In this document: one piece after another, positions 1 through 64,000 of the stretch
Layout: each line of letters begins with the position of its first letter
How positions within the stretch are numbered: position 1 is the stretch's first letter
From: Porphyromonas crevioricanis
GTDB taxonomy: Bacteria > Bacteroidota > Bacteroidia > Bacteroidales > Porphyromonadaceae
DNA length: 64,000 nt
Assembly: GCF_900167225.1 (NCBI RefSeq)
Contig: NZ_FUXH01000003.1
Location: 1 to 64,000, forward strand
Direction: 5' to 3'
The notes under the pieces: generated by a model
Database searches by the model: none
Seen by the model: the letters and a program-made list of their open reading frames with translations, nothing else
Told to the model about the DNA's origin: nothing
Translations under genes and position numbers: made by a program

Positions 1-55
1 AAATACAAGTGAACAAAAAAACCTCTCAAAGGCTTTACAATGACCGCCTAAAAGG

Positions 56-165
56 CCGATGAATAGAGCGTTCTGGAAAGGTCGGTTTTTTCTCCTCAGA
101 GAAATTTTGCTAACACAGGAGAAAAAGTTTGCTCTCACAGGAGAGAATTTTTGCTCGCTCCATAG
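56..165 (+). repeat. Dispersed hairpin repeat R1, copy A (partial)
   Basis: Shares the core GATGAATAGNGCGTTCTG and the following bricks (GCTAACACAGGAGA, CAGGAGAGAATTTTTGCT) with copies at 12911-13165, 28122-28380 and, inverted, 57370-57500. This copy lacks the right-hand arm that completes the long hairpin in copy B. A 63-codon open frame across it (59-250) is not credible as a gene because it only reads through the repeat. The flanks, 1-55 and 166-400, are A-rich and show nothing else recognisable. Confidence 0.75.
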
Positions 166-398
166 AGAACAAAAAAAACAAGAGAAAAACAGACTCAATA
201 ATACCCCAATTTCAAGAAAAAAATACCAGAAAAAGAAAATGAAATTATAATATTCTTAGGAAAATTATATAGATACAAAAGAGATGCAAGAAGGAATAAT
301 CAGGAATGTATTAGTAGAGCGTTTTCCTACCCTTGGCAGGGATAGTCTGTATCGAACCGTGCAAATATTGACAACAAATCAAAATCTGCGATAAAAAA

Positions 399-406
399 TA
401 ACTTTG
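399..406 (+). promoter_or_regulatory. Possible -7 box TAACTTTG
   Basis: Matches the Bacteroidetes -7 consensus TAnnTTTG and lies about 170 nt before the start of the broken LRR gene. I see no TTTG/TTG at the expected 19-21 nt upstream, so this is weak. Confidence 0.3.
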
Positions 407-575
407 TATGCAGGAGGGGTGTTCGTTTTCAAAAGACAAGAGAATAAAAGAGGAGAGTCCCTATAAATATGGAGAGGGAATAGAACAAGAGAGCGTCACA
501 AACATACCCTACCCCCACAAAGTAAAAAGACTGAAAGGGCAAACAAAAGTCCAACGTATTAAAAAGCATTTGATT

Positions 576-1459
576 ATGAGCAAGAAAGACTATTTACGTA
601 CACTATTTGCAATAGCAGTACTGCTATTGGAGGGGTACTTGCCAAATGTGTCTTATGCGCAGACACAAGAAACTCCTGTCATAACAATGACTACGAGCAG
701 GAAGGCCGGAGAAAAAATCAGACTAGGAATCAGAAGTGAAGGGGAAATCCGCATTGAAAAGGTGGAAGAAGAGGCAGAAACGATGGGACAAAAAGAATAC
801 ACCCTGACTCAAACAAGCGTTTCCATATATGGCGATATCAGAGAATTAGGCTGCAATTCCAATCAGTTGGCCTCTTTGGACGTAAGTAAGAATACGGGCC
901 TAAGAAAACTGTCCTGCGTCGACAGCCAACCGACAGAATTGGATGTAAGCATGAATACAAAGCTCAAAGAGCTATGGTGCTTCTCTAACCAAATCAAAGG
1001 AGAAGCTATGACAAAGCTCATCGAAGGATTGACAAATTAGGATGGGAGAAGAAAGGGTCGGAGTATTGATAGTGATCAATAGTCGGGATACAGAGGAACA
1101 AAACATTTGCCTCGAGAGCGATGTGACTATAGCCAAGGAAAAGAACTGGATACGTCTATGACTTTAATGGAGATTCTAAAAACAAAAAAGAATACGAAGG
1201 AAGTACCAATGTAAAGCGCATCGCTAAAAAACAGTCGATAAACCTTTTTCCTAATCCGGCCCGAGAGTTCGTGTACATAGAAGGCTTGATGCCAGAAGAA
1301 GAAGAAGAAGAAGTGAGACTCTTTTCTTCGGACGGGGTACGGATCTGGTCCGCCAAAGCAAGTGAGACCGGACAGTTGAAACTCTCTCTCGAATCCCTTG
1401 CAGCAGGTACCTATATCATAAGGGCAGGCAAACGATCAGCTCGTCTCTTGGTCAAATAA
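576..1459 (+). pseudogene. Frameshifted LRR surface protein with T9SS C-terminal domain
   Basis: The ATG at 576 opens a signal peptide (MSKKDYLRTLF...SYA|QTQ). An upstream in-frame ATG at 408 would put charged sequence before it and is not preferred. Next comes a region with leucine-rich repeats of the type LDVSKNT.L..L.C, as in internalin J-like proteins of Porphyromonas. The frame stops at 1040 after GEAMTKLIEGLTN, but homologous-looking sequence continues in the next frame from about 1063 (VLIVINSRDTEE) and again in the third frame from about 1157 (YDFNGDSKNKKEY). It ends in a T9SS type-A sorting domain, INLFPNPA to SARLLVK. Two frameshifts in about 120 bp and few LRRs indicate a decayed, internally deleted gene. 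Sequencing errors or programmed shifting are less likely alternatives. Confidence 0.75.
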
Positions 1460-1481
1460 GTCTCCAAGACATATTCTTTTG

Positions 1482-1560
1482 CCTCGGCATAAAAAGAGTA
1501 GCCGAGGTGACACAAATAAGCCCGAAAGCGTTTGGATGCGACTTTCGGGCCTATTTCGTT
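1482..1560 (+). terminator. Two consecutive hairpins after the LRR gene
   Basis: First stem CCTCGGC (1482-1488) with GCCGAGG (1501-1507). Second stem GCCCGAAAG (1520-1528) with CTTTCGGGC (1542-1550), followed by CTATTTCGTTT. The second resembles an intrinsic terminator with a poor T-run. Confidence 0.5.
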
Positions 1561-1710
1561 TCTCGACTTAGAGTCTATTGGGATTGTAACAGCGATCTCT
1601 TGCTCTTCTTCAAGAAATTTATAAACCCGTGCAACGGCCTCCATTTGCGTTGCATTCGCTGCCAAACAGAGTAGAAACAGTACCTTCGCAGAACGAGAGA
1701 CCATTGCACA

Positions 1711-1860
1711 ATACAGCTCTTGCTGCATTATTATAGACATCAGGGTTTGGTCGCGTGCCCAAAATGCGATCTCTACACCCTCATTCTCAATGGCTTGCAA
1801 TTACCGTATTCTGCAAAATCAACAAAATAGCAAGTCTAATTACCGTTTGGGAGTCCGTAC
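1711..1860 (+). repeat. Decayed dispersed repeat R2, copy 1
   Basis: About 130 bp aligns with 55372-55508, including GGGNTTGGTC, TCTCAATG and ATTCTGCANANTCAACAAAAT. Translated in the matching frame both copies give a similar string (ITVFCKINKI here, ITAFCRVNKM there), but this copy has an in-frame stop, so it looks like a remnant of a repeated coding element. The rest of 1560-1957 holds no convincing gene; a 129-codon minus-strand frame at 1411-1800 overlaps the terminator and this repeat. Confidence 0.55.
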
Positions 1861-1957
1861 AAAAGTCTTTATATGTGTAATACAGCCTCATTTATAGAGA
1901 TATTCGCTAAATTTGGGGTCATTAGATCGAATTCGAATATTGGGACAAATGCAAGGA

Positions 1958-2692
1958 ATGTCGGATTTTCCCCTCTTCTACGCACCGGATGTAGCATCGA
2001 CAGCCTCTCTACCAGAAACTGAGGTTGCTCACTGTTGCCGTGTACTGCGCCTTTCGGCCGGAGAAGAAATAGAGGTTACGGATGGACAAGGACATTTCTA
2101 TCACGCACGACTGACACAAGTAGACAAACGAGGCTGCTCCCTGGAGCTTCTGCAAAAAAATCACTGGCAACCCTATTGGGGTGGACGAATTACCATAGCC
2201 ATTGCTCCGACCAAGAATATGGATCGGATGGAATGGATGACAGAAAAGCTCGTTGAAATGGGGGTTGATACCATTGTTTTTATGCAAACGTCTCAATGCG
2301 AACGAAAACAGATACGTGCAGATAGGATAGAGCGTATCGCTGTCAGTGCCATGAAGCAATCGCTCAAAGCCTACCTTCCCCGGATAGAAGTAGGCCGACC
2401 ATTCAGCGACTTTGTCCGAAGCCAGAGCTCATCTGACTCTTGTAGACTCATTGCCCACTGCTCATCACAGAAGGACTTACCCCAACGACTTCCGTTCCAC
2501 AAACTATATAAGGGGCAAGAAGATGTAGTAGTCATGATTGGCCCGGAGGGAGACTTTTCCCTACAGGAAGTGCAAGAAGCCATTTCATTCGGCTTTGCTC
2601 CGCTCAGTTTGGGAGAAGCTCGCTTACGAACAGAAACAGCAGCCCTCTCTGCTTTGTCCTGGATACACGCAATACAACAAATGCGACAATAA
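1958..2692 (+). CDS. rsmE: 16S rRNA (uracil-1498 N3)-methyltransferase RsmE
   Basis: A SPOUT-class methyltransferase that would methylate U1498 of 16S rRNA in the small ribosomal subunit, using S-adenosylmethionine. The N-terminal PUA-like part starts FPLFYAPD and contains VLRLSAGEEIEVTDGQG. The C-terminal trefoil knot carries IGPEGDFS and LSLGEARLRTETAA, the SAM-binding motifs of the family. Length (about 244 aa) is normal. I start at ATG 1958; ATG 1949 is possible. The in-frame TTG at 1913 overlaps a TAAATTTG -7-like box at 1908-1915 and would lie at or before the transcription start. The carboxyltransferase gene follows after 44 bp on the same strand. Confidence 0.92.
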   Translation: MSDFPLFYAPDVASTASLPETEVAHCCRVLRLSAGEEIEVTDGQGHFYHARLTQVDKRGCSLELLQKNHWQPYWGGRITIAIAPTKNMDRMEWMTEKLVEMGVDTIVFMQTSQCERKQIRADRIERIAVSAMKQSLKAYLPRIEVGRPFSDFVRSQSSSDSCRLIAHCSSQKDLPQRLPFHKLYKGQEDVVVMIGPEGDFSLQEVQEAISFGFAPLSLGEARLRTETAALSALSWIHAIQQMRQ

Positions 2693-2736
2693 CCAAGCTA
2701 AAGACAACCAATCTCGTTTAGGATAAATAAAACAAA

Positions 2737-4602
2737 ATGGAATCTAAGAAAGAAATTAAATTTAGCCTGATCTACCGCGATATGTGGCAATCGTCAGGCA
2801 AGTTTCAGCCACGAGCCGATCAATTGGCTCAAATAGCACCCCTGATTATTGAAATGGGGTGTTTCGCACGGGTCGAGACCAATGGAGGAGCATTCGAGCA
2901 AGTATGCCTCTTGGCCGGTAACAACCCTAACGAAGCTGTGCGAGCTTTTACCAAAGCATTCAACGAAGCCGGAATACAAACGCATATGCTGGACCGCGGT
3001 CTCAATGCCTTACGTATGTATCCAGTACCGGCCGACGTTCGCCGACTGATGTACAAGGTGAAGAAAGCGCAAGGAACTGATATTACTCGCATCTTCGACG
3101 GACTTAACGATGAACGGAACATCATCCCGTCTATCAAATATGCCTTGGAAGCGGGCATGATCCCACAGGCGACTCTGTGTATCACATACTCGCCTGTGCA
3201 TACAGTAGAGTATTACACTGCTCTTGCCGATAAACTAATCGCAGCCGGAGCTCCCGAAATATGTCTCAAAGACATGGCTGGTATCGGTCGTCCTGCTTTC
3301 TTGGGTCGTCTGGTGAAAGAAATCAAAGCAAAACACCCTGATGTAATCATCGAATACCATGGCCACTCCGGGCCGGGCTTCTCTGTAGCCTCCATGCTCG
3401 AAGTTTGTGAAAACGGAGCCGACATCATCGATGTAGCCATGGAGCCAATCTCGTGGGGAAAGATCCATCCGGATGTTATCACCATACAGCAAATGCTGCG
3501 CGATGCAGGCTTCAAGGTGGCAGATATCAACATGAGTGCATATATGAAAGCTCGAGCTCTGACACAAAGCTTCATTGATGAATGGCTCGGATATTTCCAA
3601 GATTCAACGAACAAACATACATCCTCACTGCTCGTTGGTTGTGGTTTGCCAGGAGGTATGATGGGATCAATGATGGCTGACCTGAAAGGGGTGCATGCCG
3701 GTATCAATATGTATTTGCGCCAAAACAATCAGCCGGAACTAAGTGTAGACGACTTGCTTGTCCGTCTCTTTGAGGAGGTTGAATATGTTTGGCCTCGTCT
3801 GGGCTATCCTCCGCTGGTTACTCCATTTAGCCAGTATGTCAAAAACGTAGCATTGATGAATGTCTACAATATGATTCGAGGTGAAGGCCGTTGGCAGGCT
3901 ATCGACCAAAACATCTGGGGTATGATCCTCGGAAAAAGTGGAAGACTACCGGGCAAGCTCGATCCGGAAATCATTGCTTTGGCAAAAGAAAAAGGATATG
4001 AGTTTACAGACGAAGATCCCCAAACCAACTACCCGGACGCCCTTGATGAATATCGCAAGGAAATGGATGAGAATGGTTGGGACTACGGCCGTGATGATGA
4101 AGAATTGTTCGAGCTTGCTATGCATGATCGTCAATACCGTGACTACAGAAGTGGCGTAGCAAAAGAACGCTTCGAGAATGATCTGGCCAAAGCCAAAGCC
4201 GATGCATTGGCAAAGAAAGGTTACAATGACGAGGATGTAAAGAAAGCCATGCGTGCCGGTGCACACCCCATTTGCGCCACAGCAAATGGATTCCTGCGTT
4301 GGGAAGTAGACCCCGCAGGTTCTATGGCACCTAATCCCGGTACTCGTTTCTTGACCAACCAGCCAATCTGCATTATCGAAACATCTGTGGGGTACATCGA
4401 AGAGATGCGTAGCAACTTCACGGGTAAGTTGATCGAAGTATGTGTTCCACAAGGGGCTGTTGTAAAGAAAGGTCAGGAGATTGCCTACATCAAGCCGGAT
4501 GATAAAGAAGAGACCTACCGTGAGGAGGCTCCGAAATTCAAAAGAGTGGAGGAAATGGCCACTCCTCGCAAGCGTGTAGCTGCTCCGCCTAAGCATTATT
4601 GA
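2737..4602 (+). CDS. Pyruvate/oxaloacetate carboxyltransferase subunit (PycB/OadA-like)
   Basis: A biotin-dependent carboxyltransferase of the pyruvate carboxylase B / oxaloacetate decarboxylase alpha family, 621 aa. It should move CO2 between carboxybiotin and pyruvate/oxaloacetate, linking pyruvate to the C4 branch that leads to succinate. The TIM-barrel motifs are present: YRDMWQS (D15), CLKDMAG (K178) and YHGHSG (H208, H210, metal ligands). A PYC_OADA-like helical region follows (to about residue 450). The last about 90 residues look like the second half of a biotinyl domain, but where the family has EAMKM this protein has ETSVG, so no biotinylatable lysine is visible. A separate biotin carrier protein is therefore probably needed; none is in this window. 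Which 2-oxoacid it uses in vivo cannot be told from the sequence. Confidence 0.85.
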   Translation: MESKKEIKFSLIYRDMWQSSGKFQPRADQLAQIAPLIIEMGCFARVETNGGAFEQVCLLAGNNPNEAVRAFTKAFNEAGIQTHMLDRGLNALRMYPVPADVRRLMYKVKKAQGTDITRIFDGLNDERNIIPSIKYALEAGMIPQATLCITYSPVHTVEYYTALADKLIAAGAPEICLKDMAGIGRPAFLGRLVKEIKAKHPDVIIEYHGHSGPGFSVASMLEVCENGADIIDVAMEPISWGKIHPDVITIQQMLRDAGFKVADINMSAYMKARALTQSFIDEWLGYFQDSTNKHTSSLLVGCGLPGGMMGSMMADLKGVHAGINMYLRQNNQPELSVDDLLVRLFEEVEYVWPRLGYPPLVTPFSQYVKNVALMNVYNMIRGEGRWQAIDQNIWGMILGKSGRLPGKLDPEIIALAKEKGYEFTDEDPQTNYPDALDEYRKEMDENGWDYGRDDEELFELAMHDRQYRDYRSGVAKERFENDLAKAKADALAKKGYNDEDVKKAMRAGAHPICATANGFLRWEVDPAGSMAPNPGTRFLTNQPICIIETSVGYIEEMRSNFTGKLIEVCVPQGAVVKKGQEIAYIKPDDKEETYREEAPKFKRVEEMATPRKRVAAPPKHY

Positions 4603-4650
4603 TACAGGTCTCATTTCAGTCAGACAACCTGAATAGAGATCGGCATCCAT

Positions 4651-4704
4651 AAAAAAGGGAAGAGCCACAGACCGAAATTCGGTCTGTGGCTCTTCCCTTT
4701 TTTT
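4651..4704. terminator. Bidirectional terminator between convergent genes
   Basis: Near-perfect 19-bp stem from GGGAAGAGCCACAGACCGA (from 4657) to its complement ending about 4697, with an A-run on the left and a T-run on the right. It serves the carboxyltransferase gene (+) and the LysE gene (-). Confidence 0.92.
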
Positions 4705-4719
4705 GCTATATGAAGTCTC

Positions 4720-5364
4720 CTATTGCTCCAGTAACCCGATAAGTCCTGAGACTAAACCGACCAAAGAGACCAAGGCAAATATAATGGCAACAATGCGGTT
4801 AAACCAACGCAAACCTATAACGGAAATTCGATCTCTCAGTTTGCTTACCAAATGTGTAATGGCGTACCACCAACTCAAGGCTCCAATGGCAATCCCCAAC
4901 ATCACTATACAATAGCCCAAGAAAGCACTTAAGCCCTCAGGAACGATATTGAACCGAGTAAAAAGGGCAATGAAGAAGAGAATAATAAGGGGATTACTAA
5001 AAGTGAGAAAGAAAGAACTCACTATCGTACGCATATAATTGGGACTGGTATGCTCCTCTGTCTCCAGAATATCCAATGACGCACGAGAGCGATATAAATA
5101 GAAAGCGAAGCCCAGCATCAGGAAACTCCCCAAGAGCGTAAAAATGGGATTGTTGTCTTTCACAAAGCTCACCACGAAGCCTACTCCAAGGTAGGTGAGA
5201 GTAGCATACACCAAGTCACTCACAGCAGCACCGACTCCCGTCATTAAGCCTTCCTTGTAGCCCTTGTGCAGGGTTCGCTTAATACAAAGCACCCCTATCG
5301 GCCCCATGGGAGCGGATACAAGTATTCCAATTATGATGGCTTTAACTACCGTTGTAAGTATCAT
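4720..5364 (-). CDS. LysE/RhtB-family exporter
   Basis: A 214-aa inner-membrane protein with about six hydrophobic segments and the N-terminal family signature GILVSAPMGPIGVLCIKR. LysE/RhtB proteins export amino acids or related small molecules; the substrate here is unknown. For an organism fed by peptides, removal of surplus amino acids is a plausible role (inference). It lies 24 bp downstream of the protease gene on the same strand and ends at the bidirectional terminator, so the two may be co-transcribed. Confidence 0.85.
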   Translation of the reverse strand: MILTTVVKAIIIGILVSAPMGPIGVLCIKRTLHKGYKEGLMTGVGAAVSDLVYATLTYLGVGFVVSFVKDNNPIFTLLGSFLMLGFAFYLYRSRASLDILETEEHTSPNYMRTIVSSFFLTFSNPLIILFFIALFTRFNIVPEGLSAFLGYCIVMLGIAIGALSWWYAITHLVSKLRDRISVIGLRWFNRIVAIIFALVSLVGLVSGLIGLLEQ

Positions 5365-5388
5365 GCCGTCTCTGTCTCCTCGTCTTTC

Positions 5389-7707
5389 TTATTTAGACAC
5401 TGATATTTGATAACCCAAACGCTTCTTCTTGTAATGTATGGAGAGTATATAATTGCCTTCTACGAACAAATCACCCAATTCCAAAACAGCCAACTGTGAG
5501 TGATAATGATTTTCATAGCAAAGCTCTCCCGCATAGTTATAAACACGTACTTGCATTTCGGGCTGTTTATCCGAAGAAGGGAGCTGTATCAAAGCTCTGG
5601 TTCCATCCCAGCGCACCTGCACATGTTCGGGATCTTTCAGTCCGCCTTCCTGACCGATAGGTTGTACCAGCAAATCAACCCAATAGCTCCCTTGATAGGG
5701 AGATTCGGTGTCTGTAGCCGGTATCCAGAGAGCTTCACTATTCTTGTGAAAAGCAGCCGAAGCACTGGTTGTCTGAGTTTTCAAGCGCAACACTGGCAGA
5801 TCCATCGGTCTCATATCTGTAGTATTAAGACCACAGACAATCTCCAGGTTTCCATTCAAATCGAGATAATTTCCTCCATCAGAAGTCTCAATGGGGATAA
5901 AAAAGTCTATTGTATCAGTTACAGTGCGAGCACGAGGAGAGAACTCCTCCTGATTGGCATTGTAGCGAAGGTATTGCGGTTCCTTTACCTTATTGAAATA
6001 CACCAACTGCTTGGGCTTACCCGGCTCTCCTGCATAAATACTCAGGTTGTAATCTTTGAAATCTCCCCAATTTTTGATCGGCTTCATTGGGGCTAATACA
6101 GCATAAGCTCCCAATATCCTCACTTTTGACGGGAAAGAGTAGACTGTACCCACCCCGAATATGGAAGTTCCCTCGAAAGCTGCATGCTCCAACTGGTCGC
6201 TGTGCAACGAATTGATAACTCGACTGATACGCACAGCCGGATGAGGAGCATAAGGATCATATCCCTGACAGTAAATAGCACCACTACCACTCTTGTCCAA
6301 CTTATCCCTAAGGGAATGCAAAGGATTGCCCGTATCCGCATCCCAGCTTTTGTTCAAAGCCCAGAAAAAGTCGTTGTAAGGAGTTGGGCAATAAGAGCGA
6401 CCACCCGAAAGGGCTCCAATGATCAAACCATTTCCATCGAACAGAGGAGCACCACTCGAACCGGGAGCAGTAGTGCCCATCTGCCATTGTTTGATATGCC
6501 AATGCACATCCCTCCAAGTATACTTCCCTGCATTGAAACTCTTCAGACTGATTGGGCTATCACTCCGACTATATCGCTTAACTGCTGCGAGAGGGTGATG
6601 AATAGTAGTATAAGGAGCAGGCGGTGTACCACTGATATTCCACCCGGCAAAATAAGGCTTATAAGCCGCAGGGATAGGCAAATCTTTTCCCTCTCTATCT
6701 TTGGGCAGACCTGTAATTCGCAGCAAACACATATCTCGCTTCTCATTAAAAGCGATCAGCTCTGCTCCACTAAGAGTGAGCTCTTCGGAGCCTCGGATAA
6801 ACGATTTGGCCAAGGGGCTTTCAAAACCGAAGAAAAAGACTGTAGTACGAGCAATACGCGCTGACTCTCCCTCGATCCCAGTAAATGCAAAATTTCTATT
6901 ATAGCAATGAGAGGCTGTCAAGACATAAGGAGTACCATCAGAAGCAGTGTTGTTGATCAAAGCACCACTACAAACGACACGCCCCTCCACAACCATTAGC
7001 AAAACAGAGCGTGATTGTTCGTTCACTTCCGGGTGGCCAGCTACATTCGGAGCACAATCCAGCCCCGAGAGTGTATGCCACGGCTCTCCGACATCATGGA
7101 CCCTCAGCTGACTCAAATCCTTATATGCATGATTTAATTCAGTGATTTTCAGACGCATATTATCCGGCAACAACTTATCTGGGTTAGTTGGCCAACTACA
7201 CTCAATTGTTATTTCATCCCCGGCGAGAGGTGCAACGGCCAATATACCGGAAGGATTGTTGTTCTGATCGGTATAAGCACCTTTAACACCAAAGGGAGTA
7301 TAGACATACAATTCCGCTTCGGGAGGGAGTTGATACTCTCCAAAAAGGACATTCAGGCTATAAGCTCCATGACTCTTTAGCCTAAGGGTCCATACACTGC
7401 GATCTCCCACTTGCACTATACGCCCACTATTATCAGGGCTATAATCCAAAGACCTCCCAACAGCAAAAGGATAAGCTCCTCTCAACACGGAAGAGCTATA
7501 AGCTTCCTCCTGACGATAGATAGCAGCACTATCTATAGGAGGCAACTCTACACAAAAATCCGAAAAGCCGGTAGAGCGAAGCCTGAAAAACTGCTCAGAC
7601 AAGCCCATGGGCATGCCTGCTCTCTCGATCTGCCCCCAAGCCCGGGGAATCGACAGAAAAGCGAGCCCCAACAGAATGGAGAAAAAGTATCGGTATAGTT
7701 TAGACAT
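5389..7707 (-). CDS. T9SS-exported trypsin-like protease (lysyl endopeptidase type), paralogue 1
   Basis: A 772-aa secreted serine protease. The signal peptide starts MSKLYRYFFSILL and ends RAWG|QIE. An N-terminal propeptide-like region with ELYVYTPFGVKGAYT precedes an S1-fold domain with the triad His267 (LTASHC), Asp325 (KRDMCLL) and Ser418 (PGSSGAPLF). A beta-rich region follows, and the end (EGNYILSIHYKKKRLGYQISVSK region) looks like a T9SS sorting domain. The start at 7707 is chosen over 7728 because a -7 box TATCTTTG (minus strand, 7731-7738) would place the RNA start about 15-20 nt before 7707. Two paralogues lie at 24481 and 52327. Lys-specificity is inferred from the family only. Confidence 0.85.
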   Translation of the reverse strand: MSKLYRYFFSILLGLAFLSIPRAWGQIERAGMPMGLSEQFFRLRSTGFSDFCVELPPIDSAAIYRQEEAYSSSVLRGAYPFAVGRSLDYSPDNSGRIVQVGDRSVWTLRLKSHGAYSLNVLFGEYQLPPEAELYVYTPFGVKGAYTDQNNNPSGILAVAPLAGDEITIECSWPTNPDKLLPDNMRLKITELNHAYKDLSQLRVHDVGEPWHTLSGLDCAPNVAGHPEVNEQSRSVLLMVVEGRVVCSGALINNTASDGTPYVLTASHCYNRNFAFTGIEGESARIARTTVFFFGFESPLAKSFIRGSEELTLSGAELIAFNEKRDMCLLRITGLPKDREGKDLPIPAAYKPYFAGWNISGTPPAPYTTIHHPLAAVKRYSRSDSPISLKSFNAGKYTWRDVHWHIKQWQMGTTAPGSSGAPLFDGNGLIIGALSGGRSYCPTPYNDFFWALNKSWDADTGNPLHSLRDKLDKSGSGAIYCQGYDPYAPHPAVRISRVINSLHSDQLEHAAFEGTSIFGVGTVYSFPSKVRILGAYAVLAPMKPIKNWGDFKDYNLSIYAGEPGKPKQLVYFNKVKEPQYLRYNANQEEFSPRARTVTDTIDFFIPIETSDGGNYLDLNGNLEIVCGLNTTDMRPMDLPVLRLKTQTTSASAAFHKNSEALWIPATDTESPYQGSYWVDLLVQPIGQEGGLKDPEHVQVRWDGTRALIQLPSSDKQPEMQVRVYNYAGELCYENHYHSQLAVLELGDLFVEGNYILSIHYKKKRLGYQISVSK

Positions 7708-7758
7708 ACGATTCCACTTGATTAACACAGCAAAGATACAAAATCCACCCCGAGGGCT

Positions 7759-8379
7759 TCAGGGTAACACAGCCCAAGTAAGAACATGGTTTTCAGGCAA
7801 ATCGACATGTACCTCTATCTCTTGTGGCAAGTCCATACTCGGACAGTGTACAAAAAAAGGGAGAACTTGGCCTTGAAAAGCAGCTCTCAAAAAATCCACT
7901 CCTGTCAAATCTTTAAGGATAAAAGATTGAGACAAAGAGGCAGAAGCAGGGGCAATCAGCTTATACAAAGTCTCCTTGGCCGACCACAACATACAAGCAG
8001 CCAAATCAGGCGAAAAAGATTGGTGTACCGACTGTATCTCTCTGACAGAAGCGAACTTCGATATCACTTGCAAGCATTTGGAAGAAACGGGCTCGATGTC
8101 TATTCCATTCTGCGAAGGAGAGAGAGACAAAATCGCAGCTATAGCAGCACCCGTATGACTCAGACTGATATTCAGATTGGGGAAAAGAGGGAGGTAAGGA
8201 GCTCCATTCGGCTTGTGTGCCACTTCCAATTCTGAAGGTGGAACCCTCAAAACCGAAGACAGAAGAACCCGTAACTCTCGACGCTGATACGCCAATCGCT
8301 CAGGTCTTCGTATGGAACAAGTATCGATCCAACCCAATAAGGGAGTATCAAGAGGACAGTCGGAGAAGCACTGCCTCAT
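7759..8379 (-). CDS. 4'-phosphopantetheinyl transferase (Sfp/AcpT-like)
   Basis: A 206-aa transferase that would attach phosphopantetheine from CoA to an acyl carrier protein. The magnesium-binding motif GIDIE (D94, E96) and the helix WSAKETLYK (K135, E136) are both intact, and the LSHTGA motif lies upstream. Its start overlaps the end of gldE by 4 bp (ATGA), so the genes are translationally coupled. As no natural-product cluster is visible, fatty acid synthase ACP is the likely target. Confidence 0.88.
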   Translation of the reverse strand: MRQCFSDCPLDTPLLGWIDTCSIRRPERLAYQRRELRVLLSSVLRVPPSELEVAHKPNGAPYLPLFPNLNISLSHTGAAIAAILSLSPSQNGIDIEPVSSKCLQVISKFASVREIQSVHQSFSPDLAACMLWSAKETLYKLIAPASASLSQSFILKDLTGVDFLRAAFQGQVLPFFVHCPSMDLPQEIEVHVDLPENHVLTWAVLP

Positions 8380-9719
8380 ACTGCACTCTCCAAGGATTGT
8401 TGAGATTTGCGATGTAACTTGACTTCTAATATGCGACGCTTATCCATGGATACAACCACAAAATGCCAGCCATTATAAGTCACTTCATCACCCGGAAGGG
8501 GCAAATCCTGTTTTATCTCCAGAACCAAGCCCCCGAGAGTATCGACCTCTTCGCCCAACTCACCAAAGGCATCCTCATCCAGCTGCAAGTAACGACGGAC
8601 ATCGCTCAGAGAGGTCTTTGCCTCAAACAGACAACTACCATCCGGATAGCGTGTATAGGGTAACTCCTCTTCATCATATTCATCGGTAATCTCTCCGACT
8701 ATTTCTTCCAAAATATCTTCCATTGTGATGATTCCACTCGTGCCGCCAAATTCATCTACAACGATAGACATATGCACCTTGTTGGCACGAAGTTCCTCCA
8801 GCAAATCATCAATGCGCTTATTTTCCGGAACAAAATAGGCCGGCCGCATCAAGTTCTGCCATGCAAAAGAGGCATCCTTCTGACGATGCGGTATCAAGTC
8901 TTTGAGGTAAATGATTCCCTTGATATTATCCTCTGATTCTTCATAAACAGGGATACGTGAATAACCGGAAGAAACAGCAAATTCGAGCATTTTCTCAAAG
9001 TCCCAACTAATATCAATGTCTACCATGTCGATGCGCGGAACCATTACCTCGCTTGCTGTTTTGCTATAGAATTTGATAATCTCGCTGATCATAGCCTTCT
9101 CTTCTACGGCTGCGCTTCCGGTTGTCAGCTGCACAGCTTTAGACAGATCATCTACCGACAGATCATGCTGCGGACGGCCTTTTCGAGCATCAACGAGCTT
9201 TGCCGTAGAGCGTACCAGCAACCAACTTATCGGGTTAAGTATTTTGCGCACGATTCTCATCTTGGGGGCAGAAAAGCGAGAGAAATCCAATGGAGAACGT
9301 TGAGCATATACTTTAGGGATAATCTCTCCAAAAAGCAGCAATACAAGGGTAAGAGCAATTGTCTGCAGGATAAAACCAGCCATTGGGGAACGACTGAAAT
9401 CGAATATGTTATTGACAGCATAAGTGCTGAGCATTACTACAGCCACATTGACGATATTATTCCCGATCAAGATACAAGCCAATAGTTCTTCGGGGTTACT
9501 CAAAAGCTGCTTCAACACTCTGTCTGCATCGGTTTTCTCTGCTTTGACTTCTGCTAAGTCGGCCGGTTTGATCGAAAAGAAAGCCACCTCCGAAGAAGAC
9601 ATATAGCCAGAAGCGATCAACAGCAAGACGACCAAGACCAATGCTATAGCCACCGGCACACTGATTGGAGAAACTTGTACTTGCGAAAAGATCTCGCCAA
9701 GCGATGAAAAAGAATCCAA
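8376..9719 (-). CDS. gldE: CNNM/CorC-family membrane protein GldE
   Basis: A 447-aa inner-membrane protein: an N-terminal CNNM (DUF21) domain with about four hydrophobic segments (SSEVAFFSIKPADL is typical), a CBS pair (about 215-345, including VMVPRIDMV and VDEFGGTSGIITMEDILEEIVGEI), and a CorC_HlyC domain at the C-terminus. The family includes magnesium/cobalt transport regulators and the Flavobacterium gliding-associated protein GldE. The order ssb, gldE, PPTase matches the conserved Bacteroidetes neighbourhood, but I find no gldD here. A CAAAGATA (-7 box on the minus strand) lies at 9747-9754. Confidence 0.88.
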   Translation of the reverse strand: MDSFSSLGEIFSQVQVSPISVPVAIALVLVVLLLIASGYMSSSEVAFFSIKPADLAEVKAEKTDADRVLKQLLSNPEELLACILIGNNIVNVAVVMLSTYAVNNIFDFSRSPMAGFILQTIALTLVLLLFGEIIPKVYAQRSPLDFSRFSAPKMRIVRKILNPISWLLVRSTAKLVDARKGRPQHDLSVDDLSKAVQLTTGSAAVEEKAMISEIIKFYSKTASEVMVPRIDMVDIDISWDFEKMLEFAVSSGYSRIPVYEESEDNIKGIIYLKDLIPHRQKDASFAWQNLMRPAYFVPENKRIDDLLEELRANKVHMSIVVDEFGGTSGIITMEDILEEIVGEITDEYDEEELPYTRYPDGSCLFEAKTSLSDVRRYLQLDEDAFGELGEEVDTLGGLVLEIKQDLPLPGDEVTYNGWHFVVVSMDKRRILEVKLHRKSQQSLESAV

Positions 9720-9771
9720 AATATTCCTACTTAATAATATTTACAGCAAAGATATATAATTACGCCACCGT

Positions 9772-10152
9772 TCACTGTTCACTCCCTTTGGGGATCCGTG
9801 GGCTACTTTCGTTCTTCCGAGGATCATCGAAGAAACGTATTCTGTCTGCCACAATCTCAGTGACATAACGCTGCACCCCTCCCCTATCGACATAAGTCCG
9901 ATAACGCAGCTTCCCCTCTACGTAGAGCATCGCACCGCGACGCACCCATTGCTCTACAAATCGAGCTGTATCTTGGTATGCCACGATGTTGTGCCATTCT
10001 GTACGCTCGGGCAATTGTGTCCCATCTGGGAGTTTAACCTCTCTCTCGGATGTTGCTAAAGAGAAATGAGCTACACAGGATTCTCTGTCGAAATACCTCA
10101 CCTCCGGATCTTTTCCGACCAATCCCAAAAGAATCACCTTATTGATGGACAT
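9772..10152 (-). CDS. ssb: Single-stranded DNA-binding protein
   Basis: A 126-aa OB-fold protein beginning MSINKVILLGLVGKDPEVR with family motifs TEWHNIVAYQ and VEGKLRYRTY. It binds ssDNA in replication and repair. The tail after the OB fold is very short (DDPRKNESSPRIPKGSEQ) and has no acidic D-D-x-P-F tip, through which most SSBs recruit partners. This suggests either a secondary SSB or a lineage variant. It lies 52 bp upstream of gldE in the same orientation. Confidence 0.9.
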   Translation of the reverse strand: MSINKVILLGLVGKDPEVRYFDRESCVAHFSLATSEREVKLPDGTQLPERTEWHNIVAYQDTARFVEQWVRRGAMLYVEGKLRYRTYVDRGGVQRYVTEIVADRIRFFDDPRKNESSPRIPKGSEQ

Positions 10153-10259
10153 AGACCTTTTCTACCGAAAAAGATTTACAAAAAAAGATTGTCACATAGG
10201 CCAATACACAGAGCATGACCTATGAGACAACCTTCTATAAAAGCTCCGAATGGAGGATA

Positions 10260-10871
10260 TCAATTTTGCTCTTTTTTGTAGGAAGAATTGAGAAACTTCA
10301 CTACATCTTCGGTGATATCGTATGCGCTATCAGCATACAAAATACTTTCAACCCCTACTTTGGTGAGGATAAACTGATATTTTTTCGTCTTGTTGTACTC
10401 CGCCAAAGCCTCATTGAGCTGCTTATGCAGTTTTTCATTCGACTGCTGCTGCTTGAGTAAAAACTCCTGCGTCAATTTCGCTTCAAGGGTCTCTCCTTGC
10501 TGTTGCATAGCAAGGAGTTTCTGCTGCTCAGCCTCTATCGAAGCCTGACTGAGAAAAGCATTGGTACGACGCTTGCGGTCGAAATCTTCGGCTGCCTTTC
10601 GCAATGCATTGGCTTTTGACGTAAGCTGTTTACGATTGGCTTCAGCCTCTTTGGTCAGCTCTTCAGTGATATCCTTGTAGTACTGATATCGGGCATAGAG
10701 AGTATCCAAGCGGACGTATGCAATCCGAAGATCGGCCATCTTAGCGGTATCGTCCATCGGAGCTGCGGACGTCTGACATCCTCCCCGCGATCCACCACAG
10801 CCAAGAAGAGACAAAACGAAAGCCGCACACGCTGCTGACGAAATGAAATAATAAAGAAGTTTCTTAGTCAT
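10260..10871 (-). CDS. OmpH/Skp-family lipoprotein
   Basis: A 203-aa predicted lipoprotein: signal with lipobox LSLLG|C, then a long coiled-coil-rich helical region (about 65-165, rich in Q, E, K, A) and a C-terminal segment ILYADSAYDITEDVVKFLN typical of OmpH/Skp proteins. Skp-type proteins are periplasmic chaperones for outer-membrane proteins; being lipidated is common in Bacteroidetes. The start at 10871 (MTKKLLYYF) is chosen because the open frame upstream overlaps the next gene. It follows the small membrane protein gene by 17 bp. Confidence 0.85.
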   Translation of the reverse strand: MTKKLLYYFISSAACAAFVLSLLGCGGSRGGCQTSAAPMDDTAKMADLRIAYVRLDTLYARYQYYKDITEELTKEAEANRKQLTSKANALRKAAEDFDRKRRTNAFLSQASIEAEQQKLLAMQQQGETLEAKLTQEFLLKQQQSNEKLHKQLNEALAEYNKTKKYQFILTKVGVESILYADSAYDITEDVVKFLNSSYKKEQN

Positions 10872-10888
10872 ATATCGCAATCTGTTTT

Positions 10889-11110
10889 TTATTCCTGATT
10901 TATACGCTGTTGCAGACTCATACGCTCTTCTGCCTGCTGCATTTGGGAGCGGTGACATTGGATACCCTTTCGTCTCAGAGCCGGTACATCGCTTACGTGT
11001 CCGGTCGGGAAACTCCCTCCTTTCACAAAAAAGACCTTGACAGCCATCAGAAAAACCCCCAAGACTAACAAGAGTAAGGTAATAACAAGGACTATCAAGG
11101 TCGTCTTCAT
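10889..11110 (-). CDS. Small conserved membrane protein
   Basis: A 73-aa protein with one N-terminal transmembrane helix (LIVLVITLLLLVLGVFLMAV) followed by a short cytoplasmic-looking tail with FPTGHVSDVPALRRKGIQC. Similar tails (FP..HV..N.ALR..GI.C) recur in small Bacteroidetes proteins of unknown function, which together with position as first gene of the operon with the OmpH-like gene supports it being real. No function can be assigned. Confidence 0.7.
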   Translation of the reverse strand: MKTTLIVLVITLLLLVLGVFLMAVKVFFVKGGSFPTGHVSDVPALRRKGIQCHRSQMQQAEERMSLQQRINQE

Positions 11111-11119
11111 TCAAAATCC

Positions 11120-11142
11120 TATATTTGTACACTGCAAAGGTA
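11120..11142. promoter_or_regulatory. Overlapping divergent -7 boxes
   Basis: TATATTTG on the plus strand (11120-11127, towards pepD) and TACCTTTG on the minus strand (11135-11142, towards the small membrane protein and OmpH genes) lie 7 bp apart. Neither has a clear -33 TTTG at ideal spacing. Confidence 0.45.
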
Positions 11143-11188
11143 GAACATAATACAATACGAAATCATACATCCTAAATCAGCATTGAAA

Positions 11189-12652
11189 ATGAAGATGACA
11201 GATCTAAAGCCCACTATCCTGTGGCAATGCTTCGACGAGATTACCAAAGTACCTCGCCCCTCGAAGAAAGAAGAAAAAATAATCGCCTATCTGGAAGAGT
11301 TTGCCCGCAAACACAATATCGATTATTCCAAAGACCAAATCGGGAATATCGTGATGCGTAAGCCGGCTACTAAAGGGTACGAACATCTGGAAACCGTGAT
11401 ACTGCAGAGCCATATGGATATGGTTTGTGAGAAGAACTCCGACGTAGTACATGACTTTGAAAAAGACCCCATCCGCACAGTTGTAGACGGAGATTGGCTC
11501 AGAGCAGAAGGAACGACATTGGGAGCAGATAACGGCATAGGCTGTGCAGCTCAAATGGCTGTTCTTATCAGCAACGATATAGAGCATGGGCCTCTGGAAT
11601 GTCTTTTCACCGTGGATGAAGAAACAGGACTTACCGGAGCACAAAATATCCAACCCGGATTCCTCTCAGGGAAAATCCTGCTCAACCTCGATAGTGAAGA
11701 CGAAGGCGAAATGTTTATCGGATGTGCTGGAGGGAAAGACACTCAAGGGCTGTTTACGTACAAAAAGGAAGAGCTGCCTCAGGGCTATATCTTCCTAAAA
11801 GTGTCCGTAAGTGGCTTGCGTGGCGGCCACTCCGGAGGGGATATCCATCTGGGGTTGGGCAATGCCAACAAGCTACTGGCTCGCTTCCTGATGGAAGTAG
11901 ACAAAGAAATGTCTTGGGTATTAAGTGAGATCAAGGGAGGGAACCTGCGCAATGCTATTGCTCGTGAGGCCTATGCTATAATCGGAATTGAGGCTGCCAA
12001 GAAAGAAACCGTACGAGTATTGCTCAATGAATTTTCCGCTGCGGTGGAAAACGAATTGTCAGCTGTAGAGCCGTCTGTCAAATTCTCTCTGGAAACTGCT
12101 GAAACTCCGGATTTCAAAATAGACTGTACAACCAAGCACAATCTACTATTGGCCCTCATTGTGTGCCCTCACGGAGTGTTGGGTATGAGTCACGAAATAG
12201 AAGGATTGGTAGAAACTTCGACCAACTTAGCCTCTGTGAAGATGATCGAAGACAATGGCATCTTGATTGGCACCAGCCAGAGAAGCTCTACCGAGAGTCT
12301 CAAAATAGCTGCCTGTGATCAGGTTGCTTCTACTTTCAGATTGGCAGGAGCCGAAGTGCGTCATTCCGATGGGTATCCCGGGTGGAAACCCAACCCCAAC
12401 AGCAAGATCTTGCAAGCTGCGTCAGACACCTATGAAGAGATATTTGGCAAAAAACCGGCAATCAAAGCCATCCATGCTGGTCTGGAGTGTGGGCTCTTTC
12501 TGGATAAATACCCCTACTTAGATATGGTTTCTTTCGGCCCTACTCTGAGAGATGTGCACTCTCCGGCCGAACGCATCGAAATCAAAACCGTACAAATGTG
12601 GTGGGACCACCTGCTCCTACTGTTGAAGCGCATCCCATCTGCCAAGGCTTAA
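11189..12652 (+). CDS. pepD: Aminoacyl-histidine dipeptidase (PepD, M20 family)
   Basis: A 487-aa cytoplasmic zinc dipeptidase that hydrolyses Xaa-His and other dipeptides, in keeping with peptide-based growth. Family motifs in order: QSHMDMV (metal ligand), LGADNGIG (bridging Asp), DEETGLTG (catalytic Glu and ligand), DSEDEGEMFIGCAGG, and RGGHSGGDIHLGLGNAN in the dimerisation domain, with a final ligand His in DVHSPAE. ATG 11189 is taken as start; ATG 11195 is equally possible and a TTG at 11183 less so. It is transcribed alone, ending at the terminator at 12678. Confidence 0.92.
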   Translation: MKMTDLKPTILWQCFDEITKVPRPSKKEEKIIAYLEEFARKHNIDYSKDQIGNIVMRKPATKGYEHLETVILQSHMDMVCEKNSDVVHDFEKDPIRTVVDGDWLRAEGTTLGADNGIGCAAQMAVLISNDIEHGPLECLFTVDEETGLTGAQNIQPGFLSGKILLNLDSEDEGEMFIGCAGGKDTQGLFTYKKEELPQGYIFLKVSVSGLRGGHSGGDIHLGLGNANKLLARFLMEVDKEMSWVLSEIKGGNLRNAIAREAYAIIGIEAAKKETVRVLLNEFSAAVENELSAVEPSVKFSLETAETPDFKIDCTTKHNLLLALIVCPHGVLGMSHEIEGLVETSTNLASVKMIEDNGILIGTSQRSSTESLKIAACDQVASTFRLAGAEVRHSDGYPGWKPNPNSKILQAASDTYEEIFGKKPAIKAIHAGLECGLFLDKYPYLDMVSFGPTLRDVHSPAERIEIKTVQMWWDHLLLLLKRIPSAKA

Positions 12653-12677
12653 TAAGCAGTTGAAACCTTAAAGCAGC

Positions 12678-12724
12678 GACAGCCCCATCGGATTAGAAAA
12701 TACCGGTGGGGCTGTCATTTTTTC
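12678..12724 (+). terminator. Intrinsic terminator of pepD
   Basis: GACAGCCCCATCGG pairs with CCGGTGGGGCTGTC (12678-12716), followed by ATTTTTTTC. Confidence 0.92.
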
Positions 12725-12910
12725 TTCCTCCATACTCCTCTTTCGGAGGTAGTAGCATATCGAGCAGTTGGATGACTTGACCAAGATCTGCAACCCAAGC
12801 ACCAGAGGACTATTTTATGCCCCCAATAGACATGTTTTGTAAAATTTCGACCACAGAAAAACTCGGAAAAATAGTGAGAAAACAAGGCATATGTACAGGT
12901 GGATGTAATT

Positions 12911-13165
12911 CCTTTTTATATGTCTTATATGGGTCTCTCAAAACACCGATGAATAGGGCGTTCTGAAGGGGTCAAATTTTCCTCCTGAGAGAATTTTTGC
13001 TAACACAGGAGAGAGCAAATTTTTCCTCAGGAGAGAATTTTCGTTCTCTCCCGTGTTAGCAAAAAACCGCTCCAATCAGCGTCAAAAAAGAATAGGAAAA
13101 CCTGGCAAAAAAGTCCTTGATCTGAGCAGAAAAGAAGCTCCAAGCAGAAAACACAAAAACATAAA
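12911..13165 (+). repeat. Dispersed hairpin repeat R1, copy B (full length)
   Basis: About 250 bp closely similar to 28122-28380, with weaker similarity extending left to about 12836. At its centre TTTTTGCTAACAC (12994-13006) and GTGTTAGCAAAAA (13053-13065) form a perfect 13-bp inverted repeat, extended inward by GGAGAGA (13008-13014) with TCTCTCC (13045-13051), so a 72-nt hairpin is possible. The right flank is A-rich. From 13166 to the ppdK start I see only a lone -7-like TATCTTTG at 13314-13321. Confidence 0.85.
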
Positions 13166-13417
13166 AGCAAACAATATAATACACTATAAACTTTTGCTCT
13201 AAAGAGCCTTCCTTAAGGATTTAACAATGTTCGTACAACAGTCCCTCTCAGAGATTTGCTGCGGTCGTTTTGACAAAACAAAGAAACGACATACGGCAAA
13301 GAGATAAATTCTTTATCTTTGTCCTTTCCAAGGGTTTAGCTTGACTGGGTGTGTAAAAGCAGTTGGATAACCGCAGGATGTAATACAGAATAAATATTAA
13401 TTACTAACCAGACTTCG

Positions 13418-16144
13418 ATGGACAAAAAAAGAGTCTACACCTTCGGTAATGGGAAAGCCGAAGGAAAAGCAGATATGCGAAATCTGCTTGGTGGCAAAGG
13501 GGCCAACCTTGCCGAAATGAACCTTATAGGAGTGCCCGTACCTCCGGGATTTACTATTACGACAGAGGTATGTCAGGAATACTACGATCTGGGACGGGAC
13601 CGTGTAGTAGAACTACTCAAGCCGGAAGTAGGAGAAGCAATCAAAAATATAGAGAGCCTGGTTAATGCCAAATTTGGTGATGTAGAAAACCCATTGCTGG
13701 TCTCTGTTCGTTCTGGTGCTCGCGCGTCTATGCCGGGTATGATGGATACCATTCTCAACCTCGGTCTGAACGACGAGGTCGTAGAGGGACTAATACGGAA
13801 GACAGGCAATGAGCGTTTCGTATGGGACTCTTACCGCCGCTTCGTACAAATGTACGGCGATGTGGTATTGGGAATGAAACCTGTGAACAAAGAAGATATA
13901 GATCCATTCGAGGAAATCATCGAGAAAGTGAAAGCCGAGAATGGAGTGAAGATGGACAACGAACTGACGGTAGAGAACCTCAAGGACTTGGTACGTCGTT
14001 TCAAGGCAGCCGTAAAAGCCCAGACCGGTCTTGACTTCCCCTCTTGTGCCTATGAGCAACTGTGGGGAGCCGTTATGGCCGTATTCAATTCATGGATGAA
14101 CGAGCGTGCCATCCTCTATCGCAAAATGGAAGGAATCCCCGCAGAGTGGGGTACGGCCGTGAACGTGCAAGCAATGGTATTCGGAAATATGGGCGACACC
14201 TCCGCCACGGGAGTATGCTTCTCTCGTGACGCTGGTAATGGAGAAAACCTGTTCAACGGAGAATACCTGATCAATGCTCAGGGGGAAGACGTGGTAGCCG
14301 GTGTACGCACCCCACAAGAAATCACCGTGATAGGATCACGTCGTTGGGCAGAACGTGCCGGCATAAGCGAAGAAGAACGCAAGGCCAACTATCCTTCAAT
14401 GGAAGAAGCAATGCCGGAAATCTATGCCGAGCTGAACCGCCTGCAACAAAAGCTTGAAGATCACTACCGTGATATGCAAGACATGGAGTTCACAGTACAA
14501 GAAGGTAAGCTGTGGTTCCTGCAAACACGTAACGGAAAACGTACGGGACGTGCCATGGTAAAGATTGCCATGGACTTGCTCAACGAAGGTGTCATCACGG
14601 AGCAGGAAGCTCTTCTCCGTGTAGAGCCTAACAAGCTGGATGAACTGCTGCACCCCGTATTTGACAAGAAAGCCCAATCCATGGCCAGAGTTCTGACCAA
14701 AGGTTTGCCGGCTTCTCCGGGAGCAGCCACCGGCCGTATTACATTCTTCGCAGAAGATGCAGCCAAGATGCACGAAGCAGGGAACCCTGTTATCCTCGTT
14801 CGTTTGGAAACCTCTCCGGAAGACTTGGCCGGTATGGCTGTTTCCGAAGGAATTCTCACAGCCAGAGGAGGTATGACTTCTCACGCAGCTGTGGTGGCTC
14901 GAGGTATGGGCAAATGCTGTGTATCAGGAGCTGGAGCTTTGATTGTAGACTACAAAGCTCGCACCGTAGAAGTGGATGGCACCGTGCTCAAGGAAGGCGA
15001 CTGGCTCTCTCTTAATGGATCTACCGGTGAGGTGTACGAAGGCAAAGTAGAAACTAAGGCTGCCGACATGGACGATGACTTCGCTCGTCTGATGGAACTG
15101 GCTGATAAGTATTCACGACTGAAAGTGCGTACCAACGCCGATACACCTCAAGATGCAGCCGTAGCTCGCAAGTTCGGTGCTGTGGGTATCGGTCTGTGCC
15201 GTACAGAGCACATGTTCTTCGAAGGCGAAAAGATCAAAGCCATGCGCGAAATGATCCTCTCGGAAGATGCAGAGGGCCGCGTAAAAGCTTTGTCAAAAAT
15301 CCTGCCGTATCAAAAAGAAGACTTCAAGGGTATATTCAAGGCTATGGATGGCTTCCCTGTTACCGTACGTTTGCTTGACCCTCCTTTGCATGAGTTTGTA
15401 CCTCATGATCTGGCAGGGCAACAAGCTATGGCGGATCAAATGGGGGTTTCCATACAAAAGATACAACAACGTGTGGAGGCTCTCTGCGAAGCCAATCCTA
15501 TGCTTGGGCATCGTGGTTGCCGTTTGGGGAACACCTACCCTGAAATTACCGAGATGCAGACTCGTGCTATCTTGACGGCTTGTCTGGAGCTCAAGCACGA
15601 GGGTGTGGTATGTCTGCCGGAAATCATGGTTCCACTCACTGGTATTCTGTATGAATTCCAAGAACAGGAAACTGTAATCCGCAACACGGCCGAAAAAGTG
15701 TTTACCGAAATGAATGATAGGATAGACTTCAAGGTAGGTACCATGATCGAGATTCCTCGTGCCGCCCTGACAGCCAACCGTATCGCTTCTCGTGCAGAGT
15801 TCTTCTCTTTCGGTACGAACGACCTCACTCAAATGACATTCGGCTATTCTCGCGATGACATTGCTTCGTTCCTGCCTATATATTTGGATAAGAAAATACT
15901 CAAGGTGGACCCCTTCCAAGTTCTCGACCAAAATGGAGTAGGCCAATTGGTACGTATGGCAACTGAGAAAGGACGCGATGTACGCCCCGATCTCAAGTGC
16001 GGTATCTGCGGTGAGCACGGAGGTGAACCCAGCTCTGTAAAATTCTGCCACAGAGTGGGTCTGAACTACGTATCCTGCTCTCCTTACCGTGTGCCTATCG
16101 CTCGCTTGGCTGCCGCACAGGCCGTATTGGAAGAAAGCAAATAA
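13418..16144 (+). CDS. ppdK: Pyruvate, phosphate dikinase
   Basis: A 908-aa enzyme interconverting pyruvate + ATP + Pi and phosphoenolpyruvate + AMP + PPi, a PPi-linked glycolytic/gluconeogenic step usual in anaerobes. The N-terminal ATP-grasp domain begins FGNGKAEGK and contains NLLGGKGANLAEM and SVRSGARASMPGMMDT. The central phosphohistidine domain has GGMTSHAAVVARGMGK with catalytic His489. The C-terminal PEP/pyruvate TIM barrel ends in CGICGEHGGEPSS, with the catalytic Cys. Length is as expected. A long untranslated region follows the TATCTTTG box at 13314. Confidence 0.96.
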   Translation: MDKKRVYTFGNGKAEGKADMRNLLGGKGANLAEMNLIGVPVPPGFTITTEVCQEYYDLGRDRVVELLKPEVGEAIKNIESLVNAKFGDVENPLLVSVRSGARASMPGMMDTILNLGLNDEVVEGLIRKTGNERFVWDSYRRFVQMYGDVVLGMKPVNKEDIDPFEEIIEKVKAENGVKMDNELTVENLKDLVRRFKAAVKAQTGLDFPSCAYEQLWGAVMAVFNSWMNERAILYRKMEGIPAEWGTAVNVQAMVFGNMGDTSATGVCFSRDAGNGENLFNGEYLINAQGEDVVAGVRTPQEITVIGSRRWAERAGISEEERKANYPSMEEAMPEIYAELNRLQQKLEDHYRDMQDMEFTVQEGKLWFLQTRNGKRTGRAMVKIAMDLLNEGVITEQEALLRVEPNKLDELLHPVFDKKAQSMARVLTKGLPASPGAATGRITFFAEDAAKMHEAGNPVILVRLETSPEDLAGMAVSEGILTARGGMTSHAAVVARGMGKCCVSGAGALIVDYKARTVEVDGTVLKEGDWLSLNGSTGEVYEGKVETKAADMDDDFARLMELADKYSRLKVRTNADTPQDAAVARKFGAVGIGLCRTEHMFFEGEKIKAMREMILSEDAEGRVKALSKILPYQKEDFKGIFKAMDGFPVTVRLLDPPLHEFVPHDLAGQQAMADQMGVSIQKIQQRVEALCEANPMLGHRGCRLGNTYPEITEMQTRAILTACLELKHEGVVCLPEIMVPLTGILYEFQEQETVIRNTAEKVFTEMNDRIDFKVGTMIEIPRAALTANRIASRAEFFSFGTNDLTQMTFGYSRDDIASFLPIYLDKKILKVDPFQVLDQNGVGQLVRMATEKGRDVRPDLKCGICGEHGGEPSSVKFCHRVGLNYVSCSPYRVPIARLAAAQAVLEESK

Positions 16145-16170
16145 GAACTTTCTCTATCTAAACAAGAGGT

Positions 16171-16220
16171 AAAAGGGTATGCCGCAACTGATTTTGCGGT
16201 GTACCCTTTCTTCTTTTTCT
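16171..16220 (+). terminator. Intrinsic terminator of ppdK
   Basis: AAAGGGTA.GCCGCAA pairs with TTGCGGT.TACCCTTT (16172-16209), followed by CTTCTTTTTC. Confidence 0.9.
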
Positions 16221-16329
16221 GCTCAAATATCATCATCGAGGGCATCGCACAATATGACCAGGTATCGCCATGTGGGAACAGTTGAGCGAAATGGCTAACT
16301 TTCCGCTGCAATACGCAAGTCTGCACAAA

Positions 16330-17868
16330 ATGATCATCAGAACAAAATTCAGCCCCCTGACAATAAGAATCGGGGTTCTATTCGTAGGGATACTCCAGCT
16401 TATGCTACTATGGAGCTACCCTCTCCGTCTCAAATCGCAGAATAGCCCAAAAGCCATCTCTATACTACAAGCAGAAGAAAGGAAACAACATTGCAGAATA
16501 GCCATGTTGGTCACCGAGCTAAGCAGTGGCAAGCGAATTGTAGATTATAGGCGCAATTGCCGTATGATACCCGCTTCTCTGACCAAACTCATCACAACAG
16601 CTTCGGCATTGCGTATCCATGGCCCCGAGGCTTGCTTCCGAACCGAAATAGGTTATACAGGCAGTATTCACAACAAAGAACTGTATGGAGACTTAGTCGT
16701 TCTCGGATCTGGAGACCCATCCATAGACAGCCACTATATAGCAGAGGACTCTATCCGCTTCAAAACTTTCGTATGCGAGACTGTATCTCGAGCCGGCATC
16801 ACACGTATACGAGGCAAAATAATAGTGGATGCCTCTGTCTTCCGGCCGGCAGACAGCTCCTCATCCTGGTTGTACGAAGACTTGGGCGAATACTACGGAG
16901 CCTCTCTCTATGGCTTCAATATTCACGACAACCGAATAGATATATATCTGAGAAATGAGGGAAACAAGATACTCCTACACCATATGCAGCCGTCGGAAGT
17001 AGAGATCGAACTGATCAATGAGCTAAAACCGGGAGAAAAAAACAGCTGGCACATCAACGGAGCTCCGGGAGAAAAAAAACGCAGACTAAGGGGAACCTTA
17101 TTGACGAAAGGGCGTCGGGAAATGCGCTGTATGATGGACATACCCGATCCCGCAGGCTATATAGCTACAGCTATCCGAAAGCAATTGCAAAAGGAGGGGG
17201 TAAAGATAGAGGGCCCCTCCGAAGCCAGGTATGATTATTTACCCGAATGGCATGGGTCGGTAAAGTCTTTGAGTTTCTACCACTCACGCTCATTAGAACA
17301 ATTGGTGAGGGAGACAAACAGAAGAAGTATCAATCTCTGGGCCGAAGCCTTTATGAACTGTCTGGACGAAAATATCCCGAAAAGCTTTGACGGAGGCTAT
17401 AATCGCCTCTTGCAATATTGGGAAACTGTAGACCAATTCGATCCCAAGCAAATAAGCCTTTTCGATGGTAGTGGTTTATCTCCCAAAAATCGCATCACTC
17501 CTAATTTGCTGGAAGTGGTCTTATTGGAAATGGGCAATCGCAAAAAAGCTGACAATGCAGTTTTCTACAACTCCCTCCCATTAGCCGGACAGGAAGGCTC
17601 CGTGCAACATTTCACAACACCTCAAAGCATGAAAGCCCGACTGAAGAGCGGCAGTATGTTCGGGGTACAAGGCTATGCCGGATATGCACAAATAGGCGGC
17701 AAAGATGTTACGATCGTTCTTCTTGCCAACGACTTTGTGAATGTTCAATCTATGAGAAAAACAATGCTGGAGGCTCTGCAAACACTGTCCGGAGAAACCG
17801 AGCAGCATAAAAAAAGCGACTCTTACCATAAAAGGAAGAGTCGCTCTACTAAGCAAAAGAAGTCTTGA
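16330..17868 (+). CDS. dacB: D-alanyl-D-alanine carboxypeptidase/endopeptidase, PBP4 type
   Basis: A 512-aa penicillin-binding protein of the PBP4/DacB (S13) family, acting in the periplasm on peptidoglycan cross-links. An N-terminal hydrophobic segment (LTIRIGVLFVGILQLMLLW) precedes the catalytic motifs SLTK (in MIPASLTKLITTASAL), SIN (in RRSINLWAE) and KSG (in LKSGSMFGVQGYAGY). The ATG at 16330 is preferred over 16270 because it begins the export signal. The C-terminal tail is strongly basic (KKSDSYHKRKSRSTKQKKS), and its codons overlap a hairpin, AGCGACTCTTAC with its complement (about 17815-17850), that may double as terminator. Confidence 0.88.
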   Translation: MIIRTKFSPLTIRIGVLFVGILQLMLLWSYPLRLKSQNSPKAISILQAEERKQHCRIAMLVTELSSGKRIVDYRRNCRMIPASLTKLITTASALRIHGPEACFRTEIGYTGSIHNKELYGDLVVLGSGDPSIDSHYIAEDSIRFKTFVCETVSRAGITRIRGKIIVDASVFRPADSSSSWLYEDLGEYYGASLYGFNIHDNRIDIYLRNEGNKILLHHMQPSEVEIELINELKPGEKNSWHINGAPGEKKRRLRGTLLTKGRREMRCMMDIPDPAGYIATAIRKQLQKEGVKIEGPSEARYDYLPEWHGSVKSLSFYHSRSLEQLVRETNRRSINLWAEAFMNCLDENIPKSFDGGYNRLLQYWETVDQFDPKQISLFDGSGLSPKNRITPNLLEVVLLEMGNRKKADNAVFYNSLPLAGQEGSVQHFTTPQSMKARLKSGSMFGVQGYAGYAQIGGKDVTIVLLANDFVNVQSMRKTMLEALQTLSGETEQHKKSDSYHKRKSRSTKQKKS

Positions 17869-17896
17869 TCGGCGAATACTTGATATAGAGTATCAA

Positions 17897-18493
17897 TTAC
17901 TGGCTGATCTCATTCAGCTCAACCAGCTTATTGACAATAGCATAGATTGTCAAGCCACTGGTACTGTGTATCTCCAGTTTCTTCGCAATATTTCTCCGAT
18001 GGGTAATGACCGTATGAATTGAAAGAAAGAGCGAATCGGCTATTTGTTTGTTGGTCATACCCTTCACGACACAAACAACAATCTCTTTCTCTCGAGTCGT
18101 AAGTGCTTGAGACTCCAGACCGGCCTCTCCAGATTCTACACTAAGTAGCTTATCAAGTATTTCGGACAATCGTTCCATACTATCGGAGATCAGAATCGAA
18201 TCATCGTAGCCTTTGAGGAAAGAGCTATCGATATGAAAATCCAGCAAAGCCACCACCCGGATATGTCTGTCCGGTGTATAGCTGGGAGAAAGAGAAAGGC
18301 CAGATATAAGAGGATTGACAAACAAAATATCCACCCCTTGCAAAGAAAGTTGATCTATCACCTGGTCAATAGAATCAGTAATATCCAAGGTCTGTACCTT
18401 GTATCCCGACAATTTCTTCAGCATTGCCTCCAGACCCAATCGCAGCATTATATTAGGCTCGGCTATCGCAACTTTTAGGATAATAGGATTCAT
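17897..18493 (-). CDS. Orphan LuxR-type response regulator with degenerate receiver
   Basis: A 198-aa regulator. The C-terminal 65 residues are a LuxR/GerE helix-turn-helix (LTTREKEIVVCVVKGMTNKQIA, then SIHTVITHRRNIAKKL). The N-terminal part has receiver-like pattern (VAIAEPNIMLRLGLEAML) but lacks the acidic pair, has Asn in place of the phospho-acceptor Asp (DILFVNPLISGL), and no clear conserved Lys. It is thus probably not phosphorylated. No histidine kinase is nearby. It starts 4 bp after the hemerythrin gene, so they are co-transcribed. It resembles in type and neighbourhood the P. gingivalis LuxR-family regulator CdhR, but I cannot confirm orthology. Confidence 0.82.
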   Translation of the reverse strand: MNPIILKVAIAEPNIMLRLGLEAMLKKLSGYKVQTLDITDSIDQVIDQLSLQGVDILFVNPLISGLSLSPSYTPDRHIRVVALLDFHIDSSFLKGYDDSILISDSMERLSEILDKLLSVESGEAGLESQALTTREKEIVVCVVKGMTNKQIADSLFLSIHTVITHRRNIAKKLEIHSTSGLTIYAIVNKLVELNEISQ

Positions 18494-18497
18494 ACAT

Positions 18498-19208
18498 TCA
18501 GCCTTTCTTTGTCTGTTGCTCCATTATCTCCATAAGTGGTATGAAGATGTGGTCTTCGATAAAGTTGTGAGAAGCCAAATCTTCTTCACAAGAAAAGATA
18601 TCGTGTAGCACACTGTTGAGTTCGTAACCACTCGGAGCTGGGTAGTATTTTATGATGATGGCCTTGAGTTCGGATATCTTGGCCTCTATCTGATCGTGTT
18701 TGCGACGGAAAATAGAGATTTTGTAGTGATCATCCCTCTCTCCTTTAGCCAAATGCTCGGCATAGGGGAATACAGTCTTCTCCTCGTAACTCATATGCTT
18801 GTTCACTTCCTCTACATAGTCGTCAAAAAACTTCCGAATCGCGAAAGCGACCTCTTGAGGACAATTGGATATCGCACTTACCAATTGCTGTCTGAGCAAA
18901 GGCAAACGGAAATTGAGGAAATAGTCATGCGCATTACGCAAATACGTAAGCAAGTCATTCATCGATATACTCTTAAGCTCCTCTTTCTTGGGCTTCTGTG
19001 GGATATTCGCCACTGCATTCAATATCGTGAGCAATGTAGGAGTATCGACATTGCTGCTCTGGCAAACCTCCCCTATTGTCTTTTCCCCAAATCCAAGATG
19101 TATACCGAAACGAGTAATAACAAGCAGTAAGTTGTAATGTGCACAAATCAAGTCGCTCATTTTGGTCTGTGCACTAAAAACTCGGGATAAAGGTTTGTTG
19201 GTCATCAT
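18498..19208 (-). CDS. Hemerythrin HHE-domain protein (RIC/YtfE-like)
   Basis: A 236-aa protein with an N-terminal segment similar to the ScdA/RIC N-domain (about 18-65, though without its usual Cys pair) and a helical hemerythrin-like domain. Candidate di-iron ligands are NAHDYF, NKHMSYEEKTVFPYAE, RRKHDQIE and ASHNFIEDHIFIPLMEIME. RIC-type proteins help repair iron-sulfur clusters after nitric oxide or oxidative stress, or donate iron; the exact role here is inference. A -7-like CAAAAGTA (minus-strand TACTTTTG) lies at 19240-19247. Co-transcription with the LuxR regulator downstream suggests a stress-sensing unit. Confidence 0.82.
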   Translation of the reverse strand: MMTNKPLSRVFSAQTKMSDLICAHYNLLLVITRFGIHLGFGEKTIGEVCQSSNVDTPTLLTILNAVANIPQKPKKEELKSISMNDLLTYLRNAHDYFLNFRLPLLRQQLVSAISNCPQEVAFAIRKFFDDYVEEVNKHMSYEEKTVFPYAEHLAKGERDDHYKISIFRRKHDQIEAKISELKAIIIKYYPAPSGYELNSVLHDIFSCEEDLASHNFIEDHIFIPLMEIMEQQTKKG

Positions 19209-19322
19209 TATTATGTTGTCAATGTTATTTGGCTGAAAACAAAAGTAAAGCCTTCTGCAGAAGCATCCTATCCCTCATTATGGGTATTTCCGTCTATCCT
19301 GTCGGAAGGCACTAACTCATTC

Positions 19323-20726
19323 TTACACATCACGTCCGGGGCGCAGAGCCTCGGCGTCATCGAAGCAAAGGATACTATTAACAATCGTTGCGGCCAGGTT
19401 GCTTCCTCCCTTTCGTCCTTCGACAATCACCTTCGGCACATCTCGGAAAGTCTTACACATATACTTCGACTCACAAACATGCACGAAACCGACAGGAGCT
19501 GCAACAATACCAGCCGGTTTGGCTTTTCCCTTTCGGATGATGGTACAAAGTTCGATCAAAGCAGTCGGAGCATTTCCAAAAACGAAAAGGGCATCAGGGT
19601 GCTCCTGTACAGCCAAACGAATACCTGCCTGTGTGCGAGTGATCCCTTCGGACTCGGCCATTTCCTTTACGGCCGGATCAGATAGATAACAGTGTACCTG
19701 CACCCCCAGCCTGTCCAAAGCTCCTTTACGTATACCACTCTGGACCATAGACACATCGGTAACGATATGCTTTATTGTCCCATCCGAAAACCCTCTATAG
19801 AGATGCTCTACTGCTCCAGGATCTGTATAGAGGACATCCTCCATGGCGAAGTCAGCTGTCGTATGAATACAGTGCAACAGAGGCCATTTGCGATCAATAG
19901 GGATATTAGGGTCTTTCAACTCAGCCTCAATGGTCCGGAAACTCTTGATCATAATATCCTGCCCTATCCCCTTGCTTTCGGTCTTGCTCTGCTGAGCAAA
20001 ATAGCCTCTGGGAGTGATCATCTTGCCCGAAGAAGCGTAGGTCTGGCTATTGCCAATGATCACAACCGTAAACATATCCAATTCTTCCGGGTCAAGTTCG
20101 CCAAGAGTAGTGAGCACGACCGTCTCTTCCTCCCTTCCGGCCTGGCGCACATATCCCACTGGAGTAGAGGCAGAACGACTCGTGAGGAATATTTCTTGCA
20201 AACGATAGAATTGCCAGTAACGATCATGGCTCTTGGGGTTGTATATACAGGTCACAAAATCGGCTTCAGCTGCAGCCTTGATACGTTTCTCTATGGTGAG
20301 CCAGGGAGTGAGCAAGTCCGAGAGAGAGATAAGGCATAAGTCGTGCCCTATGGGGGCACCCAAGAGAGCTGCGGCCTTCTGGAAAGCAGAAATACCCGGC
20401 AGTGTCTCTATCTCGACCTGACAATCCATCTCCTCTCGCATCTCATACATCAACGGAGCCATGCCATAAATGCCGGAATCTCCCGAACTAATCACACAGA
20501 CTTTTTTCCCTTCACGAGCTTTCTCCAGTGCAATTCGTGCACGCTCTCGCTCTTTCTTCATACCGGTATCGATGCATTCTCCACTCGACTTGAGGTGTTG
20601 CTGCACGAAACGGAAATAATACTTGTATCCGATCACCACATCGGCCTCGGCTATGGCCTGCATCACAGCCGGAGTCATATCTTCCACTCCTCCTGGACCC
20701 AGACCTACCACTAATATCTTGCTCAT
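19323..20726 (-). CDS. cobJ: CobJ-CobH fusion: precorrin-3B C17-methyltransferase / precorrin-8X methylmutase
   Basis: A 467-aa two-domain corrin-ring enzyme. Residues 1 to about 240 are a SAM-dependent tetrapyrrole methyltransferase (ILVVGLGPGG, VISSGDSGIYGMAPLMYEM, ETLPGISAFQKAAALLGAPIGHD), matching CobJ/CbiH. Residues from about 255 (DIMIKSFRTIEAELKD) to the end match CobH/CbiC, with CIHTTADF, IVTDVSMVQSGI and GFVHVCESK. Together they carry out ring contraction/C17 methylation and the later methyl migration of cobalamin synthesis. No other cobalamin biosynthesis gene lies in the window. The upstream gene on this strand is the M3 peptidase, 67 bp away. Confidence 0.92.
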   Translation of the reverse strand: MSKILVVGLGPGGVEDMTPAVMQAIAEADVVIGYKYYFRFVQQHLKSSGECIDTGMKKERERARIALEKAREGKKVCVISSGDSGIYGMAPLMYEMREEMDCQVEIETLPGISAFQKAAALLGAPIGHDLCLISLSDLLTPWLTIEKRIKAAAEADFVTCIYNPKSHDRYWQFYRLQEIFLTSRSASTPVGYVRQAGREEETVVLTTLGELDPEELDMFTVVIIGNSQTYASSGKMITPRGYFAQQSKTESKGIGQDIMIKSFRTIEAELKDPNIPIDRKWPLLHCIHTTADFAMEDVLYTDPGAVEHLYRGFSDGTIKHIVTDVSMVQSGIRKGALDRLGVQVHCYLSDPAVKEMAESEGITRTQAGIRLAVQEHPDALFVFGNAPTALIELCTIIRKGKAKPAGIVAAPVGFVHVCESKYMCKTFRDVPKVIVEGRKGGSNLAATIVNSILCFDDAEALRPGRDV

Positions 20727-20793
20727 TATTATCCTATTGCTTTTCCTTTGTTTTTCCTATCAATACACAAATACTTCTCAAGCTGGGAAAGTA

Positions 20794-22896
20794 TCATTCG
20801 ACTTTGGCCCCAACTGCTATTCCATCTCGTTCCATCATGGCTTCGATAGAAGGTTTACGACCACGGAATGTTTCGTACAGCTCCATTGCATCACGCATAT
20901 CTCCTTGCTCCAATATGCTGTGTCGGAAACGTTCGGCGACTTCCCTACTAAACAAGCCTTCCTCCTTGAATGCAGCAAAGGCATCTGCATCCAAGACTTC
21001 ACTCCATTTATAGCCGTAATAACCGGCAGCATAGCCTCCGGAAAAGATGTGTCCGAACGAAGGACTCATCATTGTTTCCGGCGGAGAGGGGGGCAAGACA
21101 AGAGCCTTACTCCAGGCATCCTCCTCGTAGGTTTTGATGTCTAAATCACTCGGCAAATCCTGCTCAATAGTATGCCAAGCCATATCAAGATAACCGAATG
21201 AAAGCTGACGACAACAAGCATAAGCTGTGAGGAAATGACGTGAAGCCCTAAGTTTATCAAGCAACTCTATAGGGATTGGCTCTCCGGTTTGGTAATGCGC
21301 AGCAAAGCTATTGAGCCATTCGGGTTGAATAGCCCAATTCTCCATAAGTTGGGAGGGGAGTTCGACAAAATCTCTCACCACAGATGTACCGGAAAGAGAG
21401 CCAAAACGACAACGAGAGAACAGACCGTGCAGTGCATGTCCAAATTCATGCAAAAAGGTATTCACCTCACCTATCGTAAGCAATGAAGGCTTGTCCGGTG
21501 CAGGGGGAGTAAAGTTCATGACCAGTACGATGTGTGGACGATGGTCTTCTCCTTCGGCTGTGCGATACTGTTCTTGAAAATTATTCATCCAGGCTCCACT
21601 CTGCTTGCCTGCTCTTGGGAAGAAATCCGTATAAAAAAGGCCCAAATAAGAACCGTCAAAATCCTTTACCTCATAGGCTTTCACATCAGGGTGATAAACA
21701 CTCACCGAAGAGGGACAGAAGCTAATACCATAGAGACGTTCGGCCAAGCCAAATACTCCTTCGATCACACGATTGAGGGGGAAATATGGGCGCAGCATCT
21801 CATCATCCAGCTCATAATATTTCTGCTTATATCTCTCTGCCCAGTAGGCCCAATCCCAGATATGGAGGCTCCCTTTTTCTATACCAGACTCTGCCGCCAG
21901 TTCCTCAATCTTTGCCACTTCTTCCCGAGCCGTGGGTTTATAGGCTGTAAGCAGTCGGTCCAGCAGAGCATATACATTGGCAGGCGTCTCAGCCATGCGA
22001 TCCTTTAGCACCATTTGAGCAAAAGAGGGATAGCCCATGATCTGAGCTGTTCGACGCCTCAAATTGGCAATAGATATAATATGTGGCCTGTTGTCATATT
22101 CGTTGTCAGTGGCTCCCACAGTCATCCGTGCTATATACATTTGTCGCCTCAGTTCCGAGTTTGGGCAATGTTGCATAAATGGGCTGTAGGAGGGAGCAGT
22201 GAGATCGAATAGCCAACCTCCCTCGTTGCCCTTCTCCTTAGCCTTGTGATGTGCCGCGTCAAGCACGGTTTGTGGCATACCGGCCACATCTTCCGGATTA
22301 GTAATAAGGAGAGTAAAACGCTTCTCGTCTCTCAACGCATTCTGCCCGACTTGCAAGGTAAGCTTGCTCAATTCCTGAGCAATATCCCGCAACTCTTGTT
22401 TTTTCTCCTCCGGCAACAAGGCTCCGCTGTCTACAAAACCTTCGTAGCAACGTGTAAGCAACCTGTTCTCCTCATCCGTAAGCCCAAGACTTTCTCTCTG
22501 CTTGTAAATGGCCTCTATCCGGCGGAAAAGAAGTTCATTCAAGCTGATATAAGTGCTCAACTCTGTGAGTTTCGGCAGGATCTCCTCAGAAATGGCCATC
22601 AGATTGTCATTACTATCGGAGTGCAACAGATTGAAAAAGACCCCAGCTACACGCTCCATATCTTCACCACAGTTCTCCAATGCCAAAAGAGTATTGGCAA
22701 AAGTTGGTGGTTCCGGGTTTGTTATTATCCGGTCTATCTCAGCTCGCTTAAAACGAATTGCCTGTTCAAAAGCCGGCAAATAGTCCTCCTCTTGTATCCG
22801 ATCAAACGGATACGATCCGTGCAATGTATCGAATGGAGCCAGAAGGATCGCTCCGGCCTTCTTTGCTCCGCAGTATGATTCTTTCAGATAATTCAT
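20794..22896 (-). CDS. M3-family peptidase (peptidyl-dipeptidase Dcp / oligopeptidase)
   Basis: A 700-aa zinc metallopeptidase of the thimet oligopeptidase family. The zinc motif HEFGH is at residues 483-487, with the downstream Glu ligand in the usual GTSVVRDFVELPSQLMENW segment. No signal peptide is seen, so it acts in the cytoplasm on imported oligopeptides, removing C-terminal dipeptides if it is Dcp. The length suits Dcp (about 680-700 aa). A CAAAGGTA (minus-strand -7 TACCTTTG) at 22935-22942 is its likely promoter element. Confidence 0.9.
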   Translation of the reverse strand: MNYLKESYCGAKKAGAILLAPFDTLHGSYPFDRIQEEDYLPAFEQAIRFKRAEIDRIITNPEPPTFANTLLALENCGEDMERVAGVFFNLLHSDSNDNLMAISEEILPKLTELSTYISLNELLFRRIEAIYKQRESLGLTDEENRLLTRCYEGFVDSGALLPEEKKQELRDIAQELSKLTLQVGQNALRDEKRFTLLITNPEDVAGMPQTVLDAAHHKAKEKGNEGGWLFDLTAPSYSPFMQHCPNSELRRQMYIARMTVGATDNEYDNRPHIISIANLRRRTAQIMGYPSFAQMVLKDRMAETPANVYALLDRLLTAYKPTAREEVAKIEELAAESGIEKGSLHIWDWAYWAERYKQKYYELDDEMLRPYFPLNRVIEGVFGLAERLYGISFCPSSVSVYHPDVKAYEVKDFDGSYLGLFYTDFFPRAGKQSGAWMNNFQEQYRTAEGEDHRPHIVLVMNFTPPAPDKPSLLTIGEVNTFLHEFGHALHGLFSRCRFGSLSGTSVVRDFVELPSQLMENWAIQPEWLNSFAAHYQTGEPIPIELLDKLRASRHFLTAYACCRQLSFGYLDMAWHTIEQDLPSDLDIKTYEEDAWSKALVLPPSPPETMMSPSFGHIFSGGYAAGYYGYKWSEVLDADAFAAFKEEGLFSREVAERFRHSILEQGDMRDAMELYETFRGRKPSIEAMMERDGIAVGAKVE

Positions 22897-23105
22897 CTGT
22901 TACCGTGTTTTTTATAATCGTAACACACTAGCCCCAAAGGTAGGTTGTTTGATCGAAGGGGCTATCTTTGCAATACTGAAATTTGAGCTGCGATTCCGTC
23001 CCGATGTAATTAAGAAAGCTTCGCTGCTCTAAGCAATCTAACTGAAAACAACCCTTCTTAGTTCGACAAAAGAACATCAACACAATAATTATAGTAGCTT
23101 AAGAC

Positions 23106-24374
23106 ATGACTTCAAGAGCAATTATCGACACGTATTCATTCGAAGATCAGACCGTTTTTGTCCGTGTAGACTTCAATGTCCCTCTGGACGAGAAATTCCG
23201 AATCACAGATGACACTCGTATGAGGGCCGCCCTCCCTACCCTCAACCGCATCCTGAAAGACAACGGTCGCGTCATTATCGCCTCGCATATGGGACGCCCC
23301 AAAGCTGTGGAAGAGAAATACTCCCTTGAGCACATTCGTCCGCATTTGGAAGAGCTTCTGGGCCGAGACGTGAAATTTGCAGCCTCAGCCGTTGGCGATG
23401 CCACCAAACAAATGGCTCATAGTCTGAAAAAAGGAGAAGTGCTGCTACTGGAGAATTTGCGCTTCTTTGAGGAAGAAGAAGGCAAACCTCGCAATCTGTC
23501 TACCGAAGTAACAGAAGAAGAAAAGAAACAAGCCAAGGCAATACTGAAAGAACGACAACTCCTCTTTGCCAAACAACTGGCAGACTTGGCTGATTGTTAT
23601 GTCAATGATGCTTTCGGAACAGCGCACAGAGCGCATGCCTCTACTGCTGTAATGGCACAATACTTCGATGCTCAGCACAAAATGTTCGGCCTGCTCATGG
23701 AAAAAGAAGTGCAAGCCGTAGATCGTATTCTAAATCAAATAGAAAGACCTTTTACCGCAATCATGGGAGGCAGCAAAGTCTCCAGCAAAATCGAAATCAT
23801 AGAAAACCTGCTTGGCAAAGTTGATTATCTGGTTCTCACCGGAGGGATGACCTATACTTTTTCCAAAGCTTTCGGAGGCAAAATAGGTAATTCGATTTGT
23901 GAAGATGACAAGTTGGATTTAGCCGTGGAAATAGTAGAGGAAGCCAAACAAAAAGGCGTAACATTGGTGCTGTCGGAAGATGCCAAAATTGCCGATGCCT
24001 TTGACAACAACGCCAATGTGGGGTATGCCGATAACAATAACATCCCAGACGGTTGGCAGGGTATGGACATAGGCCCGAAAACAACAGAACGAATAAAAGA
24101 GGTCATTGCTCAGTCGAAGACTATTCTTTGGAATGGTCCGACAGGAGTATTTGAATTTGACAACTTCTCCGGTGGTTCCAAAGCTGTAGCCGAGGCCATA
24201 GCACAGGCAACTCAAGCAGGAGCTTACTCTTTGGTTGGGGGAGGAGATAGCGTTGCCTGCGTAAACAAATTTGGACTGGCAAATCGCATGAGTTATGTTT
24301 CTACCGGTGGAGGGGCCCTTCTAGAAGCTATCGAAGGGAAAACTTTGCCCGGTGTTGCTGCCATCGAGAGTTAA
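23106..24374 (+). CDS. pgk: Phosphoglycerate kinase
   Basis: A 422-aa glycolytic enzyme transferring phosphate from 1,3-bisphosphoglycerate to ADP. Motifs: [61 protein letters not shown] and [11 protein letters not shown], all intact. The start at 23106 gives the usual N-terminus. A TATCTTTG -7-like box at 22963-22970 would make a leader of about 130 nt. It is divergent from the M3 peptidase; the protease gene follows after 106 bp with no clear terminator between. Confidence 0.96.
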
Positions 24375-24480
24375 GAAGAAAAGCCCCACTTTCAAATACA
24401 TTCATTCCCTTCCAATCGTCATTTTGCTGTAATCCTACAAGACAAATACAACAACCATTCATACAAATTCTTTAGTCCCA

Positions 24481-27400
24481 ATGAAAAAATTACCAATCAG
24501 TTTGCTATACCTCGGGATCATATTTTTGTACAGTTTGTGCATGGTACCGATGCAAACCCAAGCCCAAGTCAGTCTGGGTGGAACTCCAAAAAGCTTTGTA
24601 ATGCAAAGAATAGCCTCGGCGGGCTTTAGCAACTCCGGAGAAGCCCAAGTAAGGTTGCTTCCCCTAAATAAAAATATTGAAGACCTTATCGAGCAAGGGA
24701 GCTGGGATGGGGAAAATATCTCCGCTCGCCCCTACGTGATCGGAGACTGTGTGCGCACAGATATTGACATGGCCAGTCAGGCTGAACAGTTCAGGCTGGA
24801 AGATGGGACATTGGTATATCGTCTCAAAATGAAATCTCCAGAAGCCAAGGCTGTCTACCCTACCTACAGCCGTTTCCTGATACCGAAAGGAGCCAAATTG
24901 TATGTCTATAACCCGGACAAATCTGTGTTGCATGGGGCTTATACCCACGAGAGCAACCCCCTAGGAGGATCTTTTGCCTCTATGCCCGTGAGTGGGGAAG
25001 ATATCATACTGGAGTATGAGTCTAATGAAAGAGGTGATGCTCCCGAAATCATCGTTGATGGCCTTGTGCATATCTTCCGCGAACAAGTTGCCAAGATGAT
25101 GGATGTAAACCCCGGGGAAGACACATCAGAGTATCCCACTTGCATGATAAATGCCAATTGTCCCGAAGGAGACGACTGGAGAGATCAGAAAGCCGGAATT
25201 GTACAGATCTTTATCGTGTATGACAATGGTTCAACGACTTCTTGCTCGGGAGCTCTTGTAAACAATACAAACCAAGACTTCACACCCTATATCCTTACAG
25301 CTTCGCACTGTGCCGGATCCGGCTCACACTTCCCAGTAAGTCAAGAATCATTGAACAAATGGATATTCACATTCCACTATGTCAAGCCGGATTGCTCCAA
25401 TGCCTCCTCGGCCACATCTTATGGCAAAAGTATGGTGGGATGCTCCAAAGTGGCCTATTTACCTTCTGTGGGTCATTCCGATGGATTACTATTGAAACTC
25501 AATCAGGATATTCCGCTTGATTACCGCGTTTACTATAACGGTTGGGATCGCAGACGCACTCCTCCTGCGAAAGGAGTGAGTCTGCATCACCCAATGGCGG
25601 ATGCCATGAAGATCTCTATCTTCTCTCAGAGACCCAACATTACCTATTTCCGAGATTTCTTCGGCGATGGTGCATCCAAGGCTCATTTTGAAGTGACTTT
25701 CAATACAGGTACTGAAGGGGGATCTTCCGGCTCATCTCTCTTTAATGAGAAAAAGTTGATTGTCGGCACACTCACCGGAGGAGGTGAGCCTTGTAAAAAT
25801 CCGGCCCGGCAGGATTACTATGGACGATTACATGCTCATTGGGATTGGTTCAAAGAAGAAGGGAATGATGTGCAAATGGCAACATTCCTCGATCCCAAAG
25901 AGAATGGTAAGACAGAAATGCTGGAGGGCACTTATCGAGAGAACAAACAGTATTACGAGCCTGTCGCCAGAGTAATGGCTATACCGTCTGACAACAAAGG
26001 TAATAGGGTGAAAGTAATTTGGACGGCCCCTGTAGGCATGGATAAAAAGACAGTTGCGGAATACCAAATCAAGCGTAATGGCCAGAATCTGAACATCAAA
26101 GTTCCCCACGTACACGGCACAGAATATTACCAGTTTGAAGATCAATTCAATGCAAATGATGTGATCAATGGGATGACGGACTACCAAGTGAGGGCATTAT
26201 ACAAAGAAGGTGACAGCCCTGTAGAGACAGCTTGGTCTCCCATCGTAGCTGCATACACCTTGGCAAACAGAAAAGTTGCAGGAGTGAAAGTCTCGAAAGA
26301 GGGTGATAAAGTACATCTCAGTTGGAACAAGCCTATTCTCTGCGCTGAATGGTCAAAAATAGGATCTGGAAACGATATTGAGTTTAAGCCCTTGCCCGTA
26401 GAGTACAGACCGCAGGGAACTCACGACACTTGGCCTCTAACACAACTCACTTATCGTGAGAGCTGGCCTTTCAAGGGGATGCCGTTCCGTGCAGTAGGGA
26501 ATCACAACCAACTATATGTAAACCAAGTAAGCATGCTGCCAACAAAGGCCGGTACGAATATCTACGCCTACCTATCAGCCTATGACCCTGCCTACGAAGA
26601 AGGCTACAAGCCTACTATCATCAAAACACGAGTACCTAATGACTGGCAACCCGGCCAATGGGTACCGATTATTCTTCCCGAACCTTTCGTTGTTGATCCC
26701 CTGGGAACCTTCTTTGTAGGCTTTGTTACCGACAATGAGCTGCCAACTCCTGCAGGCATCGCTTATGCCGAAGGCAGTCGAGATGAGTATGCCACAAGTG
26801 AATCAGCCCTATTCTGGAATCCGGACACAAATGATAAGGGGAAAGGATTTTATTCATTGGAGCATTCCAAAGTAAAAACTTTCGGAAAAAACTATATGGC
26901 TATTCGTTTGCTCATTACAAATAGCAGCAAAAAGTTGCAGCAACCCATTACCGATGTCGCTGCCGGTAGCAAGGGTCTGGCTGTTCTACCCATCATAAAA
27001 GGCTATCAGATAAGGCGAAATGGAGAAGTTGTGGCCGAAGTAAAGGAACTTACCTACACTTCCGACATCGCAGCCAAAGAGGAAGATAAATATGAAGTCT
27101 TTGCCATATACGAAACCGATCCGGCTGTTTATCTAAATCAAGCTCAGGCGCAAAACACATTTGTAGTCAGTGGAATCTGCCAAGGAGAAGGTAGTTTGGA
27201 GATAACAGGCTTCGAGAATCTTAACGAGGTGCCATACGGAACAACTCTCTCCGTAAAGGCCCAACCAAACAAAAGCAAAGGCTATACATTGGAATCTATC
27301 AAAGCCGGTAATGAAGATATTACACGCAAAAAATCTTTTGTGGTAAAGTCGGATGTTGTTGTGAAAGCAATTTTTGTCCAAAAAGGACATCAAGTGAAAC

Positions 27401-27858
27401 TTCGCAGCAATGCTCTGGGGAAAATTGAAATTGCTGGCTACACAAACGATCAGCTCAAATCAGTTCCTACAGGTACAGAACTCACGGTACTCGCCAAGCC
27501 TCAAGCAGACAATATCAAGCTCTCAAAACTGACTGCCAATGGCGAAGACATAATGCAGAGCATGAAGTTTGTAGTCACTACAGATACAGAAATCATTGCA
27601 GAGTTTGCCAAGACTGAGGGAATCAATGATGTTAGGAAAACAGGAATACAACTCTATCCCAATCCGGCAGACGACTATGTGGAAATTTCCGGAGCCGACA
27701 AGAATGCAGAACTGTTGCTGATGGAGCTAAATGGACAGGTACTGCTCCGAAGCATGACAGATGCCAACGGAGCTGCACGTATCGACCTCACACAATTTGC
27801 TCCAGGCAGCTACTTGCTACAAGTCGGCAAGTTGTCTCACAAACTGGTCGTTCAGTGA
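24481..27858 (+). CDS. T9SS-exported trypsin-like protease (lysyl endopeptidase type), paralogue 2, with B-repeats
   Basis: A 1125-aa secreted serine protease. Signal peptide ends MQTQA|QVS. A propeptide-like region (to about 210) is followed by an S1 domain with His276 (LTASHCAG), Asp334 (HSDGLLLKL) and Ser416 (EGGSSGSSLF). Then come fibronectin-like/beta modules (about 485-880) with a cleaved-adhesin-like segment. Two InlB-type B-repeats of about 70 residues each follow (about 900-1045: GTTLSVKAQPNKSKGY, GTELTVLAKPQADNIK). The C-terminus is a T9SS type-A sorting domain (IQLYPNPADDYVEI to LSHKLVVQ). Among the three paralogues only this one has the B-repeats. Surface attachment via A-LPS is expected for the family. 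Confidence 0.88.
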   Translation: MKKLPISLLYLGIIFLYSLCMVPMQTQAQVSLGGTPKSFVMQRIASAGFSNSGEAQVRLLPLNKNIEDLIEQGSWDGENISARPYVIGDCVRTDIDMASQAEQFRLEDGTLVYRLKMKSPEAKAVYPTYSRFLIPKGAKLYVYNPDKSVLHGAYTHESNPLGGSFASMPVSGEDIILEYESNERGDAPEIIVDGLVHIFREQVAKMMDVNPGEDTSEYPTCMINANCPEGDDWRDQKAGIVQIFIVYDNGSTTSCSGALVNNTNQDFTPYILTASHCAGSGSHFPVSQESLNKWIFTFHYVKPDCSNASSATSYGKSMVGCSKVAYLPSVGHSDGLLLKLNQDIPLDYRVYYNGWDRRRTPPAKGVSLHHPMADAMKISIFSQRPNITYFRDFFGDGASKAHFEVTFNTGTEGGSSGSSLFNEKKLIVGTLTGGGEPCKNPARQDYYGRLHAHWDWFKEEGNDVQMATFLDPKENGKTEMLEGTYRENKQYYEPVARVMAIPSDNKGNRVKVIWTAPVGMDKKTVAEYQIKRNGQNLNIKVPHVHGTEYYQFEDQFNANDVINGMTDYQVRALYKEGDSPVETAWSPIVAAYTLANRKVAGVKVSKEGDKVHLSWNKPILCAEWSKIGSGNDIEFKPLPVEYRPQGTHDTWPLTQLTYRESWPFKGMPFRAVGNHNQLYVNQVSMLPTKAGTNIYAYLSAYDPAYEEGYKPTIIKTRVPNDWQPGQWVPIILPEPFVVDPLGTFFVGFVTDNELPTPAGIAYAEGSRDEYATSESALFWNPDTNDKGKGFYSLEHSKVKTFGKNYMAIRLLITNSSKKLQQPITDVAAGSKGLAVLPIIKGYQIRRNGEVVAEVKELTYTSDIAAKEEDKYEVFAIYETDPAVYLNQAQAQNTFVVSGICQGEGSLEITGFENLNEVPYGTTLSVKAQPNKSKGYTLESIKAGNEDITRKKSFVVKSDVVVKAIFVQKGHQVKLRSNALGKIEIAGYTNDQLKSVPTGTELTVLAKPQADNIKLSKLTANGEDIMQSMKFVVTTDTEIIAEFAKTEGINDVRKTGIQLYPNPADDYVEISGADKNAELLLMELNGQVLLRSMTDANGAARIDLTQFAPGSYLLQVGKLSHKLVVQ

Positions 27859-27935
27859 GCTGACTTTGGAAAAACAAATTCAGTTGTGATTGAGGGGGCT
27901 TTCTTCTCCATCGCAAAAAGATAAGCAAACAACAC

Positions 27936-27978
27936 GAGGGTACCGTCAAATATATTTTGGCGGTACTCTTTCTTTTTT
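27936..27978 (+). terminator. Intrinsic terminator of protease paralogue 2
   Basis: GAGGGTACCG.CAAA pairs with TTTTG.CGGTACTCTT (27936-27970), followed by TCTTTTTT. Confidence 0.85.
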
Positions 27979-28121
27979 GAAGATACACACGATAGGTCTC
28001 AAACGAATTCCCAGAGGGGTATTTCTCTTCGCTAAAACTAACACATTTTGTAAAAATACAGTCGCAGACAAAACGACAAAAAAGAAAAGAAAAGAGACTG
28101 TTGCAGACTAACAGATATACC

Positions 28122-28380
28122 CCTTTTTATACGTCTTGTATAGGTCTATCAAAACACCGATGAACAGGGCATTCTAAAGGGGTCAAAATTCTCTCAGGAG
28201 AGAATTTTTGCTAACACAGGAGAGAGCAATTTTTTTCTCAGGAGAGAATTTTCATTCTCTCCCGTGTTAATCAAAATCGGCTCCCATCAGCATCAAAAAA
28301 AGATCGGAAAAACCCAATAAAAAGCCCCCGATCCGAGCAGAAAATGCACCGCAAACAGAACACAATAAAACACAGAAAAA
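28122..28380 (+). repeat. Dispersed hairpin repeat R1, copy C (full length)
   Basis: Aligns along its length with copy B (12911-13165): shared ACCGATGAANAGGGC, GGAGAGAATTTTTGCTAACA, TCTCTCCCGTGTTA and the A-rich right flank with CCGATCCGAGCAGAAAA. The right arm here is GTGTTAATCAAAA, so the outer stem is less perfect than in copy B. From 28381 to 28637 I see no gene. Confidence 0.85.
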
Positions 28381-28637
28381 AGCACAAAGAAACACTCAAG
28401 GAAATATATCATAGGTTCCGGACAAGTCCGAAAAACGAAGTGGAAAACTTATGCATGATATAAAGAAGGTATTAACAACACGACAGCCTCATGATTGTGC
28501 AACTCTACCTATTATATAATAGGTGTATAAACACGAGCTCTTTCGTCCCTATTGTGATTGATTTATGGAAAGATTCTGGATTGAGAACAAAGCAAGTCTT
28601 CTTGATATGAGACTTTTTCCTGCTTTGAGGGAGAAGG

Positions 28638-28668
28638 TTTGGTCTTTTGAATATAATACATACCTTTG
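28638..28668 (+). promoter_or_regulatory. Bacteroidetes promoter of the 4-hydroxybutyrate operon
   Basis: TTTG (28638-28641), exactly 19 nt, then TACCTTTG (28661-28668): a perfect match to the primary sigma factor consensus. Transcription should start near 28676, about 22 nt before the cobalamin aptamer. Confidence 0.88.
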
Positions 28669-28697
28669 TGTCGCTTTGGTGAGCGTAGCGGTAACCA

Positions 28698-28890
28698 CTG
28701 TTGCGTTGTAATAGGGAATCCGGTGAAAGTCCGGGACTGTCCCCTCAGCTGTAAGTTCGAAAAACAAGAAGCAGCAATCTCACCGGCCACTTCCGCGCCC
28801 CGGGTGTTTTTATCCCAGGCTCCGCTTTCAAGGAAGGAGGGAAGGCCGTTGCTATCTCGAACAAGTCAGAAAACCTGCCAAGGCAAGCAG
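28698..28890 (+). promoter_or_regulatory. Adenosylcobalamin riboswitch aptamer
   Basis: Contains the conserved cobalamin core: GGGAATCCGGTGAAAGTCCG (from 28724), GACTGTCCCCTCAGCTGTAA, and the B12 box AGTCAGAAAACCTGCC (28864-28879). A closing helix P1 is formed by CTGTTGC (28698-28704) with GCAA.CAG (28883-28890). The element lies between a strong promoter and abfD, about 300 nt from the start codon. Cobalamin riboswitches normally switch genes off when the cofactor is abundant. Confidence 0.93.
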
Positions 28891-28935
28891 CTCTCAGCAA
28901 CTCGGGGTGAAGGGTAACGAGAGTGATGTTTTTTT
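28891..28935 (+). terminator. Probable riboswitch expression platform
   Basis: Directly after P1, CTCTC (28891-28895) can pair with GAGAG (28919-28923), or CTCG (28901-28904) with CGAG (28918-28921), ahead of a run of seven T (28929-28935). This looks like a ligand-dependent intrinsic terminator, although the stem is modest. Confidence 0.55.
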
Positions 28936-28978
28936 AGTCAATACAAGACAAGAGTAGTCTATGCGCTTGGATACAAGT

Positions 28979-29018
28979 CGCAGTTGCGTTATGGCCGTTT
29001 GGGGCATAATGCGCTGTG
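28979..29018 (+). other. Second hairpin in the abfD leader
   Basis: GCGTTATG pairs with CATAATGC (one G-U), extendable outward by CGCAG with CTGTG, giving a stem of about 13 bp within 28979-29018. It lies beyond the putative riboswitch terminator and inside a 62-codon open frame (28961-29149) with no clear ribosome binding site. The rest of 28936-29188 shows no other recognisable element. Confidence 0.45.
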
Positions 29019-29188
29019 GGATGTCGCAGCCTATAGAGAGTTTGAGGACAAGGTTAATGGCTGTCCGAAACTCTATCCCTTTTGAGGAAGAATCATTTTT
29101 CCTCACAGGTAGATTGTCCTTGTCACCCGGTCTCGATCGAACGATCTAAATCACTTTGTAATACGAATCAACAAAAAACAGTGCTATT

Positions 29189-30649
29189 ATGATGACAAGT
29201 CAAGAGTACATTGAGAGCATGCGCAAACTCAACCTGAAGGTGTATTTCATGGGAGAGCGCATTGAGAACCCTGTTGATCACCCCATGATTCGTCCTTCAC
29301 TCAACTCTGTGGCCATGACCTATGAGTTGGCTGAGAAGCCTGAATATCAAGAGGTGATGACCGCCATTTCCAATCTTACTGGCAAGCGTATCAATCGCTT
29401 TTGTCACTTGCATCAGTCTACCGAAGACCTCAAGAATAAGGTAAAGATGCAGCGTCTGCTCGGTCAGAAGACTGCTTCTTGCTTCCAACGCTGCGTAGGG
29501 ATGGATGCTTTCAATGCAATCTACTCTACTACATATGAAATGGATCAGGAGCTTGGAACAAGCTACCACGCTCGTTTCGTAGAATATCTCAAATATGTTC
29601 AGGACAACGACCTCGTAGTAGACGGGGCAATGACTGACCCCAAAGGGGACCGTGGCCTATCTCCTTCTCAACAGGAAGACCCGGATATGTATCTGCATAT
29701 CGTGGAAGTGCGCGAAGACGGTATTGTCGTACGTGGAGCCAAGGCTCACCAGACTGGAGCTGTCAATTCTCATGAGCACTTGATCATGCCTACTGTTGCC
29801 ATGAAAGAAGGTGACAAGGATTATGCTGTTTCATTTGCCGTTCCCGGTGACACGGAAGGTCTGTTTATGATCTATGGTCGCCAGAGCTGTGACACTCGTA
29901 AGACAGAAGCCGGAGCCGAAATAGACCTCGGTAACCCCACATTCGGAGGACACGAAGCTTTGGTAGTATTCGACAATGTGTTTGTACCCAACGAACGCGT
30001 CTTCATGTGTAAGGAATACCAATATGCAGGTATGATGGTAGAACGATTTGCCGGCTATCATCGTCAAAGCTACGGAGGCTGCAAAGTGGGTGTGGGAGAC
30101 GTGCTCATTGGAGCTGCTGCTTTGGCCGCCGAATACAACGGTGTGCCTAAAGTATCTCACATCAAGGACAAGTTGATAGAGATGATACATCTGAATGAAA
30201 CACTCTACGCTTGCGGTATTGCTTGTTCTTCCGAAGGTAAACCTACTGCATCCGGTAACTATCTGATCGACTTGCTTCTGGCGAATGTTTGTAAGCAGAA
30301 TGTTACACGTCTGCCATATGAGATTGCTCGCCTGGCCGAAGATATCGCTGGAGGTCTGATGGTAACCATGCCATCTGAGCAAGACCTGCGTGATCCGGAG
30401 CTTGGCCCAGTGGTGAAAAAGTATCTCAAGGGAGCTGTAGGAAAAGATACAACCAATAGAATGCGTATCCTGCGACTGATCGAGAATATGACATTGGGTA
30501 CTGCAGCTGTCGGCTACCGTACGGAGTCTATGCACGGAGCCGGTTCTCCTCAAGCCCAACGCATCATGATTTCTCGTCAAGGCAACTTGGAAGCCAAGAA
30601 ACAAATGGCAAGAGAGATTGCTCGCATTGATACCTCTTTGGATAAGTAA
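29189..30649 (+). CDS. abfD: 4-hydroxybutyryl-CoA dehydratase / vinylacetyl-CoA isomerase
   Basis: A 486-aa flavin and [4Fe-4S] enzyme that dehydrates 4-hydroxybutyryl-CoA to crotonyl-CoA, the key step from succinate to butyrate. The cluster ligands known from the Clostridium enzyme (Cys99, Cys103, His292, Cys299) are all present one position earlier: Cys98 and Cys102 (TASCFQRCVGMDA), His291 and Cys298 (AGYHRQSYGGCKVG). Length is right for the family. The enzyme does not use B12, yet its gene follows a cobalamin riboswitch. It is the first gene of an operon with a NifU-like gene, abfT, 4hbD and probably sucD, and is sensitive to oxygen in other anaerobes. Confidence 0.96.
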   Translation: MMTSQEYIESMRKLNLKVYFMGERIENPVDHPMIRPSLNSVAMTYELAEKPEYQEVMTAISNLTGKRINRFCHLHQSTEDLKNKVKMQRLLGQKTASCFQRCVGMDAFNAIYSTTYEMDQELGTSYHARFVEYLKYVQDNDLVVDGAMTDPKGDRGLSPSQQEDPDMYLHIVEVREDGIVVRGAKAHQTGAVNSHEHLIMPTVAMKEGDKDYAVSFAVPGDTEGLFMIYGRQSCDTRKTEAGAEIDLGNPTFGGHEALVVFDNVFVPNERVFMCKEYQYAGMMVERFAGYHRQSYGGCKVGVGDVLIGAAALAAEYNGVPKVSHIKDKLIEMIHLNETLYACGIACSSEGKPTASGNYLIDLLLANVCKQNVTRLPYEIARLAEDIAGGLMVTMPSEQDLRDPELGPVVKKYLKGAVGKDTTNRMRILRLIENMTLGTAAVGYRTESMHGAGSPQAQRIMISRQGNLEAKKQMAREIARIDTSLDK

Positions 30650-30680
30650 TAATATTCAAAAACTCTTAAGATAGAAGACG

Positions 30681-30983
30681 ATGACCCGAAAACTACCGAC
30701 CGAATCGGAGATCAAGGAGGTGTTGGACCGTGATGTCCGGCCATCTCTGATGAATCATAGCGGAGACGTTCAGCTAAAATCTATCCGCCCAGATGGTACG
30801 GTAGTTGTGGAGTTTTTAGGTTCGTGTCGCTTTTGCCCCGCTGCCCTGGATACGTTGGAGTCCTTGATAGGGGGAGCCTTTGCCAATTCTTTTCCTCAGT
30901 CCAATCTCCGAGTCGTATTAGGCGGGGGGGTAAGCGATAGTCTTTTGAGTGAAGCCAAACGCCTGATGGGTAAGACGCATTGA
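30681..30983 (+). CDS. NifU C-terminal-domain iron-sulfur scaffold-like protein
   Basis: A 100-aa protein made of a single NifU-like (Nfu) domain with the motif CRFCPAALDTLES, whose CxxC binds or transfers Fe-S clusters in the family. It lies 31 bp after abfD and overlaps or abuts abfT, inside the 4-hydroxybutyrate operon. A dedicated role in loading or repairing the [4Fe-4S] cluster of AbfD is a reasonable inference; general Fe-S delivery is the alternative. Confidence 0.85.
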   Translation: MTRKLPTESEIKEVLDRDVRPSLMNHSGDVQLKSIRPDGTVVVEFLGSCRFCPAALDTLESLIGGAFANSFPQSNLRVVLGGGVSDSLLSEAKRLMGKTH

Positions 30984-30988
30984 AAAGT

Positions 30989-32281
30989 ATGAAGAACTCG
31001 TATCAATCGAAAGTTGTTAGTGCCCTGGAGGCTGTAAAACACATCCCTAACGACAGCTTGGTAGTTATGGGACATGCTGCAGCCGTGCCTCAGCTTTGTT
31101 CACAAGCTATAGCCGATAATTATCAGCAATATTCCAATGTGCGCATTTACCACATGCTTTGCTTGGGCAATGCGCCATATACAGCCCCTGAGATGCAGGG
31201 GCATATCACTCATGTGACCAACTTTGTAGGAGGGAATACTCGCCAGGCCGTAGCCGAGGGTAGAGCAGACTTTTTCCCGGCCTTCTTCTATGATGTTCCT
31301 CGTTATTTCCGAAATGGTCTGTTGCCAGTGGATGTAGCGGTAATACAGGTCTCCGAACCTAATGAAGAAGGATACTGTAGCTTTGGTCTTTCTTGCGACT
31401 ATACCAAGCCGGCTGCCGAGTGCGCCAAAATGGTTATTGCAGAGGTAAATAAGCAGATGCCTTTTGTCGGAGGGGACAACTTTATACACGTAGATCAGAT
31501 AGATTACATCGTAGAGGCCGATTATCCTCTCTACGAAATTCCTTTGCCCAAAATAGGAGAGGTAGAGCAAGCTATCGGAGCCAATGTCGCTTCCTTGATT
31601 CCCGATGGAGCCACATTGCAGCTTGGTATAGGGGCAATCCCCGATGCCGTATTAGGTTTTTTGGGCGAAAAGAAAGATTTGGGTATTCACACAGAAATGT
31701 TTTCCGACGGGGTATTGCAGTTGGTAAAGGATGGTGTGATTACCAACCAGGTCAAGCCTATCCACAAGGGAAAGCTCACTGCTACATTCTTGATGGGGAC
31801 AAAAGCCCTGTACGATTTTGTAGACCACAATCCCGATGTAGATCTTGCACCTGTAGATTGGGTGAACAACCCGACCACTGTCATGCAGCTCGACAAGATT
31901 ATCAGCATCAATAGCTGTATTGAGGTAGACCTCATGGGGCAAGTAGCCAGTGAAACCATCGGTCTCACACAGTTCAGCGGTACCGGAGGTCAAGTCGATT
32001 ACGTACGTGGCGCAGCAATGGCCGATCATGGGGTAAGCATTATGGCTATGCCTTCAACGGCAAAAAAAGGGACCACTTCCCGCATCGTTTCTCTTCTGGC
32101 TGCGGGTTCTGCTGTCACGACATCTCGCTGTGATGTAGACTACGTGGTTACCGAATACGGCATAGCACATCTGCGAGGAAAATCACTAAAAGAAAGAGCT
32201 AAAGCCCTCATTGCGGTGGCTCATCCCCAGTTCCGCTCGGATCTGGAAGCAGAGTTTGCCAAACGTTTCCCGATGGCCTGA
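30989..32281 (+). CDS. abfT: 4-hydroxybutyrate CoA-transferase
   Basis: A 430-aa CoA-transferase of the acetyl-CoA hydrolase/Cat2 family, expected to pass CoA from acetyl-CoA (or butyryl-CoA) to 4-hydroxybutyrate. Motifs: LQLGIGAIPDAVL, and HTEMFSDGVLQL with catalytic Glu236, plus a C-terminal VVTEYGIAHLRGKSLKERA. The assignment to 4-hydroxybutyrate rests on the operon partners. ATG 30989 is used; a TTG at 30980 would overlap the nifU-like stop codon. 4hbD follows after 38 bp. Confidence 0.92.
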   Translation: MKNSYQSKVVSALEAVKHIPNDSLVVMGHAAAVPQLCSQAIADNYQQYSNVRIYHMLCLGNAPYTAPEMQGHITHVTNFVGGNTRQAVAEGRADFFPAFFYDVPRYFRNGLLPVDVAVIQVSEPNEEGYCSFGLSCDYTKPAAECAKMVIAEVNKQMPFVGGDNFIHVDQIDYIVEADYPLYEIPLPKIGEVEQAIGANVASLIPDGATLQLGIGAIPDAVLGFLGEKKDLGIHTEMFSDGVLQLVKDGVITNQVKPIHKGKLTATFLMGTKALYDFVDHNPDVDLAPVDWVNNPTTVMQLDKIISINSCIEVDLMGQVASETIGLTQFSGTGGQVDYVRGAAMADHGVSIMAMPSTAKKGTTSRIVSLLAAGSAVTTSRCDVDYVVTEYGIAHLRGKSLKERAKALIAVAHPQFRSDLEAEFAKRFPMA

Positions 32282-32319
32282 TGCAGATTTTAGATTCATG
32301 ATATAAACCACATATTGAT

Positions 32320-33438
32320 ATGCAACTATTCAAGTTAGGTACAGTCATTCACGAATTTGACAATTTTGCCGAATTTGCCAAGGGGTTCAATCTCGGTGAG
32401 CGTGACTTGGTTATTACCAATGCTTTCCTCCACGAACCTTTCATGGCCAATCTCGGTCTGAAATGCAAGTTTGTGATGCAGGAGAAGTATGGTTTGGGTG
32501 AGCCAAACGACGAAATGATGAATGCCATCCTGCGGGATACCAAGGGTACTGACTTCGACCGTGTAATCGCTGTTGGCGGTGGTACGGTGATCGACATATC
32601 CAAATTGTTTGTGCTGAAAGGTTTGGGCGAAGACGTCCTCCCTGCTTTCGACAAGAAAATTCCTCTGGTGAAAGAGAAAGAATTGGTAATCATTCCTACA
32701 ACCTCTGGTACAGGTAGTGAAGTAACCAATATCTCCATCGCCGAGATCAAGAGCCGTCATACCAAGATGGGCTTGGCTGATGATGCCATATTGGCCGATC
32801 ATGCTGTGATCATTCCCGAATTGCTACGCGGTTTGCCTTTCAAGTTCTGGGCCGCCAGCTCTATCGATGCCCTCATTCATGCTGTGGAATCATATGTATC
32901 TCCTAAGGCTAACGTTTACACTCGTATGTGCAGCCTTACAGCCATGAATACCATATTAGATGTGTTCAAGGGCGTTGCTGCCAAAGGCGAAGAATACCGC
33001 TATGAAAGAATGGGAGATATGCTCATGGCTGCCAACATTGCCGGAATCGCATTTGGCAATGCCGGAGTAGGAGCCGTGCATGCTCTTTCTTACCCTCTGG
33101 GAGGTAACTACCATGTGCCACACGGAGAATCCAACTACCAGTTCTTTACGACTGTGTTCAAGGCCTATCAAGCCAAAAAACCTCAAGGATCAATTGTTGA
33201 GCTCAACGAAAAACTGGCTGCAGCATTAGGCTGTGAGGCTTCGGTTGTGTATGAGCGCATGGATGACTTGCTAGGTCGTTTGATTGCCAAGAAACCTCTT
33301 CGTGAGTATGGCATGAAGGACGAAGAAGTACGAGGATTTGCCGAAAGTGTTTTGCAAACTCAACAAAGATTGCTCAACAACAACTATGTGGAGCTGTCTG
33401 TAGATGAGATAGAGGCAATTTACCGCAGCCTGTTTTAA
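32320..33438 (+). CDS. 4hbD: 4-hydroxybutyrate dehydrogenase (iron-type alcohol dehydrogenase)
   Basis: A 372-aa NAD-dependent enzyme of the group III iron-activated alcohol dehydrogenases, reducing succinate semialdehyde to 4-hydroxybutyrate. Cofactor-binding segments AVGGGTVIDISK and PTTSGTGSEVTN and the metal-binding region SIDALIHAVESYVS, HALSYPLGG and YHVPHGESN are intact. It sits between abfT and sucD, which supports the substrate assignment. About 30 bp downstream the structured region at 33468-33629 begins. Confidence 0.93.
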   Translation: MQLFKLGTVIHEFDNFAEFAKGFNLGERDLVITNAFLHEPFMANLGLKCKFVMQEKYGLGEPNDEMMNAILRDTKGTDFDRVIAVGGGTVIDISKLFVLKGLGEDVLPAFDKKIPLVKEKELVIIPTTSGTGSEVTNISIAEIKSRHTKMGLADDAILADHAVIIPELLRGLPFKFWAASSIDALIHAVESYVSPKANVYTRMCSLTAMNTILDVFKGVAAKGEEYRYERMGDMLMAANIAGIAFGNAGVGAVHALSYPLGGNYHVPHGESNYQFFTTVFKAYQAKKPQGSIVELNEKLAAALGCEASVVYERMDDLLGRLIAKKPLREYGMKDEEVRGFAESVLQTQQRLLNNNYVELSVDEIEAIYRSLF

Positions 33439-33467
33439 GTAAAAAATACGTATAAGATAGGAAAGAA

Positions 33468-33629
33468 AGCAAAGAGGGAAGGGAAACCTCCACCTCTTTG
33501 CTCCCCAAACCACGAAAGACTGGGGAGGAGTTCCTGGTGAACCTCTCCAAAGCATCTGAAAAAACCACACAGATGTGCTACCCGATGCTTGCGCCGGTGC
33601 AACGGTGTGAGTAAGAGTTCGCACCGGCC
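33468..33629 (+). ncRNA. Candidate structured RNA between 4hbD and sucD
   Basis: Five hairpins follow one another. (1) AGCAAAGAGG with CCTCTTTGCT, 33468-33502. (2) CCCCA with TGGGG, about 33503-33526. (3) GGAGGAGTTC with GAACCTCTCC, imperfect, about 33523-33548. (4) AGCATCTG with CAGATG.GCT, 33551-33579. (5) GCCGGTGC with GCACCGGC, 33593-33628. None is followed by a T-run, so they are not simple terminators. The element lies 66 nt before the sucD start and could be a riboswitch, an RNA processing/stability element, or an sRNA. I do not recognise the family. Confidence 0.5.
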
Positions 33630-33695
33630 AAGCTCAGGTACAAAAGTCTGGATTTTATCATTGATCATCGATAAACCCAATACAAAAATCCTATT

Positions 33696-35051
33696 ATGGA
33701 AATTCGTGAAATGATTGAGGCCGCACGTAAGGCCCAACAACTTTATCAAGCTCGCTTCGATCAGCAAGCTGTAGACTTGGTAGTACGCGCTGCCGCCAAA
33801 ACAATTTATGACAATGCCGAGCTCTTGGCTCGTGAAGCCGTAGACGAAACTCAGATGGGTGTTTACGAGCACAAGGTCGCCAAAAACAGAAACAAATCTA
33901 AGGGAGTATGGTACAACCTTAGAGACAAAAAATCCATGGGCGTTCTCTCTATAGATGAGCGTACAGGGATGATAGAAATAGCCAAACCAATAGGCGTGGT
34001 TGCCGGTATAACGCCGATGACAAATCCGATCGTTACACCTATGAGCAAGATTATCTTTGCCCTGAAAACACGCAACGCGATAATCATCGCACCACACCCA
34101 AAGTCGAAGCGTTGTTCGGCCCACGCCATTGATTTAATACTTGAGGCAATAGCTCCTTTTGGTGTACCCGAAGGTATGGTACAGGTAATCCGTGAGCCGA
34201 GCATTGAGAAAACTCAAGAACTGATGTCCTTGGCCGACGTAGTAGTAGCTACTGGTGGTATGGCCATGGTACACTCTGCGTACTCTTCTGGTAAGCCTTC
34301 ATTCGGTGTGGGAGCCGGTAACGTACAGGTTATCCTCGACCGTTTCATCGATTTCGATGACGCTGCAGAGAAAGTTATCACTGGTCGTTCTTTCGACAAT
34401 GGTATCATTTGCTCAGGAGAGCAGTCTTTCATCTATCATAAAGATGACAAAGAAGAGGTGTTCCGTGCATTCCGTGCTCATGGAGCTTACTTCGTACCGG
34501 AAGAAGATAGAGACAAAGTGATCAACGCTATTTTCGAAAACGGCTCTATCGCTCGCGACATCGTAGGTAAGGGAGTGCAGGTGATCGCGAAAAAGGCAGG
34601 CATCACATGCCCCGAAGATACACGTGTGTTGGTTGTTGAAAGCCACGGATATGGTAAGGACGATATGGTGAGCAAAGAGAAGATGTGTCCGGTAATGGGA
34701 GCTTTCCCTTACAGCAACTTCGAAGAGGCTCTCAAGATCGCAAAAACCAACCTCTTCCTCGAAGGGAATGGTCACACAGCCGGTATTCACTCCAATAACC
34801 AAGCCAATATCATCAAGGCTGGTAGTGAAATCTCTGTAAGCCGTGTCATCGTGAATGCTCCTTGTGCAACTACTGCCGGAGGTTCTATCCAGAACGGTTT
34901 GGCCGTAACCAACACATTGGGCTGCGGATCTTGGGGTAACAACAGTATCTCTGAGAACTTCACATACAAGCATTTGCTGAATATCACACGTATAGCACCG
35001 ATTTCCGCTCGAATCAAGGTGCCTACTGATCAAGATATCTGGGAGTACTAA
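33696..35051 (+). CDS. sucD: CoA-dependent succinate semialdehyde dehydrogenase
   Basis: A 451-aa aldehyde dehydrogenase-fold enzyme that reduces succinyl-CoA to succinate semialdehyde with NAD(P)H, the entry step of the 4-hydroxybutyrate route. The active-site Cys239 is in FDNGIICSGEQSFI; other family segments are IAKPIGVVAGITPMTNP and ATGGMAMVHSAYSSGKP. It belongs to the acetaldehyde/CoA-acylating group rather than the ordinary SSADH group. It follows 4hbD by 257 bp that are highly structured, so its expression may be set separately. A strong terminator follows at 35093. Confidence 0.94.
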   Translation: MEIREMIEAARKAQQLYQARFDQQAVDLVVRAAAKTIYDNAELLAREAVDETQMGVYEHKVAKNRNKSKGVWYNLRDKKSMGVLSIDERTGMIEIAKPIGVVAGITPMTNPIVTPMSKIIFALKTRNAIIIAPHPKSKRCSAHAIDLILEAIAPFGVPEGMVQVIREPSIEKTQELMSLADVVVATGGMAMVHSAYSSGKPSFGVGAGNVQVILDRFIDFDDAAEKVITGRSFDNGIICSGEQSFIYHKDDKEEVFRAFRAHGAYFVPEEDRDKVINAIFENGSIARDIVGKGVQVIAKKAGITCPEDTRVLVVESHGYGKDDMVSKEKMCPVMGAFPYSNFEEALKIAKTNLFLEGNGHTAGIHSNNQANIIKAGSEISVSRVIVNAPCATTAGGSIQNGLAVTNTLGCGSWGNNSISENFTYKHLLNITRIAPISARIKVPTDQDIWEY

Positions 35052-35092
35052 AAACAGTTTCGCTCAGACTATAGATTTAATCCTAAACGAGA

Positions 35093-35138
35093 AGAGAGGG
35101 GTGATGAGAGATAAGCTCCACCCCCTCTCTATATTTTT
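35093..35138 (+). terminator. Intrinsic terminator of the 4-hydroxybutyrate operon
   Basis: AGAGAGGGGTG pairs with CCACCCCCTCTCT (35093-35130), followed by ATATTTTTA. Confidence 0.88.
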
Positions 35139-35253
35139 AAGCTAATGGACTTTGGGTTGGGTGTACCGAGTCTTACACATCGGATTTTGAGCAAAAAATC
35201 TATCTATCCTGATAGTTGTTGTTGATCTTGGGTTCGTTTTTCTTGTGAAAACG

Positions 35254-35497
35254 TACCTTTGTCTACATACCGCTGTCGGGCTTTTTTGTTTCATTGCTAT
35301 CCAGCTCGGATAATCCCTGCTCTTTGCGATATATTATTACTTCTCTACAACCTATCGAACGAGAAAGCCCTCTGAGTGGTTATGTAGAAAACCTCCTTGT
35401 ATTCCGTCCCTGTTTTGAGGAATGACGCGGAACAGGTAGAGAATCGGGGAGTCATGTAAGCAAGCGACAATTACAATCTAAAACAACACAAATAGTA
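35254..35497 (+). promoter_or_regulatory. -7 box and long leader of korAB
   Basis: TACCTTTG at 35254-35261 fits the Bacteroidetes -7 box, although no TTTG/TTG stands at the ideal spacing. The resulting leader would be about 230 nt. It contains a possible long stem (TTCTCTACAACC near 35340 with GGTTATGTAGAA near 35378) and CCTGTT/AACAGG (35409-35436). No known riboswitch motif is recognised. Confidence 0.45.
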
Positions 35498-37354
35498 ATG
35501 ACGAAGAAAGTAGAAGTGAAGGATCTCCCCTATGTGGTGGTTCGCTTCAGCGGAGACTCCGGTGATGGGATGCAGCTCACTGGAACAATCTTCTCCGATC
35601 TCTCTGCCGTTTTGGGGAATACCATCTCGACCTTCCCCGATTTTCCAGCCGAGATACGAGCTCCTCAGGGTTCACTTGGAGGGGTATCTGGCTTTCAGGT
35701 GCAGATCGGTACCAACCAGGTAATGACTCCCGGAGACTTGGCCGATGTGCTCGTGGCAATGAATCCCGCAGCTCTCAAGGTTAATAGGAATCACCTCAAG
35801 GAACGCTCTATCATTATTATAGATAGCGACTCCTTTACTTCTAAAGACCTGGAAAAGGCTGAATACAAGACAGATGAGCCTTTTGAAGAAATCGGGCTGA
35901 ATACACAGCAAGTAATCTCTGCTCCTATTTCGTCAATGGTTAAGGAGGGACTTGCAGAGTTTGGCTTGGATAATAAATCGGCCCTGCGATGCAAGAATAT
36001 GTTTGCCTTGGGTCTGGTTTGTTGGTTGTTCAATCGTCCAATGGATCATGCTTTTGAGTATCTCAACAACAAATTCAAGAAAAAGGACGATATCCGTAAA
36101 GCCAACATTAAGGCTCTTACAGATGGTTTCAATTATGGAGCCAACACACATGCCTCTGTATCGACCTATCGCATCGAAGGGAAAAAACAACAAGCTGGTA
36201 GATACCTCGATGTCAATGGGAACAAGGCTACATCCTATGGTTTGATAGCAGCTTCCGAACGAGCTGGACTGAACCTCTTTTTAGGATCCTACCCTATCAC
36301 CCCCGCTACAGATATTCTCCATGAGTTGGCTAAGCACAAGGCTCTTGGGGTAAAAACGGTTCAAGCCGAAGACGAGATTGCCGGTATTTGTACGGCTGTC
36401 GGAGCCTCTTTCGCAGGAAATTTGGCAGTAACCACAACTTCCGGTCCCGGTTTGGCTCTCAAGAGTGAGGCTATAGGTTTGGCTGTCATGGCCGAACTCC
36501 CATTGGTGATTGTGGATGTGATGCGCGGAGGACCTTCCACTGGTTTGCCCACCAAGAGTGAGCAAACCGACTTGCTACAAGCCCTGTACGGTCGCAATGG
36601 AGAGAGCCCTCTGCCTGTAGTTGCGGCTTCCACTCCTGCACAATGTTTTGAAGCAGCCTTCTGGGCTGCTAAGCTGGCTGTAGAACACATGACTCCGGTC
36701 ATATTGCTGACGGACTCTTTTGTAGCAAACGGCTCTACAGCATGGCGTATACCGGACATGAGCTCCCTACCCTCTATCGAACCTAATTACGTGTCTAACT
36801 ATAAGGAAGATCGGCCTTGGAAAGCTTATCGCCGTGATTCTGAATCGCAGGTTCGCTATTGGGCTATCCCAGGACAAGACGGTTACCAGCATCGTTTGGG
36901 TGGATTGGAAAAAGACTTTGATACAAGTGCCATCAGCACGCATCCAATGAACCACCAACTTATGGTACGCACCCGTCAGGCTAAGGTGGATTACATATCT
37001 AACAAAATCCCTGAATTGGAGGTACTGGGAGATGTTGAGGATGCCGATCTGCTCATCGTAGGCTGGGGAGGTACATATGGTCACCTCTATGCCGCCATGG
37101 AAGAGATGCGTCTTAATGGCAAGAAAGTTGCCTTGGCTCACTTCAACTTCATCAACCCCCTGCCTCGCAATGCAGCAGAGGTACTGCTCAAGTATAAGAA
37201 AGTTGTCGTAGCTGAACAGAATTTGGGTCAGTTTGCCATGTATCTGCGTTCTAAGGTGCCCGGCTTCAACCCAATGCAATTCAACAGAGTGAAAGGCCAG
37301 CCCTTCATTGTGGCTCGCTTAGTGGAGGAGTTTTCTAAGATGATAAATGAATAA
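35498..37354 (+). CDS. korA: 2-oxoglutarate:ferredoxin oxidoreductase, alpha (gamma-alpha fused) subunit
   Basis: A 618-aa subunit of a 2-oxoacid:acceptor oxidoreductase. The N-terminal about 190 residues are the gamma-type domain (VVRFSGDSGDGMQLTG, FPAEIRAPQGSLGGVSGFQV); the rest is the pyrimidine-binding alpha part (GSYPITPATDILHELAKH, VQAEDEIAGICTAVGASFAG, TTTSGPGLALKSEAIGLA). With KorB it would oxidise 2-oxoglutarate to succinyl-CoA, reducing ferredoxin. Immediate proximity to sucD, which uses succinyl-CoA, supports 2-oxoglutarate over pyruvate as substrate. Its end overlaps korB by 8 bp. Confidence 0.93.
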   Translation: MTKKVEVKDLPYVVVRFSGDSGDGMQLTGTIFSDLSAVLGNTISTFPDFPAEIRAPQGSLGGVSGFQVQIGTNQVMTPGDLADVLVAMNPAALKVNRNHLKERSIIIIDSDSFTSKDLEKAEYKTDEPFEEIGLNTQQVISAPISSMVKEGLAEFGLDNKSALRCKNMFALGLVCWLFNRPMDHAFEYLNNKFKKKDDIRKANIKALTDGFNYGANTHASVSTYRIEGKKQQAGRYLDVNGNKATSYGLIAASERAGLNLFLGSYPITPATDILHELAKHKALGVKTVQAEDEIAGICTAVGASFAGNLAVTTTSGPGLALKSEAIGLAVMAELPLVIVDVMRGGPSTGLPTKSEQTDLLQALYGRNGESPLPVVAASTPAQCFEAAFWAAKLAVEHMTPVILLTDSFVANGSTAWRIPDMSSLPSIEPNYVSNYKEDRPWKAYRRDSESQVRYWAIPGQDGYQHRLGGLEKDFDTSAISTHPMNHQLMVRTRQAKVDYISNKIPELEVLGDVEDADLLIVGWGGTYGHLYAAMEEMRLNGKKVALAHFNFINPLPRNAAEVLLKYKKVVVAEQNLGQFAMYLRSKVPGFNPMQFNRVKGQPFIVARLVEEFSKMINE

Positions 37355-38396
37355 AGCCATGCAAGAGAATACAAATCATACTGCTTGCCCTGTGTACGAA
37401 GCAAAGAATTTCAAAAATGAGCAGCTCGTGCGCTGGTGTCCCGGCTGTGGCGACCATGCCGTATTAGCGACTCTGCACAAAGCAATGGCTGAGGTTGGCA
37501 TTGCCCCGCATAATACCGCCGTAATTTCGGGTATTGGCTGTTCTTCTCGTCTGCCATACTACATGAATACGTACGGATTCCATACAATTCATGGTCGTGG
37601 TGCAGCTATCGCCACCGGTGTTAAGACTGCAAATCCCGAGTTGAGTGTTTGGCTCACCACGGGAGACGGAGATAGTTTGGCAATCGGAGGTAACCATTTT
37701 ATACATGCCATCCGTAGGAATATAGATATCAATATTGTCCTCTTCAACAACCGTATCTATGGTTTGACCAAGGGACAGTACTCTCCGACATCGGCCAGAG
37801 GCTTTGTTTCAAAAAGCTCACCCTACGGCACTGTGGAAGATCCTTTTATTCCGGCAGAGTTGGCCATGGGAGCCAGAGGTAACTTCTTTGCTCGAGGCAT
37901 AGATGTGGATATGCGCAATCTTCAGGACTGCATGGTAGCTTCTGCCAAGCATAAGGGAGCAGCTGTTACAGAGGTCTTGGTAAACTGCGTCATCTTCAAC
38001 AATGGAATCCACAAGACCATCACCGACAAAGATGTAAGAGACGACAGAACAATCTTACTGAAACATGGTGAGAAAATGATCTACGGAAAAGACAAGAACA
38101 AAGGGATTGTTCTTGATGGTCTAAAGCTCAAATCCGTGACCATGGGACAAGATGGCTATACTATGGATGATGTGTTGGTACACGACGCTCACGAGCCTTC
38201 CAACACGCTACATATGATGTTAGCCATGATGAATGGTGAGGAGTTGCCAATTGCTCTCGGAGTAATACGAGATGTAGAAGCTCCTACTTATGACGAATCG
38301 GTGACTAAGCAAATCGAAGAGGTTCGTGCAACCAATCCGGCACGCTGCCTGTTGGACGTATTGAATCGTGAATCTCACTGGGATGTCGCCGATTGA
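37347..38396 (+). CDS. korB: 2-oxoglutarate:ferredoxin oxidoreductase, beta subunit
   Basis: A 349-aa thiamine pyrophosphate-binding subunit partnering KorA. It shows the N-terminal WCPGCGDHAVL (cluster ligands), ISGIGCSSRLPYYM, and the TPP motif GDGDSLAIGGNHFIHA ending in LFNNRIYGLTKGQ. No separate ferredoxin-like delta subunit is encoded nearby, as is usual for two-subunit Kor enzymes. The start overlaps the end of korA by 8 bp; an internal ATG 12 bp later (MQENTNH) is an alternative. Followed by a strong terminator. Confidence 0.94.
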   Translation: MNKAMQENTNHTACPVYEAKNFKNEQLVRWCPGCGDHAVLATLHKAMAEVGIAPHNTAVISGIGCSSRLPYYMNTYGFHTIHGRGAAIATGVKTANPELSVWLTTGDGDSLAIGGNHFIHAIRRNIDINIVLFNNRIYGLTKGQYSPTSARGFVSKSSPYGTVEDPFIPAELAMGARGNFFARGIDVDMRNLQDCMVASAKHKGAAVTEVLVNCVIFNNGIHKTITDKDVRDDRTILLKHGEKMIYGKDKNKGIVLDGLKLKSVTMGQDGYTMDDVLVHDAHEPSNTLHMMLAMMNGEELPIALGVIRDVEAPTYDESVTKQIEEVRATNPARCLLDVLNRESHWDVAD

Positions 38397-38454
38397 GCTT
38401 TTATAGAGAATCTCTCCGGCAAGAATTTTTGTCGGTCTGATATACTTTGGGAAG

Positions 38455-38485
38455 GGCTGTCTCATCAACTTGAGACAGCCTTTTT
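38455..38485 (+). terminator. Intrinsic terminator of korAB
   Basis: GGCTGTCTCA pairs perfectly with TGAGACAGCC around a 6-nt loop, followed by TTTTT. Confidence 0.95.
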
Positions 38486-38802
38486 CGCTCTCCCTTCTTC
38501 CTCTCTTTCCTTCTTCCTCCCTCTTTCTTCATCCTGTTATCCTCCAAAAACACTAAAGCAGACTTTACAAAGACTAATCAAGGCTATTTGATTAGTCGCA
38601 CGATTGGAATACTATGATGGAAACTTATTCAGCAAAAGGGATTACTTCGTAACCCCTCCAAAAGGCTCTTGAAATAGTTTTTTAGTTGGACTTTGCAGAA
38701 TAAAACTATTGAGATTTAAGAGAAAATGAAGTATCGAGTATGCATCCTAAAAATCCGAATGTCGATAACAATGCAGCAAATGCTGTATTGTGCAGTGGCA
38801 TG
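38486..38802. other. Gene-free interval between korB and trxB
   Basis: Begins with a pyrimidine-rich tract (about 38486-38545, mostly C and T), then a perfect 10-bp inverted repeat GACTAATCAA / TTGATTAGTC (38572-38597) and a small one, GTTAC-type, near 38639-38657. No open frame, tRNA or promoter with both boxes is seen. Confidence 0.5.
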
Positions 38803-38854
38803 AAAAAACTTCGGAGAAGAAATCCTTGTAAGGATTTCTTCTCCGAAGTTTTTT
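38803..38854. terminator. Strong terminator of trxB (bidirectional in form)
   Basis: AAAAAACTTCGGAGAAGAAA... pairs over more than 20 bp with its complement around a 3-nt loop. Runs of A and T lie at the two ends. The stop codon of trxB is about 65 nt away on the minus strand. Confidence 0.9.
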
Positions 38855-38920
38855 ATTCCCTCCGCTGATAGGGAAGGATGGTTTGTTCCTTTTTTATCTT
38901 ACCAAAGCAAAAATAGAGTA

Positions 38921-39865
38921 TTACAAACCATGCTCTCCCAAATAGCGCTCGGCCTCGATAGCGGCTTTACATCCCGACCCAGCAGCTGTGATAGCCTGCC
39001 TGTAAAGAGGGTCAGCCACATCTCCCGCAGCAAAAACCCCTGGAATATTGGTTCGGGGAGTAGCACCCAAAGTTTTGATGTAGCCTTGTTCGTCAAGCTC
39101 TATATAGTCTTTGAATACACTCACATTAGGAGTGTGTCCGATAGCAAGGAAGAATCCATCAATATTGATATCAACCATCTGTTCATCCGCTTCACCTTTA
39201 CGCTTTACGAGATGAGCGCCTTCCACTCCATTTTCACCAAATAAGCCAACAGTATTATGCTCGAACAGAACTGTGATATTTTCTTTGTTCATCACTCTTT
39301 CCTGCATCACTTTGGATGCTCTCAAGAAAGGTTTGCGAACAATCAAGTATACATGTTCAGCGAGGGAAGACAGGTAGAGGGCTTCTTCGCAAGCTGTATC
39401 ACCACCACCTACCACTGCTACTTTCTTCTTACGATAGAAGAAGCCATCGCAAGTTGCACAGGCAGAAACACCCATACCGGCATATTTGGCCTCATCTGGT
39501 AACCCCAAATATTTTGCCGAAGCTCCAGTGGCTATGATGAGCGTATCGCACTCTATTTCCTTTTCTCCATCTATTGTAAGCGAATACGGAGCTTTGGATA
39601 GATCGGTAGATGTCACAATCCCGGTTCTGAGATCGGCCCCAAAGCGAGCAGCCTGCTTGCGCAAATCTTCCATCAACTCCGTTCCCTGAGTTCCTTCGGG
39701 ATAGCCGGGAAAGTTTTCTACCTCAGTGGTAGTTGTCAACTGCCCTCCGGGCTGAATTCCTTCGTAAAGCACAGGGTTGAGATTTGCTCTTGAAGCGTAA
39801 ATGGCTGCCGTATATCCGGCCGGACCGGAACCTATAATAAGGCAGCGTACATGCTCTTTGCTCAT
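38921..39865 (-). CDS. trxB: Thioredoxin reductase
   Basis: A 314-aa FAD/NADPH flavoprotein reducing thioredoxin in the cytoplasm, part of defence against oxidative stress. FAD-binding GSGPAGYTAAIYASRA near the N-terminus, the redox pair CATC (in SACATCDGFFYR), the NADPH-binding GGGDTACEEALYLSSLA, and the C-terminal GVFAAGDVADPLYRQ are present. The length is normal. serS lies upstream on the same strand, about 106 bp away. Confidence 0.95.
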   Translation of the reverse strand: MSKEHVRCLIIGSGPAGYTAAIYASRANLNPVLYEGIQPGGQLTTTTEVENFPGYPEGTQGTELMEDLRKQAARFGADLRTGIVTSTDLSKAPYSLTIDGEKEIECDTLIIATGASAKYLGLPDEAKYAGMGVSACATCDGFFYRKKKVAVVGGGDTACEEALYLSSLAEHVYLIVRKPFLRASKVMQERVMNKENITVLFEHNTVGLFGENGVEGAHLVKRKGEADEQMVDINIDGFFLAIGHTPNVSVFKDYIELDEQGYIKTLGATPRTNIPGVFAAGDVADPLYRQAITAAGSGCKAAIEAERYLGEHGL

Positions 39866-39971
39866 ATGATTATTGTTTTCTGTTATGTGATTATAAACTA
39901 CGCTACTATAACCGGATAAAGGGAGGAAAAGTTATGCATCCCTCTCCTTTTGTTGGACTTAATTACTCCGA

Positions 39972-41246
39972 TCAATCTATTATATCAAATCCGGTGTAGG
40001 GTCTGAGGACTTGAGGAATCACAATTCCTTCCGGAGTCTGGTTGTTCTCAAGCAATGCTGCAACAATACGAGGAAGCGCAAGAGCCGATCCATTCAATGT
40101 ATGACACAGTACGGTACGCTTGTTTGCCTCATCCTTGTAGCGACACTTTAAGCGATTGGCCTGATAGCTTTCGAAGTTCGATACAGAGCTAACTTCTAAC
40201 CAGCGATCTTGAGCAGCAGAATAGACCTCAAAGTCATAGGTCAGGGCGGATGTAAAACTCATATCTCCACCACATAATCGCAGAATACGCCAAGGTAACT
40301 CAAGAGCCTCCACCAAGGTCTGCACATAGGCTACCATTTCATCAAGACGCAGATAAGAACGCTCCGGATGCTCAATACAAACGATCTCTACCTTATCGAA
40401 CTGATGCAGACGGTTAAGCCCTCTCACATCCTTACCATAAGAACCTGCCTCACGACGAAAACAAGCCGAGTAAGCCGTATTGCGAATAGGTAAATCACTC
40501 TCCTTGAGTATGACATCCCGGTAGATATTAGTCACAGGCACTTCTGCTGTCGGAATCAAGTACAAATTATCAATCCCGACATGATACATCTGCCCCTCTT
40601 TGTCTGGCAATTGTCCTGTACCATAGCCCGAAGCCTCATTAACTGCCAATGGAGGTTGTACCTCCAAGAAGCCTGCTTCGCGTGCCCGGTCGAGGAAAAA
40701 ATTGATCAAGGCACGTTGCAACCGTGCTCCTTTTCCTTTGTAAACAGGGAAACCAGCTCCTGTTATTTTGACTCCCAATTCAAAATCGATAAGGTCATAT
40801 TCTTTGCAAAGCTCCCAATGTGGTAACTTTTTCTTGGAAAGATCCGGCATTTGGCCTCCCGTTGCCACACAAAGATTATCTTCAGCTGAAGTTCCTTCGG
40901 GTACCAGATCACAGGGTAAGTTAGGTATTGTGAGCAAGATATCTGTTATCTGCGTCTCTATATGTACCAGCTCCTGCTCATTCTCTTTACATTCGGCTTT
41001 GAGTGTCGCCACGATAGATTTGGCGTCCTCGGCAGCTTGCTTGTTCCCTTGTTTAATCAAAAGACCGATCTCTGCAGCTTTCTTCTTCTGCAGCTGCAGA
41101 GAATCATCTACCTTCCTTTGGATACTCTTCCTTTTCTCATCGAGCTGCAAGACTGTACTAATCTGTTTTTGGGCATCAAATCGTTTGATAGCCAAACGTC
41201 TGATTACTTCTTCGGGCTGCTCGCTTATTTGCTTCAAGGTTAGCAT
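39972..41246 (-). CDS. serS: Seryl-tRNA synthetase
   Basis: A 424-aa class II aminoacyl-tRNA synthetase charging tRNA-Ser. The N-terminal about 105 residues form the long antiparallel coiled-coil arm that holds the tRNA. Class II motifs follow: motif 1 region GFLEVQPPLAVNE, the serine-site TAEVPVTN, motif 2 SACFRREAGSYGKDVRGLNRLHQF, and motif 3 with LNGSALALPRIVAALLEN. Length and end are normal. Confidence 0.96.
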   Translation of the reverse strand: MLTLKQISEQPEEVIRRLAIKRFDAQKQISTVLQLDEKRKSIQRKVDDSLQLQKKKAAEIGLLIKQGNKQAAEDAKSIVATLKAECKENEQELVHIETQITDILLTIPNLPCDLVPEGTSAEDNLCVATGGQMPDLSKKKLPHWELCKEYDLIDFELGVKITGAGFPVYKGKGARLQRALINFFLDRAREAGFLEVQPPLAVNEASGYGTGQLPDKEGQMYHVGIDNLYLIPTAEVPVTNIYRDVILKESDLPIRNTAYSACFRREAGSYGKDVRGLNRLHQFDKVEIVCIEHPERSYLRLDEMVAYVQTLVEALELPWRILRLCGGDMSFTSALTYDFEVYSAAQDRWLEVSSVSNFESYQANRLKCRYKDEANKRTVLCHTLNGSALALPRIVAALLENNQTPEGIVIPQVLRPYTGFDIID

Positions 41247-41315
41247 ATTACACTGATATTTTTACTTGCAAATTACATATTCGTCACAGCCAATCATCGA
41301 ACTATGACAAAAGAC

Positions 41316-41360
41316 AAAAGCGAACATCCGGAGGAGTATGAGCCTCGGAGGTTCGCTTTT
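41316..41360 (-). terminator. Terminator of rplU-rpmA
   Basis: AAAAGCGAAC pairs with GTTCGCTTTT with inner CCG.AG / CTCGG pairing (41316-41360). On the minus strand it is followed by a U-rich stretch. Confidence 0.82.
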
Positions 41361-41389
41361 CTTCTAATGAGATATGAGTCGCTCTCTGC

Positions 41390-41647
41390 TTATGCCTCCG
41401 CTTTCACAGAGACATATGAGCGGTTGTTTTTCTTGCGTGTAAATACCACAACTCCATCCACCAAGGCATAAAGAGTATGATCTTTACCCATACCTACATT
41501 TACACCCGGGTGATGCTGTGTACCACGCTGACGAACGAGGATATTACCTGCCTTTGCAAACTCGCCACCGAATAGTTTTACACCGAGGCGTTTGCTTTCT
41601 GATTCACGGCCGTTCTTAGAACTACCTACACCTTTTTTGTGTGCCAT
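41390..41647 (-). CDS. rpmA: 50S ribosomal protein L27
   Basis: An 85-aa large-subunit ribosomal protein near the peptidyl transferase centre. It begins [24 protein letters not shown] and has the family segments [15 protein letters not shown] and [12 protein letters not shown]. It is the second gene of an operon with rplU, 27 bp downstream of it. Confidence 0.97.
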
Positions 41648-41674
41648 TGTCTGTTCGTTTCTTTGTGGTTAAAG

Positions 41675-41992
41675 TTATGCTACGACTTCTTTCACTCTCA
41701 CTTCGGTAAATTGCTGACGGTGACCATTCAGCTTACGGTAGCCTTTTCTACGCTTTTTGTGGAATACCAACACCTTGTCTCCCTTCACAAGAGGAGAAAG
41801 GACTTCACATACCACCTTGGCGCCCTCAATCAGAGGAGTACCCACCTTCACAGCTCCGTCATTGTCTACCAACAGCACCTTGTCAAACTCAACTTCGGCT
41901 CCCAATTCAACACCTTTGATGTGATGAACAAAGAGACGACGTCCCTGCTCTACCTTAAACTGCTGTCCTTGCATTTCTACGATAACGTACAT
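41675..41992 (-). CDS. rplU: 50S ribosomal protein L21
   Basis: A 105-aa large-subunit protein that binds 23S rRNA. It begins [18 protein letters not shown] and ends with [20 protein letters not shown], the RNA-binding signature of L21. It is preceded by a promoter at 42077-42106 and a leader of about 80 nt that may hold autoregulatory structure (inference). Confidence 0.97.
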
Positions 41993-42076
41993 CTTTGCTT
42001 GTTATTCTGTAAGTTTTGCCCCGTAAGGTGAGACCCATTCGATCTACTTATCCTACCCTACACAGGATTTCGGGCA

Positions 42077-42106
42077 CAAAGGTAGTATATAATTCTCGTC
42101 CTGCAA
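42077..42106 (-). promoter_or_regulatory. Promoter of rplU-rpmA
   Basis: On the minus strand, TTG (42106-42104), 19 nt, then TACCTTTG (42084-42077): a good Bacteroidetes promoter. Confidence 0.8.
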
Positions 42107-42127
42107 TCTCGTTTCGGTAACGCTATC

Positions 42128-43114
42128 TTATTGAGCTTGCCAGCCCATTGCTGCTGCTCCAAGGATTGCAGCTTCATTCTCAGGAAGAGAAGAGCACAGG
42201 AGCTGCACCCCATCCTCATATATATGCAGCAGATTATCCTGCATCGCCTTGCGCATGGGAGCAAAGAGCAATTCTCCAGCTTTAGTCAGTCCTCCGAAAA
42301 GGATTATCGCTTCAGGATTAGAGTAGGCAACAAAGTTGGCAAGTGCTTCCCCCAATATGGTACCTGCTTCCTCAAAAACACGGTTTCCTAACTCATCTCC
42401 TTTCATTGCAGCTTCGTAGACATCCTTGGCCGTCAGCTGGCTAGTCTGTTGTAGAGACAGAAGGCTTCTCTCCTTGTAGCGAGAACTCTGTAAATATTCC
42501 CTTGCAGACATGGCCACAGCCGAGGCTGAGACATAGGCTTCAAGGCAGCCCCTACGACCGCAAGCACAAGGACGTCCCCCCGGACGCACAATCACATGCC
42601 CCAGCTCTCCCGCCAAAGCCTCTTTGCCATAGACTAATTCGCCATTAGAAACAATACCACTCCCAACACCTGTACCGAGGGTGATGAGGATAAAATCCTT
42701 CATTCCTCGAGCCGCTCCATAGATCATTTCTCCAATAGTCGCAGCATTGGCATCATTATTGAGCACCACAGGTATATCAGTCAACTTACGGGTAGCAACC
42801 GAAAGAGGAATACCATTAAGCCATGGCAAATTAGAGGCCTTATGAATCTTGCCTGTAAAGTAATTGGCGTTGGGGGCTCCGATACCTATACCACGAATGG
42901 CTGTCCGATCGACATTGGCATCTATAACTCTGTGGATGACATTCGACAAATCTTGAATATAAGTCTCTGCATGCTGATAGCTATTTGTCGCCAGTTGTTC
43001 TGTCTGCAGAATATGACCGTCTCGATCCACCAAGCCTATCGTAGTAGTAGTACCACCAATATCTACACCCACAACATATTGGGATGTCCGAGAGACAATT
43101 TCTGTATTACTCAT
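42128..43114 (-). CDS. ROK-family sugar kinase (glucokinase-like)
   Basis: A 328-aa kinase. It carries the phosphate motif VGVDIGGTTTTIGLVD, the substrate segment VLNNDANAATIGE, LGTGVGSGIV, and the ROK zinc/substrate motif GELGHVIV followed by CACGRRGCLEAYVSASA. Glucokinase or a related hexose/ManNAc kinase is likely; no helix-turn-helix is present, so it is not a ROK repressor. The neighbouring gene upstream on this strand is a PAP2 phosphatase, 24 bp away. Confidence 0.88.
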   Translation of the reverse strand: MSNTEIVSRTSQYVVGVDIGGTTTTIGLVDRDGHILQTEQLATNSYQHAETYIQDLSNVIHRVIDANVDRTAIRGIGIGAPNANYFTGKIHKASNLPWLNGIPLSVATRKLTDIPVVLNNDANAATIGEMIYGAARGMKDFILITLGTGVGSGIVSNGELVYGKEALAGELGHVIVRPGGRPCACGRRGCLEAYVSASAVAMSAREYLQSSRYKERSLLSLQQTSQLTAKDVYEAAMKGDELGNRVFEEAGTILGEALANFVAYSNPEAIILFGGLTKAGELLFAPMRKAMQDNLLHIYEDGVQLLCSSLPENEAAILGAAAMGWQAQ

Positions 43115-43138
43115 AGTTTGTGCTTGTCTGAAACTGGG

Positions 43139-44161
43139 TTATCGAATATTGCCTTTATTCACGACTTTCCTCGTGCGCACACGTGGAGAAAAAATCTTGT
43201 TGTAAATCCAATTGATAAGGAGCCACAGACCTATTCCACTCAGTACCCCGGCTATTACATCTATTAGATAATGTGCCTGAATGTATACAGTGGCAATACA
43301 AAGACATATGTATATAGGCAAAAAGGCCCAAAAGAGCTTCCGTCCTCCTTTAGCACGATAAAAGAAAATCATCACAATGGTTGTAATACCCACATGACTA
43401 GAAGGGAAAGCGGCTGTTGGCCGTTCTCCAACATGTTGAGACATACTCACCAATCGGTAGAATATACCCTCTTTGTGCCCAGGCCCTGGCAATAATTCCG
43501 GGTGTGTGGCAAAGTAATTACCCACAGAAGGAAAAACACCATCATTTACTTGCTCCAATCCAATGGCAGGGAAGTAGTATTGTGGACCAGCTACAGGCAA
43601 GAATATATACACCAGATAGTAAATGAAGAAAGAGGCTATTATGACGAATGCGACTCTGTCTGCATTGGGATAGTCTACCGCTGTATAGAAAAGGGTAACC
43701 CCCACGAAAAGAGCAAAATAAAAGAAGTAGGAGAAGTGAATAATCTCGCTGAACCACCATTGAGGAAGGAGCTCATGAAGATAGAGTGCCGGCTGAGAAT
43801 GGAAAAGGAACTGCTCTATCTCAGCAAAAATATGGTCATAATTACCGAAAAGAATGTGGAACTCATAGGTCTCCGGGTACCAGAAAGAAAGTAATAGCAG
43901 TTGAAAAAAGATACGCATCATCCAAGCCAGTTTGGATCGGGTACGCCGATAAACAAGGTATAAAAAGCTCATCCCCAGAATGATTTCACCCCTGTTAATG
44001 AGCATAAACTTAGCCTTGGGCAGCTGATCAAAAGAACAAAAGATGAGTATCGAAGTCACAAGGATATAAAAAAGACAGGCAATCTCTATGGATGCCAAAG
44101 CCCTGTGACTTTCGTTGATTGGCCTAAAGCAGGCCCGAAAAAAGGAGAGCAAAGGTTCCAT
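43139..44161 (-). CDS. PAP2-superfamily membrane phosphatase (IPC-synthase-like)
   Basis: A 340-aa inner-membrane protein with about eight hydrophobic segments and a PAP2 catalytic core: GERPTAAFPSSHVGIT (motif with the first catalytic His) and VYIQAHYLIDVIAG (second His and Asp). The layout, with the active site in the C-terminal half and a long N-terminal membrane region, resembles inositol-phosphorylceramide synthases and related lipid phosphatases. As Porphyromonas makes dihydroceramide phospholipids, a role there is possible, but lipid A or isoprenyl phosphate phosphatase remain alternatives. Confidence 0.78.
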   Translation of the reverse strand: MEPLLSFFRACFRPINESHRALASIEIACLFYILVTSILIFCSFDQLPKAKFMLINRGEIILGMSFLYLVYRRTRSKLAWMMRIFFQLLLLSFWYPETYEFHILFGNYDHIFAEIEQFLFHSQPALYLHELLPQWWFSEIIHFSYFFYFALFVGVTLFYTAVDYPNADRVAFVIIASFFIYYLVYIFLPVAGPQYYFPAIGLEQVNDGVFPSVGNYFATHPELLPGPGHKEGIFYRLVSMSQHVGERPTAAFPSSHVGITTIVMIFFYRAKGGRKLFWAFLPIYICLCIATVYIQAHYLIDVIAGVLSGIGLWLLINWIYNKIFSPRVRTRKVVNKGNIR

Positions 44162-44226
44162 GCTGTAGTTATCCGATGAAATTAGCTTTTCTATTTATCC
44201 CTTCTATTGTTCTTCAGGAGGTCTAC

Positions 44227-46095
44227 CTATGCTTCTTTTTCTCGAAACTGCATCTTATACAATCCGGCATAGTAGCCATTAAGAGCCATCAAATCTCGGT
44301 GTGTGCCTTGCTCCACAATTTGTCCGTCACGCAGGGCGCAAATGATGTCAGCTCGCTGTACAGTGGAGAGTCTGTGGGCAATTACAATGGCGGTACGACC
44401 ATTCATAAGCTTCTCCAAGGCTCCCTGTACAACCAGTTCTGAACTCGAATCCAAAGCAGAGGTCGCCTCGTCTAAAATTAGTATCGGAGGATTTTTGAGC
44501 ACGGCTCTGGCAATACTTAGTCTTTGTCTTTGCCCTCCCGAGAGTTTAGAGCCTCGATCGCCAATATTGCTGTCGTACCTTTCCGGCATCTTTTCTACAA
44601 ACTCTTGTACATTGGCTATCCGTGCTGCCTCTTCTATATCCCGCAGGTTCGCACTTGTCTGCCCAAAAGAGATATTGGCCTTTACGGAATCGTTGAAAAG
44701 AATTGCCTCTTGATTTACATTCCCCATCAGCTCCCTCAAGTCGTGGAGCTCAAACTTACGAATATCAGTATCATCTATGCAGATACTCCCCTTCTCGACA
44801 TCATAAAAACGAGGCAATAGATCAACCAAAGTACTTTTGCCCGAGCCACTTTGACCCACCAATGCAACAGTCTTTCCTTTGGGTATCTCCAAGTTAATAC
44901 CTCGTAGCACCCAATCTCCCTCAACAGAATATCTAAACCACACATCACGATAAGAGATCGATTGTGTGAATATGGGTTTTACCGGACATTCTGGTTCTGT
45001 GATTTCTGTTTTTGCCAATAAAATTTTGTCTATACGATCGAGAGAAGCCATCCCCTTCTGCACTGTATAAGCCGAACGACTCAAGTCTTTTGCAGGATTG
45101 ATGAGTGAATAAAAAATAACCAAATAATAGATGAATACTGCTGCGTCTATTTCAGAACGATCTGCCAAGATGAGCGACCCTCCGTACCACAGCACAACGG
45201 CTATGGTAGCCGTCCCTAAAAACTCGCTCATCGGATGCGCCAACTGCTGACGGCTATACACCCGTATCAGAAGTGAACGGTAAGCATTATTAGCCTTGCG
45301 AAATCTTTCTCGAATTAGTGATTCCGCATTGAAAGCTTTCACAATCCGCAAACCGCTCAGAGTCTCCTCCACCATACTCATGAGCTGCCCCCAACGCTCT
45401 TGTCCTTCGTAACTTTTTCGCTTGAGGCTCTTCCCCACACGCCCCATCACAAAGCCTGCAATTGGCAATAAGACAAAGACAAAGCAAGTCAACTGCCAAC
45501 TAATAGCGAGCATAGCAATAAGATATATGATGATGAGTATTGGATTTTTGAGTAAAGCATCAATGGAACTGATTACAGAACTCTCTATCTCACTCACATC
45601 TCCTGAAATACGAGCCAATATATCTCCCTTTCGCTCCTCCGAAAAGAAAGAAAGATCAAGCTGAGTAATTTTGTCATTGATCTGATCTCGAATATCGCGC
45701 ACAACGCCTGTACGAAGAGGAATCACCGCATAGAGAGCCATGTAGGAGACACCTACTTTCAGCCCCGTCATGAGTACTAAACCGATAGCCAAGAAGACAA
45801 GTGTAGAAGAGGCTCCTTCGGTTCGTATCAATTCGCTCACATAATAAGAGAAGTTGTGTGAGAGCGCAGCTGTCCATTCTCTCCACCAAGCCAAAGACAA
45901 AGGACTGAACTCCGGTACTTGCTGCAAAGTTGTTACCTCTGCCTCTATGCGAAAAAGGATCTTAAGTATCGGCATAATCAGAGAAAAAGACAACAGGCTC
46001 AACACTGCTGCCAGAATATTGGAGATAACACTCCAAAGCACATACCATTTGTATGCCGGTACAAATCGCTTGATAAGTTGTATAAACTGCTTCAC
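44227..46095 (-). CDS. ABC exporter, fused permease and ATPase (MsbA-like)
   Basis: A 622-aa half-transporter: an N-terminal membrane domain with about six helices (1-340) and a C-terminal nucleotide-binding domain with Walker A GQSGSGKST, signature LSGGQRQRL, Walker B ILILDEATSALD and switch His in VIAHRLSTVQRAD. It would work as a homodimer. Lipid A-core flipping (MsbA) is one possibility and drug or lipid export another; the adjacent PAP2 lipid phosphatase gene weakly favours a lipid substrate. Confidence 0.88.
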   Translation of the reverse strand: MKQFIQLIKRFVPAYKWYVLWSVISNILAAVLSLLSFSLIMPILKILFRIEAEVTTLQQVPEFSPLSLAWWREWTAALSHNFSYYVSELIRTEGASSTLVFLAIGLVLMTGLKVGVSYMALYAVIPLRTGVVRDIRDQINDKITQLDLSFFSEERKGDILARISGDVSEIESSVISSIDALLKNPILIIIYLIAMLAISWQLTCFVFVLLPIAGFVMGRVGKSLKRKSYEGQERWGQLMSMVEETLSGLRIVKAFNAESLIRERFRKANNAYRSLLIRVYSRQQLAHPMSEFLGTATIAVVLWYGGSLILADRSEIDAAVFIYYLVIFYSLINPAKDLSRSAYTVQKGMASLDRIDKILLAKTEITEPECPVKPIFTQSISYRDVWFRYSVEGDWVLRGINLEIPKGKTVALVGQSGSGKSTLVDLLPRFYDVEKGSICIDDTDIRKFELHDLRELMGNVNQEAILFNDSVKANISFGQTSANLRDIEEAARIANVQEFVEKMPERYDSNIGDRGSKLSGGQRQRLSIARAVLKNPPILILDEATSALDSSSELVVQGALEKLMNGRTAIVIAHRLSTVQRADIICALRDGQIVEQGTHRDLMALNGYYAGLYKMQFREKEA

Positions 46096-46164
46096 GGCTT
46101 TCCTGCTTGCTGTGTTATACTAAATGATGTGTATAAATGTCGAAGTAGGGTTGGATAATTCACA

Positions 46165-46611
46165 TCAGCGATGTTTACGAAAAAAACCTTGCATCAGGGC
46201 GGCACAGTCCTGGGCCAAAATACCACTTTGGACTTGACAAGTCTTATGCAACAGTGGGGCTCGTCCAATCCGATTATACCCAAACTTATCCTCTGTCGCT
46301 CCATAAACCAACTTCCCGACCCTTGCCCATCCAATAGCCGCAGCACACATGGGGCAAGGTTCGACAGTTACATACAGGATGCAATTTGTAAGATATTTGC
46401 TACCAAGGTATTCACTCGCTGAAGTGATAGCCAACATCTCGGCATGGGCTGTCACATCTTTCAAAGCCTCCACTCGATTGTGTGCCCGACCAATTACTTT
46501 ACCATTGCACACGACAATGGCTCCAATCGGGACTTCTTCTTCCCGAAGGGCCATATCGGCTTCCTCCAAGGCAAGCCGCATATACTGCTCATCGATGTTG
46601 TACTCTATCAT
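46165..46611 (-). CDS. tadA: tRNA-specific adenosine(34) deaminase
   Basis: A 148-aa zinc deaminase converting A34 to inosine in the tRNA-Arg(ACG) anticodon. Zinc and catalytic motifs are HAEMLAI (His and catalytic Glu) and VEPCPMCAAAI (two Cys). Length is normal. Its start lies 3 bp after the stop of the upstream small gene, indicating co-transcription. Confidence 0.93.
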   Translation of the reverse strand: MIEYNIDEQYMRLALEEADMALREEEVPIGAIVVCNGKVIGRAHNRVEALKDVTAHAEMLAITSASEYLGSKYLTNCILYVTVEPCPMCAAAIGWARVGKLVYGATEDKFGYNRIGRAPLLHKTCQVQSGILAQDCAALMQGFFRKHR

Positions 46612-46614
46612 TCT

Positions 46615-46800
46615 CTACTTCATCTCTTCCTCGCTGAACAGCATTGGGGCATTTTGTACAAAGCGAGAGAAAACCTCTTTCATGATAGTCTCTCTGAACC
46701 AACGCGCACGGTTGCTAACTCCAAAATCGGAACAATACTGACCTATGGCCTTCCATTCTTTGTCATTGAATAGCAGTCGTACTGCATGTTCACGCTTCAT
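46615..46800 (-). CDS. Small conserved protein upstream of tadA
   Basis: A 61-aa soluble protein (MKREHAVRLLFNDKEWKAIG...). The ATG at 46800 is preferred over 46872 because the extra upstream residues are rich in basic and aromatic residues and look untranslated. I do not recognise a domain; similar short proteins next to tadA occur in Bacteroidales as far as I recall. The overlapping basic residues and RARWFRETIM segment could form a short helical fold. From 46801 to 47080 I see nothing further. Confidence 0.55.
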   Translation of the reverse strand: MKREHAVRLLFNDKEWKAIGQYCSDFGVSNRARWFRETIMKEVFSRFVQNAPMLFSEEEMK

Positions 46801-47080
46801 ATATACCCTGTTTTTTCTTATCCTTTGCCTCCACGAGACCCGAGTCCTGCAAAAGTACTTAAATACTGCCATGGGAAAGAGACCGTACTGTTTGGGATAA
46901 ACCTATACAGGAAAAGAGATTTTCTTGATTCATCCAGAATAGTTACGAATGAGGGAGGGGACGATCAGTGTTTTAGTTGTAATAAAAATAAAAGGGCGGC
47001 TTCTCATATTCCAGTAACAACTGATACAGATGCTCTCAAACGGAGATAACAAATGTGCATGCATTAGAGTAAAACAAAAC

Positions 47081-47521
47081 TTGTTTGTAAATCAATTCTC
47101 CTTATATTCGCACCCAAATCGCCGTAGACAGGACGAAAAGCGAAGTTTTTGCTCAAAGCTTGCAATTCGGTACTGAGTAAAGGTTAAATCTTACTTCCTG
47201 ATAGAATAGATTAGAAATGGAGATATTGACGATCGAGATTACTGATAGCAGTTTTGCTCTGTTTTTGAAATCTTCGGAAGAATTGACGCTTGGGTGATTG
47301 TGTTTGTTTTTTGAAGATGTCAAGCGAAAAGGATACTGAAAAAAGGAGTTTTCTCTTTCATTTTCTCTATCTTCGCAGTAGCAGCGGTATGCAAATCTCT
47401 CAGTTGAGCCAAACAGGGAAGACAGAATGGTGAGTGCATCCTCTGGGTATGAGTGTTTTATATAGAATCAAGTAAGTAATCAAGAAAGTTATAGTTTAAG
47501 TTAAACGCAAAAGGAAAGTCT
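47081..47521 (+). promoter_or_regulatory. Promoter and long leader of the ragAB-like operon
   Basis: TTG (47081-47083), 19 nt, TATATTCG (47103-47110): a promoter with C at the sixth box position. It would give a leader of about 400 nt. A second -7-like TATCTTCG lies at 47368-47375 without a good -33 box. No open frame or known RNA family is seen between them. Confidence 0.55.
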
Positions 47522-50506
47522 ATGAAAAGATTGACTCTATTCATCTTGTGCTTATGTATGAGCATAGGTTGGGCAGTAGCCCAGAATAGGACGGTGAAAG
47601 GTACCGTTATCTCTTCGGAAGATAACTTGCCGGTCATCGGGGCCAACGTGGTAGTAGTAGGCCAGACGACAATCGGTACAGTGACCGATTACGATGGCAA
47701 CTTCACCCTCAGTGTTCCAGCTTCTGCAAAGCAGTTGCAAGTGTCCTACACCGGTCTGAAGACCGAAATTGTTGCCATTACCAACGACATGAAGATCACT
47801 CTGCACTCAGATGCTAAGGCCTTGGGTGATGTAGTAGTGGTTGGTTATGGTACGGGGCGTAAGATCAAGTCAGTAGCCGGGTCTATCGCCCGTGTATCAA
47901 GTGAGCAGCTCCAAGAAAAGCCAGTGGCAAACATCATGGATGCTTTGCAGGGACAAGTAGCCGGTATGAACATCGAAACCGGATCTGGGGACCCCAATGC
48001 TATTGCTAACGTACAGATCCACGGTACAGGTTCACTTGGAGCAAGCTCCTCACCTCTCTACATCGTAGATGGTGTGCAAACGACTCCTAGTGTGATTGCT
48101 TCTATGAATCCGAATGACTTCGAAAGCATCACGGTTCTTAAGGATGCCAATGCTACAGCAATCTTCGGTGCTCGTGCTGCTAACGGAGTTATTGTAATCA
48201 CCACCAAGCGTGGTAAAAGTGGAGAAGCTTCTCGCCTGTCTGTAAGTACCCAGTATGGCATCTCTCAGTTGATCAACCGCGGTAATGTTGACGATGTAAT
48301 GACAGGTCGAGAGTTGCTGACTTGGCAGGCTCGCCACGAACTATTCCGCGGAATTAAAGATCCAGACAAGTTGTTCCAACAGCTGAAGGCTGAAGGCTAT
48401 GATGTCACCGAAACAGACTTTGATTGGCTAGATTTCTTCATGGGGAAAAACGCTCCTACAGTGCAAGCTGATGTTTCTATGGCTGGAGGTAGCGAAAAAT
48501 CCAATTACTTCATCTCCCTCTCCTACTTTGACCAAGAAGGTATCTCTAGAGAGAGAGCTCGTTTTACAAAGTACAATGCTCGTATCAACTTCGAGTCTCG
48601 CATGAAGGACTGGCTCAAGATCGGTTTGAATGTAACCGGAGCTAACAACAAGTCAGAACAGAGTACTGGGTTCGGAAACGCTTTCTACAATGCTGGTACC
48701 TACGGAGCTATGCGTATGCCTCGTTATTATACTCCGTTAGATGAGAATGGGAATGTGAAGGTAGATCGATATACCCATACCTTCATGGCCCCCCTCTATT
48801 TTGCAGATTATTTCAATCTAAATGCTCCAGCTCACGGTGATGGCTATATCCTTGCGGCTAGTGGCTTTGCCCAATTGAATCCGATTAAGGGGCTAACCAT
48901 AAAGTCTCTTGCAGGTGTGGATTTCAATGTAGATCGCTCCTCTGCATTCAATCTAGCTTCTGCTCGCTTAGGAGATGGTCTCGGTGGTAGGCGAGAAACC
49001 GTATCTCGTTCACGTCGCTATACACTAACCAATACAGCTGAATATAAACTCGACTTTGCTGAAAAGAACTTCTTGACGTTCTTGGCAGGACAAGAGTTTT
49101 TAGATTTCTGGGGAGATGCTTTCAGTGCAAGATCCAATGGTATGCTTGATGACCGTTTCATGCGTCTCGATCATGGCCAGCTCGGTGATTTCCTTTCTCG
49201 CCCATCTTCCAGTGAAGCTGCTTATGCCTATAACTCATACTTCGGTCGTGTCAACTATGATTACGAACACTTCTTCTACTTGGATGGATCTATTCGAAAT
49301 GATGCCTCTTCTCGCTTTGGTAGCAAACATAGAAATGGTTGGTTCTACTCAGTAGGCTCAATGTTCGACTTCCATACCAAGTTTATGCCCAACAACGAGA
49401 AGGTATCCACCTTGCAACTCAAAGCAAGCTATGGTACTACTGGTAACTCTGAAATTGGCAACTATGCTCATCAGGCGTTACTGGGTGCTAACACCTACGA
49501 TGGGAAATTGGGGTTGACTGTTGTCACAGCTGGCAATCCAGATTTAACATGGGAAACGCAAGAGAAGCTCAACGTGGGGGTTAATCTTGGTTTTATCCGT
49601 GATCGTATCACAGCAGAGGTAGATTTCTACATCCGTAATACTAAAGATATGCTCATGGATGTCCCCATGCCTTACGCCACTGGCTTTGGTTATCGCTACG
49701 AAAATGTGGGAGCTATGCGCAATATGGGTATAGACGTAACCTTCAACGCTAATTTGATTCAGACAAAGGATTGGCGCATTCACTTCAAGAAGACATTCAA
49801 CTACAATCAGGAAGAAATTACAAGCCTATTTTATGGACTCCATGAGTATGAGATCCCTGGTTCTGGTATTCTCTACGAAGTAGGTAAACCCTCAGTGTTC
49901 TATACAGCCAAGTTTGCAGGCATAGACCCTGAAGATGGTCTTCCTATGTGGTACAAACCCGGCACGAACGAAAAAGTTAAGGAGTTTAATGATGTTCTCC
50001 TTAATCAAGCTACGGACTACCGAATTACCGCTCCTATCAATGGAGGGTTCTCTCTCAATGTTGCATGGCTCAAGACTGGTCTTAGTCTCCAAGCAGACTT
50101 CTCTTATGTACTGGGTAAATATTTGCTCAACAATGATAGATACTTCTTGGAAAACAACTCTGGTAGTGTTGCAACGAACCGTTCTCGTAAGTTGCTAAAC
50201 GAATGGACTACAGAAAACAGACACACTGATGTACCTAAATTCGGGGCTCCTATGCAGTTTGATGATAGACTAGTTGAGAATGCTTCTTACTTGCGCATGA
50301 AGAACTTGCAGCTTTCTTATGCACTACCCAAATCTATTTTCTCAGAAAAGACAGTTCTCTCAGGTGCAAAGGTGTACGCAATGGCTCGTAACCTCTTTAC
50401 AGTGACTAGCTTCACAGGGATGGATCCAGAGTCTCCTTCTCACATCACAAGGAACCAATTCCCTAACACCCGTCAATTTATGGCTGGCATGCAGCTCCAG
50501 TTCTAA
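47522..50506 (+). CDS. RagA-like SusC-family TonB-dependent outer-membrane transporter
   Basis: A 994-aa outer-membrane protein. Signal peptide ends GWAVA|QNRT. A carboxypeptidase-regulatory-like beta domain follows (GTVISSEDNLPVIGANVVV to SYTGL), then the plug domain (VVVVGYGTGRKIKSVAGS, VAGMNIETGSGDPNA, SSPLYIVDGVQ, GARAANGVIVITTKRG) and a 22-strand barrel ending MAGMQLQF. With its SusD partner it takes up large substrates. From memory the N-terminal about 220 residues are close to P. gingivalis RagA, an oligopeptide importer, while the barrel differs; this suggests a rag-type allele or paralogue. ragB-like follows after 12-24 bp. Confidence 0.9.
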   Translation: MKRLTLFILCLCMSIGWAVAQNRTVKGTVISSEDNLPVIGANVVVVGQTTIGTVTDYDGNFTLSVPASAKQLQVSYTGLKTEIVAITNDMKITLHSDAKALGDVVVVGYGTGRKIKSVAGSIARVSSEQLQEKPVANIMDALQGQVAGMNIETGSGDPNAIANVQIHGTGSLGASSSPLYIVDGVQTTPSVIASMNPNDFESITVLKDANATAIFGARAANGVIVITTKRGKSGEASRLSVSTQYGISQLINRGNVDDVMTGRELLTWQARHELFRGIKDPDKLFQQLKAEGYDVTETDFDWLDFFMGKNAPTVQADVSMAGGSEKSNYFISLSYFDQEGISRERARFTKYNARINFESRMKDWLKIGLNVTGANNKSEQSTGFGNAFYNAGTYGAMRMPRYYTPLDENGNVKVDRYTHTFMAPLYFADYFNLNAPAHGDGYILAASGFAQLNPIKGLTIKSLAGVDFNVDRSSAFNLASARLGDGLGGRRETVSRSRRYTLTNTAEYKLDFAEKNFLTFLAGQEFLDFWGDAFSARSNGMLDDRFMRLDHGQLGDFLSRPSSSEAAYAYNSYFGRVNYDYEHFFYLDGSIRNDASSRFGSKHRNGWFYSVGSMFDFHTKFMPNNEKVSTLQLKASYGTTGNSEIGNYAHQALLGANTYDGKLGLTVVTAGNPDLTWETQEKLNVGVNLGFIRDRITAEVDFYIRNTKDMLMDVPMPYATGFGYRYENVGAMRNMGIDVTFNANLIQTKDWRIHFKKTFNYNQEEITSLFYGLHEYEIPGSGILYEVGKPSVFYTAKFAGIDPEDGLPMWYKPGTNEKVKEFNDVLLNQATDYRITAPINGGFSLNVAWLKTGLSLQADFSYVLGKYLLNNDRYFLENNSGSVATNRSRKLLNEWTTENRHTDVPKFGAPMQFDDRLVENASYLRMKNLQLSYALPKSIFSEKTVLSGAKVYAMARNLFTVTSFTGMDPESPSHITRNQFPNTRQFMAGMQLQF

Positions 50507-50530
50507 TCTCTCAAACAAATGAATAACACA

Positions 50531-52069
50531 ATGAAAAAGATACTTTCAACCATAAGCGCAGGCTTGCTGTTGTTCGCTCTGTCTTCCTGTGACTTGACTC
50601 GCGATCCAGACGGTCGGATAGAACAAGGGCCGTTGGAGTCTTTCAAAGAAGTGACATTCTTGAGTGATGGTCTGTATTCGCACCTTCGCACAGCTGAGGT
50701 ACCATTGAACACATCGTACAGTGATTATCAGACCGAGTATTATTACCGTACAAAATGGGATGGTGGTCAGCTCTTGGGTATCACTGAATGGGAAGAGTCT
50801 CGTATGCTTACAGACGATCACATCACCAACTATTTCGCTGTATATAGTGTGTTAAATATGCAGGCAAATTACTTCATTATGCGTGCACAGGAAGCTCTTG
50901 ACAACACTGTAATAGCAAAAGCAGAAGAAATTCAGAAGACAAAGACTCTAATTGCGGAAGCCAAGGTAATGAAGGCCTTGGCTCTCTACCGACTAATGCT
51001 TCGTTTTGCAAAAGGTCCGTACAACCCAGCCACAGCTGCCCAGGAGATGGGCGTGTTCATCATGGATGGGTTCTCTCCTTTGGAAAAACCTGCGAGAGCA
51101 AGTAAGCTGGACAGCTACAATCATGCCATAAAACTTATTGATGAGGCCATTGCACTTGGTTTGAATGAAAAAGAGGATGCTCCCTACCATATCAATTTAG
51201 ACTATGCCTATGCCCTCAAGGCACGTATCTATCTCCAGATGCGAGAATGGCAAAAAGCGGTTGATGCTGTAGGCAAATTCATTGACAAATATCCTCTGGT
51301 AGATACCCAAAAGATGAAGACTACGGGGGAAAAAGTAGAAGCACTTAGATCTACTTATGCCAAGGGTAGTTCAGAAAATGTGGTAACACTTTATGCTGAT
51401 CCCAAGGTGGGTAGCTTCGGTCAATTCTATGGCTGGCTTTCAGGCTCTTGGCAACCAGTTGACGAACAAAACCCCGATCCTACAGATTTGCAGGAGTTCA
51501 TTGTTCCAAATGCAGCTTTGTCTCAGTGGACAGTGGCTCTATACAAGGATGAAGACCTACGCAAGATTGCTTATGTAGGTGAGTATAAGATTTTGGCTCA
51601 ATTACCGATCCACCTACTCACAAAGTATATGGGAGACCCTGCTCTTGACATAGACAAAAAACATACGTCACACCGTTGTCCTGTTAATCTATTCAACATT
51701 GCAGAGGCTTACCTGATTCGTGCAGAAGCTTATTTGGAAATGAATGATAAGTCAAAAGGAGAAACAGACCTCGAGACTTTGATGCTTTCTCGAGGTATAA
51801 ATGAGGAGTTTGGCAGTCTCGAAAACTGCAAGCGCATCTTACGCGAAGAGCGTGCACGCGAATTGATCGGTGAGGGAATGCGTCTGAATGATATGCTTCG
51901 CTGGGGTGTTGATTTCAAAAGATCTGTTCCTCAAGACAAGATTGCGACTTATTCTCCGGAATCGTTGGTTAATGAGATAGCTGTTAGTGACAAGCGTTTC
52001 ACTTGGGAATTCCCAAGGAATGACCGTCAGGCTAACCCGAACCTCCATGGCAAAGGAAACTGGGATTAA
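50531..52069 (+). CDS. RagB-like SusD-family surface lipoprotein
   Basis: A 512-aa lipoprotein with lipobox FALSS|CDLTRDPDG. It contains TPR-like helices (EAKVMKALALYRLM, DYAYALKARIYLQM, NIAEAYLIRAEAYLE) and the SusD C-terminal hallmark ILREERARELIGEGMRLNDM with RW, ending WEFPRNDRQANPNL. It acts as the hinged lid over the RagA-like barrel, capturing substrate outside the cell. The ATG at 50531 begins a typical signal; ATG 50519 adds four residues. Similarity of the motifs to RagB supports peptide rather than glycan uptake. Confidence 0.9.
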   Translation: MKKILSTISAGLLLFALSSCDLTRDPDGRIEQGPLESFKEVTFLSDGLYSHLRTAEVPLNTSYSDYQTEYYYRTKWDGGQLLGITEWEESRMLTDDHITNYFAVYSVLNMQANYFIMRAQEALDNTVIAKAEEIQKTKTLIAEAKVMKALALYRLMLRFAKGPYNPATAAQEMGVFIMDGFSPLEKPARASKLDSYNHAIKLIDEAIALGLNEKEDAPYHINLDYAYALKARIYLQMREWQKAVDAVGKFIDKYPLVDTQKMKTTGEKVEALRSTYAKGSSENVVTLYADPKVGSFGQFYGWLSGSWQPVDEQNPDPTDLQEFIVPNAALSQWTVALYKDEDLRKIAYVGEYKILAQLPIHLLTKYMGDPALDIDKKHTSHRCPVNLFNIAEAYLIRAEAYLEMNDKSKGETDLETLMLSRGINEEFGSLENCKRILREERARELIGEGMRLNDMLRWGVDFKRSVPQDKIATYSPESLVNEIAVSDKRFTWEFPRNDRQANPNLHGKGNWD

Positions 52070-52132
52070 GTATAGGCCGTTTCTTTATCTCCATCTCTAC
52101 CCGATAGAGAAGAAATAAAGTAACAATAAGGG

Positions 52133-52172
52133 GAGAGGGTGTTGCAATATTTTTTGCAACACCCTCTTTCTA
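52133..52172 (+). terminator. Intrinsic terminator of the ragAB-like operon
   Basis: GAGGGTGTTGCAA pairs perfectly with TTGCAACACCCTC around a T-rich loop, followed by TTTCTATCTTTT. Confidence 0.93.
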
Positions 52173-52326
52173 TCTTTTAGAAATCCTTCTACCCTCCTAA
52201 GTGATTATTATAGCAGGAATATACAGAAATATCTCTCCTTTTTCCAAGAATAGGGGGCCCTTCCTATCCAAAATATTTCGTAATATTGCGCCTGCGAATA
52301 AATTTTAAGTCTATAATACTATTACA

Positions 52327-55254
52327 ATGAACAAGTTTTCAAAATCGTTAGTCGCTCTCGCTGCCGCTGCCGGACTGTTTCTGGCTCGACCATTGGATGC
52401 AATAGCCCAACGGGAGTTTGGAGGAAAGCCTCTGAGTTTGAGTCAGACCTCTCAAACAGGCTCCACCCTTCGGTCAATATCAGCCGAAGAGCAGGTGATA
52501 GATGTACCTCTAACTGTGAATTTGGATGATTATAAAGAATCAGCCAACTGGGAATCTGAAAATCATGGTACACCTCTTCGGGTAGGTATTGTCCTTGATA
52601 TAGATATAGATTTTGCACGTGATGCACAGCGTGTAACCTTGGCAGATGGCTCCGTAATCTACAAGCTACATCTTCGTTCAGAAGGAGCAGTAGAACTCAG
52701 CCCCACGTATAAAGACTTTTTTATTCCCGAAGGAGGTAAGCTATACACCTACGATCCACAAGGTTTGCTGGTAAGAGGTGCCTATACGTACGAAACACAC
52801 AAGAGAGGAGGGTATTTTGCCTCTGCCAATGTCCCCGGAGACGAGATTGTATTCGAGTATCAACCCAATGAAAAAGGAGAGATGCCCCGTATAGAGATAG
52901 AGGGGTTGATACACTATTTCCGCCACACGATGGATCTCAGGATTGGAGATTTAGAAGACCGATCTACTCCAGCTGAAGAAATAAATGTGAATTGTCCTCA
53001 AGGAGATGACTGGAAAGATCAAAAAGCAGGTGTATGCCAGATATTGATGGGAGGCTCGATTTGTACAGGAAACCTAATGAATAATACAAAGGGAGACTTC
53101 AAACCTCTTATTCTTTCTGCTGCGCACTGTGCCTCTATTACCGAAAATTTGGATATATCCGAATCTAAATTTGCACAATGGAAGTTTACTTTTCATTATG
53201 AGAAGCCTAGCTGTACCAATGCTCAATACAGCCAGACAGCTCTTACAAAATCTGTTGTCGGCTGCAAGAAACCTCTCGCCTTCCTGCCTCTCGTAGGGAT
53301 GTCTGATGGTTTGTTACTTGAGCTTTTAGACGAAATACCAGAAGACTACCGTGTCTATTATAATGGTTGGAACAGACAAACAGGAATACCCTCTTCTGTG
53401 GTTGGCATTCATCATCCGGCCGGAGATGCTATGAAAATATCTCTGTTAGGGGAATCAGGAACAGAGCCTTCCTATACCACTTGGCACGAAGGGCTGAATG
53501 ATGCCGGTGCCCCCAAAGCACACTTCTATTTCTCTTTTCAAGAAGGAAATACAGAAGGAGGCTCATCCGGATCTTCCCTATTCAACCAAAATAAGCTAGT
53601 AATAGGTACCCTCACCGGAGGTGGAGAACGAACTCAATTCTATGGGCGTCTGGATTTCCACTGGGATAAGTTTAAAGACAAAGGAACTTCTTACCAAATG
53701 GGTACTTTCTTGGATCCCATAAAGCAAGGAAAAGAAAGGTCTTTGGCAGGAACATTCCGAAATGATATGCAACCTCTTTATCCTATATCCAAGGTACAAG
53801 CTATGCCGACAAAGGAACCTGGGGAGTTCGTAATCGTTTGGAATGCCCCTTCCAGCGCCCAATATGCTGCAAGAAAATATGGAAACGAGAACGTTGTGTA
53901 CAAATTATACCGAAATGGAGCGCGTGTACCAGGCCTTGAAGTACAAGAATCGGGGAAAAGCTCTTATTTCCTCAAGGATAAGCCAAAAGAATCCGACTTC
54001 AAAAATGGGAAAGTCTCTTACCATGTTCGTGTAGTATATTCTGGTCTTTCTGAGAACTCTGGTATCGTATACTTCGACTCAGACCCAGTGGCAGCAATGG
54101 CTATAACCCCCATTACATCTGTTACCCCAAATGTTGCAAAAGCTACAGGAGGAACCGAGGTTACATGGTCAGCTCCGGCTTTCAATCAGGAATGGACGAA
54201 GGTGGACTATACTCTTGGAGAAGATAACTTCAAATATCAAGAAGTACCAATGCCCTTTCTACGAAGGATAGATAACCAGCAATCTCAGCAAAAGAGATGT
54301 ATTTTTGTCGAAAAATGGATGCCAGGTTATTTACCTGAATCTCTTGACGGACAAGGAGCTACGCCTCTGTATATCAAACAAATAAACTTCGTTCCGGCAA
54401 AAGCTGATCAAGACTTCGGTTTGTTTGTTGGCTACAATTACTCCCTCAGGAAAGACTCTGACCACAAAACAGTGGAAGAGAAGATTGAGAGTACCCCGGA
54501 GAATGTAGGAAAGTGGCAGAGTGTTATCCTAAAGAAACCTATGAAATTGGACTTGATGCAAACTCTATTAGTAGGTTTCACCACACATAACTTCCAGACT
54601 ACCCAGCGTCCCTTGGTTAATCTGTTCCAAGGGAGTGGGGGCGATGGCATTTCAAAGATTAATTCCCCTCAAGCTCTTTACACGGGTTACAAAGTCTATG
54701 GTACGAACCATTATCAAGGCGAGCTTTTGGGGGGTGCCCTGTCTTCTACATACAATTATTTTGCACTAAAGTTGATTGTATCTTCGGATCCTACTCCTTT
54801 GACAGAGCCAATCACAGAGGTACAATATGGAGGATCTTTGCTGGCACATGTACCTGTGATAAAGGAGTATGTGGTGAAAAAGGATGGACAAGTACTTGAG
54901 ACTTTGAAACCTAACCGATTCTCATATCTCGACAATAACAATCAGACCGGAACCGGAAACTATACAGTAGAAGTTGTGTACCACGACCTTTTCAAAAATG
55001 TTCCGAATCAGGAGATTACGAAGCAAAGTGAAACTTTTGTCTATCCAACAGAAGCGGATAATACCCTTTGGGTGAAGGGAGGCAATGCAATCTCCGTGAT
55101 AGAGGTATTTTCTGCCAACGGAGTTCGGATACGTCAATGGATGGATGTTCGTTCAGATGTATCACTCGATATTTCTGACTTGTCCGCCGGCTCTTACATT
55201 GTTGTTTTGCATACCGATCAGGGTAAGCGCCAACAAAAGGTTACTAAGAAATAA
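52327..55254 (+). CDS. T9SS-exported trypsin-like protease (lysyl endopeptidase type), paralogue 3
   Basis: A 975-aa secreted serine protease, closest of the three to P. gingivalis PepK in length. Signal peptide ends LDAIA|QREF. A propeptide-like region (to about 220) precedes the S1 domain with His267 (LSAAHCAS), Asp327 (MSDGLLLEL) and Ser414 (EGGSSGSSLF). Fibronectin-like modules follow (about 480-880), then a T9SS sorting domain (ISVIEVFSANGVRI to QQKVTKK). It lies directly downstream of ragAB-like, on the same strand but behind a terminator. Cleavage after Lys is inferred from the family. Confidence 0.88.
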   Translation: MNKFSKSLVALAAAAGLFLARPLDAIAQREFGGKPLSLSQTSQTGSTLRSISAEEQVIDVPLTVNLDDYKESANWESENHGTPLRVGIVLDIDIDFARDAQRVTLADGSVIYKLHLRSEGAVELSPTYKDFFIPEGGKLYTYDPQGLLVRGAYTYETHKRGGYFASANVPGDEIVFEYQPNEKGEMPRIEIEGLIHYFRHTMDLRIGDLEDRSTPAEEINVNCPQGDDWKDQKAGVCQILMGGSICTGNLMNNTKGDFKPLILSAAHCASITENLDISESKFAQWKFTFHYEKPSCTNAQYSQTALTKSVVGCKKPLAFLPLVGMSDGLLLELLDEIPEDYRVYYNGWNRQTGIPSSVVGIHHPAGDAMKISLLGESGTEPSYTTWHEGLNDAGAPKAHFYFSFQEGNTEGGSSGSSLFNQNKLVIGTLTGGGERTQFYGRLDFHWDKFKDKGTSYQMGTFLDPIKQGKERSLAGTFRNDMQPLYPISKVQAMPTKEPGEFVIVWNAPSSAQYAARKYGNENVVYKLYRNGARVPGLEVQESGKSSYFLKDKPKESDFKNGKVSYHVRVVYSGLSENSGIVYFDSDPVAAMAITPITSVTPNVAKATGGTEVTWSAPAFNQEWTKVDYTLGEDNFKYQEVPMPFLRRIDNQQSQQKRCIFVEKWMPGYLPESLDGQGATPLYIKQINFVPAKADQDFGLFVGYNYSLRKDSDHKTVEEKIESTPENVGKWQSVILKKPMKLDLMQTLLVGFTTHNFQTTQRPLVNLFQGSGGDGISKINSPQALYTGYKVYGTNHYQGELLGGALSSTYNYFALKLIVSSDPTPLTEPITEVQYGGSLLAHVPVIKEYVVKKDGQVLETLKPNRFSYLDNNNQTGTGNYTVEVVYHDLFKNVPNQEITKQSETFVYPTEADNTLWVKGGNAISVIEVFSANGVRIRQWMDVRSDVSLDISDLSAGSYIVVLHTDQGKRQQKVTKK

Positions 55255-55290
55255 TCAGTACAACCTCTTTTTGTGAGGTAGAATTTTCTG

Positions 55291-55336
55291 GGTCAGCCTT
55301 GCTTCTCAACAAAAGAAGTAAGGCTGATCCTTTTTT
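55291..55336 (+). terminator. Intrinsic terminator of protease paralogue 3
   Basis: GG.CAGCCTT.CTTCT pairs with AGAAGTAAGGCTG.CC, followed by TTTTTT (55331-55336). Confidence 0.92.
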
Positions 55337-55371
55337 ATTATCTCTCTTTCAAAAGAAAGAAGGCTGTTGCA

Positions 55372-55603
55372 TAACACAGCACTCACTGCACTATTCCCGA
55401 CATTCGGGCTTGGTCATATACAACCCTCAGATCTCAATGTCTTCAAGATTACTGCATTCTGCAGAGTCAACAAAATGATAGGTTTAGTTGACATTTCGGA
55501 GCCCGTCCAAAGAGCTCTCAAGGCATATGCCTTGAGAGTGTTGCATGATATTATTATGAGATCCTTGCACAATAGAGCTCGCTATATTATCATCAATATT
55601 TAG
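55372..55603 (+). repeat. Dispersed repeat R2, copy 2, with remnant open frame
   Basis: 55372-55508 aligns with 1711-1860. Here the frame stays open for 78 codons (55367-55603: TALFPTFGLGHIQPSDLNV, ITAFCRVNKMIGLVDISEPVQ), but there is no convincing ribosome site or known domain, so I treat it as a remnant. A short inverted match to its first 20 bp (CACTCACTGCA) is at about 57210-57236. From 55604 to 55730 I see nothing. Confidence 0.5.
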
Positions 55604-55730
55604 CTTCGCTTGGATACCTAAAACGCAGGCTTTTCCTCAATTCTCAATCCCTTTCGATTGCCATATTCTTCAAATCCCGGCAAAAAGTCTATCTCAAAAG
55701 GACTTTTGATACTCATATAACAGTCTTGAC

Positions 55731-55761
55731 TTGGGAAAGCAAGGCTTTTCGTATATTTTTG
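55731..55761 (+). promoter_or_regulatory. Promoter of the secreted C1B peptidase
   Basis: TTG (55731-55733), 20 nt, TATTTTTG (55754-55761): fits the Bacteroidetes consensus, about 115 nt before the start codon. Confidence 0.6.
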
Positions 55762-55877
55762 TGTCCGCAAGAGGAGTAGACCTCCTTGGGGTGGCTACAA
55801 TTTAGCCTCAAGCAGTATTTTGCAATGAATGAGTAAAAACAATACCTAAAACAAACAATAAACTAACAAAAGCAGAC

Positions 55878-57092
55878 ATGAAGAAAATCTTCTTTGCGGT
55901 AGCCTTGTTTGCGAGCAGCATGACTTGCTTGCTGCATGCACAAGAGCCCGTATCCAGCAAGCCCGCCTCGAATGACGAGAATGTATTCACTACAGTGAAA
56001 GTACTGCCCTACACTTCCATCAAGGATCAAGCGAACTCCGGCACCTGCTGGTCTTATTCGGCTTTGGCCTTTGTTGAAAGCGAACTCCAGAGAATGGGTA
56101 AGGGAGAGTACGATCTGTCGGAAATGTTTGTAGTAAATCGCTCATACAAAGACAAAGGAGACAAGTATGTGCGTATGCACGGCAAGCTCAATTTTGGCCA
56201 AGGAGGTTCTTTCTATGATGTGATTTATGTGCTCAAACACTATGGCATCGTGCCGGAAGAGGCTATGCGTGGTCTCAACTACGGAACCACAAAGAATATG
56301 CACGGTGAAATATCTGCCACAGCACAAGCTTACCTGGATGCAATCATCAAAAATCCAAACGGCAAACTCTCTACGGCTTGGCGTAAGGGATACGATGCCA
56401 TTATAGACACATATTTGGGTGAAGAGCCCGAAGAGTTTAGCTACAAAGGCAAGAAATATACCCCGAAGAGCTTTGCTCAATCCCTGGGCTTCAATGCCGA
56501 TGATTACGTATCGCTGACCAGCTACACGCATCATCCGTTCTATTCACAGTTTCCTCTTGAGATAGAAGACAACTGGCGTTGGTCCTCCTGCTACAACCTT
56601 CCTATCAACGAATTCATGGAAGTAATGGATTATGCCATTGACAAGGGGTACTCAATCGCATGGGGTACAGACGTGAGCGAAGTAGGTTTCACCAGAGATG
56701 GTATCGGAGTTTTGGCCGATGTAGAAGCTATAGAAACGAAAGGATCCGATCAAGATCGCTGGGTAGGCCTGAGCCGTTCCGCCAAAAGAGAAGAGATAGC
56801 CAAGCTCGTGCGTCAAGCCGATTGTCCTGAAATAGAGCCTACTCAAGAATTCCGTCAGCAGGGCTATGACAACTATACCCTCACAGACGACCATGGGATG
56901 CAGATTGTAGGAAAGGCCGTAAATCAAAATGGTCGTCCTTTCTTCATCGTGAAAAACTCTTGGGGCGAATCCGGCAAGTACAATGGTATTTGGTATGCCA
57001 GTCGCAACTTTGTGGCCGGTCGTACAATGAATATCGTATTGCACAAAGATGCTTTGCCCAAAGCTATCGCCAAGAAACTTGGTATCAAGTAA
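55878..57092 (+). CDS. Secreted papain-fold aminopeptidase (C1B, bleomycin hydrolase/PepC-like)
   Basis: A 404-aa cysteine peptidase with a signal peptide (MKKIFFAVALFASSM...LLHA|QEP). Catalytic residues are Cys57 (SGTCWSYSA), His339 (DDHGMQIVG) and Asn360 (VKNSWGES), with the oxyanion Gln in KDQANSGTC. C1B enzymes are usually cytosolic hexameric aminopeptidases; this one is exported and has no T9SS domain, so it probably remains in the periplasm and trims peptides brought in across the outer membrane. It lies next to the ragAB-like and protease genes. Confidence 0.88.
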   Translation: MKKIFFAVALFASSMTCLLHAQEPVSSKPASNDENVFTTVKVLPYTSIKDQANSGTCWSYSALAFVESELQRMGKGEYDLSEMFVVNRSYKDKGDKYVRMHGKLNFGQGGSFYDVIYVLKHYGIVPEEAMRGLNYGTTKNMHGEISATAQAYLDAIIKNPNGKLSTAWRKGYDAIIDTYLGEEPEEFSYKGKKYTPKSFAQSLGFNADDYVSLTSYTHHPFYSQFPLEIEDNWRWSSCYNLPINEFMEVMDYAIDKGYSIAWGTDVSEVGFTRDGIGVLADVEAIETKGSDQDRWVGLSRSAKREEIAKLVRQADCPEIEPTQEFRQQGYDNYTLTDDHGMQIVGKAVNQNGRPFFIVKNSWGESGKYNGIWYASRNFVAGRTMNIVLHKDALPKAIAKKLGIK

Positions 57093-57122
57093 AAGAGGAT
57101 AGGTATTACCTCTCAAATAAGA

Positions 57123-57167
57123 AAGCCGTCTTGGAGTCTTCAACGATTCTCCGAGACGGCTTTTTTC
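57123..57167 (+). terminator. Intrinsic terminator of the C1B peptidase
   Basis: AAGCCGTCT.GGAG pairs with CTCC.AGACGGCTT, followed by TTTTTT (57123-57167). Confidence 0.92.
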
Positions 57168-57369
57168 TTAAATCGTGCTTACGAGAGAAAAGATCAAATC
57201 TGAGTAGCTCTCGATAATGCAGTGAGTGCTTATGGCTCCAGATTATGTATTATTTTGTTTATATTCACGCATTTCAATTTTCTTTCGTAAAGAGTGTTTC
57301 CGATCAAATTAAGAGCTTTTTGGCTGTGTTTCTCCTCTCCTTTTTGTCTCAATAGGAGTCATTTTTAAT

Positions 57370-57500
57370 TGACACGGGAGAGAGCAAAAATTCTCTCCTG
57401 TGAGAAAAATATTTTTCTCCTGTGTTAGCAAAAATTCTCTCAGGAGAGAAATTCGGCCCTCTCAAAACGCCCTATTCATCGGCATTCTAAGAGTCTCCAA
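57370..57500 (-). repeat. Dispersed hairpin repeat R1, copy D (inverted)
   Basis: On the minus strand it reads CCGATGAATAGGGCGTT, then CTCCTGAGAGAATTTTTGCT, AACACAGGAGAAAAAT, CACAGGAGAGAATTTTTGCT and CTCTCCCGTGT, in the order of copies A-C. It lies between the C1B peptidase gene and tRNA-Cys. From 57168 to 57369 and 57501 to 57694 there is A/T-rich sequence with no gene. Confidence 0.8.
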
Positions 57501-57694
57501 AAAGCTCCCAAAAAGCAGGTATATCCTCCAATCCATATGGCCACTCTTCCTTCTCTTTTTCCGCTTTTTTTTGCGAGTATATATTTACAAAACATATCTG
57601 TTCTAGGAGAAGGAGAAAAAAGCTTTTTAGAGACTGTGGGCTGAATAGGCCAAACCTCTTTCGATGCTGTTGTCTCGAAATAAGAGCATAGGCC

Positions 57695-57725
57695 TTTGCC
57701 AACATCAAAAATTTAGTTACCTTTG
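57695..57725 (+). promoter_or_regulatory. Promoter of tRNA-Cys
   Basis: TTTG (57695-57698), exactly 19 nt, TACCTTTG (57718-57725), ending 18 nt before the tRNA. Both boxes and spacing match the same consensus as the promoter at 28638-28668. Confidence 0.88.
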
Positions 57726-57743
57726 CGTCCGTAAATCAAGAAC

Positions 57744-57817
57744 GGTATCTTGGCCGAGTGGTTAGGCAACGGTCTGCAAAACCGTCTACGGCGGTTCGAA
57801 TCCGCCAGGTACCTCCA
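57744..57817 (+). tRNA. tRNA-Cys (anticodon GCA)
   Basis: A complete cloverleaf: acceptor GGTATCT pairs with AGGTACC (one G-U), D-arm GGCCGAGTGGTTAGGC-like, anticodon loop CTGCAAA reading GCA, T-arm GGCGGTTCGAATCCGCC, discriminator T and an encoded CCA end (57815-57817). Confidence 0.97.
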
Positions 57818-57918
57818 AATAAACTCCCGAAGCGCATAAATCAGCGGTTTTGGGAGTTTGTTCGTTTTTTGAAGAAGGCAAGTCCTCTTGATTAGCACTT
57901 GCTTTTTAATCCCATATT

Positions 57919-59622
57919 ATGATGAATAAGCATATCAATTCACTCTTCCGTCCCAAGCTATTGGATGTATTTTCCTCCTATTCAGGGTCGCTTTTTGCCT
58001 CTGACTTGATGTCTGGACTTATTGTAGGAGTTGTAGCCCTACCCTTAGCTATTGCTTTCGGTATTGCCTCAGGGGTTTCGCCCGAAATAGGGCTACTGAC
58101 AGCTGTTATCGGAGGGCTCTTGGTATCTCTGCTGGGTGGCTCCTCCGTACAGATCGGGGGGCCGACAGGAGCCTTTGTTGTGATTGTCTATGGCATCATA
58201 CAACAACATGGCATAGACGGATTGATCTTGGCAACACTGATGGCTGGAGTAATGCTCTTACTAATGGGTTTGCTCAGGTTGGGTAACCTGATTAAGTTCA
58301 TTCCTTACCCCATTGTGGTAGGATTTACGGCCGGCATCGCACTTACTATCTTCTCTACACAAATCAACGACCTTCTGGGCTTAGGCATAACATCCGTACC
58401 CGGAGACTTTTTAGGCAAATGGGCTGTCTATTTCCAGCACATAGGAGCTACAACTCCTATTGCCGTGGGTTTTAGTTTGGCAGCGATTATCTTGATAGTC
58501 TTCACTCCGAAGGTGACAAAGAAAATTCCAGGATCTCTTGTAGCTATCATACTCCTTACAATCATTGCTTATCTGCTTCGCTCCAAAGGCATCGGACAGA
58601 TGGAAACGATCGGAGACCGCTTCGAGATCACGGCCTCTATCCCCAGTCCACATCTGCCACAGTTCTCTCTGGAAACTCTCAAAGAGCTTTTCCCCTCTGC
58701 CTTCACCATAGCTCTACTCGGAGCCATAGAGAGCTTATTATCCGCCAGCGTGGCAGATGGAATTACCGGAGACAGACACCGTTCCAACACCGAGTTGATA
58801 GCTCAGGGCGCAGCAAATATCGTGGTGCCATTTTTCGGAGGGATACCGGTAACAGGAGCCATTGCTCGTACAATGACTAATATCAACAATGGTGGGCGTA
58901 CTCCCATTGCCGGAATTGTACATGCTGTGGTACTCCTCCTGATATTGCTTTTTTTGAGCCCTCTCATGGATTACATTCCCATGGCAGTACTAGCCGGGGT
59001 TCTGGTAATTGTTTCCTACAACATGAGTGGGTGGAGATCAGTCTGGAGTATCCTCAAGGGAGATCGTGGAGGCCGCATAGTGATGCTAACAACTTTCCTA
59101 CTGACGGTACTGCTTGACCTCACCATAGCCATAGAGGTGGGTATACTACTCTCGATGCTTCTTCTGATGAAGCGTATCACCGAGACCACCAATATAGTGG
59201 TAAGCAAAGACAAAGTGCCCGTTGATCAAGACGGAGAATGGCCACAACATTTACAGGCAGAATCCGAACTGCACCTCCCCAAAGGAGTGGAGGTATACGA
59301 AATCAATGGCCCTTACTTTTTCGGGATAGCAAACCGGTTTGAAGAAGCCATGAATACCATTAAAGACACTCCTACAGTACGGATTGTACGTATGCGAAAA
59401 GTTCCTTTCATGGATAGCACGGCTGTACACAATCTACAGGGATTGATACGCAACTCTCAGAGCAAAGGAGTGGATGTAATACTGAGCGGAGTGCGTCCGG
59501 AAGTGCGAGAAACACTCAATGCAGCTGAAATAAGCCAACTGATCAAACCCGAATATATTTGCAGAGACATACATCAGGCCATACAGGTCGCTACCCAATT
59601 GGTAGAAGAAAAAAAGGTCTGA
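57919..59622 (+). CDS. SulP-family anion transporter with STAS domain
   Basis: A 567-aa inner-membrane protein with 10-14 hydrophobic segments (to about 420) and a C-terminal STAS domain (about 445-555, FMDSTAVHNLQGLI and VILSGV). The N-terminal family segment VALPLAIAFGIASGVSPEIGL and GGTGAFV-like SVQIGGPTGAFVVI are clear. SulP proteins carry sulfate, bicarbonate or dicarboxylates; the substrate here is unknown. It is followed by the GNAT gene after 14 bp, with dusB coupled to that. Confidence 0.9.
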   Translation: MMNKHINSLFRPKLLDVFSSYSGSLFASDLMSGLIVGVVALPLAIAFGIASGVSPEIGLLTAVIGGLLVSLLGGSSVQIGGPTGAFVVIVYGIIQQHGIDGLILATLMAGVMLLLMGLLRLGNLIKFIPYPIVVGFTAGIALTIFSTQINDLLGLGITSVPGDFLGKWAVYFQHIGATTPIAVGFSLAAIILIVFTPKVTKKIPGSLVAIILLTIIAYLLRSKGIGQMETIGDRFEITASIPSPHLPQFSLETLKELFPSAFTIALLGAIESLLSASVADGITGDRHRSNTELIAQGAANIVVPFFGGIPVTGAIARTMTNINNGGRTPIAGIVHAVVLLLILLFLSPLMDYIPMAVLAGVLVIVSYNMSGWRSVWSILKGDRGGRIVMLTTFLLTVLLDLTIAIEVGILLSMLLLMKRITETTNIVVSKDKVPVDQDGEWPQHLQAESELHLPKGVEVYEINGPYFFGIANRFEEAMNTIKDTPTVRIVRMRKVPFMDSTAVHNLQGLIRNSQSKGVDVILSGVRPEVRETLNAAEISQLIKPEYICRDIHQAIQVATQLVEEKKV

Positions 59623-59636
59623 AGAAAGTTTCAAAC

Positions 59637-60209
59637 ATGAATATTTCGGAGCAGCACATAGATTTATTTCCTCTGGCAGAGCTGAAAGGGAAGGAGCATC
59701 CTCAACCGATCAGGCAACTCTGTGGCCTCTACCATGCGGCATTCGTGCGTGAAGAGCAGCGTCCGTGGGGGATGCTCCTCTCTCCCTCCAAGAAGCCATC
59801 TTCTTTCCGCCCCATGGCCATCTATCATGGAGATGAATTAGCAGGGCTTTGCAGTTATTGGGAGTTACCCTCCGGATGGCTATTTGTGGAACATATTGCC
59901 ATATTTGCTCGTCACCGGAACAGAGGCCTTGGCAGCCTACTGCTATCCAAACTCCGATCCTTGGGTGAGCTTATCTTAGAAATAGAACCTCCAACTCTCT
60001 CTTCGCAGGCGAGACGCAGGCTGGAGTTCTATCAAAGAAACGGCTTCAAAACGATAGACAAATACTACCAACAACCCCCATACAGAGAAGGAGATGCCCC
60101 CACTCCTCTATGGCTACTCTCAACAGAGGCAATCGATCCGGAGTATATCAAGCAAGATCTCTACTCTCTGGTCTACGGACTGGCCCCCGACCGGCAAAAA
60201 CAAGCATGA
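59637..60209 (+). CDS. GNAT-family N-acetyltransferase
   Basis: A 190-aa protein with the acetyl-CoA-binding segment HIAIFARHRNRGLGSLLLSKL (R-x-x-G-x-G) at about 95-115 and a typical GNAT end RRRLEFYQRNGFKTIDKYY. The substrate is unknown. The ATG at 59637 is preferred over 59559, which lies within the SulP gene. Its stop overlaps the dusB start (ATGA), so the two are translationally coupled. Confidence 0.82.
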   Translation: MNISEQHIDLFPLAELKGKEHPQPIRQLCGLYHAAFVREEQRPWGMLLSPSKKPSSFRPMAIYHGDELAGLCSYWELPSGWLFVEHIAIFARHRNRGLGSLLLSKLRSLGELILEIEPPTLSSQARRRLEFYQRNGFKTIDKYYQQPPYREGDAPTPLWLLSTEAIDPEYIKQDLYSLVYGLAPDRQKQA

Positions 60210-61180
60210 AAATAGGCAATATAGACTTGGGAGAAAAGCCTCTTCTGCTGGCTCCCATGGAGGATGTAACAGATTTGGCTTTCAGACATATGGCCAAAGA
60301 GTTTGGAGCAGATTTGGTGTACACAGAGTTCGTTGCAGCCGATGCTCTCATAAGAGATGTAGCCGGCAGTATACGCAAGATGCAAGTAGACGAAACAGAG
60401 CGTCCCGTAGCTATACAGATCTACGGACGGGATGTAGAGACTATGCGTCAGGCAGCTGAAATAGCAGCCACAGCTAAGCCGGATCTCATTGATATAAATT
60501 TCGGTTGTCCGGTAAAACGAGTAGCAGGCAAGGGAGCCGGGAGCGGTATACTCCGTACACCAGAGCTTATGCTGGATATAACTCGAGCTGTGGTGAAAGC
60601 TGTAAATCTCCCTGTCACTGTCAAGACCCGTCTGGGCTGGGATGCCTCTTCTATCATCATTGAGACGCTGGCCGAAGCCCTCCAAGACTGCGGTATTGCC
60701 GCACTCACCATTCATGGTCGAACGCGAGCACAGATGTATACCGGTTCGGCCGATTGGGCCCCTATCGGCCGGGTGAAAGCAAACAACAGGATACATATCC
60801 CAATCATCGGAAATGGAGACATCACCACTGCCGAAGAAGCAGCTGAAGCCTTTGATCACTATGGGGTAGATGCTGTAATGGTGGGTCGAGCTTCGATAGG
60901 TTGTCCTTGGATATTCTCCCAAATGAAGCACTATCTCAAGCACGGATGCCTACCGCCTCCTCTGCCTATGCAACAGGCTATCGAGATACTCAAGCAGTTG
61001 GTCAAAAACAATATCGCCAAACTGGGAGAAACCAAAGGTATTTTGCACTCCCGACGCCATATAGCCGTAAGTCCGATATTCAAGGGTATACCCAACTTCC
61101 GTCCGACACGTATTGCCATGCTGCGTGCAAGCACGGCCACAGAGCTTTTTGATCTTATGGATGGAATAGACATCGGTTAG
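60206..61180 (+). CDS. dusB: tRNA-dihydrouridine synthase (DusB-like)
   Basis: A 324-aa FMN enzyme reducing uridine to dihydrouridine in tRNA. It begins MKIGNIDLGEKPLLLAPMEDVTD, with catalytic Cys101 in DINFGCPVKRV, the lysine/arginine segment KTRLGWD, HGRTRAQMY, and FMN phosphate site IGNGDI and VGRASIGCPWIF. ATG 60206 gives the family N-terminus; an upstream in-frame ATG at 60110 lies inside the GNAT gene. Coupled to the GNAT gene by a 4-bp overlap. Confidence 0.93.
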   Translation: MKIGNIDLGEKPLLLAPMEDVTDLAFRHMAKEFGADLVYTEFVAADALIRDVAGSIRKMQVDETERPVAIQIYGRDVETMRQAAEIAATAKPDLIDINFGCPVKRVAGKGAGSGILRTPELMLDITRAVVKAVNLPVTVKTRLGWDASSIIIETLAEALQDCGIAALTIHGRTRAQMYTGSADWAPIGRVKANNRIHIPIIGNGDITTAEEAAEAFDHYGVDAVMVGRASIGCPWIFSQMKHYLKHGCLPPPLPMQQAIEILKQLVKNNIAKLGETKGILHSRRHIAVSPIFKGIPNFRPTRIAMLRASTATELFDLMDGIDIG

Positions 61181-61245
61181 AGGATCGTATTTAGCAGAAT
61201 ATATAGAGAGAAACAAAAGCGTGCAGTATTTCATTCAGACTATCA

Positions 61246-61287
61246 TTTAGGGTGTAGAAAAGAAAAAATAAATCTATCCACCCTAAA
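61246..61287 (+). promoter_or_regulatory. Inverted repeat before the serpin gene
   Basis: TTTAGGGTG (61246-61254) and CACCCTAAA (61279-61287), a perfect 9-bp inverted repeat with an A-rich 24-nt spacer, ending 13 nt before the start codon. It could be an operator, a hairpin limiting translation, or the dusB terminator (no T-run). Confidence 0.45.
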
Positions 61288-61300
61288 AAGAATACCTGTC

Positions 61301-63370
61301 ATGAAATCATTTATTTACCATCTGTTCGCCCTACCTATACTCCTAATAGGCCTGGCAGCCTGTAACAAAGACGATAATACGGAACTGGGGAAGGAACCAA
61401 ACTCTCGTACCGTCTTGTCTCCCTGCAAGAAAACTATCGGAGAAAAACCGAAGAGCAATAATTACGATTTTCCGCAAGAGCTAATCACATTCTCCCCCCT
61501 CTCGTCCAAGCCTCAGCAAGAGTATTTCGTATACAATCATTTTGAACTTATGACACCCTGCGACTTAACTCGCCTTGACGTGAAAATACACACCAAAGGC
61601 AATAAGCTCTGGATTGAAGAAAAGATGCTGGACGGAGGGAATGTCAATTGTCTTTGCCCGAGAGATGTGGCCAAGATAGTACGCATCCCTGCCGGTGAGT
61701 ATGAAATAATCCTCAATGAAAAAAGCCTGGGCACTCATCAATTGAGTAACACAGCCTCTACAATAATCAAGCTGGAAGATGTACAGCCCGTATTCGACAT
61801 CAAATACATCCTGGGGGAACTCCCCTATCTCGGATTGACTGATAGGCCTTGGGTATTGGAGCATGTACGCATGGCAGAAAACATCATAGGAACCAGAGTC
61901 GAGTCGCCAAAAGAGAAAGATGGAGCACTAACTTTCGTAAACAAAACGGGCAAGTTTTTCTCCAAAGTGCACTATCTGACTACAGAAAAGGGAATCATAC
62001 AAGCCAGACTCAAGGAAGATTTGTCTAAAGAGATGAAAGATGAGCTTATCCAGTTTATGCTTGGGAAAGGCTTCTCAATCTCGCCTACCACCCTCGAGGG
62101 GTACGACAAAACTTACATACACAATGCCTTCAAGGTTGCCATGCACTTCAAGAAGGATGGAGAAATACTTATCAATAAAAAGATCAGGATAGAGGGGACT
62201 CCGACAGAAAATTCTCAGCCAGTCTCCTTAGGGTTCGACAATCAACAAGCAAGGTATACAGAAGCTTGCAATGCAAAAGCCTGGAAGGACTTAGCCTCTT
62301 TGGCCGAGCTTTCTCCCAATGACAAAAACCTCATCTATAGCTACTACTCGATGATGCAACCTTGGGCAATGCTGCACAACGCGGCCAGCAATGATGGGAT
62401 CCCGGAGATAGATTGCATCACAGCTATTCATCCTCCTCTGAACGAACAGTGGTACAATGAATATTGGGATTTGCTGAAAAGGAACTTCAATATCACCGAT
62501 AGTGAGACAAGAATGAGTACAGCCAATACAATCTTCTCCTCTCATCTGGTCTCTCCCCTCCCCTCTTTCTTAGATGTATTGAAAGCCTACTACGACTGTG
62601 ATCCACAGGTCGTGGACTTCTCTCAAAAGGAACAAACTGCGACACTCATCAACGAATGGGTCAAAGAGCATACTATGGAAATGATTCCCTCTTTCATATT
62701 GCCGGAAGAGCTCCAAGAGAATATGGTATCACTTCTCGTAAATGCTATCTACTTGAAAGCAAGTTGGAGTAAGGGATTGCACTTCGACGTTCAAAAGACT
62801 CAAGCCCGGCCTTTTGCCTCTCTCGGCAATATCCCGACAATGAATCAAAAAGCAGAGATGTGCTACTACCACTCTCAGCAAGGCTTTTCGTCTGTCTCCT
62901 TACCTCTCGGGAACGGCTCTTTCGAAGCTATATTCATCCTCCCAGACAATGGAGAATCCCCTCTTTCCATAGCTAAACAAATCGCAAATACCCCTCATCT
63001 TTCTCTATCCGGACACATGACGGAAGTAGATCTATATCTGCCTAAGTTCAAGGTGATAGCCTCATCTCCTCTAAATAAGATGTACAAAAGAGACCATGGC
63101 AAACTCTATAAGAAAGAGGGTTTATTCTTGCGAGGCTGGAATAACCCTAGATTTGTGGTATCGCAGGTGACTCAGAAGTGTATCGTATCAGTGGATGAAA
63201 AGGGGGCAGAAGCTGCTGCTGCAAGCGCAATAACAATAGAACCGACAGCTGTCGAACCACAAGATCCCATTACATTGCACTTCGACAGACCTTTCCTCTT
63301 TCTTATCAGGCATACGGAAAGTCAAATGCACCTCTTCTCTGGTATTATTTACAGACCAGAGTGGAAGTAA
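61301..63370 (+). CDS. Surface lipoprotein with C-terminal serpin domain
   Basis: A 689-aa lipoprotein with lipobox IGLAA|CNKDDN. Lys-Asp-Asp after the Cys fits the Bacteroidetes lipoprotein export signal, so exposure on the cell surface is likely. Residues about 25-320 form a region I do not recognise. From about residue 335 the sequence is a divergent serpin: NDKNLIYSYYSMMQPWAML, VNAIYLKASWSKG, FEAIFILPD, and the hinge VDEKGAEAAAASAI (from residue 631) before the shutter end FDRPFLFLIRHTES. The reactive loop (about 645-655, TIEPTAVEPQD) has no Lys or Arg, so inhibition of elastase-like enzymes rather than trypsin-like ones is suggested. The hinge is Ala-rich, as in inhibitory serpins. Confidence 0.85.
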   Translation: MKSFIYHLFALPILLIGLAACNKDDNTELGKEPNSRTVLSPCKKTIGEKPKSNNYDFPQELITFSPLSSKPQQEYFVYNHFELMTPCDLTRLDVKIHTKGNKLWIEEKMLDGGNVNCLCPRDVAKIVRIPAGEYEIILNEKSLGTHQLSNTASTIIKLEDVQPVFDIKYILGELPYLGLTDRPWVLEHVRMAENIIGTRVESPKEKDGALTFVNKTGKFFSKVHYLTTEKGIIQARLKEDLSKEMKDELIQFMLGKGFSISPTTLEGYDKTYIHNAFKVAMHFKKDGEILINKKIRIEGTPTENSQPVSLGFDNQQARYTEACNAKAWKDLASLAELSPNDKNLIYSYYSMMQPWAMLHNAASNDGIPEIDCITAIHPPLNEQWYNEYWDLLKRNFNITDSETRMSTANTIFSSHLVSPLPSFLDVLKAYYDCDPQVVDFSQKEQTATLINEWVKEHTMEMIPSFILPEELQENMVSLLVNAIYLKASWSKGLHFDVQKTQARPFASLGNIPTMNQKAEMCYYHSQQGFSSVSLPLGNGSFEAIFILPDNGESPLSIAKQIANTPHLSLSGHMTEVDLYLPKFKVIASSPLNKMYKRDHGKLYKKEGLFLRGWNNPRFVVSQVTQKCIVSVDEKGAEAAAASAITIEPTAVEPQDPITLHFDRPFLFLIRHTESQMHLFSGIIYRPEWK

Positions 63371-63413
63371 CAGAAACCTGTTTTCAGTCCTTACTAACAC
63401 ACCAACTTTGCCA

Positions 63414-63456
63414 AGGGGTTATGTCATAAATGATTTTATGGCATAGCCTCTTTTTT
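63414..63456 (+). terminator. Intrinsic terminator of the serpin gene
   Basis: GGGTTATG.CATAAA pairs with TTTATG.CATAGCC, then TCTTTTTT (to 63456). From 63457 to 63524 nothing else is seen. Confidence 0.85.
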
Positions 63457-63524
63457 GTCGAAACAGGTAAGTATAAGTTGAAGAAAGAGGTTTTACAGAA
63501 AAAAAGAAGAAAGGCAAGTGGAGA

Positions 63525-63947
63525 TCAATCCATAAGAATGATATTCCGAATCCCATTGGCAATCACAAGCAGAATCAAGAAGGCTAATCCCCATGGAGGT
63601 ATTCTCCTGCGATTCGGATGCCAGAACTCCGATCCTGAGAGCAGATAGAAAAGATAGAAAAGAGAAGAGAATAGTAAGTAAAAAGCAAAGAGCACAGCCA
63701 AGGGATTCATCTCTACAGCAGCAAACCAATCACCTTGGAGCAACAAGCGTAATGCACGCAAGGTACCACAACCGGGGCAAGGATAGCCCGTAAGCTGTCG
63801 GATGGGACAATGTAAAGGTTGGGACTCCCAAAAAAATATAACCGGCAACAGGCCTATGGGTAAAAACAAAAACCACCGCCTCCCCATGCGATGACATAGA
63901 GAAGCGATGGTCGAAAAAAATCTACCAGATCTGACGAACTTAGACAT
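63525..63947 (-). CDS. DUF2752 membrane protein
   Basis: A 140-aa protein with three or so hydrophobic segments and the DUF2752 signature: CPIRQLTGYPCPGCGTLRAL, then LLLQGDWFAAVEMNPLAVL. The family is common in Bacteroidetes and of unknown function; the Cys residues in CPGCG may bind metal or form disulfides. The downstream neighbour is the convergent serpin gene. After the start (63948-64000) no feature can be assigned. Confidence 0.85.
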   Translation of the reverse strand: MSKFVRSGRFFSTIASLCHRMGRRWFLFLPIGLLPVIFFWESQPLHCPIRQLTGYPCPGCGTLRALRLLLQGDWFAAVEMNPLAVLFAFYLLFSSLFYLFYLLSGSEFWHPNRRRIPPWGLAFLILLVIANGIRNIILMD

Positions 63948-64000
63948 AAGACAAACAAAGCCCAGTGGTCAGAAATCCCGAATACCCTTTAGAGTAAGTT

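Follow-up and report, generated by a model that had tools for sequence, protein, structure and literature searches.

The window, a 64,000-nt stretch of the Porphyromonas crevioricanis contig NZ_FUXH01000003.1, carries on its forward strand a set of genes that together encode the 4-hydroxybutyrate (succinate-to-butyrate) pathway, comprising AbfD, AbfT, 4HbD and SucD. The first gene, abfD (4-hydroxybutyryl-CoA dehydratase/vinylacetyl-CoA isomerase, 29189–30649; best solved match 1u8v, 836 bits), is followed by a gene for a NifU-domain (Nfu-like) protein recognised by its domain match (30681–30983), by abfT (4-hydroxybutyrate CoA-transferase, 30980–32281; best solved match 3eh7, 625 bits) and by 4hbD (32320–33438; best solved match 30sm, 398 bits), whose product is an iron-type 4-hydroxybutyrate dehydrogenase, as expected for 4HbD. 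After a gap of 33439–33695, in which folding predicts hairpins, stands sucD (CoA-acylating succinate-semialdehyde dehydrogenase, 33696–35051; best solved match 8cei, 499 bits). The solved-structure and domain matches agree with the gene assignments made in an earlier note on this DNA; the structured gap that the note placed before sucD does contain hairpins, but its segment 33435–33560 folds only mildly better than shuffled sequences (z = −1.54).

The leader of the abf operon

On the same strand, upstream of abfD, lies a cobalamin riboswitch aptamer (28660–28896), one of only two cobalamin riboswitches found in the 2.05 Mb genome. It matches RF00174 with 87.7 bits against a gathering threshold of 31.5 (E = 2.8e-20) and covers the model completely (positions 1–189); a purpose-built covariance model, of whose 12 source sequences the window is one, scores it at 111.9 bits. 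The P1 5' arm (28673–28679), at the expected transcription start, pairs with the 3' arm at 28878–28884, and the B12 box AGTCAGAAAACCTGCC (28864–28879) carries one rare G-to-A change. This change (AGTCAGAAAACC) occurs in 1 of 33 abfD leaders, the window's own, and in one other riboswitch among the genus loci. Within the core, both sides had changed in 8 of the 19 predicted pairs of an 18-sequence alignment. Score, full model coverage, the B12 box and covariation of the P3–P6 core together confirm, at the level of sequence, that the element belongs to RF00174 class I, and the comparison with the Rfam Cobalamin model thereby upholds the complete aptamer with P1 and B12 box described earlier. The promoter claimed in front of it is likewise present: reading of the sequence and a motif scan both give a Bacteroidota-type TTTG-N19-TACCTTTG at 28638–28668 (TTTG at 28638–28641, a 19-nt spacer and TACCTTTG at 28661–28668), which we take to be the Bacteroidota −33/−7 consensus. 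By motif scan, 26 of the 32 leaders with upstream sequence have TAnnTTTG no more than about 90 nt from the core of the aptamer.

A P13-like post-aptamer hairpin with a GGGG-type loop (28890–28924) is followed, after four bases, by a run of seven T (28929–28935), the arrangement that the earlier note had read as a likely terminator platform. Covariation backs the hairpin when 11 of the 33 leaders, the window's among them, are aligned, but its folding energy is no better than that of shuffled sequences (z = −0.69), the T-run is not general in relatives, and a terminator scan, whose 14 terminator-like sites (6.0 in shuffled sequences) lie mostly within genes, did not list 28890–28935. The P. uenonis group leaders (G001, G023–G025) show no evident P13-like hairpin, and inspection of the leaders by eye revealed no conserved terminator after the post-aptamer hairpin. 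In class I cobalamin riboswitches the loop of the regulatory hairpin that follows P1 kisses L5, a contact that the post-aptamer hairpin may make. Hairpin and T-run together form a possible terminator. Beyond them, a long structured leader (28936–29188) extends up to the start codon, with a strong double hairpin within 28985–29045; this segment and 29070–29120 fold better than shuffled sequences (z = −3.29 and −2.44, respectively). Leader length past the aptamer core ranges from 184 to 835 nt, and some leaders contain a possible short upstream reading frame 3' of the hairpin.

Distribution of the riboswitch–abfD arrangement

Other Porphyromonas genomes, in which the earlier note had proposed to look for the element, carry it directly upstream of abfD in 15 of the 20 abfD-bearing cases. 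The genus set holds 85 cobalamin riboswitches in 26 genomes, and a naive model, which takes no account of common ancestry, puts the chance of adjacency in 15 of 20 genomes at about 2e-43. Elsewhere, 22 of the 77 assessable loci, drawn from the 80 nearest abfD loci, have an adjacent element, four of these 22 repeating genus genomes, so that 33 distinct genomes of the genus and other Bacteroidales show the arrangement, including three Tannerella loci. All 33 distinct cases fall within one Bacteroidales clade of 58 rows, against none among the 33 assessable rows outside it. Of the 22 riboswitch-bearing loci elsewhere, 21 have the genes in the order abfD-abfT-4hbD-sucD, and the remaining one (L045) stops before abfT. 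One genome in which abfD is cut by a contig end (G021) and three loci with almost no upstream sequence (L010, L044, L062) were left out of the counts.

Searching for the B12 box with a strict regular expression was abandoned, as it missed the Tannerella elements and others, and was replaced by Rfam together with the covariance model. Because the latter had been built from Bacteroidales leaders only, the remaining 58 of the 80 loci, three of them with almost no upstream sequence, were rechecked with Rfam; no adjacent RF00174 was found, and every count was left unchanged. At one locus (L076), RF00174 lies 2.4 kb upstream of abfD with two other genes between. In P. loveana the promoter motif is kept and the aptamer appears as a decayed remnant that escaped the cobalamin search, in which none of the element-less genus loci (L114, L117, L125 and L130–L132) had a match at E values of up to 1. 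An order-wide survey added little because abfD is rare, being present in 8 of 295 genomes.

The adjacency is already in print for Tannerella, where PMC7160235 places a riboswitch upstream of a 4-hydroxybutyryl-CoA dehydratase gene labelled 'adenosylcobalamin biosynthesis', the same arrangement as here. The passages of that paper on this case draw no link to propionate or butyrate, and the word butyrate is absent from its text; our literature searches found no paper proposing a propionate/butyrate branch switch.

The B12-dependent branch and other B12 enzymes

Methylmalonyl-CoA mutase, on whose presence the earlier reading depended, is encoded in the window's genome with MutA and MutB intact. 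The epimerase (Mce), MmdA, a biotin carrier and MmdB are also present, all but MmdA recognised by eye, and the B12-dependent counterpart branch (MutAB, epimerase, decarboxylase) coexists with the abf operon in this genome. MutAB has company among the B12 enzymes of this genome, which also encodes NrdJ (585 bits) and two further B12-binding proteins (PF02310; 138 aa and 271 aa), the longer of which could be a lysine-aminomutase subunit. These proteins would fit a riboswitch that is functional and repressive but serves the economy of B12 or redox in general (alongside NrdD/NrdJ, for example, or a lysine fermentation that depends on B12) and not the choice between propionate and butyrate. The same role is suggested by a riboswitch in front of an nrdD-like gene in another Porphyromonas genome (G005). 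We nevertheless consider it unlikely: three genomes (G013, G014, G018) carry the abfD riboswitch while MutB is their only PF02310 match and NrdJ lies below the cut-off, and the abf and Mut pathways share the substrate succinyl-CoA. Of the four other riboswitches in G005, two precede putative B12 uptake genes and one the nrdD-like gene, all judged by eye, and the fourth has no clear target.

Two Porphyromonas genomes (G003, G006) lack the mutase, any PF02310 match and every cobalamin riboswitch, and their NrdJ match stays below the cut-off, but they retain abfD and the post-aptamer hairpin. Across loci L003–L052, excluding L013 with its mutase fragment, the riboswitch occurs at 20 of the 41 loci with a mutase and at none of the 6 without one (Fisher p = 0.028, ignoring shared descent), which leaves 21 of the 41 mutase-positive loci without the element; in the genus the corresponding counts are 15 of 17 and 0 of 2 (Fisher p = 0.035, likewise ignoring shared descent). 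Tree-corrected pairs were not significant, with about 1.5 pointing the same way, 0 the opposite way and 3.5 showing no difference; for this comparison L013, L014, L036, L053 and L076 received no mutase state, and L056 (a 45-residue mutase fragment only) and L060 (a MAG in which none was found) were set as mutase-negative. A tight riboswitch–mutase rule is disfavoured because mutase and abfD occur together without the element in G015, which shows no trace of it, and in others that include P. canoris (L005), a Porphyromonas sp. (L004) and Alistipes (L008), and because the element is decayed in P. loveana.

A proposed switch at succinyl-CoA

Transcribed from its own promoter, the class I cobalamin riboswitch would stand at the head of the abf operon mRNA. 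With ample AdoCbl, the riboswitch would fold with the post-aptamer hairpin and lower expression of abfD-nfu-abfT-4hbD, and probably of sucD also, and succinyl-CoA would pass through AdoCbl-dependent MutAB, the epimerase and the decarboxylase and end as propionate. Under B12 shortage, MutAB would stand idle, the operon would be made and succinyl-CoA would flow through 4-hydroxybutyrate and crotonyl-CoA to butyrate, a drain by which redox balance may be kept without B12. We think it probable that the riboswitch holds the butyrate operon down as long as MutAB is active and so acts as a branch switch at succinyl-CoA; the aptamer, promoter-like sequence, operon, competing branch and conservation were observed here, and AdoCbl as ligand, repression and a change of flux we infer. 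Conservation in Bacteroidales, two genomes that have lost the riboswitch together with the B12 enzymes looked for, and three riboswitch-bearing genomes whose sole B12 enzyme found is MutAB support this reading, and with it the end-product choice by B12 that the earlier note had suggested, though the genomes with mutase and abfD and no riboswitch restrict its reach. Weighed against it are the non-significant tree-corrected pairs, the element-less mutase-positive loci and G015, together with the further B12 enzymes of the window's genome, the rare B12-box change, the four leaders in which the hairpin is not evident, the lack of a conserved terminator and the widely varying leader lengths.

That the aptamer came down with the operon as a relic and no longer regulates it in the window's genome is improbable to a marked degree; decay does happen, as in P. 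loveana, and the box change is rare, but the match spans the full model at 87.7 bits, the post-aptamer hairpin shows covariation and the same change recurs in another riboswitch of the genus loci. Least probable is an activating or non-repressing riboswitch, with abf expression raised by B12: non-classical control is known (the Listeria antisense RNA, cited in PMC11575231) and the expression platform of the abf leader is ambiguous, but the other targets in the genus, judged by eye to be uptake genes and an nrdD-like gene, are typical of classical OFF switches, and switching a B12-free bypass on with B12 would make little metabolic sense.

The proposed branch switch shares the aptamer, B12 box and hairpin after P1 with RF00174 elements on uptake and biosynthesis genes, and the genus also has such elements before putative B12 uptake genes (by eye). 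Unlike these classical targets, the operon here belongs to central fermentation, and its enzymes neither synthesise B12 nor use it. Cobalamin riboswitches also control the B12-independent isozymes metE and nrdDG. As in those systems, of which metE is treated in passages of PMC8123684, a B12-independent route lies under a B12 sensor beside a B12-dependent one; Abf and Mut differ in that they are no isozymes and belong to different enzyme families, with only their substrate succinyl-CoA in common (pathway knowledge, PMC9403272). Because they share this substrate and lead to different end products, the end product, and not only cofactor use, would change. Passages of PMC11575231 state that most identified cobalamin riboswitches down-regulate upon binding and that propionate production in Xylanibacter ruminicola depends on B12, whose supply likewise decides propionate output via methylmalonyl-CoA mutase; X. 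ruminicola differs in that none of its four predicted cobalamin riboswitches lies near propionate pathway genes and in that the strain produces no butyrate.

For several Bacteroidales lineages, we lean slightly towards the view that the riboswitch serves as a points-switch at succinyl-CoA, with environmental B12 from neighbours or host setting propionate versus butyrate, and that lineages which abandon B12 lose the switch. If true, the acid that these bacteria release in the mouth, gut or rumen would depend directly on the B12 supplied there, and butyrate and propionate differ in their effect on host tissue and microbial neighbours. The locus would then offer a simple and testable example in which a riboswitch selects one of two pathways that are not equivalent, and not one of two versions of the same enzyme.

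Riboswitch, leader and operon in P. crevioricanis

The complete aptamer claimed in the earlier note is borne out by the Rfam cobalamin model RF00174, which aligns with the forward strand at window positions 28660–28896 over the whole of model positions 1–189 (87.7 bits against a gathering threshold of 31.5). A promoter-like TTTG-N19-TACCTTTG, which we take to be the Bacteroidota promoter pattern, can be read from the sequence 5′ of P1 (TTTG at 28638–28641, TACCTTTG at 28661–28668), and P1 starts at 28673, matching the expected transcription start. The B12 box, AGTCAGAAAACCTGCC, is one base off the AGTCAGAAGACC form, a variant present in one of 33 abfD leaders; the same change recurs in one other riboswitch among the genus loci. 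A hairpin lies 3′ of the aptamer (28890–28924, forward strand) with seven T four bases beyond it, and 292 bases separate the Rfam end from the abfD start codon. Upstream of the operon promoter, a short palindromic sequence (CTCAGGAGAGAATTTT, with related versions) is repeated within 28190–28265.

Among the operon products, AbfD resembles 4-hydroxybutyryl-CoA dehydratase 1u8v (836 bits), AbfT 3eh7 (625 bits) and SucD the succinate-semialdehyde dehydrogenase 8cei (499 bits), while the fourth gene encodes an Fe-type dehydrogenase (top solved match 30sm, 398 bits) and the small second gene carries a NifU domain. A 2-oxoacid:ferredoxin oxidoreductase pair, found 3′ of sucD here (35498–38396) and also after sucD in P. 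levii (L029:6544 onward), could supply succinyl-CoA. The genome's other cobalamin riboswitch (locus L141:8126–8339, minus strand; G000:C12:30125–30338) is not immediately followed by a gene. Read by eye, a terminator-like hairpin lies at ~7998–7928, and metG starts ~480 bases on with its own promoter-like site; the riboswitch may be an orphan or a short regulatory RNA.

Conservation of the element and its hairpin

The search upstream of abfD in other Porphyromonas genomes, as had been proposed, showed abfD in 20 of 26 genus genomes and RF00174 directly upstream on the same strand in 15 of these 20, with 244–745 bases between the end of the Rfam match and the start codon. The five without an adjacent element include G021, whose abfD is cut by the contig end. 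Genome G015 has the mutase and no riboswitch element upstream of abfD. At the abfD locus of P. loveana (G008) Rfam listed nothing; the promoter motif is kept, and a decayed aptamer is detectable with filters off (12.4 bits, E 0.084) as well as in the alignment. Genomes G003 and G006 carry abfD with no mutase, no PF02310 match, no NrdJ over the cut-off and no cobalamin riboswitch found. Both keep 35 bases, CCGCCTATTCCGGGGGAATAGGAGACGGTGGGTGA, upstream of abfD, corresponding to a hairpin 3′ of the aptamer that is identical in G017 and has one difference each in G004, G009 and G022, and they have lost the aptamer and retained the hairpin. Of the two, G006 is the weaker witness, with 88% completeness, 6% contamination and an abfD that is split and contains stops.

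A covariance model built from 12 abfD leaders was run on the 80 nearest abfD loci, 77 with enough upstream sequence, and recovered the element immediately 5′ of the gene at 22 of those 77 (Tannerella, P. levii, P. somerae, P. uenonis, other Porphyromonas, a Rikenellaceae MAG and uncultured Bacteroidales); at the other 58 of the 80 loci no adjacent element was found by Rfam. The gene order abfD, often nfu, abfT, 4hbD, sucD is held in 21 of the 22, the remaining locus being cut. Four of the 22 duplicate genus genomes, so that together with the 15 genus genomes they represent 33 distinct carriers, all within one 58-row Bacteroidales clade of the 92-row AbfD tree; among the 34 rows outside it, the element occurs in none of the 33 assessable. 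The tree requires at least eight state changes of the element.

Several loci show further arrangements. In Clostridium simiarum a strong cobalamin riboswitch (L076:5405–5593, 118.8 bits) is separated from the downstream abfD by 2.4 kb. Two genes on the same strand, one membrane-protein-like and one resembling a sigma-54-type regulator, occupy this interval; the arrangement is possibly an independent link outside Bacteroidales. Genome G011 has two cobalamin riboswitches upstream of abfD (L165:373–513 and 2227–2375, minus strand), ~1.7 kb apart, with a single ORF of at least 60 aa between them (75 aa). T. forsythia ATCC 43037 (L009) has two of near-equal score: one (2547–2756) precedes a putative lipoprotein gene and transposase-like ORFs, and the other (6985–7194) precedes abfD.

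The post-P1 hairpin is supported by covariation when 11 of the 33 leaders, the same sequences from which the structure was derived, are aligned: 85.8% of cells were paired, with a clear drop on sliding, and double-changed cells numbered 31, compared with 12.9 in shuffles. In the window itself the hairpin does not fold better than shuffled sequence, and in G001 and G023–G025 no such hairpin is evident. Most Porphyromonas and Tannerella leaders have a GGGG-like hairpin loop, and rumen lineages have a different one. The hairpin is consistent with P13/L13 of class-I cobalamin riboswitches, the kissing contact being only putative. A T-run follows it in the window, with one nearby in G011, and is not general in leaders. 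Because the leaders are long, direct masking of the ribosome site is unlikely.

The B12-dependent branch and the predicted choice of end product

Absence of methylmalonyl-CoA mutase had been named as telling against a B12-set choice of end product; MutA and MutB are both intact in the P. crevioricanis genome (2.05 Mb, 99.96% complete), where MmdA clusters with an epimerase, a biotin carrier and MmdB (these three recognised by eye). NrdJ (585 bits) and two further B12-binding proteins are also encoded. In G013, G014 and G018, MutB is the sole PF02310 match and NrdJ falls below the cut-off, leaving MutAB as the only candidate B12 partner of the switch within the PF02310 and NrdJ families. In the presumed P. 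gingivalis G005, a cobalamin riboswitch (L148; G005:C1:1552755–1553013, minus strand) precedes an NrdD-like protein recognised by eye, and NrdJ is present (619 bits), a putative parallel pair of B12-independent and B12-dependent enzymes.

Across loci L003–L052, with L010, L044 and L013 left out, the element occurs in 20 of 41 mutase-positive loci versus 0 of 6 mutase-negative ones (Fisher one-sided 0.028); the 21 mutase-positive loci without it include P. canoris, Alistipes and four Firmicutes. Tree-corrected independent pairs contain none in the opposite direction and are too few for significance, so the raw pattern fits the proposed branch switch and does not prove it.

Related observations appear in the available text of several reports. 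A Tannerella cobalamin riboswitch upstream of 4-hydroxybutyryl-CoA dehydratase was labelled adenosylcobalamin biosynthesis, its transcripts being up-regulated in periodontitis (PMC7160235). Five cobalamin riboswitches in P. gingivalis are credited to Hovik et al. (PMC5771137), and one before PGN_0704 is mentioned (PMC3764172). Propionate formation in X. ruminicola is B12-dependent, with no riboswitch predicted near the pathway genes (PMC11575231), and the accessible portion of PMC9403272 lists the succinate-to-butyrate route for Porphyromonas and Tannerella with no mention of riboswitches. Within the literature searched, partly accessible and with subscription journals mostly outside it, no statement was found that B12 chooses between butyrate and propionate through an abfD riboswitch.

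The association of the riboswitch with the abf operon stands and is conserved well beyond the P. crevioricanis genome. The best available reading, predicted from sequence and in our judgement probable, is that B12 sets the choice between propionate and butyrate. This would extend the control of B12-independent functions by cobalamin riboswitches to a bypass pathway whose end product differs.
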